From the NCBI GenBank assembly GCA_026995935.1, contig JALWNK010000058.1, positions 1 to 64,000 of the forward strand: DNA of 64,000 nt, written 5' to 3'. This DNA is from Deltaproteobacteria bacterium. Lineage in GTDB: Bacteria > Desulfobacterota > Dissulfuribacteria > Dissulfuribacterales > QOAL01. Position numbers and translations under genes: made by a program. Below are positions 1 to 64,000 of the stretch, piece after piece. The notes under the pieces were generated by a model, which saw only the letters and a program-made list of their open reading frames with translations, searched no databases and was not told the origin of the DNA. How positions within the stretch are numbered: position 1 is the stretch's first letter; every line of letters begins with the position of its first letter.

Positions 1-1453
1 GGATAAAGAGCACCTTTGAAAGGTCAAAGGGCATCTCTATGTAGTGGTCTGAAAAGGCGCTGTTTTGTTCCGGGTCCAGGACCTCGAGCAGGGCAGCTGC
101 CGGATCCCCTCGAAAGTCCGTGCCTATTTTGTCCACCTCGTCCATCATAAAAACGGGATTTTTTGTGCCTGCGCGCCTGATTTCCTGGATTATCCTTCCA
201 GGCATGGCCCCAACATAGGTGCGCCTGTGACCCCTTATCTCCGCCTCGTCACGAACGCCTCCAAGGGAAAGCCTGACAAATTTTCTACCCAGGGCCCTTG
301 CTATTGATTTTCCAAGGGACGTCTTGCCCACCCCAGGAGGCCCCACAAAACAGAGGATAGGGCCCTTGACCTTGCGGTTGAGTTTTCGCACTGCAATGAA
401 TTCTATGATCCTTTCTTTTACCTTTTCCAGGTCGTAGTGGTCCTCATCCAGGATATTTCTTGCCCTTTTTATGTCCAGCTTATCCCTGGTGGTATCGGAC
501 CATGGTAGCTCGCAGAGCCAGTCCAGGTATGTACGGACGAGGGCGGCCTCAGAGGAATCAGGATGCATGAACTCAAGGCGCTTTAGCTGCTTGAGGGCCT
601 CTTTTTCTGTAGCCTCTGGCATGTCAGCCTCTTCTATCTTGGCCTTGTACTCCTCGATCTCCTTCTGCCTTTCATCTATCTCTCCAAGCTCCCTCTGTAT
701 GGCCCTTAACTGCTCGCGCAGGAAGATATCCCTCTGGGTTCTGCTCATCTCCTCTCTGGCTTCTGACTGGATCTTTGCCTGGACTGTCGAGACCTCTATC
801 TCCCTGGCCAGAAACTCTGATACCTTTTTTAGCCTCTCTATAGGGTGAAAAAGCTGAAGTATCTCCTGGGCCTCTCCGCCTGTGAGCTTGAGGTTTGACG
901 CCACCACGTCTGCAAGTTTTCCCGGATCGTTTACCGTGCTAAGTATTATGCCTAGCTCAGGGCTGAATATGTTCTTTATGTTAAAGAGCTTTTCTGCATG
1001 CTCACGGACGTGTCTCATGAGGGCCTCTGTCTCCACAGAGATTTCCACCTCTTGGTCCTCTATGGGCTCTACCTTCACCTTGAAAAAGGGCTGATCCTTC
1101 ACCACTTCAAGGGTCCTTCCCTTTAAAAGGGCCTGGGTGAGTATCTTGAGCCTGCCGTCCGGAAGCTGAAGCGTTCTCATTATGGCGGCGATCACCCCTG
1201 TGGAGTAGAGGTCCTCAGAGGTGGGCTTGTCTATGCGGGCATCTTTTTGGGCAACCAGAAATATGAGCCTGTCGTTGGTAAGCGCCTCGTTTACAGCGGC
1301 AATGGATGATTCCCTGCCCACAAACAGGGGTACCACCATGGAAGGGAACACAATAACGTCCCTTAGGGCCATGAGAGGCAGACATTCGGGGATCTCATAG
1401 CTTTCAGGTATGTCAAGATCAAAAAGATCAGTAACGGTGGCATCAAATTTCAT
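1..1453 (-). CDS. lon: Lon ATP-dependent protease, N-terminal part (cut by left window edge)
   Basis: ATP-dependent cytosolic serine protease that degrades misfolded and regulatory proteins. About 484 codons are visible. The N-terminal LON substrate-binding domain (roughly residues 20-215) contains LPLMALRDVIVFPSMVVPLF. A coiled-coil linker follows, then the AAA+ module with Walker A GPPGVGKT near residue 370 and Walker B VFMMDEVDK near 433. The Ser-Lys proteolytic domain lies outside the window. The start ATG (1453-1451) overlaps the stop of the upstream ATPase gene as ATGA, implying translational coupling, with an AAAGGAG ribosome site inside the upstream gene. It is the last visible gene of the proA-to-lon operon. 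No heat-shock operator was seen next to it, so expression probably comes from the operon promoter. Confidence 0.95.
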   Translation of the reverse strand, partial: MKFDATVTDLFDLDIPESYEIPECLPLMALRDVIVFPSMVVPLFVGRESSIAAVNEALTNDRLIFLVAQKDARIDKPTSEDLYSTGVIAAIMRTLQLPDGRLKILTQALLKGRTLEVVKDQPFFKVKVEPIEDQEVEISVETEALMRHVREHAEKLFNIKNIFSPELGIILSTVNDPGKLADVVASNLKLTGGEAQEILQLFHPIERLKKVSEFLAREIEVSTVQAKIQSEAREEMSRTQRDIFLREQLRAIQRELGEIDERQKEIEEYKAKIEEADMPEATEKEALKQLKRLEFMHPDSSEAALVRTYLDWLCELPWSDTTRDKLDIKRARNILDEDHYDLEKVKERIIEFIAVRKLNRKVKGPILCFVGPPGVGKTSLGKSIARALGRKFVRLSLGGVRDEAEIRGHRRTYVGAMPGRIIQEIRRAGTKNPVFMMDEVDKIGTDFRGDPAAALLEVLDPEQNSAFSDHYIEMPFDLSKVLFI

Positions 1454-2493
1454 TTTGGGCTTTGCTCCTTTTTACTAAAATGAAAGAGGTGACAGTTGAT
1501 GATGTGGCCTTTGGAAACCTCAACTGGCATGGGCTCCTGGCGGCCACAGAAGCCAAGCCTTTCCGGGCAGCGGGAATAAAACAGGCATCCAGCCCTTATT
1601 TTATCATGAGATGCAGGTAAGGCCTTTGTATCCTGGCCCTCTGCCCCCTTTTTCTCACATCCAGGCTCTTCCTGAGGCCTTGGCACGGGGATGGATTTCA
1701 TAAGAAACTTCGTGTACGGGTGGTGAGGACTGGAATTTTCACCTCTGCCAGAAAGCATGAAGGCCCTCCTTGGCATTATCTCGCAGATGGTTCCCCGGTA
1801 CATGACAACTATCCTGTGGCTGACAAATTCTACAATGGGAAGGTCATGTGATATGAAAAGACAGCTTATCCTGTTTGATGCCTGAAGGTCCAAGATGAGA
1901 TTTATTATCTGGGCCTGAATGGAAACGTCAAGGGCGGAAGTGGGTTCATCCAGCACAACAAGATCTGGCCTTGTGGCAAGGGCCCTTGCGATTCCGATTC
2001 GCTGTCTCTGGCCACCGCTGAACTCGTGGGGGTAACGGTCTTCAACCCCGGGGTTGCTGAATCCCGCCATCTGTAGAAGACGCCTCACCTCGTTCCTCAG
2101 CTGCTCCTTTGGGCATATATTGTGTATTTTAAGGGGCTGGCTGATTATCTTGAATATGGTCTTTTTGGGATTTAGGGAGGAAAAAGGGTCCTGAAAGACC
2201 ATCTGTGCCCTTTTTCGAAAGCCCCTCAGTTCCCTTCCCTTAAGTGCTGAAAGATCAACACCTTCAAAACGGATTTGTCCACTTGTGGGCCTTTCAAGGC
2301 CAAGGACAAGTCTTGCCAGGGTGGATTTTCCGCAGCCGCTTTCACCCACTAGTCCAAGGATTTCCTCCCTTTTAATGTCCAGGTTTACCCTGTTAAGCGC
2401 CCGTATGAGCGAGGTCTTCCCTGAGAAAAACCCCTTTTTGACCCGGTAGAGTTTTGAGACGTCCTCAAGGGAACAGATGGCTGCCTTGTCCAT
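1450..2493 (-). CDS. Oligopeptide/dipeptide ABC transporter ATP-binding protein (OppF/DppF type)
   Basis: Cytosolic ATPase of a peptide or nickel-type ABC importer. Walker A GESGCGKST lies near residue 55, the signature FSGGQRQRIGIARALA near 160, and Walker B LVVLDEPTSALD just after. The C-terminus has the oligopeptide-transporter extension with the CLFYSRCPERLGFC cysteine motif typical of OppF/DppF. At 347 aa it is normal length. It follows gpmI by one base (TGATATG) and overlaps lon by four. Neither permeases, a binding protein nor the usual OppD partner are in the window, so it is separated from its transporter. The call to the family is secure; the substrate is unknown. Confidence 0.9.
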   Translation of the reverse strand: MDKAAICSLEDVSKLYRVKKGFFSGKTSLIRALNRVNLDIKREEILGLVGESGCGKSTLARLVLGLERPTSGQIRFEGVDLSALKGRELRGFRKRAQMVFQDPFSSLNPKKTIFKIISQPLKIHNICPKEQLRNEVRRLLQMAGFSNPGVEDRYPHEFSGGQRQRIGIARALATRPDLVVLDEPTSALDVSIQAQIINLILDLQASNRISCLFISHDLPIVEFVSHRIVVMYRGTICEIMPRRAFMLSGRGENSSPHHPYTKFLMKSIPVPRPQEEPGCEKKGAEGQDTKALPASHDKIRAGCLFYSRCPERLGFCGRQEPMPVEVSKGHIINCHLFHFSKKEQSPK

Positions 2494-2494
2494 A

Positions 2495-4057
2495 TCAGAA
2501 AAGGGCTTTTCCTGTCATCTCTTCCGGCTGGGCCAGGCCCATGATTTTTAAGATGGTTGGTGCAACATCTCCAAGGATGCCCTTTTTAAGACTTGCATCA
2601 ATAAGGTTGTCATCCACCAGGTAAAAGGGAACGGGGTTTGTGGTGTGTGCTGTTGCCGGGCTGCCATCGGACAATTTCATAACCTCTGCGTTTCCGTGAT
2701 CCGCCGTAATTAACACAGAGCCGCCCATTTTTCTGAAGGCCTCGGTCACCTTTCCGACGCATTCATCCACCACCTCGCACGCCTTAATGGCAGCCTCCAG
2801 AACCCCTGTGTGGCCCACCATGTCTCCATTGGCGAAGTTTACCACTATGAGGTCGTAGATATCCTTTTTTATGTTCTCCACCAGTGTCTCGGCTATCTTT
2901 GGCGCACTCATCTCTGGCTTGAGATCGTAGGTTGGTACGTCCCTTGGGGAAGGAATGAGGATCCTGTCTTCGTTAGGGAAGGGCTCTTCCTCTCCGCCAT
3001 TAAAAAAGTAGGTGACATGGGCGTATTTTTCCGTCTCTGCTATCCTTAGCTGTTTGAGGCCTTTCTTGCTTACGACCTCACCAAGGATGTTTTTTAGCCT
3101 AGCCGGGGGAAACGCCACTGGCAGGTCAAAATTCTTGTCATACATGGTCATGGTTGCATAGGCAAGGAGCCTGGGCCTGTCGCTTACGTCAAAGAAGGAA
3201 AAGTCCTTTTCCGTAAAGGCCCTTGTAAGTTCCCTTGCCCTGTCTGCCCTGAAATTGAAGTGAAAAATGGCATCCCCGTCCCTTACAGGGCCTTTTCCTT
3301 CTGAAAAGGGGCACCTTTCGTTTTCGATGAGTATGGGTTTTATGAACTCATCCGTCTCGCCGCGCCCGTAGGCGTTTTTTACGGCAGTAACAGGGTCCTT
3401 TTCAATGCGGCCTTTTCCGCGCACGAGCATTTCATATGCAGCCTCCACCCGTTCCCATCGGGTGTCCCTGTCCATGGCGTAGAAGCGGCCGCAGATAGAG
3501 GCGATGGTGCCTGCACCATGGCGCTCCATCTCCTTCTTAAGCCTTTCTATGTGCGTGACACCGCTTGTAGGCGGCGTGTCCCTTCCGTCCATAAAGGCAT
3601 GGATGCAGAGCCTGTCCCCAATCTTGTACCTGGCAGCCATCTCTATCAGGGCAAAAAGGTGTTCCATCTGGCTATGGACACCACCATCTGACACAAGGCC
3701 CATGAGGTGAAGTCTTGCCCCTTCACTTTCCCTCACCTTTGTCATGATGTCTTTGAGCACAGGGTTTTCAAAGAAGGAGCCATCCTCTATTGCCATGTTG
3801 ATGCGTGTAAGCTCCTGGTAGACGATCCTTCCGGCCCCAAGGTTTAGGTGGCCCACCTCGGAGTTCCCCATCTGCCCAGGTGGAAGGCCGACTGCCTCTC
3901 CGGACGCCTTAAGGAGGGTAAAGGGATATTTTTTATGATAGCCATCCAGGTTCGGGGTTCTGGCAAGGCGTGTAGCGTTTCCGTCGAGCTCTTCCCGCCA
4001 GCCCCATCCATCCATTATCACCAGCATCACGCGTTTTATCTGGTTTGGCTCACTCAT
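2495..4057 (-). CDS. gpmI: 2,3-bisphosphoglycerate-independent phosphoglycerate mutase
   Basis: Interconverts 3- and 2-phosphoglycerate in glycolysis/gluconeogenesis using two manganese ions and a phosphoserine intermediate. The alkaline-phosphatase-superfamily N-terminus MLVIMDGWGWRE carries the metal-binding Asp. The catalytic Ser is in GQMGNSEVGHLNLGAGR, and the C-terminal metal site is in ITADHGNAE. The protein is 520 aa from the chosen start. I chose ATG at 4057 (MSEPNQIK) because GGGAGG lies nine bases upstream; an ATG at 4078 would overlap the previous gene further and contains the ribosome site itself. The start overlaps the end of the nadD/rsfS fusion by eight bases, so the two are co-translated. 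Confidence 0.96.
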   Translation of the reverse strand: MSEPNQIKRVMLVIMDGWGWREELDGNATRLARTPNLDGYHKKYPFTLLKASGEAVGLPPGQMGNSEVGHLNLGAGRIVYQELTRINMAIEDGSFFENPVLKDIMTKVRESEGARLHLMGLVSDGGVHSQMEHLFALIEMAARYKIGDRLCIHAFMDGRDTPPTSGVTHIERLKKEMERHGAGTIASICGRFYAMDRDTRWERVEAAYEMLVRGKGRIEKDPVTAVKNAYGRGETDEFIKPILIENERCPFSEGKGPVRDGDAIFHFNFRADRARELTRAFTEKDFSFFDVSDRPRLLAYATMTMYDKNFDLPVAFPPARLKNILGEVVSKKGLKQLRIAETEKYAHVTYFFNGGEEEPFPNEDRILIPSPRDVPTYDLKPEMSAPKIAETLVENIKKDIYDLIVVNFANGDMVGHTGVLEAAIKACEVVDECVGKVTEAFRKMGGSVLITADHGNAEVMKLSDGSPATAHTTNPVPFYLVDDNLIDASLKKGILGDVAPTILKIMGLAQPEEMTGKALF

Positions 4058-5144
4058 TATCTTTTTCCTCCCTGGCAAGGCCAGTCTCAGTCATTACAAG
4101 CCGGGGCGCTTCCACCCAAAGTCCTTCAAGGTCATAAAAGGCCCTTACTGGCTCATAGAAGAGGTGTACCACCACGTCGTCATAGTCCATGAGAACCCAC
4201 TTGCCCTCTTCCTCGCCCTCTATGCTTCTGCACTTGATCTTTTGCCTGCCAAGTTCCCTTTTCATCCGGCTTGCAATACCCTGCACGTGTCTTGTTGAGC
4301 GTCCGTGGGCAATGATGAAAAAGTCGGCAACAGGGGATGAACCCCTCATATCAAGGACGACGATCCTTTCTCCCTTGTTGTCAAGTATCTCGTTGTATAT
4401 CTTTGAAGCTATCTCCATACTTCTTGTGGGGCTTGTACTGTCCTGTCCTTTTTGCAGTGTTTTCTCTTTTTTATAAACGTAAAGGTTGTTTTCTATAATG
4501 TAGTTTCTTACCCGTTCGGGGACAAGAAACCGAATGGATTTTCCTTGTTTGACCTTTTTTCTTATCCTGGTTGATGAGATTTCAATGCCGGTGGTTTCAA
4601 TTGCCAAAATGACGTTGGCCCCGTCTTTGGGTATCTTTGGAGAAGGCCCAGTCACTATCTCCATGCCCGGATAGATCTCTGAAAATTTTTTCCTGACATC
4701 CTTAATGGTTACAGGAGGACGTTTTATTATGACTAGGTTAGTGAGTTTTGGAATCTGTTGCCAATCCTTCCAGGAATCAAGTTCCAACGCAGCATCTGTT
4801 CCAACTACAAAATAGAAGGTACAGCTTTTCCCATAAATCTGGTTGATCTGTCTCAGAAGGTCCACGGAAAAGGAAACGCCTTTTCTTTCCGCCTCAATGG
4901 TGCTTGCGCGAAAATGTTCCACCCCATTTATGGCAAGTTGCACCATGTTCAGCCTGTGTTCAAAGGGCGTGAGCTCCTTCTCAAGCTTGTGAGGAGGCAG
5001 GTAGGCTGGCACAAACCATATTTCATCCAGGGCAAGGGCTTCATGGACCTCTTCGGCAGCCCGCAGATGCCCTAGATGAACAGGATCCAGGGTTCCACCA
5101 AATATCCCTATTTTCTTCCTAACTTCTGACTTGTCCGTCTCCAA
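4050..5144 (-). CDS. nadD-rsfS: Fused nicotinate-nucleotide adenylyltransferase (NadD) and ribosomal silencing factor (RsfS)
   Basis: Two enzymes on one 364-aa chain. Residues 11-225 are NadD (NaMN + ATP to NaAD in NAD synthesis), with the nucleotidyltransferase motif [10 protein letters not shown] at 17-26 and ISSTRIR at 189-195. Residues 243-350 are RsfS/DUF143, which binds ribosomal protein uL14 and blocks subunit joining under starvation; its hallmark region runs from [19 protein letters not shown] to FYDLEGLW. A short charged linker (226-242) joins them. The two genes are commonly neighbours in bacteria, so loss of one stop codon explains the fusion. The start is uncertain: TTG at 5144 is the only start-like codon ahead of the domain and overlaps proA by 26 bases, without a clear ribosome site. 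Confidence 0.92.
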
Positions 5145-6378
5145 AGGCTATGAATTTAGTGGTAGTCAGTTCCTCCAGGCCCATTGGCCCGTAGGCGTGA
5201 AGCTTTGATGTGCTTATTCCTATTTCCGCACCCAGCCCAAGCTGGCCCCCGTCGTTGAACCTGGTGGATGCGTTAACCAGCACCAGGGAGGCATCCACCT
5301 CATTTAAAAACCTCCTGGCCCGGGCATAATCCCTGGTGATGATGGCCTCAGTGTGGTTTGAGCCGTAACGGTCAATGTAATCCATGGCCTCATCCATGGA
5401 AGAGACCACCTTTACCGCCAGGATGAGATCGAGAAATTCAGTGCCCCAGTCTTCTTCAGTGGCCGGGACGGCGTAGGACAAAAGCTCGCACGTGCGCTTA
5501 CATCCCCGTATCTCAACTCCTGCTTCCTTGAACCTTTCTCCCATCTTGGGAAGAAAGGATGGAGCCACATCCTGGTGAACCAGCATCCCCTCCATGGCAT
5601 TACATACTCCAGGGCGCTGAACCTTGGAGTTGAAGCAGATTTCAGTGGCCATGTCTTCGTCGCAGCCCCTATCCACATAGCAGTGGCAGACTCCCTTGTA
5701 GTGCTTGAGAACCGGAATCTTAGAGTTTTCCACAACAAACCTTATTAGGCCTTCCCCGCCCCTGGGAATAATAAGGTCAATCTCTTCCTCACGTGCTAGG
5801 AGTTCTGTTACCGCAGACCTGTCTGTTGTTGGGACAACCTGCACCGCCTCCTTTGGCACCTGGTTTTCATCCAGTGCCTCTTGAAGTATTTGTGCAAGGG
5901 CAAGATTTGAGTGTATGGCGTCGGAGCCGCCCTTTAAAATCACGGCATTTCCTGCCTTAAGGCAAAGGGCCGCAGCGTCAATGGTTACATTGGGCCTTGA
6001 CTCGTAGATCATGCCTATGACACCAAGGGGGATTCTCACCCTTCCTACCAGGAGGTTGTTTGGCCTCTTCCACATCTTTGTGACTTCACCTACAGGGTCG
6101 GGCAGGGAAGCCACTTCCTTGAGTCCCTGGACCATGGAGTCTATAACCTTGTCAGAAAGCTCGAGTCTGTCCAAAAAGGCACTGCTAAGACCCTTGGCTT
6201 GGCCCTTTTCAAGGTCCTTTCTGTTTTCTTCCTGAAGCTTCGCTCTAGCGTCTGAGAGTTTTTCCGCAGTTGAAAGAAGCACCTTGTTCTTGACATCCGT
6301 AGACAAAACCGCGATTTTCCTGGCAGCCTTCCTGGCCTTTTCAGCCATGTCCTCAATTACAGCCTTTACGTCACTCAT
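5119..6378 (-). CDS. proA: Gamma-glutamyl phosphate reductase
   Basis: Second step of proline synthesis: NADPH-dependent reduction of glutamyl-5-phosphate to glutamate semialdehyde in the cytosol. The 419-aa length is typical. It has aldehyde-dehydrogenase-superfamily landmarks, including [17 protein letters not shown] near residue 117, [12 protein letters not shown], the catalytic Cys in [12 protein letters not shown], and the C-terminal [24 protein letters not shown] 6378 is preceded by GAGAGG. It is the first gene of the minus-strand operon running to lon. proB is not adjacent, so the rest of the proline pathway must be elsewhere. The sHSP terminator lies just upstream, so the operon needs a promoter in the 6379-6400 interval or reads through. 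Confidence 0.96.
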
Positions 6379-6400
6379 TTTTAGTCCTCTCGTTCACAAA

Positions 6401-6429
6401 AATAAAAAAGGGGAAACAAAAGTTTCCCC
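6401..6429 (-). terminator. Rho-independent terminator after the Hsp20 genes
   Basis: On the minus strand GGGGAAAC-TTTT-GTTTCCCC forms a perfect 8-bp stem with a 4-base loop (6410-6429). It is followed by a T-rich tract (TTTTTTATT, ending near 6401). It ends transcription of the two small heat-shock genes before proA. Confidence 0.9.
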
Positions 6430-6476
6430 TGATTTTAATATGGTAGCCCGGCTTATGCCAGTCTAAAGAGCCCTCA

Positions 6477-6884
6477 TTATTCCACTTTTACCTCGATCTT
6501 TTTGGGCTTTACCTCTTCACTCTTTGGCAGGAATATCTTCAGCACCCCTGCGTTCATAGTTGCCTCAATTTTTGAAACATCAACGTCCGGGCCCAGGGTA
6601 AAAGCCCTTTCGTAGGCCTTACCGTTGAATTCAACGTATAAAGGGGTTATGTCCTTTGGAACAACATCCCCTATTTCGCCCTTAATGGTGAGCACGTTTT
6701 TGTCAATCTGCACGTCCAGGTTCTCCTTTGGAACGCCTGGCATGTCTGCAAAGAGAACCACTCCGTCTTCAAGCTCGTATATGTCGACTGGCGGTGTGAC
6801 CACAACAGGCCTGAGCCTCTGCTGCTCCTGAGGAGTCCTGTCTTCGGTCTTTACTGCCATTTCCTGTCCTTTAACGTCTGCCAT
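6477..6884 (-). CDS. Small heat-shock protein, Hsp20 family (second copy)
   Basis: ATP-independent holdase chaperone of the alpha-crystallin family, 135 aa. The alpha-crystallin domain spans roughly residues 28-125. It starts at PVDIYELEDGVVLFADMPGV and ends with the conserved GVLKIFLPK. The C-terminal KKIEVKVE tail is nearly identical to that of the neighbouring Hsp20, indicating a shared origin. ATG 6884 follows AGGAGG by eight bases. It lies 23 bases downstream of the first Hsp20 gene and ahead of a strong terminator, so the two form a bicistronic unit. The N-terminal arm is short and charged, unlike its partner, which may give different oligomers or clients (inference). Confidence 0.93.
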   Translation of the reverse strand: MADVKGQEMAVKTEDRTPQEQQRLRPVVVTPPVDIYELEDGVVLFADMPGVPKENLDVQIDKNVLTIKGEIGDVVPKDITPLYVEFNGKAYERAFTLGPDVDVSKIEATMNAGVLKIFLPKSEEVKPKKIEVKVE

Positions 6885-6907
6885 CTTTCACACCTCCTGA
6901 CTTCTAA

Positions 6908-7372
6908 TTAATCTACCTTGACTTCGATCTTCTTGGTCTTTTCCTCTTCCTTCTTTTTGATGGATATGTTCAAGATTCCGTTCTTGTACTTGGCCTCAAC
7001 ACTTGCGGTATCAAGACCTTCAGGAAGGGCAATGACGCGCCTGAATTTTCCGCTGAATCTCTCTTTCCTGTAGTAACCGGTGACCTTGGCATCTTCGCCA
7101 AGCTCTTTTGCAGTATCCCTGCCTGCCGATATGGTCAGCATATTCTTTTCCACGGTGAGGTCTATGTCCTTTGGGTCAAGGCCTGGGGCAAAGAGGTATA
7201 TCAACACCTGATCCGAGGTCTCACCAATGTTGACCGCCGGAATGGGAACGCGTTTTGAGGCAACACCTGCAGGGGAAAAGTAGTTTTCATTAAATATCTT
7301 CTCCATTTCCCTATTCAGCCTGTCAAAGTCCTGCCATATGGGATCACTTAGGGAAAACCATGGTCTAAGCAT
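6908..7372 (-). CDS. Small heat-shock protein, Hsp20 family (first copy)
   Basis: Alpha-crystallin chaperone, 154 aa from the chosen start. The aromatic N-terminal arm MLRPWFSLSDPIWQDFDRLN is typical of bacterial class A sHSPs. The core domain follows (about residues 45-145), with PGLDPKDIDLTVEKN and the GILNISIKKKE strand. I chose ATG 7372, preceded by AGGAGG at eight bases, over the longer ATG at 7405, which has no ribosome site. It heads the two-gene Hsp20 unit. The upstream 130 bases contain no CIRCE-like repeat, so its heat regulation is not through HrcA as far as can be seen. Confidence 0.93.
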   Translation of the reverse strand: MLRPWFSLSDPIWQDFDRLNREMEKIFNENYFSPAGVASKRVPIPAVNIGETSDQVLIYLFAPGLDPKDIDLTVEKNMLTISAGRDTAKELGEDAKVTGYYRKERFSGKFRRVIALPEGLDTASVEAKYKNGILNISIKKKEEEKTKKIEVKVD

Positions 7373-7503
7373 CTTCACATCCTCCTTGATTTTCGATTTC
7401 GTCAATATTTTTAAGGAAATACAACTTGATTCATCTTTACGGTAAACATGAAGATGAGCCAGTCAAGACTGCCATTTAAAAAAATCCAGGTTTTTTAAGG
7501 CAT

Positions 7504-7533
7504 AAAAAAAGCCCTGCACAGTTGATGCAGGGC
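7504..7533 (-). terminator. Rho-independent terminator after the inositol-phosphate synthase gene
   Basis: On the minus strand GCCCTGCA and TGCAGGGC (7511-7518 and 7526-7533 on plus) form a perfect 8-bp stem around a 7-base loop. A run of seven T follows (7504-7510 are A on plus). It lies 31 bases past the stop of the 7565-8668 gene. Confidence 0.9.
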
Positions 7534-7564
7534 CATTTGAGTGGCAGGATGGGACAGTTTGATC

Positions 7565-8668
7565 CTACCTCTCCCTTGTGCCAGCTATGAACTCCTCGGT
7601 ATTTTTGCAGGCAACATCATCAGTAAACTGCTGTGGAGGGTGTTTCATGAAGTAGGAGGATGGAGAAGTAAGAGGGCCGCCAATGCCCCTTTCAAGGGCA
7701 AGCTTACAACAGCGGATTGAATCGATGGCAACGCCTGCTGAATTGGGTGAATCTTCCACAGACAGCCTAAGCTCCAGGTGCATTGGAACGTCTCCAAAGA
7801 GTTTTCCTTCCATGCGTATGAAGGCGACCTTGTTGTCCTTTTGCCAGGGCACATAGTCACTAGGGCCTATGTGTATATTGTCTGCCGGAAGGGGCTCTGC
7901 AAGGACTGCCTGCACCGCCTCGGTCTTTGAGACCTTTTTGGAACGCAGTCTGTGGCGGTTCAGCATATTAAGAAAGTCTGTGTTTCCACCGGTATTTAGC
8001 TGGTAGGTACGCTCAAGCTTTACACCACGCCTTTTAAAGAGATTGGCAAGGGTTCTGTGGGTGATGGTGGCCCCAAGCTGGGATTTTATGTCGTCTCCTA
8101 CAATGGGGATGTTCTTCTCATGGAAGCGCTGGGCCCACCTTGGGTCACTGGCTATGAAAACCGGCATGTTGTTGATGAAGCCAACACCTGCTTCCAGGGC
8201 ACATTCTGCGTAAAAACGTACCGCTTCTTCGGAACCTACAGGGAGATAGTTAAGCAGTATTTCCGTACCAGAGTCTTTCAAGGTGTTCACTACCTCTTCC
8301 TTGGAAGGCTCTGGTTCGTCTGCAAGTACAAAGGTCTTGTCTTCAGGATAGTCCTTCATGTGTTCAGAAAACCCATCCAGGACCTTTCCCATCAGGACCT
8401 TTACTCCTGTAGGTGGAATATCCTTACAAAATACCGTGGTACAGTTGGGGGGTGCAAATATGGCCTCGGCCACATCCTTGCCCACCTTTCTTTTGTCTAT
8501 ATCAAAGGCCGCTACAACCTCTATGTCACTGGGCTTATAACCTCCAATTTCCCAGTGCATAAGACCGATGGCGTCTTCGGCCGATTTATCCGCGTAATAG
8601 TTTATGCCCTGCCATAGTGAAGAAAAACAGTTACCTACTCCAGCAACGGCAATTCTGATCTTAGACAT
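7565..8668 (-). CDS. ino1: Inositol-3-phosphate synthase (myo-inositol-1-phosphate synthase)
   Basis: NAD-dependent isomerisation of glucose-6-phosphate to L-myo-inositol-1-phosphate. The product feeds inositol lipids or the thermophile solute di-myo-inositol phosphate. The Rossmann motif is AVAGVGNCFSSLWQG at residues 7-21. The family core includes GDDIKSQLGATITHRTLANLF and LNTGGNTDFLNMLNRHRL. The 367-aa length fits the compact archaeal/actinobacterial type. ATG 8668 follows GGAG with an eight-base gap. It appears monocistronic, closed by a terminator. No inositol monophosphatase, CDP-inositol or phospholipid synthase gene is adjacent, so the end product cannot be read from context. Confidence 0.94.
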   Translation of the reverse strand: MSKIRIAVAGVGNCFSSLWQGINYYADKSAEDAIGLMHWEIGGYKPSDIEVVAAFDIDKRKVGKDVAEAIFAPPNCTTVFCKDIPPTGVKVLMGKVLDGFSEHMKDYPEDKTFVLADEPEPSKEEVVNTLKDSGTEILLNYLPVGSEEAVRFYAECALEAGVGFINNMPVFIASDPRWAQRFHEKNIPIVGDDIKSQLGATITHRTLANLFKRRGVKLERTYQLNTGGNTDFLNMLNRHRLRSKKVSKTEAVQAVLAEPLPADNIHIGPSDYVPWQKDNKVAFIRMEGKLFGDVPMHLELRLSVEDSPNSAGVAIDSIRCCKLALERGIGGPLTSPSSYFMKHPPQQFTDDVACKNTEEFIAGTRER

Positions 8669-8715
8669 CTGTTACTGCTCCTCCCTAAACCAAATAAGAT
8701 CTGAGAAATTTTTGG

Positions 8716-8925
8716 TTACTCTTCCGTCTCCTCTATGTTTATTTCAGCTTCAAAAAAACTCGAGCCGCAATCGTAACATTTCACATCTATTATCTTGTTA
8801 TCAATGATGGAAACGTATATTTCATCACTGCCACAACTGCATTTTTCCTGAACCGTCTCTCTTACGAGCTGTTCTATCTGCGGCTGCACGTCAATGGGAA
8901 TGTCGGGATCAAAGGTGATTTTCAC
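8716..8925 (-). CDS. Small zinc-ribbon-like protein of unknown function
   Basis: A 69-aa acidic protein with four cysteines in two pairs, KCSCGSDE (residues 28-30) and CYDCGSS about 25 residues later. This spacing fits one zinc ribbon formed by two knuckles. The flanks are rich in Asp, Glu and Ile, and there is no signal peptide or membrane segment. It starts with GTG 8925, seven bases after GGAGG. It lies 47 bases upstream of the inositol-phosphate synthase on the same strand and could be co-transcribed. I do not recognise a named family; the metal-binding role is inferred from the cysteine pattern only. Confidence 0.75.
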   Translation of the reverse strand: MKITFDPDIPIDVQPQIEQLVRETVQEKCSCGSDEIYVSIIDNKIIDVKCYDCGSSFFEAEINIEETEE

Positions 8926-9110
8926 GTGTATCCTCCAAAGCCAAAAGGCTTTTTGTCTTGGACAACTTAAAAAATGCTAACTACACACTCTACCAATTTA
9001 TTTTTTACTTTGCAAAGCATTTTGCCCTCTTTTTAAACAGGAAAAATTGATAACAGACCAGGATTGTTAGTAATTTATAAAGACATTTCGTGGCCGATCT
9101 GCTAAAAAAC

Positions 9111-9141
9111 CAAAAAAGCGGCCCCCCAAAAAAGGGCCGCT
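9111..9141 (-). terminator. Rho-independent terminator after the parvulin gene
   Basis: On the minus strand AGCGGCCC and GGGCCGCT (plus 9134-9141 and 9117-9124) pair over eight bases with a 9-base loop. A T-rich tract follows (TTTTTGG). It lies about 40 bases downstream of the stop at 9182. The plus-strand interval 8926-9110 holds no gene that I can support. Confidence 0.88.
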
Positions 9142-9181
9142 CGCTTTTAGAGACAGACGGTATTTTTTCAGCTACTGATAG

Positions 9182-10108
9182 CTATTTAACCCCTTTATGG
9201 AGGGAATCCTTGGACTTGGTGCCAGAGTCGTCCAATAGGCCTTCATTTACCTTAACCGGGAATTTCTTCTTAAGCTTGGCAATCAGTTCGTCCCTGAGCT
9301 TCATCTGTTTCTGACGCAGAAGCTTCTGCCTTATCTGTTGCTCCACCTCTTTGAAGGAGCGTTGCCTTGCGGGTTTCTTGTCTTCCACTTTGATTATGTG
9401 GTATCCAAATGTTGTCTTCACCGGTTGGCTTATCTCACCTTTTTTTAGGGAGAAAGCAGCCTTTTCAAACTCGGGAACCATCCTGCCCTTGCCGAAGTAA
9501 CCAAGGTCCCCACCCCGGGCCTTTGAGCCAGGATCATCGGAATATTTCTCGGCAAGCTTGGAAAAACTTTCTCCCTTGAGCAGTTTTGCCCTTATTTCAA
9601 GGGTCTTTTTCCTCGCCTCTTCCCACTTTTTCTTATCTGCACCTGCCGGAACCTTGATCAGGATGTGCCTTGCCCTTACCTGCTCTGGCTGCGTGAATTC
9701 GGATTTGTGTTTTTCATAATAATCCTTTAGTTCCTGGTCCGTGACCTTTGCCTTTTCAGAGATGTTTTCCATCATGTATTCCTGGGCAAGAAGGGCATTG
9801 GTCATCTCCTCAATTCTTTTCTTAACATTTGGTTTTGCCTGGAGGTTTTCTTTTCTTGCTTCAAGGGCCATGAGAGTAAGCTGGACCCACCTGTCCAGGA
9901 GCTGTTTTTTTAGCTGTGGATTTCTTTGCACTGCCATTTGGAGCTGAGGGGGGAGAGATTTTATCTGATCGTTAAATTCCTTTAACGTAAGCTTGTACTT
10001 CCCCACCTGTGCAAGGACCTTTCCGTTCCCTCCGTCCTTTGCCAGACAGGTTGAAACACCAAAGAAAAGAGTAAATACAACAAACAAAACAACAATTTTT
10101 TTCTGCAT
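9182..10108 (-). CDS. Exported peptidyl-prolyl cis-trans isomerase, SurA/parvulin type
   Basis: Periplasmic folding factor of 308 aa. A signal peptide [23 protein letters not shown] lies at residues 1-24; the Cys at 21 makes a lipobox weakly possible, but the context STCLAKDG fits signal peptidase I better. A SurA-like N-terminal helical region follows. The parvulin rotamase domain (about residues 142-235) has [40 protein letters not shown] and [12 protein letters not shown]. The tail is basic and helical. ATG 10108 follows GGAG. It sits 22 bases downstream of the beta-helix protein gene on the same strand, probably one transcript ended by the 9111-9141 terminator. Clients are likely outer-membrane or secreted proteins. 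Confidence 0.93.
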
Positions 10109-10130
10109 TAACCAGTCTCCTTTTTGATTT

Positions 10131-10940
10131 TTAACGAATAATGGTTTTGGCCCGGTAATAACCGGGTTTCACCGTTGAATTTGGTGCAACCATAGAGTGA
10201 GGACCCATGAAAACACCTGGATTCGTCACGCTGTTGCAGCCGGTTTGAACAAGGTCGCCCAGTATGGCCCCTATCTTTCGCCTCCCGGTATCCATCTTTC
10301 CACCTTCTGGACCGGCGATTTTTACACTGCCTGGGGCGAATTTCAAATTCGCAAGTTTTGTGCCAGCACCAAGATTTACACTATTTCCAAGTATGCTGTC
10401 TCCAATGTAGGCAAAATGTCCTGCCTTGGCGTCCTCAAGGAAGATGGAATGTTTCACCTCTGTGGCATGGCCCACAACGGCCTTGGGCCCAATGAGGCTA
10501 TCTTCTCTGATGTATGCTGCTTGGCGCACCTGGGTCTCATCAAGGATGATGGCAGGGCCTTTAATCATTGCACCTGGTTCAACCAGGACGCCCCTGCCAA
10601 ACTCCACTCTGTAGTCTGTGAAGGTTACTCCTGCACATATGAGAGTGGCATCAGGAACAGGTTCTCCCTCTATCCAGACCTGGAGCTTTCCCTTTGTCTC
10701 GTCATTGCAAACCGTTTCAAATCCTTCAGTCATCCAGCCTCCAGGAAGAAGAACAATGGGTTCTGGAAGAGGTACCCCAGGATTTATTACATCTGGCAAA
10801 TTGGGTTGAATTTTCCTTCGTATGAAACCCTTCAAGGAATTGAGAACCTGCCAGGGAGGGATGTCCTGGAGGAAAAGACCTTTAAATTCCTCTGGAACAG
10901 ACCTAAAGAATTCCTGCCATGAAAATCCATTCATTGTCAT
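10131..10940 (-). CDS. Left-handed beta-helix (hexapeptide-repeat) protein resembling a nucleotidyltransferase acyltransferase domain
   Basis: A 269-aa protein. Residues about 85-260 are hexapeptide repeats of a left-handed parallel beta helix ([71 protein letters not shown]). This resembles the C-terminal half of GlmU or sugar-1-phosphate nucleotidyltransferases. The pyrophosphorylase half is missing: the N-terminal 80 residues ([19 protein letters not shown] onward) do not show its signature GGxGTRL. It may be an acyltransferase or a scaffold. Its start ATG 10940 is two bases after the upstream stop; ATG 10934 has better spacing from AGGA. It is probably co-transcribed with the parvulin gene. 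Confidence 0.8.
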
Positions 10941-10942
10941 TC

Positions 10943-11278
10943 CTATGATTCTGTTTCTCTGAATTCATCCTTTAAGAGCCTGATTGCTATCTCGATATCG
11001 TAAAGATGGATGGGAGGTGCTCCCTTTCGGCCTTCCTTCTTGTATAGCTCGGCAGCCTGTTGAATTGCCGTCCACGGTACCCAGCCGTGCTCCTCCCAGA
11101 GACTCTTGTCATTACTGTCCCACATGCGAAACTCAACGTCGTCACTGCCAAGACGAACGTACATGCGCAGGTTCTTGTTTTCTAAAACCGGATAGTAGTA
11201 GATACCTAGTTTATCCTTCACCTTTTGTACCCTGATATTTACACAACCAAATTGATGGGCATAGGCTAATCCCACCAA
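10943..11278 (-). CDS. Conserved hypothetical protein
   Basis: A soluble 110-111-aa protein with no signal peptide, membrane helix or cysteine pattern. It is aromatic-rich: LRMYVRLGSDDVEFRMWD, EEHGWVPWTAIQQAAELYKK and PIHLYDIEIAIRLLKDE. I do not recognise a function. The start is unclear: an in-frame TGA lies four codons upstream, leaving TTG 11278 or GTG 11275, and neither has a purine-rich leader. It precedes the beta-helix protein gene by two bases and is probably the first gene of that short operon. Confidence 0.65.
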   Translation of the reverse strand: MVGLAYAHQFGCVNIRVQKVKDKLGIYYYPVLENKNLRMYVRLGSDDVEFRMWDSNDKSLWEEHGWVPWTAIQQAAELYKKEGRKGAPPIHLYDIEIAIRLLKDEFRETES

Positions 11279-11345
11279 AAGGAGTGGTCAATACACAAAG
11301 GATTTTTGGACTGGTGGATTTTTAGAATGAAGGAAAATTTTTTAG

Positions 11346-11359
11346 TGAATAGTCATTCA
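11346..11359. promoter_or_regulatory. Operator-like palindrome TGAAT-N4-ATTCA (site 1)
   Basis: TGAATAGTCATTCA is a 5-4-5 inverted repeat. It lies in the 239-base gap between two divergent units, about 160 bases upstream of the Fe-S protein start. The same TGAAT-N4-ATTCA pattern recurs at 19736, 30245 and 59004. The binding protein is unknown. The shape fits a TetR-like or other homodimeric regulator. Confidence 0.55.
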
Positions 11360-11517
11360 GTTTGTGTTATTATTCCCAAACCGTTTTTTTTAGGTAACTT
11401 GGGAAGTGGCGGGATTTTTTAATAGTTTCAAATCAAGGGGTTGCGTTTTTTTTGTGTTTGCGTTTAAAATCACTCGAAGCATGTTAAAAAATACACTCCC
11501 TAAGGAGGACAATAAAA

Positions 11518-12261
11518 GTGAAAGGAAATAGGTCCGATAAACCAAATTATGTGACAGATGAGGAAAGAAGGGAATTTTTGAAGTTGGGCCTCAAAATAAC
11601 TGGAGTGTTGGCTGGAGGTTCCATCCTGTCCCTGGTCCCCCTCCCTGAAGACGAGGCCAAGGCCCTTGTGGAACTGGAAGGTTATGAAAAGACTTCTTAC
11701 AAGCCCCACTATGTCATGGTCATAAGGCAGAACCACTGCGTTGACTGTGAAAAGTGCAAAGAGGCCTGCGTTAAAACCAACCATGTGCCCGACTACGGAT
11801 ACAGGACAACCATTCTGGAAAAGCTAGCCGAGGATGATGAGGGAAAAAAGTTTCCTATTTTCATGCCTGTTCTTTGCAACCATTGTCTAAATCCTCCTTG
11901 TGTGAGGGTCTGTCCCACTAAGGCCACAACAAAGGATCCAAAGACTGGTATAGTGGTAATGCACTATCACAAGTGCATTGGATGCAAGACCTGTATGGCT
12001 GCCTGTCCATACAATGCCAGGTATTTTAACGAAGAAAAACGGGCCATTGATAAATGTAACTTCTGCTTGGATACAAGGCTTTCAAAGGGAGAGAAGCTTA
12101 CAGCATGTGCAGCTGCATGCCCGGCCCACGTCAGGGTCTTTGGTGATTTTTCCGATCACGAAAGCGAAGTGTGGAAACTGGTTCATCAACCGGATAAGGC
12201 AGTCTGGGTTCTTAGGCCTGAGACAGGTGCCAAACCGTGCATCTTTTACATGAATGACTAA
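11518..12261 (+). CDS. Tat-exported four-cluster [4Fe-4S] ferredoxin subunit (NrfC/PsrB/DsrO type)
   Basis: Electron-transfer subunit of a periplasmic or membrane-bound oxidoreductase, 247 aa. A twin-arginine signal, ERREFLKLG at residues 16-24, precedes a hydrophobic stretch. Sixteen cysteines form four cubane sites: C74/C77/C80/C84, C120/C123/C128/C132, C153/C156/C159/C163 and C180/C183/C197/C201, the pattern of DmsB/NrfC/PsrB subunits. It starts with GTG 11518 after TAAGGAGG. The next gene, 20 bases on, encodes a trihaem cytochrome c. No molybdopterin catalytic subunit is adjacent. An NrfD-type membrane partner lies 13 kb away, so the module is split or has another partner. An operator-like palindrome lies upstream. 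Confidence 0.93.
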   Translation: MKGNRSDKPNYVTDEERREFLKLGLKITGVLAGGSILSLVPLPEDEAKALVELEGYEKTSYKPHYVMVIRQNHCVDCEKCKEACVKTNHVPDYGYRTTILEKLAEDDEGKKFPIFMPVLCNHCLNPPCVRVCPTKATTKDPKTGIVVMHYHKCIGCKTCMAACPYNARYFNEEKRAIDKCNFCLDTRLSKGEKLTACAAACPAHVRVFGDFSDHESEVWKLVHQPDKAVWVLRPETGAKPCIFYMND

Positions 12262-12281
12262 GCATACAGGGGGCAAAAATC

Positions 12282-12686
12282 ATGGAAAAAGGTATTAAGA
12301 TATTTCTTTGTATTGTGTTCTTTTTTTGCTTCGTAGCAGCAGGGGCAGCATTCGCAGAAGATGAGGAGGCTGAATACCCCACAGAGCCTATCATATTTAC
12401 GAAGCCAGTTAAGGCAGTGATTTTTGATCACAAGCTCCACGTTGAAGACAGTGGTCTTGACTGTGATTCCTGTCATGACGATATCTTTGAGATGGAGGCA
12501 GGTACGGCTGAACAAAACAAGGATTTCACTATGAAGGCCCTTTATGAGGGTAAATATTGCGGCCAGTGCCACGATGGTGATACGGCCTTTGCATCAAACA
12601 CCAGATGCACTCTTTGTCATATTGGGGTCAAGGGGTACAATAGAATGACTGGGGTAAAGCCAAAGGGCCACGGAGGCCACGAATAG
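12282..12686 (+). CDS. Periplasmic trihaem cytochrome c (c7/c3-like)
   Basis: A 134-aa exported protein. Its signal peptide has a long hydrophobic core (FLCIVFFFCFVAAGAAFA, about residues 8-25). Three CxxCH haem sites are CDSCH at 61-65, CGQCH at 93-97 and CTLCH at 109-113. Additional histidines such as FDHKLH at 48-53 can be distal ligands. The pattern resembles class III/c7 triheme proteins. GGGGGC lies eight bases before ATG 12282. It is co-transcribed with the Tat-exported Fe-S protein and is its likely electron partner. A hairpin follows the stop. Confidence 0.92.
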   Translation: MEKGIKIFLCIVFFFCFVAAGAAFAEDEEAEYPTEPIIFTKPVKAVIFDHKLHVEDSGLDCDSCHDDIFEMEAGTAEQNKDFTMKALYEGKYCGQCHDGDTAFASNTRCTLCHIGVKGYNRMTGVKPKGHGGHE

Positions 12687-12697
12687 TAGTATGATTT

Positions 12698-12738
12698 AAA
12701 GGGCTTGAGGGCAGGGTGACTTTGCCCTTAAGCCCTTT
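12698..12738 (+). terminator. Strong hairpin after the Fe-S/cytochrome unit
   Basis: AAAGGGCTTGAGGGCA (12698-12713) pairs with TGCCCTTAAGCCCTTT (12723-12738) over 16 positions with a single G-T pair and a nine-base loop. There is no long T tract after it (TTT then CTAAAAGG). It could be a terminator or a 3-prime stabilising stem. Confidence 0.65.
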
Positions 12739-12975
12739 CTAAAAGGAAAATCTTGATATATGGATAATCTTCTTTCTCTTTTTCTTATTCTCATAATATG
12801 GATCTGTATTAACAGGTGGTTGCTTCCAAAGCTGGGGTTGCCTTCCTGAGGTGCTCCTGTTGATGCCGGTCGGCAGACAAAAACTCAAAAAAAACCAAAA
12901 AGACCCATCCCCACCTGAGATGGTCCAAGCTGTTCGATTGGGGACCAATCGAAAAAATAGTCTATTTTTCCTTTT
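12739..12975. other. Gene-free interval with several hairpins
   Basis: I see no gene I can support here. A 69-codon minus-strand frame exists but has no ribosome site or recognisable sequence. The interval contains a perfect hairpin TCGATTGG-GGA-CCAATCGA (12934-12952), immediately followed by a second inverted repeat AAAAATA-GTC-TATTTTT, and an imperfect one near 12903-12924. It could be a small RNA or decayed sequence. Confidence 0.35.
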
Positions 12976-12999
12976 GAAAAACTAAGGTGCTAGCCTTAG
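12976..12999 (-). terminator. Rho-independent terminator overlapping the prenyltransferase-like gene's stop
   Basis: On the minus strand CTAAGG-CTAGCA-CCTTAG is followed by TTTTTC. The 6-bp stem spans 12982-12999 on plus and includes the stop codon, so translation to the end may affect it. Confidence 0.7.
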
Positions 13000-13797
13000 T
13001 AAATCATTATTGTCGGTAATGAGTATCAATGAGGCAACACCGTGCCAGGTGGCATCCAGGAAAGGAGCAGCGTCTGCCCTTCTTGAAAAACCTCCCTTTT
13101 TTGTCTGGCAGCCAATTACAAACCTTGTGATATTTTCCCTATCATGAGGCCTTTCATTCAAAAATTCCAACGCATGTAAGGCAAAATGGGTATTTTCAAG
13201 GTAAGATGTGGAGCCAGGAAGAAATCCATAGCCTCCGTCATAATTTTGGCATTTGCTAATCCAGATTGCTGCCTTATTTTGATCTATTAGGCGTCCTCCA
13301 GTCATTTTATCAATAAAGATTGCCATCCATCTTCTGAAGAGGATTCCCTTGAAGGTAACGATTTTTGATAATTCTTCCCTGGAGTATCTAAATGGCGGTG
13401 TTAGATCAAGAAGTTTTGAGATGTTAAGGGCATAGTACAGCCCTACGGTACTTTGAGGCCTTAAGGAGAGATAGTGTTTCTTTGCAAATTTTTGGGCTTT
13501 TGCTGAAAGCGAGCACCTTTTCATGCACCAGATGAGCTGAAAGGCACTCTTCATACCCAGGTTGGGCCTCTTTTCAATGAAACGCAGTAGAAAATCGGAG
13601 TGGAGATTTTTATCAAACTTCACATCTTTTGAGAGGCCGCAATACCTTTCAACTGCCTCCAATATCCTCAGAGCGTGGAAGGTGTCTTCAAGAGTGGCGG
13701 GAAGTTTGGGTGTTGCCCCAAATCCACCATCTATTTTTTTTCTCTCCAGGGTAAAACAGACCGCCTTCGAAAGGTTGTATGCAAATTTCTTTTCCAC
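12982..13797 (-). CDS. Prenyltransferase/squalene-cyclase repeat protein (alpha-alpha toroid)
   Basis: About 271 aa with repeats of the protein prenyltransferase beta-subunit/terpene cyclase toroid. The first is DGGFGATPKLPATLEDTFHALRIL, written here in parts: GGFGATPKLP and LEDTFHALRIL. Later ones are DGGYGFLPGSTSYLENTHFA and KGGFSRRADAAPFLDATWH. Eukaryotic enzymes of this fold attach farnesyl or geranylgeranyl to proteins; bacterial relatives are mostly uncharacterised. No DxDD cyclase motif is visible. I chose GTG 13797, just after the stop of the upstream GNAT gene and after AGAGAG; a TTG at 13869 would overlap GNAT by 70 bases and adds only a basic stretch. It is co-transcribed with GNAT and malQ. 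A zinc site (Asp/Cys/His) is not certain. Confidence 0.8.
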   Translation of the reverse strand: MEKKFAYNLSKAVCFTLERKKIDGGFGATPKLPATLEDTFHALRILEAVERYCGLSKDVKFDKNLHSDFLLRFIEKRPNLGMKSAFQLIWCMKRCSLSAKAQKFAKKHYLSLRPQSTVGLYYALNISKLLDLTPPFRYSREELSKIVTFKGILFRRWMAIFIDKMTGGRLIDQNKAAIWISKCQNYDGGYGFLPGSTSYLENTHFALHALEFLNERPHDRENITRFVIGCQTKKGGFSRRADAAPFLDATWHGVASLILITDNNDLLRLAP

Positions 13798-13799
13798 TT

Positions 13800-14300
13800 T
13801 CAGGGCTCTCTCTTCATGATAATGGTTGAGTGAGCTTCTTGGATCACGCGAAATCCGTTCTTTTTCCAAAAGTTCAGCCCTCTTACGTTATCTTTTTTTA
13901 CTTCCACCAGTACATGTATGCAAATGTCGGCGGCCCTTAAATGGCGGGTCAATGCCTTGAGGACGCAAGAGCCAAGGCCCTTGTTTCTGAATTTCTTCTT
14001 GAAGACTGCCAGGGTAATAAAAAGTTGGACCCCTGGCTGCCAGTGGTAAATGCCTAACATCCCAATGGGCTTATCCTCGTATCTTATTATGTAGGCCCAT
14101 GAGAAGAGGTGGATTGATAAGAGAACTATTTTGAGAGGGGATGCATTGCCCGGGAATCCAAGGTTCTTTATTACTGCAACGTCGGCCTCCTTCAATAACT
14201 TATAGAGTAAAGGCCAGCTTCTTACGGTTAAAAGTTTAAGCTCCAGGTCGTCGCCGGCCCTAATCCTTTTGGGAATCTTCAATGCCCTGAACACGGGCAT
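13800..14300 (-). CDS. GNAT family N-acetyltransferase
   Basis: A 166-aa acetyl-CoA-dependent acyltransferase. The GNAT core has YEDKPIGMLGIYHWQPGVQL as beta-strands 2-3 and the acetyl-CoA loop FRNKGLGSCVLKALTRHL (consensus RxxGxG/A). It ends with GLNFWKKNGFRVIQ, the usual last strand-helix region. I chose ATG 14300, nine bases after GGAGG. The longer frame begins with TTG 14333 and would extend further into malQ. It overlaps malQ by 41 bases and is followed two bases after its stop by the prenyltransferase-repeat gene. The substrate is unknown; the pairing with the toroid protein hints at protein or small-molecule modification (inference). Confidence 0.85.
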   Translation of the reverse strand: MPVFRALKIPKRIRAGDDLELKLLTVRSWPLLYKLLKEADVAVIKNLGFPGNASPLKIVLLSIHLFSWAYIIRYEDKPIGMLGIYHWQPGVQLFITLAVFKKKFRNKGLGSCVLKALTRHLRAADICIHVLVEVKKDNVRGLNFWKKNGFRVIQEAHSTIIMKREP

Positions 14301-15831
14301 AAAATTTTGCCTCCGAATAAAGTGCACCAGCAAGCTCCCCGGTTATAAACCTTTCAGCCAGCCGCCATCTCCAGTTTCCTTTGCTTGTAGAGGGCGTGTT
14401 CATGCGGCAGTCGCTTCCAAAGCCTAGGGCGTCCTGCATGGGAAGTATGGCCGTCCTGGCAACTGAAGAGTAGGCAAGGCGCAAGAAATCCCAGTGGACA
14501 CGGCTTCCGTCACTGTTTGCATATCTTCTGACCCTTTCCTTGGCAAACTCGGGTACACTTGGGTCGAGATACCACCCCACCACTGTATTGTTGTCATGGG
14601 TGCCGGAATAGACATAAAAGTTGGTGTGTTCAAAGTTGTGGGGCAGGTAGAGGTTCTTTTCATCAGAGCCAAATGCAAAGATTAGAACCTTCATTCCCGC
14701 AAGGCCAAGCTCCTCCCTTAGCCTTATAACCGGTCTTGTTATTGTTCCAAGGTCTTCAGCCACGATTTCAAGGCCATTTACTGCGTTCCTCATGCGTTCA
14801 AAAAAGTATCGTCCAGGCCCCCTGACCCACTTGCCCTTGATTGCCGTAGGTTCTGAGGCAGGCACCTGCCAGTAGGCCTGAAAGCCCCTGAAGTGATCTA
14901 TTCTGAGGATGTGTAGAAGGGAGGCCATTCGCGAAAGCCTCATGTGCCACCACTGGTAAAGAGGCTCGTTTGGCCTTCCATTCACCTTCCACTTGTAAAT
15001 GGGGTTGCCCCACCTTTGCCCTGTCTTGCTGAAGTAATCCGGAGGCACGCCTGCCACCACCGTTGGCACCAGGGTTTCTGGATCGAGCTCGAAACATTCC
15101 TGGTTTGCCCACACATCGGCGCTGTCAGGTGCGACATAGATGGGGATGTCCCCAAATAGTCTGACCCCTGCCTTTTCTGCCCGCCTTTTGAGCTCTGACC
15201 ACTGGAGGGAAAATATCCACTGTGCGAACTTATGAAATTCGACTCTGCCTGAAAGTGCATTTCTGGCCTCCTCCAGGGAGTCCTTCTGTCTCCTGGCAAT
15301 GGGGGTTGGCCATTTGTTCCACGGCCTTTGATTAAATTTTTCTTTGAGAGCCATGAAAAGGGCATAGTCATCGAGCCATGAACGGTTTTCTCTGCAGAAG
15401 GCTTCTAAGTCTTCATATTGGCCGGCTGTGGTAAAGTTTTGGTAAGCCCTTTCAAGAAGATTCCAAAGATATGGCTCAACCCTTTGAAAATCTACCAGAT
15501 ATTCTGAAAATGCAGGTCTTTTTTCAAGGTCAGACTGTTCTATGAGCCCCATTTCCTTGAGTTTGAGTGGGCATATAAAGAGTGGATTTCCCGCAAAGGC
15601 AGAGCTTGCCATGTAGGGAGAGTGGTCAAGCCCGGACTTTGTGGGGCCAAGAGGCAGGAACTGCCAGACGCTCTGGCCAGCGCTTTGTAAGAAATCAATA
15701 AATTCGTAGGCCTTTTCCCCCAGTTGGCCAATCCCAAATGGCCCTGGCAGGGAAGATATGTGGAGAAGTATGCCGCAACGCCTTTTACGCTCAAACGGGA
15801 AAACTACATTGTGGTTGCCCTTGCAATCCAT
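14260..15831 (-). CDS. malQ: 4-alpha-glucanotransferase (amylomaltase)
   Basis: GH77 enzyme that transfers alpha-1,4-glucan segments between maltodextrins during glycogen/maltodextrin turnover in the cytosol. The 523-aa protein begins with RRCGILLHISSLPGPFGIGQ, typical of the family. The nucleophile/acid region includes FGDIPIYVAPDSADVW, LRIDHFRGFQAYW and IVAEDLGTITRPV, and GTHDNNTVVGWY follows. ATG 15831 follows AAGGA. It is the first gene of a three-gene overlapping unit with GNAT and the toroid protein. The dnaK terminator lies upstream. No other maltose or glycogen genes are nearby. Confidence 0.95.
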   Translation of the reverse strand: MDCKGNHNVVFPFERKRRCGILLHISSLPGPFGIGQLGEKAYEFIDFLQSAGQSVWQFLPLGPTKSGLDHSPYMASSAFAGNPLFICPLKLKEMGLIEQSDLEKRPAFSEYLVDFQRVEPYLWNLLERAYQNFTTAGQYEDLEAFCRENRSWLDDYALFMALKEKFNQRPWNKWPTPIARRQKDSLEEARNALSGRVEFHKFAQWIFSLQWSELKRRAEKAGVRLFGDIPIYVAPDSADVWANQECFELDPETLVPTVVAGVPPDYFSKTGQRWGNPIYKWKVNGRPNEPLYQWWHMRLSRMASLLHILRIDHFRGFQAYWQVPASEPTAIKGKWVRGPGRYFFERMRNAVNGLEIVAEDLGTITRPVIRLREELGLAGMKVLIFAFGSDEKNLYLPHNFEHTNFYVYSGTHDNNTVVGWYLDPSVPEFAKERVRRYANSDGSRVHWDFLRLAYSSVARTAILPMQDALGFGSDCRMNTPSTSKGNWRWRLAERFITGELAGALYSEAKFYARVQGIEDSQKD

Positions 15832-15851
15832 ATTCTGCTTCCTTGATAAAC

Positions 15852-15890
15852 AAAAAAGGCCGAAGCGCCTTTAAAGCGTCCGGCCTTTTT
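15852..15890 (-). terminator. Rho-independent terminator of the hrcA-grpE-dnaK operon
   Basis: On the minus strand AAAAAGGCCG and CGGCCTTTTTT pair, with an inner repeat GACGCTTT/AAAGGCGC extending the hairpin. A T tract ends it (plus 15852-15857 are A). It lies 25 bases past the dnaK stop. Confidence 0.88.
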
Positions 15891-15914
15891 CAGGTGAGCT
15901 TTTCACCCTGTTTT

Positions 15915-17846
15915 TTATTTTACTTCCTCAAAGTCGGCATCTACCACATCGTCTTCGCCGCCGCTCTTTCCTTCGCCTGTGGCCTGGCCACCACCTGCTC
16001 CGCCTGCTGCTCCAGCCGCTCCGGTGGCTCCAGCGCCAGCCTGTGTCTGCTGATAGAGCATCTCTGCTATCTTGTGGGATGCCTGCATGAGCTCTTCCTG
16101 CGCCCTCTTTATGGCATCTACGTCCTCGCCTTCCATGGCTTTCTTGAGGGCCTCGATCTTCTGGTTGATCTCATCCCTTGTGGCGCTGTCAACCTTGTCT
16201 CCAAGCTCCTTGAGACTCTTTTCAGTGGTGTAGATGAGGCTGTCTGCCTGGTTCCTGGCCTCAACCAGCTCGCGTTTCTTCCTGTCTTCCTCGGCATGGA
16301 GCTTTGCCTCTTCCTCCATCCTCTTGATCTCCTCTTCGCTCAGGCCGCTTGAGGCCTGTATGCGGATGGACTGCTCCTTGCCTGTAGCAAGGTCCTTTGC
16401 CGACACGTTCAAGATACCGTTTGCATCAATGTCAAAGGTGACCTCAATCTGGGGTACACCCCTTGGTGCAGGCGGGATCCCCACCAGTTCAAAACGTCCA
16501 ATGCTCTTGTTGTCTGCGGCCATCTCCCGCTCACCCTGGAGCACGTGTATGGTGACCGCGTTCTGGTTGTCCGCAGCGGTTGTGAATATCTGGCTCTTTC
16601 TCGCAGGAATAGTAGTGTTCTTCTCTATGAGTTTGGTCATAACCCCGCCCATGGTTTCTATTCCAAGGGAAAGCGGGGTGACATCCAAGAGAAGAACATC
16701 CTTAACCTCACCCTTTAGGACGGCACCTTGAATGGCTGCACCAATGGCCACAACCTCGTCAGGGTTGACGCCCTTGTGAGGCTCCTTACCAAATATTTCC
16801 TTTACCTTTTCCTGGACCTTGGGCATGCGGGTCATGCCACCAACGAGGATGACCTCGTCTATGTCCGCCTTGGTAAGCCCTGCATCCTTCAGCGCTGTCT
16901 CGCATGGAGGCACAAGACGGTCTATGAGATCAGCAACGAGGGCCTCGAGCTTGGCCCGGGTCAGCTTTTTCACCAGGTGCTTTGGCCCTGATGCATCGGC
17001 AGTGATGAAGGGCAGGTTGATCTCCGTCTCCTGGGTGGTTGAAAGCTCGCACTTGGCCTTTTCTGCTGCCTCCTTGAGGCGTTGAAGGGCCATCCTGTCC
17101 TGCTTGAGATCTATCCCTGTCTCCTTCTTGAATTCTTCTGCGAGCCAGTCCACTATCCTGAGGTCAAAGTCCTCGCCACCAAGAAAGGTATCACCGTTGG
17201 TGGACTTGACCTCGAAAACCCCTTCGCCGATCTCCAGGATGGAGATATCAAAGGTACCGCCGCCAAGGTCAAAAACTGCGACCTTTTCTTCCTTCTTTTT
17301 GTCAAGGCCGTAGGCAAGGGCAGCGGCAGTGGGCTCGTTTATTATCCTCAGGACGTCAAGCCCTGCAATCCTGCCGGCATCCTTGGTTGCCTGCCTCTGG
17401 CTGTCGTTGAAGTAGGCGGGAACGGTGATTACTGCTTCCTTCACCTCTTCGCCAAGGTAGTCCTCGGCTGTCTGTTTCATTTTGGTAAGAATCATGGCAG
17501 ATATCTCTGCCGGACTATATTTCTTGCCCTGGACCTCTACGTATGCGTCGCCGTTTGGGCCTTCAACTATCTTATAGGGCATGATCTCCCGGGATTTTTG
17601 CACTTCGGGATCGTTGAATTTTCTTCCTATGAGCCTTTTTACTGCAAAGATGGTGTTTTCCGGGTTGGTAACAGCCTGCCTCTTTGCAAGCATACCAACC
17701 AGGCGTTCACCCTTGTCAGTAAAGGCCACAACAGAAGGGGTGGTCCTTCCTCCTTCTGCATTGGTCAAAACCTTTGGCTCTCCGCCCTCCATAATGGCAA
17801 CGCAGGAGTTGGTGGTTCCAAGGTCTATTCCTATTACCTTTCCCAT
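15915..17846 (-). CDS. dnaK: Molecular chaperone DnaK (Hsp70)
   Basis: ATP-driven chaperone for folding and disaggregation in the cytosol, 643 aa. The nucleotide-binding domain starts [21 protein letters not shown]. It has [15 protein letters not shown], the linker [16 protein letters not shown] near residue 390 and the substrate domain beyond. The C-terminus is a Gly/Ala-rich disordered tail ending in [11 protein letters not shown], matching the EEVD-like acidic end of bacterial DnaK. AGGAGG precedes ATG 17846. It is the last gene of hrcA-grpE-dnaK. dnaJ is not in the cluster. The operon is under a CIRCE element at 19616. Confidence 0.98.
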
Positions 17847-17916
17847 TTTTTAAATATCCTCCTTAAATTTCGGTATATCGCTTCGGCTTTTTTGGTGTAA
17901 AACTTTTTAGAAAAAA

Positions 17917-18528
17917 CTAAGCATTACTTTTTTCTTGTCCACCTTCTTTTTGTTCAACAGATTGATTTTTTTTGGAAACCACGACCAGTGCCGGCCTTAT
18001 GACCCTGTCATGAAGAGTGTAGCCACGTAACAGCTCCTTGAGCACCGTGTTTTCTTCCACGTCCGTGCTTTCTTCCACACTTAAGGCCTCGTGATAGTTG
18101 GGATCAAAACGTTGCCCTTCTGCCACAAAGGTCTTCAGTCCAAAACGTTCGAGGGTCTTGAAATACCCGGAAAGGGTAAGCTCAATGCCCTCGATCATCT
18201 TTTCCATGTCCTTGGTTTCCTTGGCTACTGCAATGGCGCGTTCAAGGTTGTCAAGAAAGGGGAGGAGCTCCTTTGCAAACTCCTCCAAGGCAAATTTCAT
18301 GTGCTCCAGCTTTTCCCTCTCGACCCTTTTTTTAAAGTTTTCGAGCTCGGCAGCAAGCCTCAGCATCTTGTCCTTGCATTCGGCAAGCTCCTTTTCCGTC
18401 TCTTCCAACCTCTTCTCTAAGGAGGCTACAGTTGCCTCCTTCTCTTCCTTGTTTTTCATCTCTTTGTTATCTTCCTTTTCTTTGGATATTTTGTTGTTTC
18501 CGTTCTTAATATCTTTTTCCTTTTCCAT
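17917..18528 (-). CDS. grpE: Nucleotide exchange factor GrpE
   Basis: Promotes ADP release from DnaK, 203 aa. The first 60 residues are highly charged and helical (long coiled coil, KEKDIKNGNNKISKEKED and onward). The GrpE head then follows with AAELENFKKRVEREK, LPFLDNLERAI and the beta-domain ending in RPALVVVSKK. The start ATG 18528 is four bases after the hrcA stop, with AAGGAG inside the hrcA 3-prime end. It lies 70 bases upstream of dnaK. Confidence 0.96.
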   Translation of the reverse strand: MEKEKDIKNGNNKISKEKEDNKEMKNKEEKEATVASLEKRLEETEKELAECKDKMLRLAAELENFKKRVEREKLEHMKFALEEFAKELLPFLDNLERAIAVAKETKDMEKMIEGIELTLSGYFKTLERFGLKTFVAEGQRFDPNYHEALSVEESTDVEENTVLKELLRGYTLHDRVIRPALVVVSKKNQSVEQKEGGQEKSNA

Positions 18529-18532
18529 GGCA

Positions 18533-19576
18533 TTATATCTCCTTGGCCCTGGAACTGATTATTGTTGCAATGTATTCCACAACAGAGACCACCCTGGGGT
18601 AATTCATTCTCATGGGTCCTAGAACACCCAGGGTACCCACTGGGTGATCCTCCTTCTCGTATGGCGCAACCACCATGCCACATTCCCTGACACCTGAATC
18701 CACCTCCCTGCCAATGAATATCTGGAGTTCCTGGCCAGCCAGGCACCTGTCCAGAAGCCTGAGAAGCAGGTGTTTCTCTTCCAACGCCTCAAGAAGGCTT
18801 TTTATCTTGGGAATGTGTGAGAACTCAGGTTCATCAAGCAGGTTTAGTTTCCCGTCAATATAGAGCCTTCCAGTGTGCGGCGTGCTGCTGTCAGTGGGGA
18901 CGAGTTGTACTAGGAGGCTTTCACAAAGCCTCTTGTCTTCCTCCATGTCCTGGATGAGTTTTTCCCGAATCTGGCCCAGGGTGAACTGTTTGAGAAGCCT
19001 GTTCATTTTTCTGGAAAATCTTTCCAGGGTGGACTGGCCGATATCCCGTCTCGTTCTGATGAGCTGATTTCTGACGGTTCCGCTGGCAGTTACCATCACC
19101 ACCAGGATTACACCCTGCTTTATTGTGGTAAACTCAATGAACTCCAGCCGTTCATCAAGTTCTGACGGGGCGCTGACAACAGCCGTATAACCTGTAAGGG
19201 ATGCCAGCAGCTGTGCCGCCTTCTTTAATATTTCAGAAAAATCTTCGGCTTCCTGAAGGATTTCCTTCTCAATGGCAACCTGTTCGCCCCAACTGAGGGG
19301 AACCTTGTCCATGAGGTTCTTTACAAAGAACTTGAGGCCCTCCTCTGTTGGAAGCCGACCGGCTGAGGTGTGGGGCTGAAAAAGAAGACCTGCATCCTCC
19401 AGGTCGGCCATGCAGTTTCTGATGGTTGCAGAACTGAGTCCAAGAGACGATCTCTTGGCGATTATACGTGAGCCAACAGGCTCTGCAGTCTCTATGTACG
19501 AGTTGACTACCTGCTTTAATATCTCCTTTTTCCTTTCGGATATGGAGAGTTTCTCTGTCATATTTCCCGATTCCAC
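18533..19576 (-). CDS. hrcA: Heat-inducible transcription repressor HrcA
   Basis: Repressor of class I heat-shock genes that binds CIRCE and depends on GroEL for activity. The 347-aa protein has an N-terminal winged helix (SERKKEILKQVVNSYIETAEP, written in part; GLSSATIRNCMADLEDAGLL) and a GAF-like C-terminal domain, with the conserved QPHTSAGRLPTEEG after the helix. The start is GTG 19576 or ATG 19561; the former is closer to AAGGAAG. It heads hrcA-grpE-dnaK. A CIRCE-like repeat 40 bases upstream indicates autoregulation. Confidence 0.96.
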   Translation of the reverse strand: MESGNMTEKLSISERKKEILKQVVNSYIETAEPVGSRIIAKRSSLGLSSATIRNCMADLEDAGLLFQPHTSAGRLPTEEGLKFFVKNLMDKVPLSWGEQVAIEKEILQEAEDFSEILKKAAQLLASLTGYTAVVSAPSELDERLEFIEFTTIKQGVILVVMVTASGTVRNQLIRTRRDIGQSTLERFSRKMNRLLKQFTLGQIREKLIQDMEEDKRLCESLLVQLVPTDSSTPHTGRLYIDGKLNLLDEPEFSHIPKIKSLLEALEEKHLLLRLLDRCLAGQELQIFIGREVDSGVRECGMVVAPYEKEDHPVGTLGVLGPMRMNYPRVVSVVEYIATIISSRAKEI

Positions 19577-19615
19577 TTACTTCCTTGGATTAACTGCCAT
19601 TTTACTGGTGACAGA

Positions 19616-19642
19616 TTAGCACCCTTTGGTGCAAGGTGCTAA
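19616..19642 (-). promoter_or_regulatory. CIRCE operator (HrcA-binding inverted repeat)
   Basis: TTAGCACCC-N9-AGGTGCTAA, against the consensus TTAGCACTC-N9-GAGTGCTAA. The outer eight bases of each arm pair perfectly with the canonical nine-base spacer. It sits 40 bases upstream of hrcA, where HrcA would repress its own operon. Matching a known motif makes the call strong; the inner base of each arm is divergent. Confidence 0.9.
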
Positions 19643-19705
19643 AAAAATAATTACGCCCCTGGCCACTGTCAATCATACCCCAGGTGACACTCTAAAAATC
19701 AGGAA

Positions 19706-19729
19706 TTTTTGCCTTAATTTAGGCAAAAA
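19706..19729. promoter_or_regulatory. Inverted repeat resembling a DtxR/MntR-type operator
   Basis: TTTTTGCCT-TAATTT-AGGCAAAAA is a nine-base perfect inverted repeat with a six-base spacer, six bases from operator-like palindrome site 2. The TTTGCCT/AGGCAAA arms recall MntR/DtxR family boxes. It is 68 bases before the outer-membrane protein start. Metal control is inference. Confidence 0.45.
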
Positions 19730-19735
19730 CCGTAT

Positions 19736-19749
19736 TGAATGACCATTCA
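19736..19749. promoter_or_regulatory. Operator-like palindrome TGAAT-N4-ATTCA (site 2)
   Basis: TGAATGACCATTCA, 47 bases upstream of the outer-membrane protein start codon. It matches the arms of sites 1, 3 and 4 and lies where a repressor or activator could touch a promoter. Confidence 0.55.
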
Positions 19750-19796
19750 TATTAGTGTAAAAGAGTAAAATTCACATGAGGGAAGGGAGAACAGTC

Positions 19797-20774
19797 ATGG
19801 TAAGAAAAGCAGTACTTTTTTGGGTTTTTGTCACTTTCTTGTTTTGTTTTTGCACATCGGACTCACGGGCAGGTGGCGGTCACGCCTATCCAAACGGTGC
19901 AGAAGGTTTCATGGTAGCCATGATGCCACCTCCTGGTCTTACCCTCATAAACTACGCCTATTACGGCCATGCGGGGAAGCTCAAGGACGACAACGGGGAT
20001 GACACCCACCTTCTGGATGACGCAGACATTGGCGGAGACATCATCAGGCTCATCTGGATATCCAAATACAGGCTTTTGGGTGCAAGTTATGGCCAGCACT
20101 TCTTCTTTGGCGCAATTAACAAGGATATGGATTTTAATGCCCCTGTTGGATCGGGGTTGAAGAAACACTATTCCGATTTCAATGCGCTCTATGTGATCTA
20201 CTCGCCCCTTCTTCTTGGCTGGCATCTTGACCAGGGGCGGCTTCACGTGGCAATTTCCGCAGCAGATATATATTTTCCATTGTATAACGAGGACAAGGGC
20301 AATATGGCCTCGGTTGGGCGAAACTTCTGGACCTTTGAGCCGGTTTTGGCAGTTACTTACTTTCCGCTTCCCCAGCTTGAGACATCCATAAAGTTTATGT
20401 ACGATTTCAACACCCATCAGGACAATTACGAACCAGGCCCACCGGTGCGTGTTGACAGGACCCCAGGCCAGGAATTTCACTTCGATTTCAATGTCTCCTG
20501 GGGACTTACCGATTATTTTCGTTTTGGCATAAACGGGTACTTTTACCAGCAGACAACCTCGGACGATTTTGACGATCTGGGAGGCCTTCCTTCCCCCCTC
20601 AAAAAGGCCCTTAAAGACATAGAGGATGACAAATCAAGGGCTGTTGCCCTGGGGCCAGGCTTTATGTATCAGCACAAGAATTTCATGGCCACGCTCAGGT
20701 ACCAGCACGAATTTGCAGTGAAAAACGGCCCTGAAAAACAAAACGTCTGGTTCAAGCTGATTTATATCTTTTAG
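19797..20774 (+). CDS. Outer-membrane transporter-like beta-barrel protein (SphA / phenol-degradation 'meta' family)
   Basis: A 325-aa exported protein. A signal peptide of about 25 residues ([19 protein letters not shown]) ends near [14 protein letters not shown]. The mature chain shows alternating beta-strand patterns ending in an aromatic residue (final residues KLIYIF), as in outer-membrane barrels. [20 protein letters not shown] resembles the SphA/MetA-deg transporter-like family. I chose ATG 19797 because GGAGA lies six bases upstream; an ATG at 19776 lacks a site. Two operator-like repeats lie upstream, so expression is probably regulated. The ligand is unknown. Confidence 0.78.
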
Positions 20775-20814
20775 GCTGGTTGCAAAAATAAGAAAGAACA
20801 GGAGAAATTTTAAA

Positions 20815-22185
20815 ATGTCAGACAGTTACAAGATCTTGCTTGATGAAAAGGAGCTGCCGCAGGCATGGTACAATGTGCTTCCTGACCTGCCAGAACCCCT
20901 GGCCCCCCCGCTTAATCCACAGACGGGAGAGCCTGTAACCCCGGACGATCTGAAACCCATTTTTCCTGACGAACTCATAATGCAGGAGGTGAGTCAGGAG
21001 AGGTGGATTGAGATACCTAGTGAGGTTCGAGAGATTTACAAGCTCTGGAGGCCCACCCCCTTGATAAGGGCCAGGAGGCTTGAAAAGGCCCTGGGGACTC
21101 CTGCAAGGCTTTATTACAAGTACGAAGGTGCAAGCCCTCCAGGCAGCCACAAGCCCAATACGGCCGTTGCCCAGGCCTATTACAACAAAAAGGCTGGTGT
21201 CAACAAGCTCACCACTGAAACAGGGGCAGGGCAGTGGGGAAGCGCCCTATCCTTTGCATGCGGCCTCTTCGACATGCACTGCACCGTTTACATGGTAAAG
21301 GTAAGCTACAACCAGAAACCCTACCGGCGCATCCTTATGCACATCTGGGGCGGGGAAGTGTACCCTTCACCTACGGATCGTACTAACGCAGGAAGGGCCA
21401 TCCTTGAGAAAAATCCCGATTCCATGGGAAGCCTTGGCATTGCAATATCCGAGGCGGTTGAAGATGCCGCCACTCATGAGGACACCAACTATGCCCTGGG
21501 AAGCGTTTTGAACCATGTGCTTCTTCACCAGACGGTGATAGGCCTTGAAACCAAGAAGCAGTTGGAACTTGCCGGAGACAGGGCGGATGTAATAGTGGGT
21601 TGTGTTGGCGGTGGTTCAAACTTTGGAGGCATGATACTTCCCTTCGTTAAGGACAAGATAGATGGAAAACAGGACATAGAGATCGTAGCCGTTGAACCAA
21701 AATCGTGCCCAACCCTTACAAAGGGCCTCTATCAGTATGACTACGGTGATACCGTAGGTATGACACCCCTCATGCTCATGTACACCCTTGGACATACCTT
21801 CGAGCCTCCTGGGATCCATGCAGGTGGCCTGAGATACCACGGGGATGCCCCAATACTTTGTAACCTGGTGAAAAACGGCGTGGTAGTTCCAAGGGCCTAT
21901 ACTCAGAATCCGGTCTTTGATGCTGCAGTGCAGTTTGCAAGGACAGAGGGTACCATACCCGCTCCTGAAACATCCCATGCGCTTAGGGGATGGATCGATG
22001 AAGCCCTCAAATGCAAGGAGACAGGAGAAGAAAAGGCAATAGTCTGCTGCTTTAGCGGTCATGGCCATTTCGACCTTGCAGCATACGACGATTATCTCGA
22101 AGGAAAGCTTGAGGATTACGAATATCCGGAAGACAAGATAGCAGAGGCACTAAAGGACCTTCCTAAGTTCCCTACAGGTCTTTGA
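20815..22185 (+). CDS. trpB2: TrpB-like pyridoxal-phosphate synthase (TrpB2)
   Basis: Condenses indole and serine to tryptophan, 456 aa. It is the TrpB2 branch: longer than TrpB1, with an N-terminal extension ([20 protein letters not shown]). The PLP lysine is in [10 protein letters not shown] near residue 113, [14 protein letters not shown] follows, and the phosphate-binding glycine loop is [10 protein letters not shown]. TrpB2 enzymes occur mostly in archaea and thermophiles and usually work without TrpA; here no trpA is adjacent. AGGAG lies ten bases before ATG 20815. It follows the outer-membrane gene by 40 bases and may be co-transcribed. A strong terminator follows. Confidence 0.93.
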
Positions 22186-22214
22186 TTGTCCCTCTAATAT
22201 AACCGAATACAATG

Positions 22215-22251
22215 GCCCCTTTGTCTTTTTGGGCAAAGGGGCTATTTTTTT
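22215..22251 (+). terminator. Rho-independent terminator of trpB2, immediately before aat
   Basis: GCCCCTTTG (22215-22223) pairs with CAAAGGGGC (22234-22242), followed by a run of T (22245-22251). It ends four bases before the aat start codon. Confidence 0.9.
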
Positions 22252-22255
22252 ATTC

Positions 22256-22951
22256 ATGCCGGTTTTCCTGCTGGATGAATTGAGTTATGAATTTCCTCCT
22301 GTTGAGCTATCAAGGCCGGATGGTCTTCTGGCTGTGGGCGGAGATCTGTCTGTAAAACGGCTTTTGAATGCGTACAGGTCGGGAATCTTTCCCTGGTACA
22401 ATCAGGGTGAGCCAATACTTTGGTGGTCTCCTGACCCCCGTCTTGTGCTTTTTCCTGAAGAACTGCATGTACCCAGGCGCCTCAAGAGAGAGATGAGAAA
22501 GGGACGCTTTCGTATCACGTGCAACCGTGCTTTCAGGCAGGTTATGGAGCAGTGTGGGCAGACAAGGCTAGGGCAGAATCAGGGCACCTGGATAAACAGG
22601 GAGATGATCAATGCCTATTGCGGGCTTCATGAGCTTGGTTACGCCTTGAGTTTTGAGGCGTGGAGAGATGAAAAACTGGTGGGCGGTCTCTATGGGGTGA
22701 TCTTGGGAAGCGTCTTTTTTGGTGAAAGCATGTTCCACAGGGAGAGGGACGCCTCAAAGGTGGCCTTTGTCCATTTTGTGAATGACTTTAAGCAAAGGGG
22801 CCTCGGGCTCATAGACTGTCAGGTGGAGACTGAGCATCTCAAGCGTTTCGGTGCAAGGCTCATACCTAGGCCTCGGTTTCTTGAACTTCTTGTCAGGTGG
22901 CAGAAGGTGCCTCTTAAGAAAGGCCAGCCAGGGCCTCCTCCAGCCTGTTAA
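22256..22951 (+). CDS. aat: Leucyl/phenylalanyl-tRNA-protein transferase
   Basis: Adds Leu or Phe to N-terminal Arg/Lys of proteins, marking them for ClpS/ClpAP degradation, in the cytosol. The protein is about 231 aa. The family N-terminus is YEFPPVELSRPDGLLAVGGD, followed by YRSGIFPWYNQGEPILWWSPDPR, GGLYGVILGSVFFGESMFH and the end DCQVETEHLKRFGARLIPR. I chose ATG 22256; a start at 22229 would lie inside the terminator stem. There is no ribosome site in the four bases after the hairpin, which is odd. The 3-prime end overlaps the convergent aminotransferase gene by 38 bases. Confidence 0.93.
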   Translation: MPVFLLDELSYEFPPVELSRPDGLLAVGGDLSVKRLLNAYRSGIFPWYNQGEPILWWSPDPRLVLFPEELHVPRRLKREMRKGRFRITCNRAFRQVMEQCGQTRLGQNQGTWINREMINAYCGLHELGYALSFEAWRDEKLVGGLYGVILGSVFFGESMFHRERDASKVAFVHFVNDFKQRGLGLIDCQVETEHLKRFGARLIPRPRFLELLVRWQKVPLKKGQPGPPPAC

Positions 22952-24119
22952 GCCCCTCTTCTATCTGTTCCTTGCTGGTGGCGTAGGAAAACCTTATGAA
23001 TCTGTCGTCCCCAAAGGCAATTCCTGGAACACATGCAACCTTTGCCTTCTCAAGGAGGTAATCGGCAAGCTCAAGGGAGCCCTTTATCTCGAAATCCCCC
23101 GCTGACCTTCCAAAGAAGGAGGATACGTCCGGAAAGACGTAAAAGGCCCCCTGGGGCGTGTTACATTTTATTCCGGAAATCTTGTTGAGCCGCTCCACAA
23201 TGAAGTCCCTTCTTTCCTTAAATGCCCTTACCATCTCCTTTACGCAGTCCTGGGGCCCTGAAAGGGCGGCATGGGCCGCTTTCTGGGCAATGGAGTTGGG
23301 GTTTGACGTGCTCTGGCTCTGTATCTTGGTTGCTGCCTTTATGACTGGCTGCGGGCCTGCCAGATATCCAATCCTCCAGCCTGTCATTGCATAGGTCTTT
23401 GACACGCCGTTTGCAATAATCACGTGTTCCCTGGCATCTGGAAAAACAGAGACCGGATTTTCAGGGCCCTGTCCGTCAAATCTTATCTCATCGTAGATGT
23501 CATCCGTTATAATGTAGAAGCCCTTTTCCACGGCCATTTTTGCTAGGGCCTCTAGGGTCTGTCTGCTGTAGACGCTGCCTGTTGGGTTTGAGGGGCTGTT
23601 TATTATGAGCGCCCTCGTTTTGTCTGTAACAAGGCTGGAGAGTCTATCAAGGTCGATGTCGAAATTGGTCTCTGCCTCGCACTGGAGAAAGATCGGGCGG
23701 CCACCTGCAAGCTCTACCATGGCAGGGTAAGAGACCCAGTATGGCACTGGAATGATAACCTCATGGCCAGGGTCCAGTATGGCCTGAAAACAGTTGTACA
23801 GCCCCTGTTTGCCCCCGGTTGATACAACCACTTCATCCAGTCCGTATTCAGTGGAGTAATCCCTCTTGAGCTTGTCAATTATTGCCTGCCTTAGCTCCAC
23901 GATTCCGGCAACAGGAGTATATTTGGTGAAACCCTCTTTTATGGCAACTATGGCCGCATCCTTTATGTGACCAGGGGTGTCAAAGTCGGGCTCTCCTGCT
24001 GACAGGTTAATGATGTCTGCTCCCTGGGCCTTAAGGGCTTTTGCCTTTGCATCAACGGCAAGGGTAGGGGAAGGCTTAAGGTTTATGACTCTTTCTGCAA
24101 GCGGTGTGCTCCAGCTCAT
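22914..24119 (-). CDS. Class I pyridoxal-phosphate aminotransferase, aspartate aminotransferase type
   Basis: Transfers the amino group between aspartate (or another amino acid) and 2-oxoglutarate. The 401-aa protein begins SWSTPLAERVINLKPSPTLA. It has the family motifs LSAGEPDFDTPGHI, the PLP region NSPSNPTGSVYS, DDIYDEIRFDG and the Schiff-base lysine in NGVSKTYAMTGWRIGYLAG. AGGAGG precedes ATG 24119. It is separate from truA. It converges with aat and overlaps its end. The exact amino acid specificity is not visible. Confidence 0.95.
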   Translation of the reverse strand: MSWSTPLAERVINLKPSPTLAVDAKAKALKAQGADIINLSAGEPDFDTPGHIKDAAIVAIKEGFTKYTPVAGIVELRQAIIDKLKRDYSTEYGLDEVVVSTGGKQGLYNCFQAILDPGHEVIIPVPYWVSYPAMVELAGGRPIFLQCEAETNFDIDLDRLSSLVTDKTRALIINSPSNPTGSVYSRQTLEALAKMAVEKGFYIITDDIYDEIRFDGQGPENPVSVFPDAREHVIIANGVSKTYAMTGWRIGYLAGPQPVIKAATKIQSQSTSNPNSIAQKAAHAALSGPQDCVKEMVRAFKERRDFIVERLNKISGIKCNTPQGAFYVFPDVSSFFGRSAGDFEIKGSLELADYLLEKAKVACVPGIAFGDDRFIRFSYATSKEQIEEGLNRLEEALAGLS

Positions 24120-24267
24120 TGGCTCCTCCTGAGGTTTGGTGACGATATATTGACCTTTTACTAAAGAGGGGCGGTTTGCACAACCTCTTTTGGCTAGGAT
24201 TTAAACGGATTCAATGCGTTTTTTGCGTTCCCGTATGTGAAGGCATGCGAAGGAACCTTACGTCAAA

Positions 24268-25050
24268 TCAGTAATAGACCTTGACGAGATAGAGGCCCCA
24301 AGGAGGGGCGGTCGGGGGCGAGACGGCCCTGTCCCGTGCCTTGACAATGGCAGTAGCATCCCTGGAAGAAAGGCGTCCACAGCCCACCTCTTTTAAAAGG
24401 GCGCTTATGTTGCGAACCATGTATCTGAGGAAACCGTTGGCATTTATCTCGATCTGAAACTCCGTGAATTCCAAGGGCAGGTACTCGGGGCACAGGGTCT
24501 GCCTTATCTCTATGGTGTTGATTGTGCGTATAGTTGAAGAAATATTTGAACCGGCAGCCATGAAAGAAGAAAAGTCGTGTGTTCCAATAAGAAATCTGGC
24601 CGCCTCCTGCATAGGGGCGAGCCTGAGACTCTCACTGGTAATCCATGCCCTCCTGTGGACCAGGGCGAGCCTCTTATCACTTTCTACTATCCGGTATCGG
24701 TAGGTCTTTGACTTGGCGCTTTTTCTTGCGTGAAATTGCAACGGGACCTCTTTTGCGGAAATTATGGCAACATCCTCTGGAAGGAGGCTGTTTAGGCCCT
24801 TTTCAAACCCATCTATAGGAATTTTTGAGCTTGTAAGGAAGTTTGCCACCTGGCAGATGGCGTGAACCCCTGCATCGGTGCGGCCTGAGCCGAGAAGGTT
24901 GATCTTTTCCCTGGTCATTTTTGATACGGCGTTTTCAAGGACCTCCTGAATAGTCACCTGCCCCTTTTGCCGTTGCCAGCCATGGTAATTTGATCCGTCA
25001 TAGCTGATATCTATTCTTATGTTTCTTGTGGTTTTTTTTCGCCCTATCAT
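24268..25050 (-). CDS. truA: tRNA pseudouridine(38-40) synthase
   Basis: Isomerises U38-U40 in the anticodon arm of tRNAs. The 260-aa protein has the catalytic Asp in GSGRTDAGVHAICQVANF, the substrate-binding RKSAKSKTYRYRI and the C-terminal FLRYMVRNISALLKEVG. The start ATG 25050 (MIGRKKTTRN) has no clear ribosome site; a slightly later start is possible. The 5-prime region faces a 28-bp palindrome and the nrfD-like gene divergently, with a 210-base gap shared between them. Confidence 0.95.
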   Translation of the reverse strand: MIGRKKTTRNIRIDISYDGSNYHGWQRQKGQVTIQEVLENAVSKMTREKINLLGSGRTDAGVHAICQVANFLTSSKIPIDGFEKGLNSLLPEDVAIISAKEVPLQFHARKSAKSKTYRYRIVESDKRLALVHRRAWITSESLRLAPMQEAARFLIGTHDFSSFMAAGSNISSTIRTINTIEIRQTLCPEYLPLEFTEFQIEINANGFLRYMVRNISALLKEVGCGRLSSRDATAIVKARDRAVSPPTAPPWGLYLVKVYY

Positions 25051-25174
25051 TTCAAGCCAGGAAAATGCTTTTTTTAAAATCTCAATGGTTTTTTAATCAG
25101 ATTTTGAGATTTTTGCAATAAGATTTTCTTTTTATTTCAATGTGTTACAAAAAGTTAAAATATTTACAAGAAAA

Positions 25175-25207
25175 AAACTTGACAATTTAAATTGTCAAGT
25201 TTATTAA
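25175..25207 (+). promoter_or_regulatory. 28-bp perfect palindrome overlapping a candidate sigma70 promoter for the NrfD gene
   Basis: AAACTTGACAATTT (25175-25188) is followed directly by its exact complement AAATTGTCAAGTTT (25189-25202). The arms contain a TTGACA hexamer on each strand; on plus TTGACA (25180-25185) is spaced 16 bases from TATTAA (25202-25207). The repeat therefore overlaps a likely -35 and spacer, the ideal place for a repressor. The cognate protein is unknown. Confidence 0.6.
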
Positions 25208-25260
25208 CACGATATCGTTCAGGTCTTAACCGAAACTTCACAAAGGAGGGAATGGAAAAA

Positions 25261-26454
25261 ATGAATGAACCAACCGTCAGCTCGCTAACTGCAGGCAAGG
25301 CCCTACCAGTAGTAAGTTCCAGGGCCTATAATGCAAGCATTGCTTTTTTTGCCTTTATGGCAGCAGCGGGGGTAGCCTTCGGGCTACATGCCATGTATAT
25401 TGGGCATGAAGCTGCCTACAACTGTACAAGGGAAATTCCCTGGGGCCTTTTGATTGCCACTTATGTATTTTTTGTGGTTACCTCCACAGGGTTATGCATT
25501 GTGTCTTCTCTTGGCCATGTTTTCGGCTTTGATAGCTTTGTCCCAGTAGCCAAGAGGGCGGTTTTTCTTTCCATTGTCACCATCGTCAGCGGCTTTATGG
25601 TTATTGCCTTCGAGATAGAAAATCCCTGGCGCATGGCCATTTACAACATGATTTCCCCAAACCTCACCTCAAACATTTGGTGGATGGGAACATTGTACGG
25701 GGTTTATCTCTTTTTCATGGCCGTTGAGTTTGCCTTTCTCCAGCTGAACAAGCACAAACAGGCCGCCATGTTCGGTTTGCTCGGGGTTCTGTCCGGTATT
25801 GCCGCCCACAGTAACCTGGGTGCGGTCTTTGGCCTCCTCGGCTCCCGTGAATTCTGGCATGGTCCTTACATGCCCATTTACTTCATCACCTCTGCCGCAA
25901 TGTCAGGTTGTGCAGCTGTCCTGCTCTTCACTTACATTGCCTATAAGACAAACGGCTGGAAAATGAGTGATAAGCTCAAAAATTCCCTCAAGGCCGTTGC
26001 CTACACTGGCGCTTTCCTCATGGCTACCCTCATCTTCTTTGACATCTGGAAGGTTATCTCAGGGATTGCAGGTCATCCTCCAGGAAAGTACGAGGCCACC
26101 ATGGCGCTCATCAAGGGACCGTATGCATTCAATTTCTGGGTAGGTGAGGTTTTAATGGGCATGGTCCTTCCCTTCATAATAATACTTGGCACAAAGGGTA
26201 GAAGCGTACCGGCCCTCTTTGCAGCAGGCGCACTCTGTATGATTGGAATCTTCTTCATGCGTTACGATCTCGTTCTTGTAGGCGAAATAGTAAACCCCTT
26301 CCACGAATACGGAGTTATAGATTTTCCCCTTTATCTAAGCTACGTGCCAAGTTTTCATGAGATAATGATAACCATTGGCGGTTTAAGCTTCTGCGCCATG
26401 GCCTTTCTCATGGGAGAGAAGATGTTCAAGGGACATCTGGCAGAAGATCATTAA
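25261..26454 (+). CDS. NrfD/PsrC-family quinone-interacting membrane subunit
   Basis: Integral membrane protein of about 397 aa with eight to ten predicted helices. It lacks cofactor motifs, as expected for NrfD/PsrC/DsrP subunits that bind quinone and pair with Fe-S subunits. Recognisable segments are AAAGVAFGLHAMYIGHEAAY, CTREIPWGLLIATYVFFVV, SGIAAHSNLGAVFGLLGSRE and YLSYVPSFHEIMITIGG, the last resembling the conserved P-S-x-x-E helix. A strong GGAGG lies ahead; ATG 25261 (10-base spacing) is favoured over 25252, which is too close. It stands alone without Fe-S or catalytic subunits, although a matching Fe-S/cytochrome pair lies 13 kb upstream on the same strand. It sits behind a 28-bp palindrome and before a MerR regulator. 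Confidence 0.9.
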   Translation: MNEPTVSSLTAGKALPVVSSRAYNASIAFFAFMAAAGVAFGLHAMYIGHEAAYNCTREIPWGLLIATYVFFVVTSTGLCIVSSLGHVFGFDSFVPVAKRAVFLSIVTIVSGFMVIAFEIENPWRMAIYNMISPNLTSNIWWMGTLYGVYLFFMAVEFAFLQLNKHKQAAMFGLLGVLSGIAAHSNLGAVFGLLGSREFWHGPYMPIYFITSAAMSGCAAVLLFTYIAYKTNGWKMSDKLKNSLKAVAYTGAFLMATLIFFDIWKVISGIAGHPPGKYEATMALIKGPYAFNFWVGEVLMGMVLPFIIILGTKGRSVPALFAAGALCMIGIFFMRYDLVLVGEIVNPFHEYGVIDFPLYLSYVPSFHEIMITIGGLSFCAMAFLMGEKMFKGHLAEDH

Positions 26455-26504
26455 CAATTAATTGGCAATTCAAATAAGACAGACATAGGGACACAGACAC
26501 AAAA

Positions 26505-26539
26505 GGGCCTGCCCCAGCCCAGTAAGTAAGGGCAGGCCC
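26505..26539. terminator. Ten-bp perfect inverted repeat between nrfD and merR genes
   Basis: GGGCCTGCCC (26505-26514) pairs with GGGCAGGCCC (26530-26539) around 15 bases. On plus no T tract follows; on minus TTTTGTGT follows. It could be a weak terminator for minus-strand transcripts reading from the convergent activator gene, or a regulator site just before merR. Confidence 0.5.
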
Positions 26540-26548
26540 CAACCCACC

Positions 26549-26956
26549 ATGCTGAGGCTCATGAGTCAAAAGAAGAAAAGGCGTAAAAGAGGGGCACTTC
26601 CAGACAGGTTGTTACCTGTTTATCCCATAGGTGTCGCTGCAAAGCTCCTGGATGTGCACCCTAGAACATTGAGGCTATATGAGGCCGAAGGGTTACTTTC
26701 ACCCCATTACAAAGGGGGGCGCCGTATCTTCTCCCAAAGTGACATTCAGTGGGTTTCTTGTCTCCGATCCATTATCCACGACGAGGGTATCAGCATACCA
26801 GGCATCAAGCGGCTTCTTAAATACGAGCCTTGCTGGAAGATCCTCAATTGCCCCAAAGAAGTTCACGAGACGTGCGAGGCAAAGGTTGATCGCACGGAAC
26901 AGTCTTCAAATCCCTTAATTTGCAGTAGCTGTGGCGAAAAGCTGCTTGAGAAATAA
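26549..26956 (+). CDS. MerR-family transcription regulator with a cysteine-rich tail
   Basis: A 131-135-aa DNA-binding protein. The winged helix-turn-helix lies near residues 25-75: YPIGVAAKLLDVHPRTLRLY, then EAEGLLSPHYKGGRRIFSQ. The recognition region is close to MerR/HspR types. The C-terminal part has CWKILNCPKEVHETC and ICSSCGEK, five or six cysteines that could bind a metal, an Fe-S cluster or sense redox (inference). The start is ATG 26549 or 26561; no strong ribosome site. It follows the NrfD gene by 94 bases and converges with the sigma54-type activator gene, ending 21 bases from it. It is a natural candidate for redox control of the NrfD gene. Confidence 0.85.
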   Translation: MLRLMSQKKKRRKRGALPDRLLPVYPIGVAAKLLDVHPRTLRLYEAEGLLSPHYKGGRRIFSQSDIQWVSCLRSIIHDEGISIPGIKRLLKYEPCWKILNCPKEVHETCEAKVDRTEQSSNPLICSSCGEKLLEK

Positions 26957-26977
26957 GATCAACCCTGGCTAGCCTTT

Positions 26978-29017
26978 TCAGGCAGGTATTTCTTCCTCTT
27001 TTATCTTATATTGGGCTATTTTCCTTCTTAAAGTATCCTTTGAAATCCCAAGCTCCCTGCAGGTGGCCATCTTCTTGCCATGGTTTTTCTTGAGGGCGTT
27101 AACGATGGCAATCCTTTCGATTTCCTTTAAGGACATCGGTCTGTTAAAGGGTAGTATTTCAGGAGAGGAAAGGTTTTCTTCATCCTTGGAAAATTGTTCT
27201 GGAAGGTGCTCTGGCATTATTAAACCACCATGACAAAGGATAAAGGCATATTCTATTATGTTTTCCAGCTCCCTGATGTTTCCTGGATAGTCGTATTTCA
27301 TTAGAAGATCAAGGGCTTCATCAGAGATGCCTGAAACGTCCTTCCCCTTTTCCACGTTGAATTTCTGTATGAAGTGTTCCACCAAAAGGGGTATGTCAAC
27401 AAGGCGTTCCCTTAGGGGCGGCAGGACTATTTTTACCACATTGAGCCTGTAGTAAAGGTCCTCCCTAAACTTTTCTTCCCTTACCAGTGCCTGCAGGTCC
27501 TTGTTTGTTGCAGCAATTATTCTCACGTCCGCCTTGACCGGTCGGTTGGAGCCCAGGGGTTCATACATCTTGCTTTGAATCACCCTTAGGAGCTTAACCT
27601 GAAGAGCAGGCGAAATATCCCCTATCTCATCAAGGAAAAGGGTCCCTTTTTCTGCTGCTGCGAAACGTCCTTCTTTGTCCTGCTTTGCATCGGTAAAGGC
27701 CCCCTTCTTGTAACCAAAAAGCTCTGACTCCAGAAGGGTGTCAGGCAGGGCGCCACAGTTTACTGCCACGAAGGGCCCGCGTTTTCTTTTACTGAAGTTG
27801 TGAAGCGCCCTTGCAATTAGTTCCTTGCCTGTTCCACTCTCTCCCAGTACAAGAACATTGCTGTCGCTCATTGCAATTTCAGGCAGAATGTCAAATATCT
27901 TCTGCATTTGCGGGCTCTTACTGATGATATCGCCTAGGGTATAACGACCAGTAAGGCGTTTTCTTAGTTGGTCGATCTCACGAAGGTCTCTGAAGGTCTC
28001 AACGCCGCCGATGATGTTGCCATCGTAATCAAGAAGTGGGGCCGTGCTTATGCTTATGGGCACGGATTCGCCATTTACCCGTTTTATGGTAACGCGTTTA
28101 TTTGCAACCCGTTTCCCCATCCTTATGCTCATGGCCATGGCGCAGGCCTCGCCGCAAAGACTTGACTGGAATACCTCCCTACATGGCTTCCCCAGGGCGT
28201 CTGCCACGGAAAGTCCCGTAATCTCCTCAGCCGCCCTGTTGAAGGAGGTTATCCTCCAGTGTCTATCAACCGTGAAGACACCGTCGCCAATAGAGTCCAG
28301 GATGGTTTCGTGTTCCACCTGATCGGTGATGTCCCTAAAAACCTCAATACCGCCTTTGACTTCACCGGTGATATCTATAAAAGGTGACGCACTTATGGAG
28401 ATGGGGATGGTGTGGCCTGATTTAGTCTTTACAAACACCCTTTGTCCTGTAAACGGACGTTTTTCCCGGATTGCCCTGGCAAGTATGCAGTCTGTGGAGC
28501 AGATTGCACTCTTGAATATGTCGCTGCACGCCTTGCCTATAACCTCCTTCTTGCGCCAGCCGGTGATGCGTTCTGCTGCCTTGTTGAATTCAATTATTTT
28601 CCAGTCCCTGTTTACAATGAAAAGACCATCGCCAATGTTGTCCAAAATTGGGGCACCGACGTAGTCTTCACCTTCAAACCGAACTGAAATGGCAATCCAG
28701 TCCTTCTCGCCCTTTTCGTTATTGCTCAAAAGGGCGGTTACAATAGCAGTCTGGAATTGTCCGTTATTGAGAAGAAAGCGGTAATTGAAAAGACTTTGCC
28801 CCTTTTCAAGAAGAGGGATAAGCTCCACCAAGGGAGAAAGTATTGTGTCCTGGAGCAATTTTTTAAAGCCTTGGCCTACTACCTGGTCCGGATTTATTGA
28901 AAGGATCTCGTGCAGGGGTCCGCTGACCTTTTGTATGCGCCATTCACCATCAAGAAGAAGGGTGAATTGTTTTATGTTCGTAGTTTGAATGGGCGTAATT
29001 ATCTGCGTTCCAGGCAT
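26978..29017 (-). CDS. PAS-PAS-AAA+-Fis transcriptional activator (sigma54-dependent type)
   Basis: A 679-aa regulator. An N-terminal degenerate PAS-like region (about 18-112) is followed by two clear PAS domains (about 121-233 and 237-345). Each has a C-x3-C pair, C173/C177 and C288/C292, at the same position. The AAA+ domain has Walker A GESGTGKE (392-399), GAFTDA (439-444) and Walker B TLFLDE (459-464). The Fis-type helix-turn-helix is at the C-terminus (CRELGISKDTLRRKI). The sigma54-contact loop is GAFTDA, not the canonical GAFTGA. The paired cysteines suggest redox or metal sensing. The gene lies between a MerR gene and a cytochrome c3 region, so it may control respiratory genes. ATG 29017 lacks a strong ribosome site. 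Confidence 0.93.
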   Translation of the reverse strand: MPGTQIITPIQTTNIKQFTLLLDGEWRIQKVSGPLHEILSINPDQVVGQGFKKLLQDTILSPLVELIPLLEKGQSLFNYRFLLNNGQFQTAIVTALLSNNEKGEKDWIAISVRFEGEDYVGAPILDNIGDGLFIVNRDWKIIEFNKAAERITGWRKKEVIGKACSDIFKSAICSTDCILARAIREKRPFTGQRVFVKTKSGHTIPISISASPFIDITGEVKGGIEVFRDITDQVEHETILDSIGDGVFTVDRHWRITSFNRAAEEITGLSVADALGKPCREVFQSSLCGEACAMAMSIRMGKRVANKRVTIKRVNGESVPISISTAPLLDYDGNIIGGVETFRDLREIDQLRKRLTGRYTLGDIISKSPQMQKIFDILPEIAMSDSNVLVLGESGTGKELIARALHNFSKRKRGPFVAVNCGALPDTLLESELFGYKKGAFTDAKQDKEGRFAAAEKGTLFLDEIGDISPALQVKLLRVIQSKMYEPLGSNRPVKADVRIIAATNKDLQALVREEKFREDLYYRLNVVKIVLPPLRERLVDIPLLVEHFIQKFNVEKGKDVSGISDEALDLLMKYDYPGNIRELENIIEYAFILCHGGLIMPEHLPEQFSKDEENLSSPEILPFNRPMSLKEIERIAIVNALKKNHGKKMATCRELGISKDTLRRKIAQYKIKEEEIPA

Positions 29018-29048
29018 AACTTTTTAACATTCAAATTTACAAGTTTTC

Positions 29049-29789
29049 TTAAATATAATTGTCAGATGGTGAAATGCCAATAGAGGAAAATTGTAGAAGT
29101 GATTCCAAAATGTGGGAGAGGATGTGCTGATCCGGACAAATGGCCCTCATTTTGACCTGGTCAAACAGAACTGACTTGATGCCGATTTGTAGGGTTTTTA
29201 TTCCTTGACCGTAATTAAAATCTACCCTTACGAAATAGGTCTTTACTCCTGGAAGGAGGCTTGGTTCGTCAATCCAGAAGTTTGAACAAAACCCTGAAAG
29301 GCTGTCCATGGTCTGGGCAAGGATCTCGTCCTTGTCACCAAGAAGATCCATTTCATTTTCCAGACCTTCAAACCTTTTTTCAGCCTCCTGCTCTAGTTGA
29401 CTTCCATAGATTAATCTCCTGTCATAGTTCCAGTTTATCCATTCGTGGAGCCTCAGAAGCAAGACTGCTGCCGTGAAGGCTGGGTCCTCCACCCTCTGGC
29501 CGGATTGGCCTTCAGACAGAATCTCTGAAAGAACCGTGAGCCAATTTGCAACCGTATCTGGCAATCTGTCCTTAAGGGCTTCTTCATGATCTTGAGAGCT
29601 CAGGTTTTCGATACCTTCTTCCCTGCACAGCCTGGCAAAAGATTTCACAAAAAGGGATTTAAGCCGGTCCATGGTAGGCTGGGTGCCAGGAAGCGATTGG
29701 CTCAGGACATCTGTTAGTGCCTCTTTAAGGTTGCTGTCCTCTGGTCTATTTAGAAGATCGATCTTTTTCTTGAAAACGGTTATTTCCAT
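29049..29789 (-). CDS. Uncharacterised protein
   Basis: A 246-aa soluble protein, probably helical, with no signal peptide, no cysteine motif and no family I recognise. Segments include LKSLFVKSFARLCREEGIE, AAVLLLRLHEWINWNYDRRL and MRAICPDQHILSHILESLLQ. It is 31 bases upstream of the sigma54-type activator and on the same strand, with no terminator between, so they are likely co-transcribed. It could be a partner of that regulator, which is inference only. Confidence 0.6.
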   Translation of the reverse strand: MEITVFKKKIDLLNRPEDSNLKEALTDVLSQSLPGTQPTMDRLKSLFVKSFARLCREEGIENLSSQDHEEALKDRLPDTVANWLTVLSEILSEGQSGQRVEDPAFTAAVLLLRLHEWINWNYDRRLIYGSQLEQEAEKRFEGLENEMDLLGDKDEILAQTMDSLSGFCSNFWIDEPSLLPGVKTYFVRVDFNYGQGIKTLQIGIKSVLFDQVKMRAICPDQHILSHILESLLQFSSIGISPSDNYI

Positions 29790-29797
29790 GGATTTTC

Positions 29798-29830
29798 AAA
29801 AAAAAAGGCCTGCCGCAAATGGCAGACCTT
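29798..29830 (-). terminator. Rho-independent terminator of the cytochrome c3 gene
   Basis: On the minus strand AAGGTCTGCC and GGCAGGCCTT form a stem with one mismatch around a six-base loop (plus 29805-29830). Nine or more T follow. It lies 22 bases past the cytochrome stop. Confidence 0.88.
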
Positions 29831-29852
29831 GAATAATCATATTTACAAGACC

Positions 29853-30218
29853 TTATTTCTTGTGGCAGCCGCTGCACTTGGTTGGGGCACCCTCTGCCTT
29901 GTGTCCCTTGTGGCAGTCTTTGCAATTCTTGTGCATGGCCTTCATAACACTGTTGAGCTTCTTGTTGGCAAAATCCTTATTATGGCACTTGTCACAGGTC
30001 TCAATCTTCATGCCAGCCTTGTATTCAGAATGGTTGGGGCCATGGTGGCACTCACCGCACTTGATTTTTGCCTGGTGCTTGTGGTGATTAAAGGTAACAT
30101 CCCCCTTTTTGGCCTTCAGGGTTATTACCTCTGGTCCTTCCCCTGCCACTGCGATACCGGCAACAGCTATACCGAATAGCAGCGCAAACAGTACTGACAA
30201 CATCTTTGTAGCACGCAT
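29853..30218 (-). CDS. Periplasmic tetrahaem cytochrome c3 family protein
   Basis: A 121-aa exported cytochrome. The signal peptide is MRATKMLSVLFALLFGIAVA (then GIAVAGEG). Four CxxCH motifs are CGECH at 54-58, CDKCH at 75-79, CKDCH at 99-103 and CSGCH at 115-119. The VTFNHHKHQ and HHGPNHSEYKAG segments are the distal His ligands of the type I cytochrome c3 fold. Its role is periplasmic electron transfer, typically with hydrogenase or formate dehydrogenase. GGAGG precedes ATG 30218. It is monocistronic with a terminator. Two palindromes lie upstream (30245 and 30295), one very close to the start codon, which suggests tight control. Confidence 0.93.
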   Translation of the reverse strand: MRATKMLSVLFALLFGIAVAGIAVAGEGPEVITLKAKKGDVTFNHHKHQAKIKCGECHHGPNHSEYKAGMKIETCDKCHNKDFANKKLNSVMKAMHKNCKDCHKGHKAEGAPTKCSGCHKK

Positions 30219-30244
30219 TTCTTGCTCCTCCTTTCTTTATTTTG

Positions 30245-30258
30245 TGAATAATGATTCA
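30245..30258. promoter_or_regulatory. Operator-like palindrome TGAAT-N4-ATTCA (site 3)
   Basis: TGAATAATGATTCA lies 27 bases upstream of the cytochrome c3 start. Its closeness to the start codon favours a repressor overlapping the core promoter or the transcript start. Confidence 0.55.
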
Positions 30259-30294
30259 TTTCCAGATTCTGTTTTTTAACGGAGCAGTTTGGAT

Positions 30295-30315
30295 TTGTCA
30301 ATAAATTATTCACAA
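30295..30315. promoter_or_regulatory. Near-palindrome upstream of the cytochrome c3 gene
   Basis: On the minus strand TTGTGAATA-N3-TATTGACAA has nine-base arms with one mismatch per arm. It is 77-97 bases upstream of the start codon, a common place for a CRP/FNR-type activator. The TTGTGA half resembles CRP/HcpR/Rex half-sites, but the total spacing differs from their consensus. Confidence 0.4.
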
Positions 30316-30639
30316 GGTAAGCACAGGCGAGTCAGGGTGCCTGAGAGGCAGGCCCAGGGACTGTCTATTTTTATGTTGTATGCGCTTCATTGATATGACA
30401 GGCTTGTGACACCAGGACTGCTTTGGATAGTCAGTAAACAAAAGGCGTTATGAAAAACGTGCCTCTTGGATTTTATCTAAAATTTTGGATGTAAAGGAGT
30501 TTCGTACTGCCGGCGGCAGTTCTATGGGGCGGAAACTGATTCGTAACCGGTGATTCCGCCCCATGGCCTTATAACAAGATGTATCAGGGGCCGAATAGAA
30601 TATTGACATGGCCCCTGGGGGTGGTTTGTGCCTTCCGGA
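30316..30639. other. Gene-free interval with three clustered hairpins
   Basis: Between the cytochrome c3 promoter and the exported-protein cluster I see no gene. Three hairpins cluster at its right: ACTGCC-GGC-GGCAGT (30506-30520), an 11-bp repeat ATGGGGCGGAA/TTCCGCCCCAT (30524-30534 and 30554-30564), and AGGGGCC/GGCCCCT (30586-30592 and 30610-30616). None is followed by a T tract on either strand. They could be an RNA element or a transcription-processing region at the 3-prime end of the cluster. Confidence 0.4.
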
Positions 30640-31269
30640 TCAATGCTGCATCTCTTTGCCGGGCGGCTCGGGTTGGGGATTGATCATCCCATGTTTGCCA
30701 GGTGGTTCTGGCTGAGGATTGATCATCCTGGATGAGCCTGGAACAGGGCCGCTGCCTCCTTTTTGAAGGCCAGTGTTTCTCTTTCCCACAGAGTTAAGCC
30801 GGGCCTTTCCGCATGTTGGTCTTAGCATTTTTGTCCACGTCTTTTTGTCCCCGTTAAATAGGGTAAGGCTTACCTTCATATCAGTCTCTTTGGCAATGGG
30901 CCTTGCCTCGATGTAGGTTGCAGTTCCGTTTTTGGCGCACAGCCGCCTTCCAGGATCTATAATGGAAAGGCTTACTGGCGTGTCCTGGCCCACCTGGAGG
31001 GTGCTGTTGCGGTGCTGCTCTTTTGTCAGAACGCTTCCCTTGTTCTGCAGTTCAAGCCTTAACTGGCAGTTTCCGGTCAAATCAAATCTTACAACCTCTA
31101 TGTCAAACGTCTTCTTCTCAACCGCCACTGCGTGATGTAGATTGATTACTCTGCGGCTGGCAGCGCCTGCCGGCGCATTTGCTTGGCCTGCATGGGACGT
31201 AGCGGCACATATCAGAAAAAACATGACACCAATGACCGCTGTTTCAAGTGTTCTTTGTCTGCTCTTCAT
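30640..31269 (-). CDS. Exported protein with a C-terminal tandem repeat MINPQPEPPGK
   Basis: A 209-aa protein. The signal peptide MKSRQRTLETAVIGVMFFLI ends near ATSHAGQ. The middle (about residues 50-150) is beta-rich and resembles the CARDB-like neighbours (FDLTGNCQLRLELQNKGSVL), with two to three cysteines. The last 28 residues are two copies of MINPQPEPPGK separated by HG, then EMQH. I do not recognise a family for the tail. It is the last gene of the 30.6-35.9 kb exported cluster; AGGAGG precedes ATG 31269. It may be a secreted or surface component. Confidence 0.75.
   Translation of the reverse strand: MKSRQRTLETAVIGVMFFLICAATSHAGQANAPAGAASRRVINLHHAVAVEKKTFDIEVVRFDLTGNCQLRLELQNKGSVLTKEQHRNSTLQVGQDTPVSLSIIDPGRRLCAKNGTATYIEARPIAKETDMKVSLTLFNGDKKTWTKMLRPTCGKARLNSVGKRNTGLQKGGSGPVPGSSRMINPQPEPPGKHGMINPQPEPPGKEMQH
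30643..30726 (-). repeat. Two tandem 11-residue repeats coding MINPQPEPPGK
   Basis: The end of the 30640 gene encodes MINPQPEPPGK twice with a two-residue HG spacer, residues 182-205 of the protein. The DNA copies are similar but not identical, so the repeat is under protein-level conservation or is old. Confidence 0.8.
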
Positions 31270-31361
31270 TTATCCTCCTCTCGTTTGTTTTTTCCGCCAT
31301 GGCGGAAATGTAATATGGAAATAGCCCTTTGGGCGAGTGGTTTCGCCCGGGATGATCCTGA

Positions 31362-31904
31362 TTACTTAGGACTGACCTCTGAGGCGGCCGGTTTTGTGCC
31401 GACCTTTTTCTTTAGTATTTCAGGGTGAGCAGTAAAGTCAGGAAAATAGGCAACCGCCGTGTTGTTTCTCTTGTTTTTCTCCCTTCCGCTGTAAATCGCA
31501 GTGATACGAAAGGCGACTTTGTCTTTCTTGTCAGCACACCAGGCATTTTCATAAATAGGAGAGGGAGACTGCCTGTAGCTTTTGCCAGGAGCCAGTGTGT
31601 GATGGCTGCTTCCGCCCATATACTCCCAGGGCCTGCCCTGTGTTTTCCAGTATTCCTTGATCTCAAAATTCCTGGCTGTTGCCTGGCCTTTGTTGGTTAT
31701 GGTGTATTCCGGCCTTACACTAAAGCAGTGGACCCCTTTGCCGCTTACGAATTTCTTGGTCACAAGCTTCAGCTTCACGGCAAGATCTGGCAACAGAAGC
31801 GTTGCTGTGGGACGCGGCTGCCCGGCCAGTAAGGGCTGCACGCAAAGGAAACAGGCGCACATTATGAAAAGTGCTAGTAACTGGGATTTTTTTGATTTTT
31901 TCAT
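31362..31904 (-). CDS. Exported CARDB-like protein (paralogue A)
   Basis: A 180-aa secreted protein. The signal peptide MKKSKKSQLLALFIMCACFL ends near LLAGQP. The mature part starts with LLLPDLAVKLKLVTK and includes CFSVRPEYTITNKGQATARN, LAPGKSYRQS and NAWCADKKDKVAFRITAIY, ending in NKRNNTAVAY. This is the PDL...NKG...LxPG...NN pattern of CARDB/adhesion-type Ig folds, with a conserved pair of cysteines. I chose ATG 31904 (AAAGGAG eight bases upstream) over ATG 31934. It is a paralogue of the 31965 and 32637 genes. The function is unknown. Confidence 0.75.
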   Translation of the reverse strand: MKKSKKSQLLALFIMCACFLCVQPLLAGQPRPTATLLLPDLAVKLKLVTKKFVSGKGVHCFSVRPEYTITNKGQATARNFEIKEYWKTQGRPWEYMGGSSHHTLAPGKSYRQSPSPIYENAWCADKKDKVAFRITAIYSGREKNKRNNTAVAYFPDFTAHPEILKKKVGTKPAASEVSPK

Positions 31905-31964
31905 GACTTCTCCTTTATTTCTTGTTTTTGCCATTTGGATTTCGAATACGTCTTTGCCAATTTA

Positions 31965-32522
31965 TTAGTGTATGATTGGGCCGTGGTACCAATGGATGTC
32001 GATCCGTTTGCGGTCTAAGTTGTTGTGTTCATTCGATTCTTTCAGGCTGTCCCGGCTGTCAGCAAGCACCTGGATTCCAACCATCTTGTTTTCCTTTTGG
32101 AACCTGTTCACGCAGCAGTGGATCTTCCACTGCTGATCCGGCCCCCACTGCTTTGTTGAACCGGGATTGAGCGTTACCAGGGGTGATTCCCACGTAATCT
32201 CTTCTTCTCCTGGTCGAAAAACTCTACCTGTCAGTTTCACACGGAAATTGTCCGCAGGGACCACGCCTTTATTTAGCACTGAAAAAGAGGGCTGGATTGT
32301 GTAGCAGGTGTTCCCCTGGCCATCAGTGCCTGTCTTAGAGACCGTTACATCGAGATGAGGCGTCAAGTCAGGCAGAAACGGTATCGTAATATGCTTCTGT
32401 ACATGCTTTTTGGGTTCCTTGGCAGCTTGGTGACTCCCTGGTAGCGGCTGGCCTGCCCATGCGGACGCAGTCAACAGGGAAAAAATAATGGCTGTAAGCA
32501 AAAGATTCATTCTAGGCTTCAT
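31965..32522 (-). CDS. Exported CARDB-like protein (paralogue B)
   Basis: A 185-aa secreted protein. The signal peptide MKPRMNLLLTAIIFSLLTAS ends at AWAGQP. The mature chain has PFLPDLTPHLDVTVS, CYTIQPSFSVLNKGVVPADN, LNPGSTKQW and SNEHNNLDRKRID. It follows the pattern of its neighbours, including NKG and E-x-HNN motifs. Three cysteines are present (CY, then CC). AGGAGG precedes ATG 32522. It is a sibling of the flanking genes in the exported cluster. Confidence 0.75.
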   Translation of the reverse strand: MKPRMNLLLTAIIFSLLTASAWAGQPLPGSHQAAKEPKKHVQKHITIPFLPDLTPHLDVTVSKTGTDGQGNTCYTIQPSFSVLNKGVVPADNFRVKLTGRVFRPGEEEITWESPLVTLNPGSTKQWGPDQQWKIHCCVNRFQKENKMVGIQVLADSRDSLKESNEHNNLDRKRIDIHWYHGPIIH

Positions 32523-32636
32523 TTCGTTTCCTCCTTTCCATCTGGCTGTACATTGTCTGGGCCAGAAGGGTCATTTTTATAGTGTTATAAGGCCGGGAGA
32601 ATATTGCTAAAAAACAGCGCCTCGGGCCCTGTCATA

Positions 32637-33121
32637 CTATGGCAGACCGTAAAACTGTTCTGCCATATTGTTGTGTTCGTTGGTTTCGCTCACCTCATTG
32701 TCACCATCCACCACCACCCGGAAACCGACCTTACCCGGTCTGTCCGGGCACCATACGTTTCTGGCTGCCCAGACACGGGAACAGGTCTCCCCTGGTTTGA
32801 GAGAGCACGTATCAAACCCCATGAACCTCCACACTGTTTCTCCCTGTTTCCTCATGTAGACCTTGTTCTTGAAGGTCTTTGCCCGGGAACGCCCCTTGTT
32901 CGTCACGTTGTACACAGGGCCGGTCTTGTAACACCTGGTGCCGTCCTCTCTAAAAAAGCCCACGTGCTGAATTATCAGGTGGACACGCAGGTCAGGCCGC
33001 ATGTCAATCATGGGCAGACGACGGTGGTCAGGTGGTGCGCTCAAGGCCGCTGACAACAGTGAAAAAAAAAGGCAAGGGCGGCAGGGGCTGCTATGCCCAG
33101 ATAACGTCTTGTAATTTTCAT
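32637..33121 (-). pseudogene. Exported CARDB-like protein (paralogue C), frameshifted in a nine-T tract
   Basis: The reading frame at 32637-33056 encodes PDLRVHLIIQHVGFF, CYKTGPVYNVTNKGRSRAK, LKPGETC and SETNEHNNM, matching the paralogues, but lacks a signal peptide. Upstream, ATG 33121 with a perfect AGGAGG starts MKITRRYLGIAAPAALAFFF in another frame. This frame stops soon after a run of nine T (plus 33062-33070, A). Adding one T joins the two frames and gives a full signal peptide running into SLLSAALSAPPD. The gene is therefore one base out of frame. It could be phase-variable, a sequencing error or a real pseudogene. Confidence 0.75.
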
Positions 33122-33200
33122 TGTTTTCCTCCTTCTTCCTTTATTTACCCCCTTTTTATTTGGTGGACCGTTTGCCCCAAAAGGTTCAATTTTTCTGGAA

Positions 33201-35900
33201 TTATTTAGGCCTCAAGTTTATGGCCTTTGGCCTTGGCCTCTTGCCCTGGGGCACTGACAGGTTCTTCACCGTACCTGGAAAGGTCTTTTTCTGTATTTTG
33301 AACCAGGGGCTTTTGGGACTTTTTATCTTTCCGTCAAGAGTCTCCAAGTAAATCCTGTACGAGGATTCCGGCTTGAGGCTGTTTCCCGTTCTCCACAAAA
33401 AGCGCCCGGTCTTTACGTCCGTGCCCAGGGGGCCGTTTATTGTCTGGCGCCTGCCGGATCTGCTTTCAAGTATGACCCTGATCCGGTCTTGAATCCCAGA
33501 GGCCTGCCACGAGATGGTGTACGTCCTGCCAATGTACAGGGTTGTATTCAGGGCTGTTCCAAGCCTCAGGAATTTGACCTTTTTAGCCGCGGATAGCCCG
33601 GTTATACGCCGCCTCTGCTCATTTCGGGAAGACGAGGGTTTGACCGTGGTGGGCGGCTTTGTTGCTCGGAAAGACCTTGAGACAGCCCTTGACGGAGTTT
33701 CCGCTCGTTTTTCAGGCCTGATCATGGTGGGTTTCGGGTGACCCAGGTATTTGATTTTTTTAGTGCCTGCGATTGTCAAGGGAACTGTGCCCAGAGTGTT
33801 GCCCTTCATGTCCTTGATCATGAGATAGTACCTGCCTGGCCCAACATGGGAAGGAATTCTCCAAGGGTAGCGTCCCGTGTTGACCACTCCGTTGGGCGGA
33901 GTGACATGCACATCCGGAAGGTTCATCCGGTGAAGTAAAAGACGTATGCGTTCCGGTTTCTTCACGGGATTCTTCCAGCTTATATCTATATGTTTGCCAG
34001 GAGAGCAGGACAGGCCTCCCGAAGGAGTGATGAAATGGATGGTGGTTCCAAGAGAGTGCCGCTTCCCGTGCTCGATATAGGGAAAGGTACCGGGTTTCAG
34101 GCCGCCGATGACCCTGACCAAATATTTGCTGTAAGCTGAGTATTTCGGGACATCCGCCATTTCAAGGTAAATCCTGTAGTTCCCGGAGGGCATTGTTTCA
34201 GGCACAAGGACAACATGGCCGCCCTGGTCAAATGGGAAACCTCCTGACGGAGAAAGCTCCGCTTCCTTTTCAGGCCCACCGGAGGAGATGGGCCTCAGAA
34301 ACACCCGCACCCGCCGGTTGCCACGTACCAAACCCCGCCAATGGACCATGTACTGCCTTCCCCGCTTCCACTCTGTGTTCTGGGGCATGATTACCCATAT
34401 CTTCCCCTCTAACAGGGAACGCCGCCCCTTAAGAGTGAAGTGCTTTGTCAAAGAGTTGTTGGACTCGTCGCCTTCCGTGATCTTGTTACTGGGGTCAACC
34501 TTTATATCGAATCTGAAGGTTGTGTCTGAGTAGACGGTAACGGGCTTGTTGTCGTTGCCGGGCGTAAAAAAGATACAGCTTTCGCCCCCACTTGGCACAT
34601 AAACGATCTCCGTGCGGCTTAGGCCTGGGTAGGGCTTGCCGTTTCGCTGGCATTTGATGTCGAGTTCGGCAGTGTACGAGATACGTTTTAAGCCGATCCT
34701 TTTTAACGGGGATATGCTTTGGTCCTTTACACAGATATTGAGCAGAAGCTCGTCTTTGTGGGTTAATGCGTTAGACAGCTTTGAGATCACTAGGTCTGGA
34801 AGCCGCAGGTTCTTTCCTACCCAGAAGTAGCGCCACTCCTCTGGACCATGGAAGGTGATATAATTTTTACCGTTCCAGAGATGCGCTTCTACCTTTAATC
34901 GGAATAGTTGCCCCTCGCCGTCATAGGGGAGGTCAAAGGCCCTGTTTACAGAAGTTTCAAACCCGCCAAGAGACATGTTGGGTGTCATGGGGATGGTGTT
35001 GTCCTTGACAAGCGGAACGGCTACTGGTTCCCATAGTTCCAGTTTTGGACGTTTTGAATGCTTACCGTTTTTGTTAATAGTGATCGTTGCTTGCTTGTCA
35101 TAGCAACCTGTCACGCAGCGCTCAAGGGTTACCACAAAGGCGTGTTTGTCGTTACCTTGGCTGAACTCGCAGGGGATGCGGAAATGAAAAGTCACATGTC
35201 CGTTTTTAAAGCTCTGATGACCAACGGCCGGGCTGATGATCTCAGGAGTAAGCCAAGGGATGCAGACTCCGTACGCGTGTGTCAGGCAATAATCGCATTT
35301 TTCCTTCGGCCCCGAATCCATTGCCTCTACCTGGAGCCTGCCCTGGAGGTGATTGTTGAACAGTGCAGGCAAGGACCTTGGAAAGGGGCCTCTTGGGGGG
35401 CCAGCTGGCCAGTTCTGTGTATAGGAATGGTGGGTTGTGGTAGTGCACTGGGGCCGGGGTCTGCTTGGATAATAATAAAGCCAGGGGTCGCCATCCGGCC
35501 CTCCTTCCGTGTTTCCGCTAGTCCTGTACTGCCATTTGATCTTGTCGCCATTTGGTCTATTCGAGGGATAATACGAAGAGGTTTCGCCACTAGAAAGGCT
35601 TTTTGAGACGCATTTTATGGGCCAGATTGTCAGAGTCTCTACAAATCGGCCAGTCTTTCGATAATAAAAACAATTGGCTTCAAGGGAGTAGACAACATAA
35701 TAATGATAATTATACCCCTTCCAATCAGAGGTGTGAGTGCCTGTAAACTTGTAGTGGTTCTCATCCAGGCTAAAATCATAATTTTTCAAGTGCCATGTCA
35801 GCTCGGTGGCGGAAAATACTGGTGTTGAGATCAAGGTGACACAGGTACATGTCAGTATGAAGAAAAACACGCGCATGACACATATTCTTGATCTGATCAT
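33201..35900 (-). CDS. Large exported multi-domain protein with CARDB and Ser-Thr-rich/Kre9-like Ig domains
   Basis: An 899-aa secreted protein. The signal peptide MIRSRICVMRVFFFILTCTC ends near TPVFSATE. The N-terminal 350 residues are Cys- and Tyr-rich and unassigned (KCDYCLTHAYGVC is one segment). A CARDB-like domain starts near 375 (LRLPDLVISKLSN) and ends EGDESNNSLTKHF. Three repeated Ig-like domains follow, each ending in a G-x-Y-x-(I/L)-x-(L/I) strand (SGNYRIYLEM, GPGRYYLMIKD and ESSYRIYLET), like the Kre9/KNH family. ATG 35900 follows AGGAGG by seven bases. It is the first and largest gene of the cluster. It may be a surface adhesin or scaffold. Confidence 0.8.
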   Translation of the reverse strand: MIRSRICVMRVFFFILTCTCVTLISTPVFSATELTWHLKNYDFSLDENHYKFTGTHTSDWKGYNYHYYVVYSLEANCFYYRKTGRFVETLTIWPIKCVSKSLSSGETSSYYPSNRPNGDKIKWQYRTSGNTEGGPDGDPWLYYYPSRPRPQCTTTTHHSYTQNWPAGPPRGPFPRSLPALFNNHLQGRLQVEAMDSGPKEKCDYCLTHAYGVCIPWLTPEIISPAVGHQSFKNGHVTFHFRIPCEFSQGNDKHAFVVTLERCVTGCYDKQATITINKNGKHSKRPKLELWEPVAVPLVKDNTIPMTPNMSLGGFETSVNRAFDLPYDGEGQLFRLKVEAHLWNGKNYITFHGPEEWRYFWVGKNLRLPDLVISKLSNALTHKDELLLNICVKDQSISPLKRIGLKRISYTAELDIKCQRNGKPYPGLSRTEIVYVPSGGESCIFFTPGNDNKPVTVYSDTTFRFDIKVDPSNKITEGDESNNSLTKHFTLKGRRSLLEGKIWVIMPQNTEWKRGRQYMVHWRGLVRGNRRVRVFLRPISSGGPEKEAELSPSGGFPFDQGGHVVLVPETMPSGNYRIYLEMADVPKYSAYSKYLVRVIGGLKPGTFPYIEHGKRHSLGTTIHFITPSGGLSCSPGKHIDISWKNPVKKPERIRLLLHRMNLPDVHVTPPNGVVNTGRYPWRIPSHVGPGRYYLMIKDMKGNTLGTVPLTIAGTKKIKYLGHPKPTMIRPEKRAETPSRAVSRSFRATKPPTTVKPSSSRNEQRRRITGLSAAKKVKFLRLGTALNTTLYIGRTYTISWQASGIQDRIRVILESRSGRRQTINGPLGTDVKTGRFLWRTGNSLKPESSYRIYLETLDGKIKSPKSPWFKIQKKTFPGTVKNLSVPQGKRPRPKAINLRPK

Positions 35901-36301
35901 GGCCGCCTCCTTGTTTATCAACCCGTTACATTCCCCGGTTTTTTTCCTTGCAGACAGTCGTCCTGACGAATCATTAAAAAAATTCCTACGACAGCATTTT
36001 CTTGATCATAATTTCCGTATTGAAAAAATTGTTTCTTAATCAAATTATATAAAATTTTTGTACATATATAAAATAGTGGCTGAAATTAACCGGATGGTTC
36101 ATCTGAATTTCAAGAAACTGATATTTTCCTGAAAGTTTCTACCGTAAGGCAGATACTGAGAGGTACATTGGTAGGCCACCTGTCACCTTCATCCGGCCCT
36201 GACGTCCTTGCCTGGATTCCCCTGGCTGGTATCATTGGGTATCAATTTATTGTCTTGGATAGCGGCTTGTTGTAAGTCTTTGATGCATGAAGGAGGACAA
36301 C
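35901..36301. other. AT-rich divergent promoter interval
   Basis: This 400-base gap separates the exported-protein cluster (minus) from the formyltransferase (plus). It is AT-rich around 36000-36090 (TTATATAAAATTTTTG). I see no gene, no tRNA and no clear hairpin. It likely holds promoters for both sides. Confidence 0.4.
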
Positions 36302-37135
36302 GTGAGCAGCTTTCGCTTCGGCTGGTGGACAACAGGCAGGGACGAGGCGGCGGTAAACCTTTTTAACACGGTTTATGAGGCCGTAAGAGAAGGGGAGATC
36401 AGGGGAGATTTTTGCTACCTTTTTCTTTCGAGAAGTGAAGGTGAAGGCCCCTTTAGCGACGAGATAGCAAGTCTTGCAGAAAAAAGGGGTATTCCCCTGG
36501 TGAGGTTTTCCGCCCTTGAATTTGAGCCAGAATTAAGGAAACGTGACAGGGCAAGATGGCGCACCCTTTACCATGAGGAGTTATACAAAAAGATTGAGCC
36601 CTTTGGGTGCCCCCTTGCGATACTTGCCGGCTACATGTGGGTCTTAAGCCCTGAGATATGCAAAAAGATTTCGGCAATTAACCTTCATCCTGCCCTTCCC
36701 GGGGGGCCTGCCGGTACGTGGCAGGAGGTGATCTGGCAGCTTCTTGAGCAGGGTGCGGAACGGACAGGGGCCATGATGCACCTTGTCACTCCAGAGCTGG
36801 ACAAAGGGCCTGCTGTCACCTTTTTTTCCTTTAAAATAAAGGGAGAGGGCTGGGAGGAGCCTTGGGCGGAGTTTGAAAGACTCAGGGCCAGACATTCAAT
36901 GGAATACATAAAGAGGGAAATTGGAGAGGATCTTGCCCTTTTCAGGAGAATAAGAAAGGAAGGAGAGATCAGGGAGCTTCCCCTCATCGTTGAGACCCTC
37001 AAGGCATTTTCAGACGGAATGATAGTCCTTAGGGACGGAAGGTTTTATGACCAAAGCGGCAGACCAATGACTGCCCCCCTTGATCTTTCAGACTTCGTGG
37101 ATGAAAAGATAAAAGGCATTAAGGCTGAGGGATAA
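36302..37135 (+). CDS. Formyltransferase-family protein (PurN/sugar formyltransferase-like)
   Basis: A 277-aa 10-formyltetrahydrofolate-dependent enzyme. The formyltransferase core has LAILAGYMWVLSPEICKKI, the catalytic INLHPALPGGPAGT (Asn127 and His129 in this numbering) and LVTPELDKGPAV with the catalytic Asp167. PurN itself is about 210 aa and lacks the C-terminal extension of about 80 residues seen here. I chose GTG 36302 because GGAGG lies seven bases upstream. It is followed directly (zero gap) by a WaaP/InaA-type kinase gene. The pairing suggests formylation of an envelope sugar rather than purine synthesis, which is inference. Confidence 0.85.
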   Translation: MSSFRFGWWTTGRDEAAVNLFNTVYEAVREGEIRGDFCYLFLSRSEGEGPFSDEIASLAEKRGIPLVRFSALEFEPELRKRDRARWRTLYHEELYKKIEPFGCPLAILAGYMWVLSPEICKKISAINLHPALPGGPAGTWQEVIWQLLEQGAERTGAMMHLVTPELDKGPAVTFFSFKIKGEGWEEPWAEFERLRARHSMEYIKREIGEDLALFRRIRKEGEIRELPLIVETLKAFSDGMIVLRDGRFYDQSGRPMTAPLDLSDFVDEKIKGIKAEG

Positions 37136-37954
37136 GTGGAGATCAGGGAAAAGCTCCTGGAAGAGGGAAGCCTTGTAATCAACGAGGACTTTCTCGGCAT
37201 TCTTGAAGAAAACGGCCTTTTAAGCCCCTTTTCCTTTTGGGACATAGAGGATGAGCCGGTAAAGGCGGAAGTTCCTGAAAGAAGGACAGGCAGGTTTTTC
37301 CTTAAAAGGGGGCAGGGGGAAAGGGTTGAGTTTTTCATAAAAAAATACAGGCCACTTTCCTTATCTTCGAGGCTCAAGGGGCTTTTTTCCCTTAAATGGG
37401 AGCATTATGACGGCCTCCACGAATGGAGGGCCCTGGTCCTTTTTCACAAGAATATGCTTCCAACCCTGATCCCTGTGGCAGCGGGAAGGGCGGGCAGAAA
37501 CACCTTTTGCGTTACCCTGGGGCTTAAAAACTATGAAAGGGCCTCAAGGCTTCTGGATGAGGGCTCAAGGCTTTCTGCCAGCGAGCGGCTTAGTCTTATA
37601 GAAAAGATAGGCACCTACGCCGCCAGGATGCACAAAAAGGGATTCGCCCACCAGGACCTCTACCTGCTACATTTTTTCGTGAAGCTTCCGGACATGGTGC
37701 CATTTCTCATTGATCTTCAAAGGGTTGTCATCCAGAAAAACCTGAGAAGGCGCTGGGCCATAAAGGACATTGCCCAGCTTCTTTTTTCGTCTAGGCTGGT
37801 CCTTTCTGAAAAGGAGATAGGGCTCCTTTTGGACAGCTACTGCAGTGAAATCGGCTTTGACATTAGAAAGGACAGAAGGCTCTTCAGGGATATAGAGAAA
37901 AAGGCCGCCTGGATGATGAAAAGGCATCTTAGGAGGAATAAAGAAGGTGCCTAA
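37136..37954 (+). CDS. Lipopolysaccharide kinase family protein (WaaP/InaA type)
   Basis: A 272-aa kinase of the RIO/WaaP family that usually phosphorylates heptose or Kdo in the LPS inner core. The catalytic motif is HKKGFAHQDLYLLHFF, with His172-Asp174, and LIDLQR (191-196) fits the metal-binding Asp. The nucleotide-binding lysine is likely FFIKKYRP near residue 69. It starts at GTG 37136, directly after the formyltransferase stop, so they are translationally coupled. The two likely act on cell-envelope saccharide. No glycosyltransferase is nearby. Confidence 0.85.
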   Translation: MEIREKLLEEGSLVINEDFLGILEENGLLSPFSFWDIEDEPVKAEVPERRTGRFFLKRGQGERVEFFIKKYRPLSLSSRLKGLFSLKWEHYDGLHEWRALVLFHKNMLPTLIPVAAGRAGRNTFCVTLGLKNYERASRLLDEGSRLSASERLSLIEKIGTYAARMHKKGFAHQDLYLLHFFVKLPDMVPFLIDLQRVVIQKNLRRRWAIKDIAQLLFSSRLVLSEKEIGLLLDSYCSEIGFDIRKDRRLFRDIEKKAAWMMKRHLRRNKEGA

Positions 37955-38000
37955 TGCTGACAATCCTGGGCAGGCTCAAAGGGCATACTGGCAGGACAGA

Positions 38001-38456
38001 CTAGCTGGCCTTTTTGACCACGAGATTCTTCAGCCCGTTTTTCTCAAATTCATCTGAATACTTTTCGGAAAGTTTAAGAAGCCTTTCAAACCGTGTATAC
38101 GGATCCATCTCCTTTATTTCCTCTTCTGAAAAGGACTTAAGAAAATCTCGCCTAGCAAGTCTATCGATAAGCTCTTCCCAGAAACAGTCGTTTTCAAATT
38201 CGTCAATGAACTCCTGTGCCCGTCTGGTCTCCTCGAAAAACCTGGAATGGAAATACATGTCGTACTCAGGGTCGAAGTCCACGTATTTCTCCACGCCCAT
38301 CTTTTTTCCATAGGACAAGAGCTTTTGTTCGAGTTTTTCATACTCCCTGGTATCTTCTTTTTAGTCAGCCTCCTTATGGGCATTTAGAACCCAGTCCGCC
38401 ATGTAGAGGACATCAAGGAGAAGCAGGTATTCCTTCTTGGTGAAGTTTATCTTCAT
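38001..38456 (-). pseudogene. Hypothetical protein gene interrupted by an in-frame TAA
   Basis: One reading frame runs from ATG 38456 (AAGGA eight bases upstream) to the stop at 38001. It encodes MKINFTKKEYLLLLDVLYMA, then ADWVLNAHKEAD, then TAA (38363-38361). It continues in the same frame with KEDTREYEKLEQKLLSYGKK and on to FWEELIDRLARRDF and a C-terminal helix. The two halves read as one 151-aa helical protein with a helical N-terminus. UAA has no standard recoding, so this is a nonsense mutation, a sequencing error or a split gene. AAGGAGG precedes the break, but no in-frame start follows closely. Confidence 0.7.
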
Positions 38457-38594
38457 AAAAGAATCCTTTCCTTTGGTTTCTATTAATAAGGCCTGGCATG
38501 TAACAGAAACAATGGTACCAGGCAGGCTGAAGTTTTTCACCATGATTACCAAGTGCCTTCACAAAAAAAGAGTCCAGGCTGTTTCCAAATGCCA

Positions 38595-39596
38595 TTATGT
38601 AAGGACGTGAGGCGTTTCGTTTTTTTCGAAAAATTCCATTGCCCGTGATCTTGCCTCCTCCATGGTCCTGGAGCGCTGAACCGCCATGGCAAGCCTGTTT
38701 CCAAAGGCGTAGTTTTGTGAAAAGTAGTGGGTAAACTCCTTTAGTCTTCCAAGACGTCTTTCCGGCAGAAAAAGTCCCTCGAGATAGTCAAAAAACCTTA
38801 GCCATACCTCCGGCAGGTTCACTTTTGAGGCATCAAAATCACCCTTTCCATTAATTAGGGTTTCTTTTATCTGCCTGAATATCCAGGGCCTGATGGCCGC
38901 GCCCCTTCCTATCATGATCCCGTCTGCGCCGGTAATCTCAAGACACCTTTTTGCGTCCTCTACGGAAAAGATGCCACCGTTAATGATGACAGGGATGGAA
39001 AGCGCCCTTTTGGCGCTTGCCACAATCTCCCACCTTGGCGGCCTTGCAAAGGGTTCCTTGTCAAATCGTGCATGGACGTACAGTGCGTGAATACCTAAGT
39101 CTTCAAGGAAGCGGCACCTGTCTTCAAAGGCCTTAACATCCGTTCTTGGCCCAAGCCTTATCTTTACTGTAACAGGAAGAGCAGTGGTTTCTTTTACTTT
39201 CGAGACTATCTCACGAAGTCTTTTTATGTCTCTTGACAGGGCGACTCCACCTCCCTTCTTAACCACCTTTGGGGCGCCACAGCCAAGGTTTATGTCCACG
39301 GCGTCTGCGCCAAGTTCCTCTATTTTCTCCACTGCCTTTTCCACGTGTCTTGCACTGTAGACAAGGAGCTGATAGCTCATGGGGCGCTCCCTCTCCGTCC
39401 TGACAAGATATGGGGATATGGAGGGGTTTTCCTGGGGAAGGCTTGAGGCGGAAAGCATCTCGGTTGAAAGGAGGCCAACACCTCCAAAATCCAGAATGAG
39501 CTGTCTCAAGGCGCTGTGGGTGAGGCCTGCCATTGGCGCAAGGAAAAGGGGAGGGGATACCTCAAGTTTTCCTATTTTTACCCTATGACTGAACAT
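38595..39596 (-). CDS. dus: tRNA-dihydrouridine synthase
   Basis: FMN-dependent reduction of uridine in tRNA D-loops. The 333-aa protein starts with the TIM-barrel motif LFLAPMAGLTHSALRQL. The catalytic Cys is in DINLGCGAPKVVKKGGGVAL, and the FMN-phosphate-binding end is INGGIFSVEDAKRCLEITGADG with GIMIGRGAAIRPWIF. It is the DusB-like subgroup by these segments. The start at 39596 overlaps the end of the radical SAM gene by 14 bases, so the two are translationally coupled. No ribosome site is evident. Confidence 0.94.
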   Translation of the reverse strand: MFSHRVKIGKLEVSPPLFLAPMAGLTHSALRQLILDFGGVGLLSTEMLSASSLPQENPSISPYLVRTERERPMSYQLLVYSARHVEKAVEKIEELGADAVDINLGCGAPKVVKKGGGVALSRDIKRLREIVSKVKETTALPVTVKIRLGPRTDVKAFEDRCRFLEDLGIHALYVHARFDKEPFARPPRWEIVASAKRALSIPVIINGGIFSVEDAKRCLEITGADGIMIGRGAAIRPWIFRQIKETLINGKGDFDASKVNLPEVWLRFFDYLEGLFLPERRLGRLKEFTHYFSQNYAFGNRLAMAVQRSRTMEEARSRAMEFFEKNETPHVLT

Positions 39597-41352
39597 CTGT
39601 TTTTACACCCTTTGCCTCTTTCATGACAGACTCCAGGACCCGTCTTTGCGCCATCCTTTCCCCCCTCTTTCTGGCCACAAAGATGGGCCTTTTGTGGTAC
39701 CTGTCAAGGCCTGTAACATACATGGCAGTTGATATGGTGCCTGGGGTGGGGGTAAAGTCCTGAAACTGCCTGACTGGGAGCCTCAGCCTTTTGAGTTTTC
39801 TCTTCATGGCCTCCATGTGGGAAAGTGTGCAGCCCGGGTGAGATGTCATGAAATAGGCGGTGATTTCCCTTTGTTTCCCAAGCCTTTTCAGCACATGCCT
39901 TGCCCTTTCAAGAAACTCTTCAAGCACAAGTGCCCCTGGTTTGTGCATGAGCATGAGTACCTCTTCCTCGGTATGCTCAGGCGCTATCTTAAGTGCACCG
40001 GGGGTATGGTTTTTGAGAATGTCTTCAAGGAGCCTCGGGGTCCTAATAAGAAGCTCCATTCTTAGACCGGATGAGATGAAGACCCTTTTTACGGCCCGAT
40101 GCCCTGCAACTGCCTTCAGAAGGGTCCTCATCCTCTCTTGGTTTGTCTCAAGGTTTTTGCACACCTTTGGAAAGAGGCAGTCCCTTTTGCGGCAGTCTTT
40201 CTTTAATTTGCACGAAACACCATAGAGGTTTGCAGTGGGGCCGCCAAGGTCTGTTATGGTGCCGGAAAAGGAGTGGTCTTTTGAAATTCTTTTCACCTCT
40301 CTGAGCACGGACTTTTTGCTCCTTGAGGTCACAACAGGCCCCTGGTGCCTGGCAATGGCGCAAAAGGAGCAGTTTCCAAAGCAGCCTCTTACAACCGTTA
40401 TGGAGTCCTTTATCATCTCCCAGGCAGGCACCTTTTTAAAGGAGGGATGCGCGCGGCGGGTAAAGGGAAGCTCGTACAGAAAATCCATCTCCTCACCCGT
40501 AAGGGGCCTTGCTGGCGGGTTTTGCAAAACCAACATGCCTCCCTTCTGGGCCTGGACAAGGGGAGTTGCCGCGCCACTCCTTGCGCTTTTGTCTATTTGA
40601 AGCTCTGCATCCAGAAAAAGTGCCCTGTTTTTGGTTATGTCGTCCCAGGAAGGAAGGGCAAGGCACCCTTCTGGAAGCTTCTCTTTTGGGCTTAGCCTTG
40701 TGCATGTGCCAGCAATCCCGGAAAGTTCCTGCCCCCTTTCAAGGCGTCTTGCTATCTCAAGGCAGGCGCGCTCACCCATTCCATAGACCAGGATGTCTGC
40801 CTTTGAATCCGTAAGGACCGAGCTTCTGAGCCTTTCCTGCTGGTAATCGTAGTGGATGAATCTTCTGAGGGATGCCTCAATGCCTCCAAGCACTATGGGA
40901 ACCCCTGGATATGCCCTTCTTGCAAGGTTTGCATAGACCATGACGGCCCTGTCTGGCCGCCTTCTGTTGCCCTTGGTTCTTGGGCCTGGAAAATATGGGT
41001 CCCCGTAGGGGCTGTAGGCGTCCCTTTTCCTCACCCTGGCGTTTCCCGTGTAGTTTGAAACTATGGAGTCGAGATTTCCGGAGGTGATGCCAAAAAAGAG
41101 CCTTGGCCTTCCAAAGCGTTTGAAATCTGTCTCATCCTGGTACCTTGGCTGTGAGAGGATGGCCACACGGTAGCCAAAGGCCTCGAGCCACCTTCCTATG
41201 AGGGCTACACCAAAGGAGGGGTGGTCAACATAAGAATCTCCTGTAACGAGCACCACGTCGGGCCTTTCCCATCCCCTCTGTTCCATTTCCTTCCTTGTCG
41301 CAGGAAGAAACGGGCTTGATACTTGTTTTCTTTTTGCAGTTGGATTTTTCAT
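39583..41352 (-). CDS. ygiQ: YgiQ family radical SAM protein
   Basis: A 589-aa radical SAM protein of the YgiQ/UPF0313 family. The [4Fe-4S] motif is RGCFGNCSFCAI (CxxxCxxC) near residue 320. The N-terminal region has the family stretch VLVTGDSYVDHPSFGVALIG and GIEASLRRFIHYDYQ. The C-terminal end carries FQDFTPTPGTISTAMYVTG. The function is not established in this family. It overlaps dus by 14 bases and may be functionally linked to it. ATG 41352 has only a weak leader. Confidence 0.92.
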   Translation of the reverse strand: MKNPTAKRKQVSSPFLPATRKEMEQRGWERPDVVLVTGDSYVDHPSFGVALIGRWLEAFGYRVAILSQPRYQDETDFKRFGRPRLFFGITSGNLDSIVSNYTGNARVRKRDAYSPYGDPYFPGPRTKGNRRRPDRAVMVYANLARRAYPGVPIVLGGIEASLRRFIHYDYQQERLRSSVLTDSKADILVYGMGERACLEIARRLERGQELSGIAGTCTRLSPKEKLPEGCLALPSWDDITKNRALFLDAELQIDKSARSGAATPLVQAQKGGMLVLQNPPARPLTGEEMDFLYELPFTRRAHPSFKKVPAWEMIKDSITVVRGCFGNCSFCAIARHQGPVVTSRSKKSVLREVKRISKDHSFSGTITDLGGPTANLYGVSCKLKKDCRKRDCLFPKVCKNLETNQERMRTLLKAVAGHRAVKRVFISSGLRMELLIRTPRLLEDILKNHTPGALKIAPEHTEEEVLMLMHKPGALVLEEFLERARHVLKRLGKQREITAYFMTSHPGCTLSHMEAMKRKLKRLRLPVRQFQDFTPTPGTISTAMYVTGLDRYHKRPIFVARKRGERMAQRRVLESVMKEAKGVKTDVQS

Positions 41353-41400
41353 TAGAAGGACAACTTTAGCCTAACTGGCAACAGATTCAAAACCGGGAAG

Positions 41401-44400
41401 CTACTTCTCCCCCTGGCCGAACCTGACCCTGTGTACCAGGCAGTAGAGGGTGGGAACAAGGAAGAGATTGCCAATGGTTGCAGCAAGAAGGCCGTAGCCA
41501 AAGGATATGGCCATGGGGGAGAGTATCATTGCCTGGCCTGTTGCAAAGAAGATGAGTGGGGTAAGGCTCAGGATGGTGGTTACAGATGTAAGGATTATTG
41601 GCCTTAGCCTGATGGCCGCGGCCTTTAAGAAAAAGTTCCTGGCCGGGTTCTCCTTGAGATGTCTTTTTAGGAAGTCCACCATGATGATGGCGTCGTTTAC
41701 GGCAACACCTGAAAGGCCAACGAAGCCGAGAAGGGAGGTGATGGATATGTGCTTTCCCATTATGATATGTCCGGCAATTACTCCAACAAAGGCAAAGGGC
41801 ACGGAGACAAGCACTATGAAGGAGTCGCCAAAGGAGTTGAACTGGAGAAGAAGCACAATGAGGATGCCAAGGATTGCCACTGTGCCTGCAAGGGCAAGAT
41901 CCCTGAGGGTGCGGTCTGCCACCTTCTCTTCCCCCTTTATCTCTGTTATGACCCCGAGTTTCTTTATTTTCATAAAGGTTGGCCTTAGAAGGTCCATGAC
42001 CTGGCGGCTTGTGGTGATCTTCTTGTCAATGGATGCAGTGACCGTTATCTGGCGCACGCCGTTTTCCTTCCATATCCTTGAAAGTCCCCTCTTTGGCACT
42101 ATCTTGCAGATGTCTGTTATGTAAACCAGGCGGTTCGTTCCAGGCACCTCGAGCCTTAACTTCAAAAACCTTGAAAGGTCCTTTCTGTCCTGAAGGTAGG
42201 TCCTTACCACAACGTCCCGGCTGACATCCTTCATGATGCGGGCAGTCTTTATGTTGAGATAATAGGGAATGAGGGCAGATGCCAAGGATGCCTCAGAAAA
42301 TCCAAGCTCCCTTCCCCTCCTGTTAAGATGAAGTTCAAGCTCGATCTTTCCAGGATCGTAGTTGTCCGCAATGTTTTCAACCCCATTTATCCGTGAGAGC
42401 GCCTCTTCCAAAAGCTTCGCCGCATCTACCATCTTCTTTAAGGCAATATCCTTGTCCTTTCCCGGATAGGAAAATGATACCTCTATGTCTGCCCGGACAA
42501 TTCCCGCCTTTGGCTTTGTGACAGTAAGACGCTGTATTTTTATGTCTTTCAGGTGGTCCTCGATTACCTTCACAAGCTCCATTGCCGTATGTTTCCTTGT
42601 GCCAAAGGTGTAGGTGCCAAACATTATTACAGGGTAGACAAAGCGCTCAAGAAAGTTCTGCGGGGCAGGCTTTTCAAGGTTTACAAATATCTGGAAGAGG
42701 TCCTCTCCCACGTCAAATTCCATCTTGTCGTTAAAGGATGTGCCGATGTGTGTGGCAATGGAGTCGAGGTCTTTTGGCGGCAAACACTCCTTCACCCTCT
42801 TTTCTATGACAGAGACCACCTTTTCCGTATCCTCAATGCCGTAGCGTGAGGCAAGCTTGCCCCTTATGTATATCTGGTCCGCGTCAAATTGAGGAAGAAG
42901 GGTAAAGGTGAGGAAGAACTTCATTGCAAAGATAGCGACAACAAATACAAGGAGCGCCCCTGAAATGGCGGCACGTTTGTGGTCAATCAGCCTTCCAAGA
43001 AGGGCCGAATACGCACTTCTAAGTGGCTCCCAGTTTGAAAAAGGGCTTCTGCCCACCCCTGTCCTGTAAAGCTCTACTGCGTGAACCGGCAGGATGAAGA
43101 GCGATTCTATAAGGGAGGCGAGAAGTGCTGTGCTTACGAATATGGGAATTATTTTCAGGAATTTTCCAATATCTCCCCCCACCATGAGCAGGGGAAGAAA
43201 GGCGGCAACAGTGGTAAAGGTTGCTGCGCACACTGGCCAGAACACCTCTGCGGTCCCCTCTATCGCGGCCTCCTTGTGGGAAAGGCCCGCTTCCATCTTT
43301 CTGTAGATGTTTTCTCCAATGACTATGGCGTCATCCACCACCATTCCAAGGGCCATGAGAAAGGAGAAAAGGGAGAGCATGTTTATGGTCTCACCCCTGT
43401 GGTAGAGGTATACAAAGGATATGAGAAAGGCAGTGGGGATTCCAAGGAGCACCGTTATGGACACCCTCAGGTTCAGGAAGAGATAAAGGGAGATGGTTAC
43501 CAGGATAAGCCCTACAACGGCAGAGGATTTGACCGTGTTGAGTCTGTTTCGGATGTAAATGGAAAGATCGCTATAGACCGAAAAGTCAAGCCCTTTGTAG
43601 CGTTTCTTCCACGCCTTTACCATCTTTCTGATTTTGTTTGACAGGTAAATTGAAGAGCCCTTGGCTGTCTTAAAGATAGTAAGGGAAATGTTCCTTTTTC
43701 CGTTGAAATGGGAAAGGCTCTTTACCTCGGAAAGCTCAAGGCGCACCTCTGCAATCCTTGACAGGAACAGTTTTTTTCCTCCTGTGTGGAGGATCAAGGA
43801 ATTCCAGAAGGAAAGCGATGGCCTTCCCCCCGGTGTTGTTATGAATATGTGGTTTCCCCTCTCCTTTATCTCTCCAAGGGGGCTGTTGTTTACCCAGGAA
43901 CGGATGAGCTCCTTGACCTGAAAGGGGGATATGCCAAGGGCCTCAAGCACGTCGTTTTTAAGGTATATGTGCACCTCTTTCTTGGCCTTTCCGTTGATGG
44001 TGGCCTTAGAGATGTCCGGAATCCTCTCCACTTCCTTTCTGATATCGTCTGCTATGTCCTGGAGTTCTTCTTCAGGGGCACCGCTAATTGACAGGGTGAG
44101 AAGGGGGTACTTTTCTATCTTCCTGACCACCGTTGGGTCGTCCATGTCTTCAGGAAAATCTGGCTTCACCCTGTCTATGGCGTCTCTGACCTTAAACAGC
44201 GTGTCTTCTACTGGAGTTGAGTCATCAAGGGTGATGGTTATCAGGCAGGAGCCGTCCCTGGTCACCGATTCAACCAGTTTCACCCCCTCTATGTTTTGTA
44301 CCTCGTCCTCGATCCTGCTTGTGATGATGTCGTCAAAGGTGGTGGCGGAGGTGCCCTGGTAAAAGGCCGTCACCTCTATCTTGTTGGTTGGAATGGGGGG

Positions 44401-44544
44401 AAAGAGCTCTTGTGGCAGCTGAAAGTAGGAGATTATTCCAGTAATTATAAAGAGCAGGGCAAGGGTGTGGGCAAGGGGACGCCTTTCAACGAAAAAGCCC
44501 ACTAGAAATGCAGGGATGCTCTTTTTCCCGTTGTGTTTGCCCAT
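41401..44544 (-). CDS. RND-family efflux transporter, inner-membrane permease
   Basis: A 1047-aa inner-membrane proton-driven exporter (AcrB/MdtB type). It has twelve predicted helices in two halves, each with a large periplasmic loop. The proton-relay aspartates are in the TM4 motif GMVVDDAIVIGENI near residue 403. The second half has the matching GLSGVAVNDAIIMVDF. The N-terminus has QLPQELFPPIPTNKIEVTAFY, common to these pumps. It is 10 bases downstream of its adaptor gene on the same strand. No outer-membrane TolC-like channel is nearby. The substrate is unknown. Confidence 0.93.
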   Translation of the reverse strand: MGKHNGKKSIPAFLVGFFVERRPLAHTLALLFIITGIISYFQLPQELFPPIPTNKIEVTAFYQGTSATTFDDIITSRIEDEVQNIEGVKLVESVTRDGSCLITITLDDSTPVEDTLFKVRDAIDRVKPDFPEDMDDPTVVRKIEKYPLLTLSISGAPEEELQDIADDIRKEVERIPDISKATINGKAKKEVHIYLKNDVLEALGISPFQVKELIRSWVNNSPLGEIKERGNHIFITTPGGRPSLSFWNSLILHTGGKKLFLSRIAEVRLELSEVKSLSHFNGKRNISLTIFKTAKGSSIYLSNKIRKMVKAWKKRYKGLDFSVYSDLSIYIRNRLNTVKSSAVVGLILVTISLYLFLNLRVSITVLLGIPTAFLISFVYLYHRGETINMLSLFSFLMALGMVVDDAIVIGENIYRKMEAGLSHKEAAIEGTAEVFWPVCAATFTTVAAFLPLLMVGGDIGKFLKIIPIFVSTALLASLIESLFILPVHAVELYRTGVGRSPFSNWEPLRSAYSALLGRLIDHKRAAISGALLVFVVAIFAMKFFLTFTLLPQFDADQIYIRGKLASRYGIEDTEKVVSVIEKRVKECLPPKDLDSIATHIGTSFNDKMEFDVGEDLFQIFVNLEKPAPQNFLERFVYPVIMFGTYTFGTRKHTAMELVKVIEDHLKDIKIQRLTVTKPKAGIVRADIEVSFSYPGKDKDIALKKMVDAAKLLEEALSRINGVENIADNYDPGKIELELHLNRRGRELGFSEASLASALIPYYLNIKTARIMKDVSRDVVVRTYLQDRKDLSRFLKLRLEVPGTNRLVYITDICKIVPKRGLSRIWKENGVRQITVTASIDKKITTSRQVMDLLRPTFMKIKKLGVITEIKGEEKVADRTLRDLALAGTVAILGILIVLLLQFNSFGDSFIVLVSVPFAFVGVIAGHIIMGKHISITSLLGFVGLSGVAVNDAIIMVDFLKRHLKENPARNFFLKAAAIRLRPIILTSVTTILSLTPLIFFATGQAMILSPMAISFGYGLLAATIGNLFLVPTLYCLVHRVRFGQGEK

Positions 44545-44554
44545 TTAGATGTGA

Positions 44555-45460
44555 TTACAGCCCGATTCTGATGCGTACTACCTGGCCCCACAAAAGCCCT
44601 TTTATGGGGGCAAAGACAAGGTCAAAGCCGTAGCTGTAGAGGTAGCTGTTGTCAGGGTCAACCTTCAGTTTTTCCACCTGCCCTCTGGCCCTTATCTCTT
44701 TTCCATCAGGAAGGACCAGGGAAAAGTTCAGGGTTCTTCCCTCCTTGAGGGCCTCCTTCAGTCTCTTGAAACAGGGAAGGGAAAGCACAAGGTGTATCTT
44801 TGCCTTTGAGATGTCAAGGAGCCTTGAAAGCTTCTCCCCCGGGACAACCGTCTCGTACACCTCCTTGAAGTTCTGGGAAACGTAAAGGGGCCTGTCAAAG
44901 CATGGCCTTGATTTTTTTATCTGGTCTTCAAGCTGGGCAATGGCGCGCCTTGTTTCCGCCTGATGGCGCCTGTTTTCGATTAATGTCATCCGGGAGGAGT
45001 TTACCTGGGTCTCCATGTCTTCAACCAGCTGCTGCTCAATGTGTCCCTCTTTCTTAAGTTTTAAGTACCTTTGAAATTTTTTCCTTGAAAGCTGAAGATT
45101 CCTTTCAAGAACGCCCTTTTCAAGTTTAAGGGCCTTTAAAACCTCCTTTAGGCTCATGAGCTGTTTTTCAAGGGCAGCGCAGTCTATCTCCATTATGGGG
45201 GTATTTTTTTTAAGTATCTGTCCCTCCCTGGCGTTTATCCTTTTAATGTGTCCTGCCACCTCTGCCTTGATAATATGAACGGAATAGGGGGAATAGGCCC
45301 CTGAAAGGACTATTTCCTTTGCATTTTCACATCTTTCAGGCTGCTTAAGCCCCTTTTCCGCAAGCTCTACCTGGGAACGGGCAGACCCCAGGGAGGAGAG
45401 GAAGAGCAGGAAGAAAAGGGACAAAAATATATTTAAAAATAGCGTCTTTTTAAATCTCAT
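44555..45460 (-). CDS. Membrane-fusion (HlyD/AcrA-type) adaptor protein
   Basis: A 301-aa periplasmic adaptor. A signal/anchor MRFKKTLFLNIFLSLFFLLF is followed by a lipoyl-like half-barrel (VAGHIKRINAREGQILKKNT). A coiled-coil hairpin at about residues 100-190 (LKALKLEKGVLERNLQLSRK) is followed by a beta-barrel domain. It links the RND pump to an outer-membrane channel. I chose ATG 45460, which overlaps the end of cobJ by 11 bases, instead of the earlier 45496. It forms one unit with the RND permease. Its coupling to a cobalamin gene is odd. Confidence 0.88.
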   Translation of the reverse strand: MRFKKTLFLNIFLSLFFLLFLSSLGSARSQVELAEKGLKQPERCENAKEIVLSGAYSPYSVHIIKAEVAGHIKRINAREGQILKKNTPIMEIDCAALEKQLMSLKEVLKALKLEKGVLERNLQLSRKKFQRYLKLKKEGHIEQQLVEDMETQVNSSRMTLIENRRHQAETRRAIAQLEDQIKKSRPCFDRPLYVSQNFKEVYETVVPGEKLSRLLDISKAKIHLVLSLPCFKRLKEALKEGRTLNFSLVLPDGKEIRARGQVEKLKVDPDNSYLYSYGFDLVFAPIKGLLWGQVVRIRIGL

Positions 45461-46244
45461 AGCCCCTCGGCGTAATGATTTTTCCGTCCCAGACAAAGCT
45501 CTGGGAGTTTCCTATGATGACGAGGGATTGCATCCCAATGTTCCATGCATCAGGGCCCTTGGAGCAAAGCATGGACAGGGTGGTGATGGAGACCTCCTGA
45601 CCGGGCCTCATGGCGCTGGTCACGATTCCAACAGGGGTATCCTCCTTCCTGTGGCCCGAGACGATTTCAAGGGCTCTCGGAAGCTGGTCCTTCCGCCTTT
45701 TGCTCCTGGGGTTGTAAAAGACCAGGACGAAATCCGCAGCAGCCGAGGCCTCTATCCTCTTTTCTATTAGGGGCCAAGGGGTCAGAAGATCACTCAGGCT
45801 GATCACGGAAAAGTCGTGTACCAGGGGTGCTCCTAAAAGGCTTGAGCAGGCAGAAAGGGCGGGAATTCCAGGTATTACATCCACCTTGAGTCTTTCGCTG
45901 CTAATGTCCATGGTCCTAAGTATTTCAAAAACAAGGCCTGAGAGGGCGTAGATTCCCGGGTCTCCGCTACAGACAAGGGCCACACGCCTTCCTGAAAGGG
46001 CCTCTTCTATGGCCCTCTTACACCTGTCTTTTTCCCTGGTCATGCCCGTTTGGACAATCTCCTGCTCTGGAATAAGTATATGCCTTATAAGGTCCACGTA
46101 GGTCTTGTAACCACATATCACATGGGCGTTTCTTATTGCCTCAACAGCCGGGCTGCACATCCACCTTGTGTCCCCGGGGCCAAGGCCCACAACAGAAAGA
46201 TGCCCTTTCTTTTTCTGTTCATTGAGGGAGGTTTTCCTTGTCAT
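45450..46244 (-). CDS. cobJ: Precorrin-3B C17-methyltransferase
   Basis: SAM-dependent step of corrin ring contraction in cobalamin synthesis. The 264-aa protein has the tetrapyrrole methylase motifs LSVVGLGPGDTRWMCSPAV, ALVCSGDPGIYALSGLVF and DVIPGIPALSACSSLLGAP. The C-terminal half carries PRSKRRKDQLPRAL and the SAM-binding region. The start ATG 46244 overlaps the end of bioD as ATGA. It overlaps the adaptor gene at its own end. It is an isolated cob gene in this window. Confidence 0.93.
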   Translation of the reverse strand: MTRKTSLNEQKKKGHLSVVGLGPGDTRWMCSPAVEAIRNAHVICGYKTYVDLIRHILIPEQEIVQTGMTREKDRCKRAIEEALSGRRVALVCSGDPGIYALSGLVFEILRTMDISSERLKVDVIPGIPALSACSSLLGAPLVHDFSVISLSDLLTPWPLIEKRIEASAAADFVLVFYNPRSKRRKDQLPRALEIVSGHRKEDTPVGIVTSAMRPGQEVSITTLSMLCSKGPDAWNIGMQSLVIIGNSQSFVWDGKIITPRGYEI

Positions 46245-46951
46245 TTCATCTCTTTCCGTAACCTTCGTGAAAGGGGATAAAGGGCCCTTTCAACCTCATC
46301 TGAGACAGGATCATGGCCAAAGGGCAACGGACCGTAAACCCTTGCTCCTGACAGATCCGAGATAATGGAGATGTTGTCATGCACGATCCTCTCATCCGTA
46401 TCGTCTTTTTTCCCTCCGTAACCTGCGCGGTTAAAGACAATGCCGTAAAGTGCGATTCCCCTTTGCCTCATTACTTCCACCGAAAGGAGGGTGTGGTTTA
46501 TTGTGCCAAGGCCGCTTCTTGATACAAGAACCACTGGGCACCCGCAATCCCTTACAATATCCACAAGGAGCAGTCCTTTTGTAAGGGGTACCATGAGCCC
46601 TCCCACCCCTTCAATGAGAACTATGTCGCATCGTTTCTCAAGCCTCTCTGTCTCGTCCAGGATGTGGCCGGGATCTATCGTTTTCCCTTCAAGAGCCGCT
46701 GACAGGTGCGGGGAGGCAGGAAAGGAAAAGCTGTACGGGCATGCCACAGAAAGTCTTGAACCTGGGGCAAGGCAGGCAGAGCCTGCCTTTTCCATTATGT
46801 ATTCTATGTCTGGCCCAAAGTTTTTGCCTCCTGTGCCTGCCCACTTTATCACGCCCACGTGGAGTCCTTCCTTTAAAAGCAGGGAGGTGAGACCTGCAGT
46901 GACAAAGGTCTTTCCAACGTCTGTGTCTGTGCCGGCTATGAATATTTTCAT
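46241..46951 (-). CDS. bioD: Dethiobiotin synthetase
   Basis: ATP-dependent carboxylation of 7,8-diaminopelargonic acid to dethiobiotin. The 236-aa protein starts FIAGTDTDVGKTFVTAGL with the P-loop GTDTDVGKT. It also has LIEGVGGLMVPL and the substrate site VVLVSRSGLGTINHTLLSVE. Its end overlaps cobJ. It lies 8 bases after the CBS-domain gene and may be co-transcribed. No other bio genes are nearby. Confidence 0.94.
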   Translation of the reverse strand: MKIFIAGTDTDVGKTFVTAGLTSLLLKEGLHVGVIKWAGTGGKNFGPDIEYIMEKAGSACLAPGSRLSVACPYSFSFPASPHLSAALEGKTIDPGHILDETERLEKRCDIVLIEGVGGLMVPLTKGLLLVDIVRDCGCPVVLVSRSGLGTINHTLLSVEVMRQRGIALYGIVFNRAGYGGKKDDTDERIVHDNISIISDLSGARVYGPLPFGHDPVSDEVERALYPLSRRLRKEMK

Positions 46952-46959
46952 GGCGTTCT

Positions 46960-47604
46960 TTACAACACCTTCAGCCCGGCTTCGCTCAGCGCCTTTTTTA
47001 CAGAAGGCAGGTTCATGGTCTGCACCCTCATGTGTATGACTGGATGGACCCTGTCGTCATCAAGGGGATGAAGCGCCCTTATCACCCTTGTAAATGGGAT
47101 GCTGGCTGCTTCAAGCACCTTTATTGCCCTGTTCATGGCGCTCTGTCCCTCTTCTATTATGCTTATGAGGCAGCTTCCCTTTTCATAAAGCCCGAAGAGT
47201 TCACCATAGGCCCTCATGAGGTCCCTTACGGAAAATATGCCAATTACTACGTGGTCATCATCCACCACCGGAAGGGCGCCAACATTTTGTTTTTCAAGCA
47301 GTATTAGTGCATCATCAAGGGTAGAGTTCAGGTTAAGGCTCGAGAGGTCTGTGCTCATAATGGAATTTACGGGTGAGCGGGATACCTTTTCCAGTATCCT
47401 TATCCTTTCTTTTTCATCAAGGACCGAGGAAGGATATGCCGACCTTATGTCCCTGTCCGTGACCATGCCCAGAAGCTTTCCCTCAGAGCTGGTTACAGGC
47501 AGGTGCCTGAAGCCCTTTTCTTTGAGTATCTGCCGCGCCTTTTGGATAAGCGTTTCCGGAGAGACAGTGACTGGCCTTTTTGTCATGTAGCCTGTGACGA
47601 ACAT
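46960..47604 (-). CDS. acuB: CBS-domain pair with C-terminal ACT-like domain (AcuB type)
   Basis: A 214-aa cytosolic protein. Two CBS domains (about 1-60 and 75-130) are seen by MTKRPVTVSPETLIQKARQI, LGMVTDRDIRSAYPSS, ALILLEKQNVGALPVVDDD and IGIFSVRDLMRAYGE. The C-terminal 70 residues are ACT-like (LISIIEEGQSAMNRAIKVLE, written in part). This is the layout of AcuB, which is linked to acetyl-CoA/acetate control. It lies next to an AcuC-like deacetylase and a Pat-like acetyltransferase, so it likely senses an adenine nucleotide there. AGAGG precedes ATG 47604. Confidence 0.88.
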   Translation of the reverse strand: MFVTGYMTKRPVTVSPETLIQKARQILKEKGFRHLPVTSSEGKLLGMVTDRDIRSAYPSSVLDEKERIRILEKVSRSPVNSIMSTDLSSLNLNSTLDDALILLEKQNVGALPVVDDDHVVIGIFSVRDLMRAYGELFGLYEKGSCLISIIEEGQSAMNRAIKVLEAASIPFTRVIRALHPLDDDRVHPVIHMRVQTMNLPSVKKALSEAGLKVL

Positions 47605-47623
47605 GGTTTCTTACCTCTGTCTG

Positions 47624-48589
47624 TTAGATTTTTAATGCAAGGGCGCCAAGGTACATTTCCACCGAAGGGGCGAGAAAATCAAGACTGTATCCACCCTCCA
47701 GCACGCTTACCAGTCTGCCCTGACACATTTTCTCGGCCCACATCGCAAGAAAAGACCCAATGTGTCCAAAGACAGGGGTGGTGTAAGCAAGCCCCGACAT
47801 GTCATCTGCTTCATGAGCGTCAAAGCCTGCGGCCGAAACGATGCAGTCCGGCCGAAACTGTTCAAGGGCAGGCTCTACGCGTTCCTTGAGGGCCTTAAGG
47901 ACGTGTGAATCCGTGGCCCCTGGAGGAAGGGCAATATTCAGGGTAAATCCCTCTCCTGGCCCGGTTCCTGTATCCTCCTCGTAGCCAGTGCCAGGAAAGC
48001 TGAAGGTTGGATGTTCATGGATGCTTGCATAAAAGACGTCCGGGTCGCTGTCAAAGAGTTCCTGGATGCCGTTTCCGTGGTGGGCATCAAAATCAAGAAT
48101 GAAGATCCGCCTTCTGCCATATTTTTTCTGCCAGTATCTTGCTGCAATGGCCACATTGTTCAAAAAACAAAATCCCAAGGGCAGGGAGGTTTCTGCATGG
48201 TGTCCCGGGGGTCTTACAAGTGCAAAAATCACCTCATCAACGGCCTTCTCAGAAAGATCCACGGCATTCATGCAGGCCCCGGCTGCAAGAAGGGCCACGT
48301 CATAGGTGTCGTAGCATATCCTGTTGTCCGGATGTCCAAAGTCCTGCCTTCCAGAAAGACATGCCTCTTCAAAACGAAGGAGATAGTCGCTTGAGTGAAC
48401 GTCAAAGACGCTTTCGTTTGAGGCCATGGAGGGCTCAGTCAGTTTCAAGGAGTCTCCAAGAGGCCCGTGGTTCAGGTTCTTTAGAATGCGCGTAAGCCTT
48501 TCAGGGGATTCGGGATGATCGGAACCTCCGGTGTCATGATCCAGGAAACGGTCTGAATAGACCACGTTTACCTGCTTGAATTTTGCCAT
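47624..48589 (-). CDS. acuC: Histone-deacetylase-family protein (AcuC-like)
   Basis: Zn-dependent deacetylase of the HDAC/AcuC/AphA superfamily, 321 aa. It carries the catalytic pair RPPGHHAETSLPLGFCFLNN, the metal-binding DFDAHHGNGIQELF and the end VSAAGFDAHEADDMSGLAYT, and LVSVLEGGYSLDFLA. It probably removes acetyl groups from lysines, for example of acetyl-CoA synthetase, opposing the Pat-like gene next to it. The start ATG 48589 follows GAGG and overlaps the acetyltransferase gene by 22 bases. It lies 19 bases upstream of the CBS gene. Confidence 0.9.
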   Translation of the reverse strand: MAKFKQVNVVYSDRFLDHDTGGSDHPESPERLTRILKNLNHGPLGDSLKLTEPSMASNESVFDVHSSDYLLRFEEACLSGRQDFGHPDNRICYDTYDVALLAAGACMNAVDLSEKAVDEVIFALVRPPGHHAETSLPLGFCFLNNVAIAARYWQKKYGRRRIFILDFDAHHGNGIQELFDSDPDVFYASIHEHPTFSFPGTGYEEDTGTGPGEGFTLNIALPPGATDSHVLKALKERVEPALEQFRPDCIVSAAGFDAHEADDMSGLAYTTPVFGHIGSFLAMWAEKMCQGRLVSVLEGGYSLDFLAPSVEMYLGALALKI

Positions 48590-51282
48590 TCAGGTACCTC
48601 TAAAATGTATCGCACTATATCAGGGTCTTCAGAAGGCCCGCTTTTAAAGCCGAATTTTTCAGCAAGTCTGTTCATGGGTTTGTTTTCCTTCAGCACTTCC
48701 ATCCATACCCTTTTTAGGCCCCTTTCCCTGGCCACTTTCAGGGTCTTCTCCATGAGTACCTTTCCTATGCCAAGACCCTGCCAGGGATCCCCAACCACGA
48801 CTGCAAGCTCTGCGTTTTCTCCGTCTGGCATAATGGTAAGCCTGCAAACGCCAACTATTCTCTCCTGTCCTTTTGTTTCTATAACCGCCACCAGGGCAAT
48901 TTCCCTATCATAATCCACCTGACAGTATCTGGCCAATTCATCATGGGTGAGGCTTTTCTTTAGCTGGAAGAACCTGTTAATGATTGTTTGCTCGGAAAAG
49001 GTGGAAAAAAGCTCTGCCATTAGGGGCTCGTCCTCTGGTTTTATGGGACGGATTATGCAGGAGGTCCCGTCTTTAAGGGTAACCCTTTCTATGTACTTGC
49101 ATGGGTACGGGCATATGACCAGGTGGTCGGGGCAGGTATTTTCGTCCGTATCCTTGATGCCTTGGAGGACCTCCTCTTCCATGACGATCCTGCCATCCAG
49201 GCTCACTGCCCTTTCCTTGTCAAGGAAGAAGGAGTTGACTTCTATCTCTTTGATAAATGGAAAGTCTGCAACAAGTATTGAAAAGCGCACAAGGGTCTTT
49301 TCGAGATTTTCCATCATTTGCAGGTTGTCTGGGTCCTCAAAAAGGTATCTGCATATCCTTGTCTCCTTCATGAGCCGCCTTGCAACTGCCTGATTGAGTG
49401 GGGGAAGCCCCACTGCATAATCCTTCTCTGCCTCAAGAAGCTGGCCGCCAAGGCCAAAGACCATGACAGCGCCAAAGGTCGGGTCCTTGTGTCCACTAAT
49501 GGCGAACTCAAAGCCCATTCCAAGGATCATGGGTTCAACGGTGCAGCCGTGAAAGGTGGCCCCGGGCCTATAATTTTTAAGGCCCTCTTTCAGCTCCTGA
49601 AACGCGCTCTCCACTTGGTCTTCAAGCACGTGCAGTCTCACCCCGCCCGCCTTGCTCTTGTTGGGTATGTCCGGGGATTCTATCTTCAGTGCCACAGGAA
49701 ACCCAATCCTCTTTGCTACCTTCAGGGCCTCCTTGGGGGTCCTTGCAAGGACTATGGGTGTCGTCTCAATGCCGTATGCCTCCAGCACCTGCTTGGTCTC
49801 CCTTTCAAGGAGAAAGAGTCTCCCCTCCTCGGCCGCAGAGCGGAAAATGGCCAGGGCCTTTTCCTTGTCCGGATGAAAATCCACCAGGATGTTTGAAGGG
49901 GTATGAGAGAGAAGCTGCCTGTTGGCCTCGTATTCGTACATGTAAAGAAAGCTCTTTACCGCCTGCTCCGGGGCAACGAATGTGGGTATGTTGTTTTCGT
50001 TGAGGAGCCTTCTTGCCTCATCCATCTGTCCGCTTCCCATCCAGCAGGCAAGAATGGTCTTGTAGGGGTGTTTTTTTGACAGCGCTGAGAGCTCCCGTGC
50101 CGTTTCCATCGGCTCCGTAAGGGGCTGGGGAGTTAATATTACGAGTACACCGTCAGCAGTATCATCCTGGAGGAGGGCCTTGATCACCCTTGAAAATCTT
50201 TGTGCAGATGCGTCTGACAGGCAGTCAACCGGGTTGGAAATAGGGACAGAGGCAGGCACTGCCGCCTTGATCTCTTGGATGGTCTCCGGTTCAAGGCCGG
50301 CAAGGTGACCCCCCTTTTTTATAAGTAAGTCTATTGCAAGGATTGCTGGCCCTCCGGCATTTGTGGCGATTGCCAGGTGATTGCCCCTGGGGGTCGGCTG
50401 TTTCGAAAGGGCCTCGGAGGTGTTGAAAAGCTCAAGAACGTCCTCCACTCTTACCATGCCTGCCCTTTTGAAGACCGCATCGTAAACCGTGTCTTCACCG
50501 GCAAGGGCGCCCATTCTGCTGAAAGAGACCAGTCTTGACTGTTCAAACCTTCCGCCCTTTATTGCCACTATTGGTTTTGTTCTTGTAAATGACCGGCACG
50601 CACTCATAAACCTGCGGCCGTTTTTTATGGATTCCAGGTAGACAATAATTCCCCTTGTTTCTGTATCCAGGGCCAGAAAGTCTATAATGTCTGAAAAATC
50701 CACATCTACCTGTCCGCCAAGTGAGACAAAGGTGCTAAGCCCCACGTTTTTTGATGCTGCATAGTCCAGGATAGAGGCCGCCAGGGTAGAACTCTGGGAC
50801 AGAAATGCGATCCTGCCCCTTGGAGGCGCCTTAAGGCTGATGCTCAGGTTCAGATTTTTGCCTGGCCTGATGATTCCCAGGGAGTTTGGGCCTACGCACC
50901 TTATGTGGTATTTGAAACAGATCCTCTGAATGGCCGATATGAGCCCTTGACTGTTCTTGGCCCTGTGTCTGAAATCCATGGAAAATACCACAGCAGCAGG
51001 AATTCCAGCCCTTCCGCACCTTTCAAGGATATTGGGAACCGTTTCTGGAGGACCTGCAATAAGTGCCAGGTCCGGCCTTTTCTTAATGGCCTTAAGGCTT
51101 CTGTGGGCAGGAATGCCGCATACTGCCTCCCTTTCCCCGTCTATTGGGTAGATTGGGCCGCTAAATCCATGGGAAATGATGTTTTGAAAGAGCCTGGCTT
51201 CAAATCGCTGGTTAATCTTAGAATTTGAAAATACTGCGATCCTTTCAGGTGCAAGGAGGCAGGACAGACCCGTTATACCCAT
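48568..51282 (-). CDS. Pat-type protein lysine acetyltransferase: NDP-forming acyl-CoA synthetase-like domain fused to GNAT
   Basis: A 904-aa protein. Residues 1-450 are like the alpha part of NDP-forming acyl-CoA synthetase (IAFLSQSSTLAASILDYAA), and residues about 480-720 like the ATP-grasp part. A GNAT domain occupies the C-terminal 160 residues (VGDPWQGLGIGKVLMEKTLK; AEKFGFK). The expected phospho-His in S-H-T-G-A-L-A-G is Arg256 in SFSRMGALAG, so synthetase activity is probably lost, as in enterobacterial Pat. It probably acetylates metabolic enzymes and responds to acetyl-CoA. AAGGAGG precedes ATG 51282. It heads the AcuC-AcuB-bioD-cobJ unit. Confidence 0.9.
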   Translation of the reverse strand: MGITGLSCLLAPERIAVFSNSKINQRFEARLFQNIISHGFSGPIYPIDGEREAVCGIPAHRSLKAIKKRPDLALIAGPPETVPNILERCGRAGIPAAVVFSMDFRHRAKNSQGLISAIQRICFKYHIRCVGPNSLGIIRPGKNLNLSISLKAPPRGRIAFLSQSSTLAASILDYAASKNVGLSTFVSLGGQVDVDFSDIIDFLALDTETRGIIVYLESIKNGRRFMSACRSFTRTKPIVAIKGGRFEQSRLVSFSRMGALAGEDTVYDAVFKRAGMVRVEDVLELFNTSEALSKQPTPRGNHLAIATNAGGPAILAIDLLIKKGGHLAGLEPETIQEIKAAVPASVPISNPVDCLSDASAQRFSRVIKALLQDDTADGVLVILTPQPLTEPMETARELSALSKKHPYKTILACWMGSGQMDEARRLLNENNIPTFVAPEQAVKSFLYMYEYEANRQLLSHTPSNILVDFHPDKEKALAIFRSAAEEGRLFLLERETKQVLEAYGIETTPIVLARTPKEALKVAKRIGFPVALKIESPDIPNKSKAGGVRLHVLEDQVESAFQELKEGLKNYRPGATFHGCTVEPMILGMGFEFAISGHKDPTFGAVMVFGLGGQLLEAEKDYAVGLPPLNQAVARRLMKETRICRYLFEDPDNLQMMENLEKTLVRFSILVADFPFIKEIEVNSFFLDKERAVSLDGRIVMEEEVLQGIKDTDENTCPDHLVICPYPCKYIERVTLKDGTSCIIRPIKPEDEPLMAELFSTFSEQTIINRFFQLKKSLTHDELARYCQVDYDREIALVAVIETKGQERIVGVCRLTIMPDGENAELAVVVGDPWQGLGIGKVLMEKTLKVARERGLKRVWMEVLKENKPMNRLAEKFGFKSGPSEDPDIVRYILEVPEWQNSSR

Positions 51283-51397
51283 TTAGGTTCCCTCCTTTAT
51301 CTTTGGGCTTATGCCCAGCTTATCATGCAGAAACTGGTCTATAAAGGAAATGGCAAGTGGTTGAGCAAGTCAAAATCTGTCTTATTTTATTCTTTCT

Positions 51398-54300
51398 ATG
51401 AAAAGGCTGTTAATAAGAGGGGCAAGTCAAAACAACCTGAAAGATATCGACCTTGAGATAGAGGAGGGGACAATCTGCGCAGTCTGTGGCCCTTCAGGGT
51501 CTGGAAAGTCCTCCCTCGTCTTTGATACCATCTATTCAGAGTCGCAAAGACGCTTCATAGAGACCTTTTCTCCCTATGCAAGGCAGTTTCTCGAAAGGCT
51601 TTCAGGCGCAAGGGCAAAGGCCATCAAGAACCTTCCTGCATCCATTGGCATAGGCAGGTCAAATCCTGTAAAAAATTCCCGCTCAACCGTTGCCACCCTT
51701 TCTGAAATAAGCTTTTCGGCAAGGATGCTCTTTTTCAAAAAGGCTGATCCCTACTGCACAAGATGCCAGGTGCCTCTTAGAGCAAGTAGCTGGCAGGATG
51801 TCTATTCGTTTTTGAAAAAAGGGGCAGAATCTGGCCTAAGGCGCGGATATATCTGCATAAGGAGCGATGCAGGCAGGCTTTTTGATCTTCAAAAGGAGGG
51901 CTACAGGCGAATTCTTTTAAAAGGCAGGGTCATAGACCTTTCAGAAGACGAAGTGTCTTCCATGCCTGAATACCAAGGCAGCAGCGGTTTTCATATCATT
52001 GTTGAAAGGCTTGCCCTCAATTCCTTTTCTGAAGGACGGATCAAGGAGGCAGTGGAGACCGCCTTTGGCCTTGAAGACACCATCTATGTATTTCTTGAAG
52101 AAAAAGGTGAAGGGGAGAAGACCTGCGAATTTCATAAAAGGCCTCTCTGCTCAAAGTGCACAAGGGAAAAGGCACCACCAAGCATGCTTCTTTTTTCCTT
52201 CAACTCACCCGAAGGGGCCTGCCCAGAGTGTAGCGGATTTGGAAGGGTAATGGACATAGACTGGGACCTTGTCATACCAGATAAAACCAAATCCCTTTCC
52301 GAAGGGGCCATAAGGCCCCTTGAAAACTGGGTTGATGAAAAAGAATTTCTGTTTTCATGCTGCAAGGAGTGGGGAGTAGATGTAAAAAGGCCGTGGAAAG
52401 AGCTTTCAAGTCAGGAAAGGGATGCCATTCTCTTCGGAAAAGACGACTGGTACGGCATAAAAGAGATTTTCAACTACCTCGAATCAAAACGGTATAAGGC
52501 CCATATCAGGATACTTCTTTCAAGGTACAGGGCCTACAACCAGTGCCCATCCTGCAAGGGCACCCGTTTTAACAATGAGGCCCTTTCCTACAGGCTTGGC
52601 GGGCTTGATATCGGAGGCCTTTACAGGCTCAGCGTTGAAAGGGCACTTGATTGGTGTAAGGGGTTTGGGGAAGGTCTTAGCCTGGATCGGGCTTCATCAA
52701 GCCTCCTTGAGGACCTTACAAGGAGGCTCCTTCTCATAAAAGAGGCGGGTCTTGGCTACCTTACCCTGGACAGACAGTCACGCACCCTTTCTGGTGGTGA
52801 GCTGTCCCGGCTTTGTCTTGCAAAGGGCGTCTCCGTCAGCCTTTCAGAGACCCTTTACTGCCTTGATGAACCCTCATCTGGACTTCATCCCCAGGACGTT
52901 CATGGCGTGGCAAAGGTCTTAAAGGGCCTTAAGGAGGCGGGAAACACCGTTCTTATGACGGAAAACGACCCAGTTATGGCATCATCTGCAGATAGGGTCA
53001 TTCGCATGGGGCCTGGTTCCGGAAAGGATGGAGGAAGGATTGTCGGCGAGGACCTTCCATTAGATCCTAGTCTTGAAACTGTCCTGGAAGATCAAAAGGG
53101 CAGGCAGGAGAAGGAGCCGGCCCGCAGCCTTCGTTTCCTTGAGACAAGGCGTGCAAGCCAGAATAATCTAAGGTCCATAACGTGTCGTATTCCCATTGGT
53201 ATGCTTACCTGCGTCTGCGGGGTGTCTGGTTCTGGAAAATCAACCCTTGTGGAGGAGTGCCTTTACAGGGGCCTTTTGAGAAAGGCGGGAAAGGCAGCCC
53301 CCACTCCAGGAAAATTTGAAGACATTAGTCTTCCCGAGCCCTTCGATCAGGTGGTCTTTGTGGACCAGGAACCCCCTTCAAGGACCCCAAGGGGATGCCC
53401 TGGAACCTATCTCAAGATACTTGATCCCATAAGAAAGCTCTTTGCAAAGACTAAGGAGGCGGAAGCCCTTGGGCTTGGCTCTGGCTTCTTCTCATTAAAT
53501 GTTGACGGAGGCAGGTGCCCCCACTGCAAGGGACAGGGCCATGAGATGCTGGACATGCAGTTTCTTCCAGATGTAATGGTTAAGTGTCCAGAGTGTGGAG
53601 GAAAGAGGTTTTCCAAAAGGGCCCTGGAGATAGAATTTAAGGGTAGAAACATAAGCGACCTGCTCCAGATGACCCTTTTTGAGGTGGCAGATTTCTTTAA
53701 AGGGCAAAAGGCAGTTCTAAAAGGTATTATGCCAGCCCTTGATCTTGGCCTTGGCCACCTTCTCCTGGGCCAGCCCCTTAATACACTTTCTGCAGGGGAT
53801 TCCCAGAGGCTAAAGATTGCAAGGTATCTTGGCACCCCAAAGGGCAGGAACCTTTTCATACTCGATGAGCCAACCAGGGGGCTTTACCATACGGAGGTCA
53901 AAGGCCTCATCCGAGAGCTCAAGAGGCTTTGCCAGCAAGGAAATACGGTCATTGTGGTGGAGCATGACCTTTCAACCATCCTTTTGAGCGACTGGGTGAT
54001 AGAGCTTGGACCTGGAGGCGGTGAAAGAGGCGGAAGGCTCCTTTATGAAGGAAGGCCAGAAGGTATCCTTGAAAAGGATACGTCCACAGCCAGGGCCGTT
54101 AGGGCCATCAAGAAGAAAGGGGGCAATTTAGGAGGGCAAAAGCACTTTAAAAGGGAAAAGGGGGAGGAAGGTCCAGAAAACGTTATTGAAATAAGTGGGG
54201 CAAGGCACCACAATCTCAAGGACCTAAGTGTCAAAATTCCAAGAAACAGGCTCGTTGTGGTAACCGGCGTTTCAGGCTCTGGTAAGTCCTCCCTGGCCTT

Positions 54301-56641
54301 TGACCTTATCTATAAAGAGGCCCAGAGGCGCTATCTTGAAAGCCTTCCATCCTACATGAAGCAGTTTGTAAGGCTCTATGAAAGGCCAGACGTGGATGCC
54401 ATAAGGGGCCTTAGCCCCTCGGTTGCCATTGAGCAGCGCGCATGCAAGGGCGGAGCCATGTCCACTGTTGCAACCCTTTCTGAAACTGCCCACTACATGA
54501 GGCTTCTATATGCACACTGTTCACGCCCTGTTTGTCCTGAGTGTAAAGGAAAGATGGTCCAGGTGAGTATCCAAGAAGTTGAAAGGGCCGTTTCCAGGCT
54601 CCTAGAAAAGACACACATTTACGTTGGCGCACCTCGTATTCGTCACAGAAAGGGTTGGCACCAGCAGGAGATTGAGCGCGGTTTCGTGAAAGGTGCAGAT
54701 CTGGTGCTGGTGGACGAAAGGATAGTGGAAAGGGGGGAGACAGTCAGGCTTTCACGCTACAAGGAACACAGCATATCCTGGCTGTGGGGGCCCTTTAAAA
54801 AGGAACAAGAAGGTCTAAAGGGCCTTTCCTCTATTCTTGAGACGGCCCTAAAGGCGGGAGGCGGCACCATTTTCTGCCTGCTTCCGGATAAAGGCCGCAA
54901 GTGGTTCAGCACAAGCCATTTTTGCCCAAGGTGCAAGATCTCTGTTGAAGAGCCTGATCCCCTTCTTTTTTCCTTCCATACCGAGACTGGAAGGTGCCCT
55001 GAATGCCTCGGAAAGGGAGAAAGGGAAAACGGCGCTACCTGTGCGTTGTGCAAGGGCACAAGGCTTTCTAAAAGGGCCCTTTACTGGCAGATAGACGGAG
55101 TTGATATTGCCTCCTTTTTTAGATTCGAGATAGATGAGGCCATCTCTCTTATAAAAAGCTGGCAGAAGAAAAGGGGGCTTTTCGGAAAAAGGAGCAAGCT
55201 TTTTAAGATGCTTACGGGACATGTGCTAAAAAGGCTTGAGCTTATGTCTGAACTTGGCCTTGGCTACCTTGGCCTTGATAGATCAGGGGCAAGCCTTTCA
55301 GGAGGAGAGGCCCAGAGGATCGCCCTTTCTTCCCAGAGTGCATCGAATCTTACCGGCATAACAATTGTCCTTGATGAGCCCACCATTGGCCTTCATCCCT
55401 CTGACAACAGCAGGCTTGTTGCGGCCCTTAGGGATATTGCCAGAAAGGGTAACAGCGTCATCGTTGTTGAACATGACGAGGAGACAATCCTTGCAGCTGA
55501 TTTTGTGGTGGATCTTGGCCCTGGAGGCGGAAGAGAAGGGGGTGAGGTGGTCTACTGTGGAGGTGTTAGGGGCCTTCTGAAACATCCGTCTTCGCGTACT
55601 GCAAAGGGTCTAAGAAACAGAAAGATAACTGTAGAAAAGAGCAAAAGGCTTATGCCTGAGACCCGATTTCTGAGGCTTTCAGGGGCAAAAAGACATAATC
55701 TTTTGTCTGTGAATGTACGGATTCCCATTGGTGCCGTAACTGTGGTTACAGGGGTTTCCGGCTCAGGAAAGACCAGCCTTGAAGAGGCCCTCTACCTGGC
55801 GCTTACCGGAGATACTTCGTGCGCTCAAAGCCTTGAGGGAAGTGAAGAATTAAAGGGGGTCCACCGCATAGACCACAGCCCCATAGGCAGGACCCCGAGA
55901 TCGTGTCCTGCAACCTTCATTGGTATATTTTCCCAGATCCGTCACCTTTTTTCCCGCACCCCTGCGGCACGGATACGTGGCTTTGGACCCTCGCACTTTT
56001 CCTTTAACACAAGGGAAGGCGCATGTCCTCACTGCGGTGGTCAGGGCCAGTTGAGGCAAAGGCTTGGCATACTTCCTGACGTTTATATCACCTGCCCAAG
56101 CTGTCAGGGCAAGAGATTTAAAAGCGATGTCCTTTCAGTAACCTGGAAGTCTCGGGACATTAGCCAAGTGCTGGATATGACAGTCTCAGAGGCGCTTGAG
56201 TTTTTCAGGGCCATTCCCCAGATAAGAAAGGGCCTCAAGGTTCTGGACGACCTTGGACTCGGATACCTGCGCCTTGGTCAGCCAAGCCCAACCTTTTCAG
56301 GGGGAGAGGCCCAGAGACTAAAGATTGCAAAGGAGCTTTCAAGGGTACAGAATCAGGCCAGGCTTTATCTTCTTGACGAGCCCAGTGTGGGGCTTCACAT
56401 GGATGATGTAAGGCGGCTTTCAGATTGCCTTTCAAGGCTTTCTGACCTTGGAAACACCGTGCTCATGGTGGAGCACAACCAGGCCCTTATTGCAGGATCA
56501 GACTGGATAATCGACCTTGGGCCAGGTGGTGGAAAATATGGAGGAAAGGTGATTTTTGAAGGACCTTTATACGCCTTTTTGAGGTCTGACACCCCCTCAA
56601 AGACGCTTAAGTGGCTGAAGCCGGTTGTTGATGTGGCGTAA
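51398..56641 (+). CDS. uvrA: Double-length excinuclease subunit UvrA (tandem UvrA-UvrA fusion)
   Basis: A 1747-aa DNA damage recognition ATPase of nucleotide excision repair, where UvrA is normally about 940 aa. It contains two complete UvrA copies joined by a linker near residues 905-930. Four Walker A motifs are visible: [10 protein letters not shown] (31), [10 protein letters not shown] (about 608), [10 protein letters not shown] (about 957) and [10 protein letters not shown] (about 1452). Signature motifs are [27 protein letters not shown] and FSGGEAQRL; the second is degenerate. Zinc-finger pairs are [19 protein letters not shown] and [19 protein letters not shown]. It would act as an intramolecular dimer. 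No ribosome site precedes ATG 51398. uvrB and uvrC are not in the window. Confidence 0.95.
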
Positions 56642-56721
56642 CCATATTTCTATGGCAGTTTTTGACACCATATAGGGGAGTGCTTAGGGTATTTTTACCA
56701 AGTCCACGGGAGGTGCTAGAG

Positions 56722-57216
56722 ATGGCTGAGAAAAAATCACGGATCCTTAAAAAGGAATGGAAGAGTTTTCTTAAGGATTTCAACAGAATGAACCAGTACA
56801 GGACCGCCGTGGTCCAGATTGGAGAGGACTACATAGTTGGAGAACCCGGCATGCCCCTTCTTGGCATTGACTACGATGAAAGGGGGAGAAGGGTAGAGAT
56901 ATTTTTGGGAACAACCGATCCAGACAATCTTGTTCACCTGGCCCATGCAGTGGAAGTGCCAAGGGCCATCTACCTCATAAGGGACGAAGAGGCGGTAAAT
57001 CCCGTGGTTGGCCTTCAGATACAGGGCGCCCCAGGAACTGGTATGACGAGGATTCGCTTTATAGATGCTGCCTGTGAGGAAGGCCGCCAGAAATGGGTTG
57101 CAGCAGTGGCACATACGTTGTATGAACGCAGGGGCATGGAGCCTGGAGCAGACCAGGAGGACTGGTTCAAGGCCGAAGAGATTATAGAGGCGGTGTGCGA
57201 AAACTACAGGAAATAG
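56722..57216 (+). CDS. DUF5335/DUF2934-like protein
   Basis: A 164-aa soluble protein. The N-terminal 110 residues resemble DUF5335 (TAVVQIGEDYIVGEPGMPLL, then GIDYDERGRRVEIFLGT). The C-terminal 45 residues (AAVAHTLYERRGMEPGADQE then DWFKAEEII) match the DUF2934 pattern. I chose ATG 56722 (GGAGG nine bases upstream) over the upstream ATG 56662. It lies between uvrA and a YcaO gene on the same strand. It has no signal peptide. The family calls are from memory of the patterns; the function is unknown. Confidence 0.7.
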   Translation: MAEKKSRILKKEWKSFLKDFNRMNQYRTAVVQIGEDYIVGEPGMPLLGIDYDERGRRVEIFLGTTDPDNLVHLAHAVEVPRAIYLIRDEEAVNPVVGLQIQGAPGTGMTRIRFIDAACEEGRQKWVAAVAHTLYERRGMEPGADQEDWFKAEEIIEAVCENYRK

Positions 57217-57251
57217 CCCTGATTTTTTGCCTGATACTTTTTTGAGATTAT

Positions 57252-59006
57252 ATGAGGTTAGGCGATTCTTTCAAAGAATCGGGTCTTTCCTTTGATAAGG
57301 TGAGGACCCCGGAGGAGACCCTTGAGTGGGCTATGGAAAGGTTTTCATCCCTTGGAAGGCCTGTACTCGAGGAAGTAAAGCGCGTAGACAAGGGAAGGCT
57401 TGGTATCCCGGTCTTTGTTAGCAAATACCACCCTGAGGCAAGTGTCGTAACTGGCACAAAAAAGCAGATGGGCAAGGGGGTTACCGAGGCCCAGGCCAAG
57501 GCAAGCGCTGTCATGGAGATTGCCGAAAGGTACAGTCTCTTCAGGTTTGTTGAGGACAGTGACTTTTATATTGCCCCTTTCTCTGGGGTGGATGGCAACA
57601 GGTTTTCGTTTGAACACCTTCTTAAGGCGGTCCATTTCAAGGGGGACCTTACCCAAGAAGAAAAGGGTTTTCTCAAAGGCTTTCCCCAGGGCTGGATAAG
57701 GGGGCTTCGTCTTCCAGAGGATTCAGAGTGTTTTGTACCCTTTTCATGGATGTGGCCCATCTTCGAATACAACGGGTCTGCTGCGGGAAACAGCCTTGAG
57801 GAGGCGTCAGTCCAGGCAATCTGCGAGGTGGTTGAGCGCCACGTCTGCTCGGTTATAAGCTACAATTTCATAAAGACTCCTACCATTGATCTTGATTCCG
57901 TAGAGGACGATCAGCTCAAGAAACTGATTGAGAGATTCAGATCAAGGGGCATCAACCTGGTTCTAAAGGATTTTTCCCTTGGCCTTGGCATTCCAACGGT
58001 GGGGGCCCTGGCCTGGGATCCGTCCACATATCCGGAAAGAAGCGAGATAGTCTACACTGCCGGAACATCCACAAGCCCGGAAAGGGCAGCGGTCAGGGCC
58101 ATTACCGAGGTTGCGCAGCTGGCTGGGGATTTTGATACAGAGGGAAGATATCTTGAAAGTGGCCTTCCAAAGTTTGCCACCCTTGAAGAGGCAGGCTATG
58201 TGCTCAATTCGGATGAGGTGAGAAGGCTAAGTGAACTTCCCGACTGCTCGTCGCGCAACTTCAGGCAGGAAGTGGAGCTTCTGGTCAGGGCCCTAGAAAG
58301 TGCAGGGCTTCCTGTCTATCTGGCAGACGTTACGGAAAGGGAACTTGGAATCCCTGTGGTTTATGCCATGATTCCAGGCAGTCACTTCCGTGACCGCACC
58401 CTCAACCTTGATCTTGCCTTTCACATGGCTCGCATTGCTGCAACAGGAGGCATCCTGGATCTCTTTGAGGCAATAGATGTTTTGGAAGGGCTTGGAAACG
58501 TATACCCTGACAGATTTGATATTTCCTTTTACATGGGCCACCTGCTTGAATCCACAGGGGATTTAGAGGGGGCAGTAGAAAGATACCAGCAGGCACTTTC
58601 CCTTTCGCCGCCTGAAACAGAACTTCCAAGCCTCTACTGTAACCTTGGCAACTGTTTTCGCCAGCTTGGAAGGCTCGATGATGCTGTGGAACAGCTTGAG
58701 AAGGCAAAAAAACTCAATCCGGGCCTTAAGGAGATACACAACATTCTTGGTACCTGCCTTTATCAGATGGGAAGGTATGCAGAGGCCATCGAGTGCTTCG
58801 AACAGGCAATCTCCATTGATCCAGGTTCTGCCATAGATTATGCCAACATAGGGAGTAACCTCAGAAGGCTTGGGATAATCCCTGCTGCCATTAAGTGGTA
58901 CAGGATGGCACTTGAACTCGATCCAACAATTGACTGGGCAAGGCAGCACCTTTTTGAGCTTGAATCCCACTTACAAGGCGTGGATGAATCTATTGTGAAA
59001 AAATGA
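57252..59006 (+). CDS. YcaO-domain protein with C-terminal TPR repeats
   Basis: A 584-aa cytosolic protein. YcaO enzymes use ATP to activate amide backbones (azoline or thioamide formation) or assist sulfur chemistry. The YcaO domain (about 1-400) has the three ATP-binding helices as MEIAER (88-93), CEVVER (191-196) and TEVAQ (285-289), where the last is a Q variant. Residues about 425-575 are four TPR repeats (GNCFRQLGRLDDAVEQLEKA; GTCLYQMGRYAEAIECFEQA). It lacks a RiPP-type Pro-rich C-terminus and no precursor peptide is visible beside it. It is directly upstream of dsrC and near miaB, so a sulfur-transfer role is plausible (inference). The stop codon is the first half of an operator-like palindrome. 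Confidence 0.85.
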   Translation: MRLGDSFKESGLSFDKVRTPEETLEWAMERFSSLGRPVLEEVKRVDKGRLGIPVFVSKYHPEASVVTGTKKQMGKGVTEAQAKASAVMEIAERYSLFRFVEDSDFYIAPFSGVDGNRFSFEHLLKAVHFKGDLTQEEKGFLKGFPQGWIRGLRLPEDSECFVPFSWMWPIFEYNGSAAGNSLEEASVQAICEVVERHVCSVISYNFIKTPTIDLDSVEDDQLKKLIERFRSRGINLVLKDFSLGLGIPTVGALAWDPSTYPERSEIVYTAGTSTSPERAAVRAITEVAQLAGDFDTEGRYLESGLPKFATLEEAGYVLNSDEVRRLSELPDCSSRNFRQEVELLVRALESAGLPVYLADVTERELGIPVVYAMIPGSHFRDRTLNLDLAFHMARIAATGGILDLFEAIDVLEGLGNVYPDRFDISFYMGHLLESTGDLEGAVERYQQALSLSPPETELPSLYCNLGNCFRQLGRLDDAVEQLEKAKKLNPGLKEIHNILGTCLYQMGRYAEAIECFEQAISIDPGSAIDYANIGSNLRRLGIIPAAIKWYRMALELDPTIDWARQHLFELESHLQGVDESIVKK

Positions 59007-59017
59007 ATAGCTATTCA
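59004..59017. promoter_or_regulatory. Operator-like palindrome TGAAT-N4-ATTCA (site 4)
   Basis: TGAATAGCTATTCA, a 14-base fully perfect palindrome overlapping the stop codon of the YcaO gene. It is about 178 bases upstream of dsrC, in the gap between the two genes. Confidence 0.5.
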
Positions 59018-59112
59018 AAAAAGCGTTGCTGCCCATTTCACATGCCTGTTAAGCTATTATAAATATTAATTTTTTCTCTTTTTCTCAATCTTGAAAAAAT
59101 TTTAACGAGCCT

Positions 59113-59141
59113 TGACAAAGATATTTGGTTATAGTAATAAA
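59113..59141 (+). promoter_or_regulatory. Candidate promoter of dsrC
   Basis: TTGACA at 59113-59118 with a 17-base spacer to TAATAA (59136-59141) in an AT-rich stretch. The -35 is perfect, the -10 is weak. It would start the dsrC transcript about 50 bases before its ATG. Confidence 0.5.
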
Positions 59142-59194
59142 CGGTCTCGATATGCCATAATGGACATAAGAGAATAATCCAAAAGGAGGGCAAT

Positions 59195-59515
59195 ATGGCA
59201 ACTGTAGAGTACAAAGGCAAGACTTATGAAGTCGACGAAGACGGTTTCCTTACAAAGGGAATGGAAGAATGGGATGAAAACTGGGTAGAATACGTCATGG
59301 AGCAGGAAGGCATCAGCGAGCTCACCGAAGACCACAAGAAGGTCATTGAGGTGCTTCAGGACTACTTCAAGAAGAACGGTATCGCTCCCATGGTCAGGAT
59401 TCTTTCCAAGACAACAGGATATCCCCTCAAGAAAATCTACGAGCTCTTCCCATCAGGACCTGGTAAGGGAGCCTGTAAGATGGCTGGACTGCCAAAGCCA
59501 ACAGGCTGCGTCTAG
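59195..59515 (+). CDS. dsrC: DsrC, sulfur-carrier protein of dissimilatory sulfite reduction (DsrC/TusE family)
   Basis: A 106-aa cytosolic protein that carries sulfite-derived sulfur as a trisulfide for DsrAB/DsrMKJOP. It has the family motifs DEDGFLTKGMEEWDENWVEY and FKKNGIAPMVRILSKTTGYP. The mobile C-terminal arm GACKMAGLPKPTGCV carries both redox cysteines, Cys94 and Cys105. The two Cys mark a true DsrC rather than TusE-only paralogues. AAAGGAGGG precedes ATG 59195. It is monocistronic with its own promoter and terminator, far from dsrAB, which is common. It shows that the organism uses a sulfite-reductase-based pathway (sulfate/sulfite reduction or sulfur disproportionation). Confidence 0.97.
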   Translation: MATVEYKGKTYEVDEDGFLTKGMEEWDENWVEYVMEQEGISELTEDHKKVIEVLQDYFKKNGIAPMVRILSKTTGYPLKKIYELFPSGPGKGACKMAGLPKPTGCV

Positions 59516-59539
59516 TAGCCCCTAAAATTTGTTATTATC

Positions 59540-59575
59540 AAGGCCCTGTATCTTTGATGTTCAGGGCCTTTTTTA
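59540..59575 (+). terminator. Rho-independent terminator of dsrC
   Basis: AAGGCCCTG (59540-59548) pairs with CAGGGCCTT (59562-59570) over nine bases, followed by six or more T. It lies 24 bases past the dsrC stop. Confidence 0.92.
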
Positions 59576-59722
59576 TTTTCTTTTTGTTACTTCCTGTTAT
59601 ATTAGCACCAAAATTCTTTCAGCAATCCATTATGACTATTTGTTCTGGACCTGTAAAGGGCCTTGCATCTGAGATACCTGGATTTGCAATTGTTAGTTTA
59701 TTCAAAAAATGGAGGCAATGAA

Positions 59723-61306
59723 TTGCGCACCGCATTATCCGGTCACGCCCTGAGTATATTTTTCATTGTTCTGATAGTGGTGGCGTGTCCGGGAAATCTC
59801 CCAGCCAGTCAACAACAAATTGAAGGGCTTGTAGAGGATTACAGGCCCGTTTTGGCCACTGCAAAGCAGGAAAACAAGGGTCAGTTCCTGCTGGATAAGG
59901 GTGCGCAATCTGGCATAAAGCCGGGAGACCTGTTTTCTTTAGTAGGCAAGGGAAGGCCAATTTACCTTCCTGGAACAAAAAGGATGCTTGGCTATGAAGA
60001 CAAGGTGGTGGGCAAGTGCAGGATTGTAAGAGTCCAGAAGGATTCATCCTTATGTGAAGTGTATTCTGTTTTTGGAAATCTTTCGCCAAATTTGAAGGCC
60101 CTCAGGTTTAGCAATATGAGGGCGGCCTTTTTCCTGGACGGGCGGCTGGTGTCCCCGGTCTTTTCCACCTATTCGCTTGAGAAGCTCCTGCCCAATCTAG
60201 AATGGATAAAACCTGCAAGAGGCCCCCTTCCTGTTCCAACTAAGAGCTCCATGGAGGCCTTTGGCATAGACCTGGTGTTTGAGCTTAAGGACGATACCCT
60301 CCATGTGTATGGGCCTGACATGAAAGAAATTTCCTCGTACGAGATGGTTCCTGTATCTGGGCCGCCCCTGCACGAGTCGAAAGAGACCGGGCATGCCATC
60401 ACTGTACCAGGATTGGAACAGGCGCCCAAAACATTTGATTTTAAAGAGGCCGTCCCTGTTGGAACACTTTCCGAGAAGGTTCTCCAGGTTGCAGTAACGG
60501 ATCTTGACGGAGACGGAAAACAGGAAATCATCTACCTCCTGGCAAACGGGCTTGGAGTTGCACCATACAGGCGTGAAGGCCGGGCAATTTTCTATCGCTT
60601 CGGCGACTTTGAATGCCCATGCAGTTTTTCCTGTTCCAGAGGCTGGCTGGTTCTGAACCTGACCATAAAAGGAGCAGGTCTCACCTCCAAGTTATTCAGT
60701 TACAAAAAGGGGAGGCTTAATCTCGTGCAGGACGAGATTAACCTATGGCTTTCCTTTGTTCAGGCAGCATGCGGGCAGAAAACCCCTGTGCTTATGGGGC
60801 AGGAGTTTGAAAAGGAACGATTCAGGGGAGAGCGCATTTTCAGGCTGAATCCCACAGATCAGGGTTTGGAGTACGTTGAACAGGCAGATTTCCCCAGTGA
60901 TTTTAACATTGACAGTGTAGCTTCTACAGAGGTCAATGGTACCTGTGTCATTTTGTATGTAAGCTTTGACGGGTTCTTTAAGGTCTTTGGAAATGGTTCC
61001 CATATATGGACCTCTCTGTTTCCTGTTGTTCCGGAAAGGCCTTGCTGTGGTCCTCAAAAAGCGGATTTTCTTAAGATTGGAAAGGGCCTTGTTTTTAATG
61101 GGGCTATTCCCGGAGAAAGGGGAAGGGGCGTAAGCGGTCTTTACTACCTGTCTTTATCAGATGGTTACCGTTTTTTCAGGGCGGATTCCCACCTCAAGGG
61201 CTCCATATGTGGCGTGTCAATGACGTCAAAGTCCGTTATAATAGGAGTCACTGAAGAAACCCAAAAAGGTTGGAGAACCTATCTCTACAAGTTTCCCATT
61301 CCTTGA
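59723..61306 (+). CDS. Exported protein with FG-GAP-like calcium-binding repeat, uncharacterised
   Basis: A 527-aa secreted protein. The N-terminus MRTALSGHALSIFFIVLIVV ends near ACPGNLPASQ as a signal sequence. The middle has VTDLDGDGKQEIIYLLANGL, a DxDxDGxxD-type loop of FG-GAP/VCBS repeats. The rest is unassigned beta-rich sequence with eight or so cysteines (FECPCSFSC; ERPCCG). I chose TTG 59723, seven bases after GGAGG; the longer frame from 59663 has no site. It is 12 bases upstream of miaB, so may be co-transcribed. The function is unknown. Confidence 0.7.
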   Translation: MRTALSGHALSIFFIVLIVVACPGNLPASQQQIEGLVEDYRPVLATAKQENKGQFLLDKGAQSGIKPGDLFSLVGKGRPIYLPGTKRMLGYEDKVVGKCRIVRVQKDSSLCEVYSVFGNLSPNLKALRFSNMRAAFFLDGRLVSPVFSTYSLEKLLPNLEWIKPARGPLPVPTKSSMEAFGIDLVFELKDDTLHVYGPDMKEISSYEMVPVSGPPLHESKETGHAITVPGLEQAPKTFDFKEAVPVGTLSEKVLQVAVTDLDGDGKQEIIYLLANGLGVAPYRREGRAIFYRFGDFECPCSFSCSRGWLVLNLTIKGAGLTSKLFSYKKGRLNLVQDEINLWLSFVQAACGQKTPVLMGQEFEKERFRGERIFRLNPTDQGLEYVEQADFPSDFNIDSVASTEVNGTCVILYVSFDGFFKVFGNGSHIWTSLFPVVPERPCCGPQKADFLKIGKGLVFNGAIPGERGRGVSGLYYLSLSDGYRFFRADSHLKGSICGVSMTSKSVIIGVTEETQKGWRTYLYKFPIP

Positions 61307-61318
61307 GGACCTATCACC

Positions 61319-62674
61319 ATGAAAAGTCTTGTTAGAGAAAAAGACGAAATATCAGAAAAGTCTGCGCCCAGAAGGCTCCATATTGTAACATTTGGGTGCC
61401 AGATGAACGAATACGACTCTCAGCGAATGGCCCAAATGCTTATGGGTCGCTATTGTCTGACCCCCTTTCCAGAAGAGGCAGACCTTATAATTGTAAACAC
61501 TTGCTCAATCAGGGAGAAGGCAGAACACAAGCTCTACAGTCTTTTAGGAAGACTGAAAGGCCTTAAAAAGCGCAACCCGGCCCTAAAGATTGGAGTGGCA
61601 GGATGCGTTGCCCAGCAGCTTGGTGAAATGCTTTTTGTAAAGGCCCCCTATGTGGATTTTGTCATGGGGCCCCAGGGGCTCTACGATATCGTCAATATTG
61701 TGAAAGGGCTTGATGAAGGCGGAGAAAGGCTAGTAAGAGTTGACCTTGATAATGATTTTGATATCCCACATGTAGAGGCTCCCCTTCCCAAAAAGGGGGA
61801 GGTTCGGGCGTTTGTAACCATAATGCAGGGTTGCGACAATTTCTGCACATACTGCATTGTTCCCTTTGTAAGGGGCAGGGAGATAAGCAGGCCCTCAGAA
61901 GATATTTTGAGGGAAATAGGCTCATTGGTTGATCAGGGGGTGAGGGATATCACCCTGCTTGGTCAAAACGTTAACTCCTACGGGAAAAAATCTCCCAAAG
62001 GCGTTGATTTTCCTGGCCTTCTCAAGGAGATAGACAGTGCCTTTCCGGACATTAGGCTTCGTTTCACCACCAGTCATCCAAAGGATCTTTCAAACGAGCT
62101 TATAGAGTGCTTTGGAAGGCTTGAAACCCTCTGCGAGCACCTGCACCTTCCAGTCCAGTCCGGCTCTGATAAGATATTAAAACGCATGAACAGGCGTTAC
62201 AGCAGGGCCCAGTATCTCCAGAAGGTGGAAAAACTCAGAAGTGTGTGCCCCGATATCACCATAACCACTGATCTCATTGTGGGCTTCCCGGGAGAAACCG
62301 AGGAGGATTTCCGCCAGACCATGTCCCTTTTGGAAGAGGTGCGTTTTGATCAGGCCTTTGCCTTCAAGTACTCTGAAAGGCCAGGCACTGCTGCAGCCAG
62401 GTTTCAGGAAAAGGTGCCAGAAGATGTGAAGTCCAGGCGTCTTACCGAGCTTCTCAAGATACAGAATCGGATAGGGCTTGAACAGTACCGCCGTTTTGAG
62501 AACAGGATCTGCGAGGTGCTGGTTGAGTCTTTTAGAGATTCAGGGATTACCGCAAGAACCCGGGGAAACCATGTCGTAAACATGGAAGGGGCAGGCGGCC
62601 TTGTTGGACAGCTCATAAATGTTTACATTGAAAGGGCATGTCACCATTCCTTAATTGGAAGAATTGTACACTAA
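61319..62674 (+). CDS. miaB: tRNA-2-methylthio-N6-isopentenyladenosine synthase
   Basis: Radical SAM methylthiotransferase that adds a methylthio group to i6A37 of tRNA. The 451-aa protein has the N-terminal cluster cysteines C27 (FGCQMN), C62 (NTCSIREKAEHK) and C96 (VAGCVAQQ). The radical SAM triad is C172/C176/C179 in MQGCDNFCTYCIVPF, and the TRAM domain is at the C-terminus. The length and FGCQMN motif fit MiaB rather than RimO or MtaB. It lies 12 bases after the exported-protein gene and 15 bases before the bifunctional-nuclease gene. Confidence 0.95.
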   Translation: MKSLVREKDEISEKSAPRRLHIVTFGCQMNEYDSQRMAQMLMGRYCLTPFPEEADLIIVNTCSIREKAEHKLYSLLGRLKGLKKRNPALKIGVAGCVAQQLGEMLFVKAPYVDFVMGPQGLYDIVNIVKGLDEGGERLVRVDLDNDFDIPHVEAPLPKKGEVRAFVTIMQGCDNFCTYCIVPFVRGREISRPSEDILREIGSLVDQGVRDITLLGQNVNSYGKKSPKGVDFPGLLKEIDSAFPDIRLRFTTSHPKDLSNELIECFGRLETLCEHLHLPVQSGSDKILKRMNRRYSRAQYLQKVEKLRSVCPDITITTDLIVGFPGETEEDFRQTMSLLEEVRFDQAFAFKYSERPGTAAARFQEKVPEDVKSRRLTELLKIQNRIGLEQYRRFENRICEVLVESFRDSGITARTRGNHVVNMEGAGGLVGQLINVYIERACHHSLIGRIVH

Positions 62675-62689
62675 CGAGGTATTCGTGCC

Positions 62690-63196
62690 ATGACTGCAAT
62701 AAAGATGACGATTCATGCAATAACCCTTGATCCCCAGTCCAATTCCCCCATCCTTATCCTCAAGGAGGAGGGGGGTGAAAGGACTCTTCCCATATGGATA
62801 GGTCTGCTTGAGGCAACCGCCATTGCCACGGAGATGGAGAAACTGGAGTTTGCCCGGCCCATGACCCACGATCTGGCAGTGAATCTCTTAAAGGCGGCAG
62901 GGGTAAGGCTTGTGCGCATAGATGTCACGGAACTAAAGGACAACACCTACTATGCGGAGATAACCCTTGACACGGGAGATAAGCTGGTTCGTGTGGACTC
63001 AAGGCCCAGTGACGCAGTTGCCCTGGCCTTAAGGGCAGGGGCAGACATCTTTGTGAACGAGGAGGTGCTTAAATCAGCCACCAAGGTGGAACCACAGCCC
63101 ACTGTGGTTACTGGGGATGCAAGCGAAAAAGACGAGGACAAGTGGAACAAGATACTTGAAGAGCTTGATCCCAGTGCCTTTAAGTACAAGATGTAA
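62690..63196 (+). CDS. Bifunctional nuclease family protein (DUF151/BFN)
   Basis: A 168-aa protein with the BFN domain at about 5-130. Motifs include LPIWIGLLEATAIATEMEKL, ARPMTHDLAVNLLKAAG and VDSRPSDAVALALRAGADIF. The last is the family hallmark. The BFN name comes from a plant/thermophile nuclease; the bacterial role is uncertain. It ends with a charged tail (SEKDEDKWNKILEELD). It sits 15 bases after miaB and is probably co-transcribed with it, a common arrangement in Desulfobacterota (from memory). Confidence 0.93.
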   Translation: MTAIKMTIHAITLDPQSNSPILILKEEGGERTLPIWIGLLEATAIATEMEKLEFARPMTHDLAVNLLKAAGVRLVRIDVTELKDNTYYAEITLDTGDKLVRVDSRPSDAVALALRAGADIFVNEEVLKSATKVEPQPTVVTGDASEKDEDKWNKILEELDPSAFKYKM

Positions 63197-63211
63197 CCGT
63201 TAAAGTGGCTG

Positions 63212-64000
63212 TCAGGGGGCATTTTTTACTGCCCTCAGGCACTCTGATACTGGCCTATAATTGAGAGGGGCAGACCAGCCAGCAATCTTGGCTCTACGTG
63301 CCGCCTGGTCGTTTGGCTTCATTGCCCTTAGGGCCTGTGATACCGCCTGGACTATTTCCGGATTTGTAAATTTGAGGCTGGCAAAGGGCCATTCTGGATA
63401 AAGAACCGTGGAATGGATGAAAGGAAATGAATCCTTGACCCGGTCTATTATCCTGAAGTCCTTCAATCTGATCTTTCCCTCTGCAGCCATACGTTCCAGG
63501 GTGTCCGATCTGACTGTGCCTGCCTCAACTATCCCGTCTCTTACTGCATAAACCACCGCGTCATGGGTGCCTCCTTCAAGTAGTTTCCTGAAGTCTTCAA
63601 ATGGATTTATCCCCCTGTCAAGAAAGTGTTTGAAGGCCATTTGCGCCCCGCCGAAGGATGTCATCTTGACGCACATAAAGGAGGTTTCTCTAAGGTCCCT
63701 GCTTTTTTCGATACTGCTGTCATTCCTTGTGAAGATTACCCCCCCAAACCTGTTCAGGGGCATGCCCTGTCTGTAGTTCACCAGGCTGGCAATGGCCTTG
63801 ACGCCAAATTTCTTGTGTAGGACCACGAAAAAGCCTGGGTTTGTAAGGATAAAATCGATTTTTCTGAGGGAGACAGACGAAAATATTTCGTCAAAGGCCA
63901 AGGGCACCAGGATGAAATCGTGTCCGGTCTTGGCAGAAAGATATTTCATGTGGGCAGACCACTTCTCCATGGCCTTTGGCTTGCCTCTTTTGGCCAGAAC
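63212..64000 (-). CDS. PhnD-like periplasmic phosphonate/phosphite-binding protein (cut by right window edge)
   Basis: At least 262 aa, extending beyond the window because the frame is open at 64000. The edge residues VLAKRGKPKAMEKW correspond to the PhnD N-terminal region (GVLAxRG...A...W). Further motifs are FDEIFSSVSLRKIDFILTNP and TSFGGAQMAFKHFLDRGINP, typical of PhnD/SsuA-type solute-binding proteins. Such domains bind phosphate, phosphite or phosphonate, or sit as sensors in histidine kinases. Its C-terminus is near the normal end for a binding protein. The signal peptide is out of view. It converges with the bifunctional-nuclease gene, 15 bases apart. Confidence 0.85.
   Translation of the reverse strand, partial: VLAKRGKPKAMEKWSAHMKYLSAKTGHDFILVPLAFDEIFSSVSLRKIDFILTNPGFFVVLHKKFGVKAIASLVNYRQGMPLNRFGGVIFTRNDSSIEKSRDLRETSFMCVKMTSFGGAQMAFKHFLDRGINPFEDFRKLLEGGTHDAVVYAVRDGIVEAGTVRSDTLERMAAEGKIRLKDFRIIDRVKDSFPFIHSTVLYPEWPFASLKFTNPEIVQAVSQALRAMKPNDQAARRAKIAGWSAPLNYRPVSECLRAVKNAP

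Follow-up and report, generated by a model that had tools for sequence, protein, structure and literature searches.

A glycine in the DsrC arm that accompanies a YcaO-TPR protein suggests an unrecognised chemical modification of DsrC

The chemistry of YcaO enzymes yields azolines, amidines and thioamides. Some methanogens make the thioglycine of McrA without the partner protein TfuA, and deletion of ycaO-tfuA is tolerated (PMC5589413). E. coli YcaO carries a 150-residue TPR domain and recognises folded uL16, a loop of which has been modelled in the active site; in vitro, the uL16 thioamide is formed with ATP, Mg and sulfide and without TfuA (PMC13063428). This thioamidation of uL16 supersedes the connection between E. 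coli YcaO and RimO that was cited in the preliminary description of the locus reported here (PMC13063428).

DVU2210 is a YcaO-TPR protein of D. vulgaris. Mutation of its ATP motif, or its deletion, confers molybdate resistance when combined with deletion of sat. The single DVU2210 deletion leaves sulfate respiration normal, and E. coli expressing the protein is not rendered molybdate sensitive (PMC7774982). DVU2210 is also recurrently mutated in syntrophic evolution, where sulfate-reduction genes are lost as well (PMC8319347). A search of 5.39 million papers found none naming both YcaO and DsrC. Dissimilatory sulfate reduction, which is of major importance worldwide, turns on DsrC, and crystal structures of this protein with its reductase are available. 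We know of no report of a backbone modification in it.

Genes and proteins of the locus

The window, that is, the whole stretch of 64,000 nucleotides analysed here, carries on its + strand a gene for a YcaO-TPR protein of 584 aa (57252..59006; PF02624 and TPR families) directly before dsrC (59195..59515), with miaB (61319-62674; TIGR01574, 506 bits) two genes further on. The open reading frames of this arrangement were confirmed as originally described. The 547-aa open reading frame between dsrC and miaB (59663-61306, +) matched no family, and a BFN-domain protein gene, listed after MiaB, is also on the + strand. Directly 5' of ycaO is a DUF2934/DUF5335-like gene (56722..57216, +; start codon picked by eye), which in the window's order stays beside ycaO even where dsrC is located elsewhere, and which is a possible accessory of the YcaO-TPR protein. 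The YcaO and DsrC in the window are the only ones in this 2.59 Mb genome. No known RNA families were found in the window, and a promoter scan gave no clear excess over shuffled sequences.

Residues 73-376 of the YcaO-TPR protein (57468..58379, +) match the YcaO superfamily model PF02624 with an E value of 5.6e-69 (233 bits, cut-off 25.7) and form a catalytic domain comparable to that of M. jannaschii YcaO (6peu). The ATP/Mg motif that defines the superfamily, Sx6-7Ex3Qx3ExxER, is intact as Sx7Ex3Qx3ExxER at residues 176-196 (57777..57839, +). It begins at S176, and E184, Q188, E192, E195 and R196 are invariant in an alignment of 30 family members. A TPR domain follows at residues ~425-570 (58524..58961, +), as indicated by Pfam and by helix pairs in an AlphaFold model (pLDDT 91), so that Pfam and the model agree on the YcaO-then-TPR layout of the NF040716 type. 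The top PDB match by Z score is M. jannaschii YcaO with peptide (6peu, Z 37.3). The top whole-chain Foldseek matches are E. coli YcaO structures 4q86 and 4q85 over ~600 columns, with a TM of 0.48 that reflects a different or uncertain domain orientation, and the likeness claimed is one of layout only.

For none of the named YcaO models does the family reach the equivalog cut-off. TIGR03266, which describes thioamidation of the McrA glycine, gives 139 bits (cut-off 365) and is the top NCBIfam match, below cut-off, for members of three lineages. NF040716, the uL16-thioamidating YcaO, is matched along part of its length with 52 bits (cut-off 700), and TIGR03604, the azoline-forming YcaO of RiPP pathways, gives 112 bits (cut-off 219). 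A RiPP cluster was rejected on the strength of this last score and of the neighbours, DUF2934 and dsrC, among which there is no recognisable precursor cluster. A search of 178 genomes from the phylum, that of the window among them, turned up no TfuA (PF07812); an M. acetivorans control was positive. YcaO domains found in plasmid records are all distant. The YcaO-TPR protein is predicted from these comparisons to be a protein-thioamidating YcaO.

The 106-aa product of dsrC matches PF04358 (E 6.1e-35) and TIGR03342 (110 bits, cut-off 53.5), and is acidic (pI 5.05). Its C-terminus is KGACKMAGLPKPTGCV, and thus both DsrC cysteines are present, CysB as Cys94 (codon 59474..59476, +) and CysA as Cys105; among DsrC/TusE sulfur carriers it is canonical. 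Assignment as TusE was ruled out by PRK11508 (58 bits versus a cut-off of 191).

Association of YcaO-TPR with DsrC and with Gly90

A profile of the family's YcaO domain, built from 30 members, was run on 178 and then on 394 genomes of the phylum, each at least 90% complete. Both genes occur in 158 of the 394, YcaO-TPR only in 3, DsrC only in 58 and neither in 175. DsrC is therefore present in 158 of 161 YcaO-TPR genomes, and YcaO-TPR in 158 of 216 genomes with DsrC versus 3 of 178 without (Fisher p ~1e-55, a figure that ignores descent). All three genomes with YcaO-TPR and no DsrC are drafts. Two of the 161 were counted from gene fragments at contig ends, and two of the 58 DsrC-only genomes, G084 and G166, carry only weaker YcaO paralogues.

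The window's gene order also recurs. Within its taxonomic order, 40 genomes have both genes, and in about 31 of these ycaO is located directly 5' of dsrC, usually with a gap of 72-237 bp and with outer flanks that vary by family. Family f26 has the reverse arrangement, dsrC then ycaO, with gaps of 116-145 bp in all nine genomes inspected, and six genomes of family f50 have ycaO then dsrC with gaps of 161-400 bp. Adjacency is thus found in three separate lineages, in both gene orders and with gaps of 72-400 bp overall. Recurring in about 31 of these 40 genomes and in two other lineages, the adjacency is more than chance. Many lineages keep the two genes at distant positions. They are apart in genus g85 of family f50, which is Desulfovibrio-like and has a D. 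vulgaris-like DsrC, and beyond the window's order (Desulfobacterales, Syntrophobacteraceae) YcaO-TPR has no dsrC nearby at most named loci. Paralogous YcaO genes adjoin a dsrC in two genomes. Of 80 named loci, 14 encode the sulfur-transfer enzyme LarE upstream of YcaO-TPR; the clade in which LarE is directly upstream is not that of the window.

These results bear out the specific link between YcaO-TPR and DsrC proposed in the preliminary description, as the gene is not equally common in genomes lacking dsrC and its adjacency is conserved across lineages. We consider a functional link between the two proteins to be well supported. The further suggestion that MiaB is part of the system was abandoned. 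Its gene flanks the pair solely in the window's own family and is thus regarded as neighbourhood; in Syntrophobacteraceae-type loci, MiaB is encoded about six genes upstream and there is no dsrC.

An alignment of DsrC from 116 genomes (72 with YcaO-TPR, 42 without and two with paralogues only) points to one position in the C-terminal arm. Gly90 (codon 59462..59464, +), at or next to which the modification proposed below would be placed, lies four residues N-terminal of CysB. The arm reads GPGKGACKM in 72 of 72 YcaO-TPR genomes. Alanine occupies position 90 in 37 of the 42 genomes without YcaO-TPR, and all 37 Ala-type proteins also lack the Met two residues past CysB. Both paralogue-only genomes, G084 and G166, have Ala90. 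Among 48 columns that are invariant or nearly so in YcaO-TPR genomes, Gly90 alone is missing from all 37 Ala-type proteins and from both paralogue-only genomes. The order of G084 includes three genomes with YcaO-TPR and Gly90, as well as G084 (a single contig) and G166, which have neither. In the DsrC tree, the bodies of the G084 and G166 proteins cluster with the Gly type despite Ala90.

Gly90 without YcaO-TPR occurs in five genomes (four of one family and one of another), whereas YcaO-TPR with Ala90 in a main DsrC was never seen among the aligned genomes. Such an asymmetry is the trace expected of an enzyme that requires glycine. There are only two Gly/Ala changes on the DsrC tree (sign test p 0.5), and a test of correlated evolution between Gly90 and YcaO-TPR is therefore powerless; two concordant events underlie the association, and its phylogenetic independence is thin.

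Alanine is present at this position in the DsrC structure sequences 1sau and 1ji8, which we take to be from Archaeoglobus fulgidus and Pyrobaculum aerophilum, respectively. DsrC in the DsrABC structures 2v4j, 2xsj, 3or1 and 3or2 has glycine, listed as plain Gly, and we know of no thioamide reported in deposited DsrABC structures. The D. vulgaris protein has the GPGKGACKM arm. In a published DsrC tree, the reductive proteins fall into two clades, a split noted there as unexplained (PMC10504309), and the distribution of YcaO-TPR appears to follow one side of it.

One published peptide may bear directly on the arm. A 2011 study of D. vulgaris reported 'trimethylation+oxidation' in three pull-downs on the DsrC peptide LKEVYELFPSGPGK, written LK*EVYELFPSGPGK, which ends at the Gly-Lys concerned and contains no Met, Cys or Trp (PMC3125180). 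A thioamide (+15.977) would be taken for oxidation (+15.995), as has been warned (PMC13063428). The search settings of the study included iodoacetic acid and a Mascot tolerance of 100 ppm (PMC3125180), and the alternatives with the same nominal total, Lys carboxymethylation and ordinary oxidation, differ by 11-22 ppm. This '+16' peptide is ambiguous, a lead and not proof.

Proposed thioamidation of the DsrC arm

The joint pattern of glycine and enzyme suggests an unrecognised chemical modification of DsrC. Its best explanation, to which we assign a probability of roughly 0.5, is that the YcaO-TPR protein, with ATP and sulfide, introduces a thioamide into the C-terminal arm of DsrC, either at Gly90 or next to it. 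The broader statement, that DsrC of most sulfate reducers in the phylum, D. vulgaris included, bears a YcaO-TPR-dependent backbone thioamide (thioglycine or a neighbour) at Gly89/90 beside CysB, is given slightly less than even odds.

By analogy to E. coli YcaO and uL16, folded DsrC would dock on the TPRs and on the outer surface of the YcaO domain, and its flexible arm, GP-Gly90-KGAC94K-M96, would enter the active site. This entry step is proposed because, of all arm positions, Gly90 alone goes with the enzyme both at the deep clade split and at a local reversal. The backbone amide oxygen at or beside Gly90 would then be phosphorylated by ATP, consistent with the intact motif and known YcaO chemistry, and sulfide would displace it to leave a thioamide beside CysB, as the closest relatives do in forming McrA thioglycine. 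Sulfate reducers make sulfide in the cytoplasm. Free sulfide would be the simplest sulfur source, and LarE or DsrC-bound sulfur are alternatives. A stiffer, sulfur-bearing backbone might give the arm the shape needed when the trisulfide forms at DsrAB and during transfer to DsrMK. Like McrA thioglycine, the modification would be non-essential yet conserved.

A YcaO of the same layout acts on uL16 in E. coli (PMC13063428), and the YcaO-TPR protein might likewise belong to the sulfate-respiration set while modifying another protein, such as DsrAB, DsrMK, a Qmo subunit or uL16, with Gly90 a co-inherited clade marker. Both Gly90 and YcaO-TPR follow a deep DsrC clade split, such as has been published (PMC10504309), and the column comparison covered DsrC only. 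This explanation is nevertheless unlikely, as it is specifically dsrC that adjoins the gene, in three lineages and in either gene order, and alanine occurs in the enzyme-less G084 and G166 amid YcaO-TPR-bearing relatives; uL16 is universal and therefore gives no account of the restriction to DsrC genomes. DsrC could instead be a sulfur donor whose persulfide or trisulfide feeds YcaO-TPR for thioamidation of a third protein. How sulfur is delivered to a TfuA-less YcaO is an open question (PMC13063428), and the LarE genes upstream of YcaO-TPR show that sulfur-handling neighbours occur. A donor role seems improbable, however, since sulfate reducers have free sulfide in abundance, the same two cysteines are present in Ala-type DsrC, and a pure donor role gives no prediction for Gly90. 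The sulfur relay first envisaged thus retains its link between YcaO-TPR and DsrC; DsrC may be the feeder, yet the evidence favours it as the substrate.

If DsrC is the substrate, the chemistry might still be other than thioamidation. Attack by a lysine to give an amidine, or a different backbone change, would be compatible with the range of YcaO products, and Lys91 and Lys95 flank the site. The nearest profile and fold are those of thioamide formers, and the reported +16 suits O-to-S replacement rather than loss of water (-18), making such an outcome more improbable still than a donor role. We give least credence to YcaO-TPR being an ATP-using enzyme of unrelated function, for example in acting on molybdate, a role proposed for DVU2210, and to its linkage to DsrC being historical. 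The molybdate resistance caused by mutation of the DVU2210 ATP motif in a sat-deleted strain favours it (PMC7774982), but molybdate adenylation predicts no DsrC linkage, and E. coli with DVU2210 fails to become molybdate sensitive (PMC7774982).

If thioamidation of DsrC is correct, the number of proteins with a known YcaO-made thioamide would rise to three, and a YcaO family so far recognised by a molybdate phenotype alone would gain a substrate. The thioamide would help to explain the two-clade split of reductive DsrC, and models of trisulfide chemistry would need revision in the light of a modification beside the reactive cysteine. It would also create a parallel with methanogenesis, whose key enzyme bears thioglycine. 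The proposal is open to immediate test on public data, namely native DsrABC crystal maps and D. vulgaris proteomes.

Comparison with described YcaO proteins

DVU2210 of D. vulgaris Hildenborough combines a YcaO-like domain with TPRs, and its published ATP motif, SAGNTEEESILQGSCELVER, fits the pattern of genus g85. Its tie to the family is by motif and taxonomy. The protein is known from its molybdate phenotype alone, and no substrate has been proposed for it.

E. coli YcaO (NF040716; 4q84-4q86) shares with the window's protein a YcaO domain, a C-terminal TPR domain and the absence of TfuA, although the two sequences are only ~17% identical. The E. coli protein is more acidic (pI 4.4 versus 4.93) and acts on a basic substrate, whereas DsrC is acidic. 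The distributions also differ in kind: YcaO-TPR is tied to DsrC, while the E. coli substrate uL16 is universal.

The McrA-thioamidating YcaO (TIGR03266; 6pe3, 6peu, 6ci7) provides the top profile in three lineages and the top fold (Z 37). It differs in having TfuA as a usual, though not universal, partner, which is absent here, and in having no TPR in the aligned chains. Its substrate is a methanogen protein, whereas the present family is found in DsrC-bearing bacteria. As in the methanogen system, the target of the YcaO proposed here would be a glycine in a protein central to catabolism.

Neighbours of ycaO and dsrC in the window

Immediately 5' of the YcaO-TPR gene lies a DUF2934/DUF5335-like gene (56722-57216), a kept neighbour of ycaO across the window's order that adjoins it even when dsrC is located elsewhere (loci L037, L038 and L115). 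An ORF of 547 amino acids (59663-61306) is found 3' of dsrC. It has no match among Pfam or NCBIfam families, and its homologues occupy the equivalent position throughout the order. The window also carries a UvrA-like ORF (51398-56641) whose 1747 amino acids are about twice the usual length and, judged from sequence, apparently represent a head-to-tail fusion of two UvrA copies.

LarE as a candidate sulfur source

In many Desulfobacterales-type loci, YcaO-TPR is directly preceded on the same strand by larE, identified as TIGR00268, an ATP-dependent sacrificial sulfur transferase. LarE is encoded upstream of YcaO in L069, L075, L076, L078, L082, L084, L096, L097, L100, L103 and L104, and further loci with LarE are L150, L151, L285, L287 and L288. 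LarE is a possible source of sulfur for YcaO-TPR.

Other YcaO types and DsrC variants

A second YcaO type (485-516 amino acids, few TPRs, about 36% identity) resides in same-strand runs with dsrC (L139:14443-16721 and L140:2560-4739). Genome G136 has the run dsrC, helix-hairpin-helix protein, YcaO of this type; in G152, this type accompanies a DsrC variant with the C-terminal arm TTSERAICKIAGLPKPTGCI. In family f28, YcaO-TPR is separated from a variant dsrC by a gene (L131:2505-4877) for a radical SAM protein that is of the B12-binding kind and also has an FKBP-like domain. Genomes G019, G029, G035 and G041 (family f2) and G049, sized 2.0-2.6 Mb, each contain between four and six matches to YcaO, and these fall into several types, which is unusual for the phylum.

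Reported modification of DsrC

Lysine trimethylation of Desulfovibrio vulgaris DsrC and ApsA/ApsB is listed in Table 1 of PMC3125180 and seems to have been little pursued since. This modification should be reckoned with when DsrC mass data are re-searched for a thioamide.
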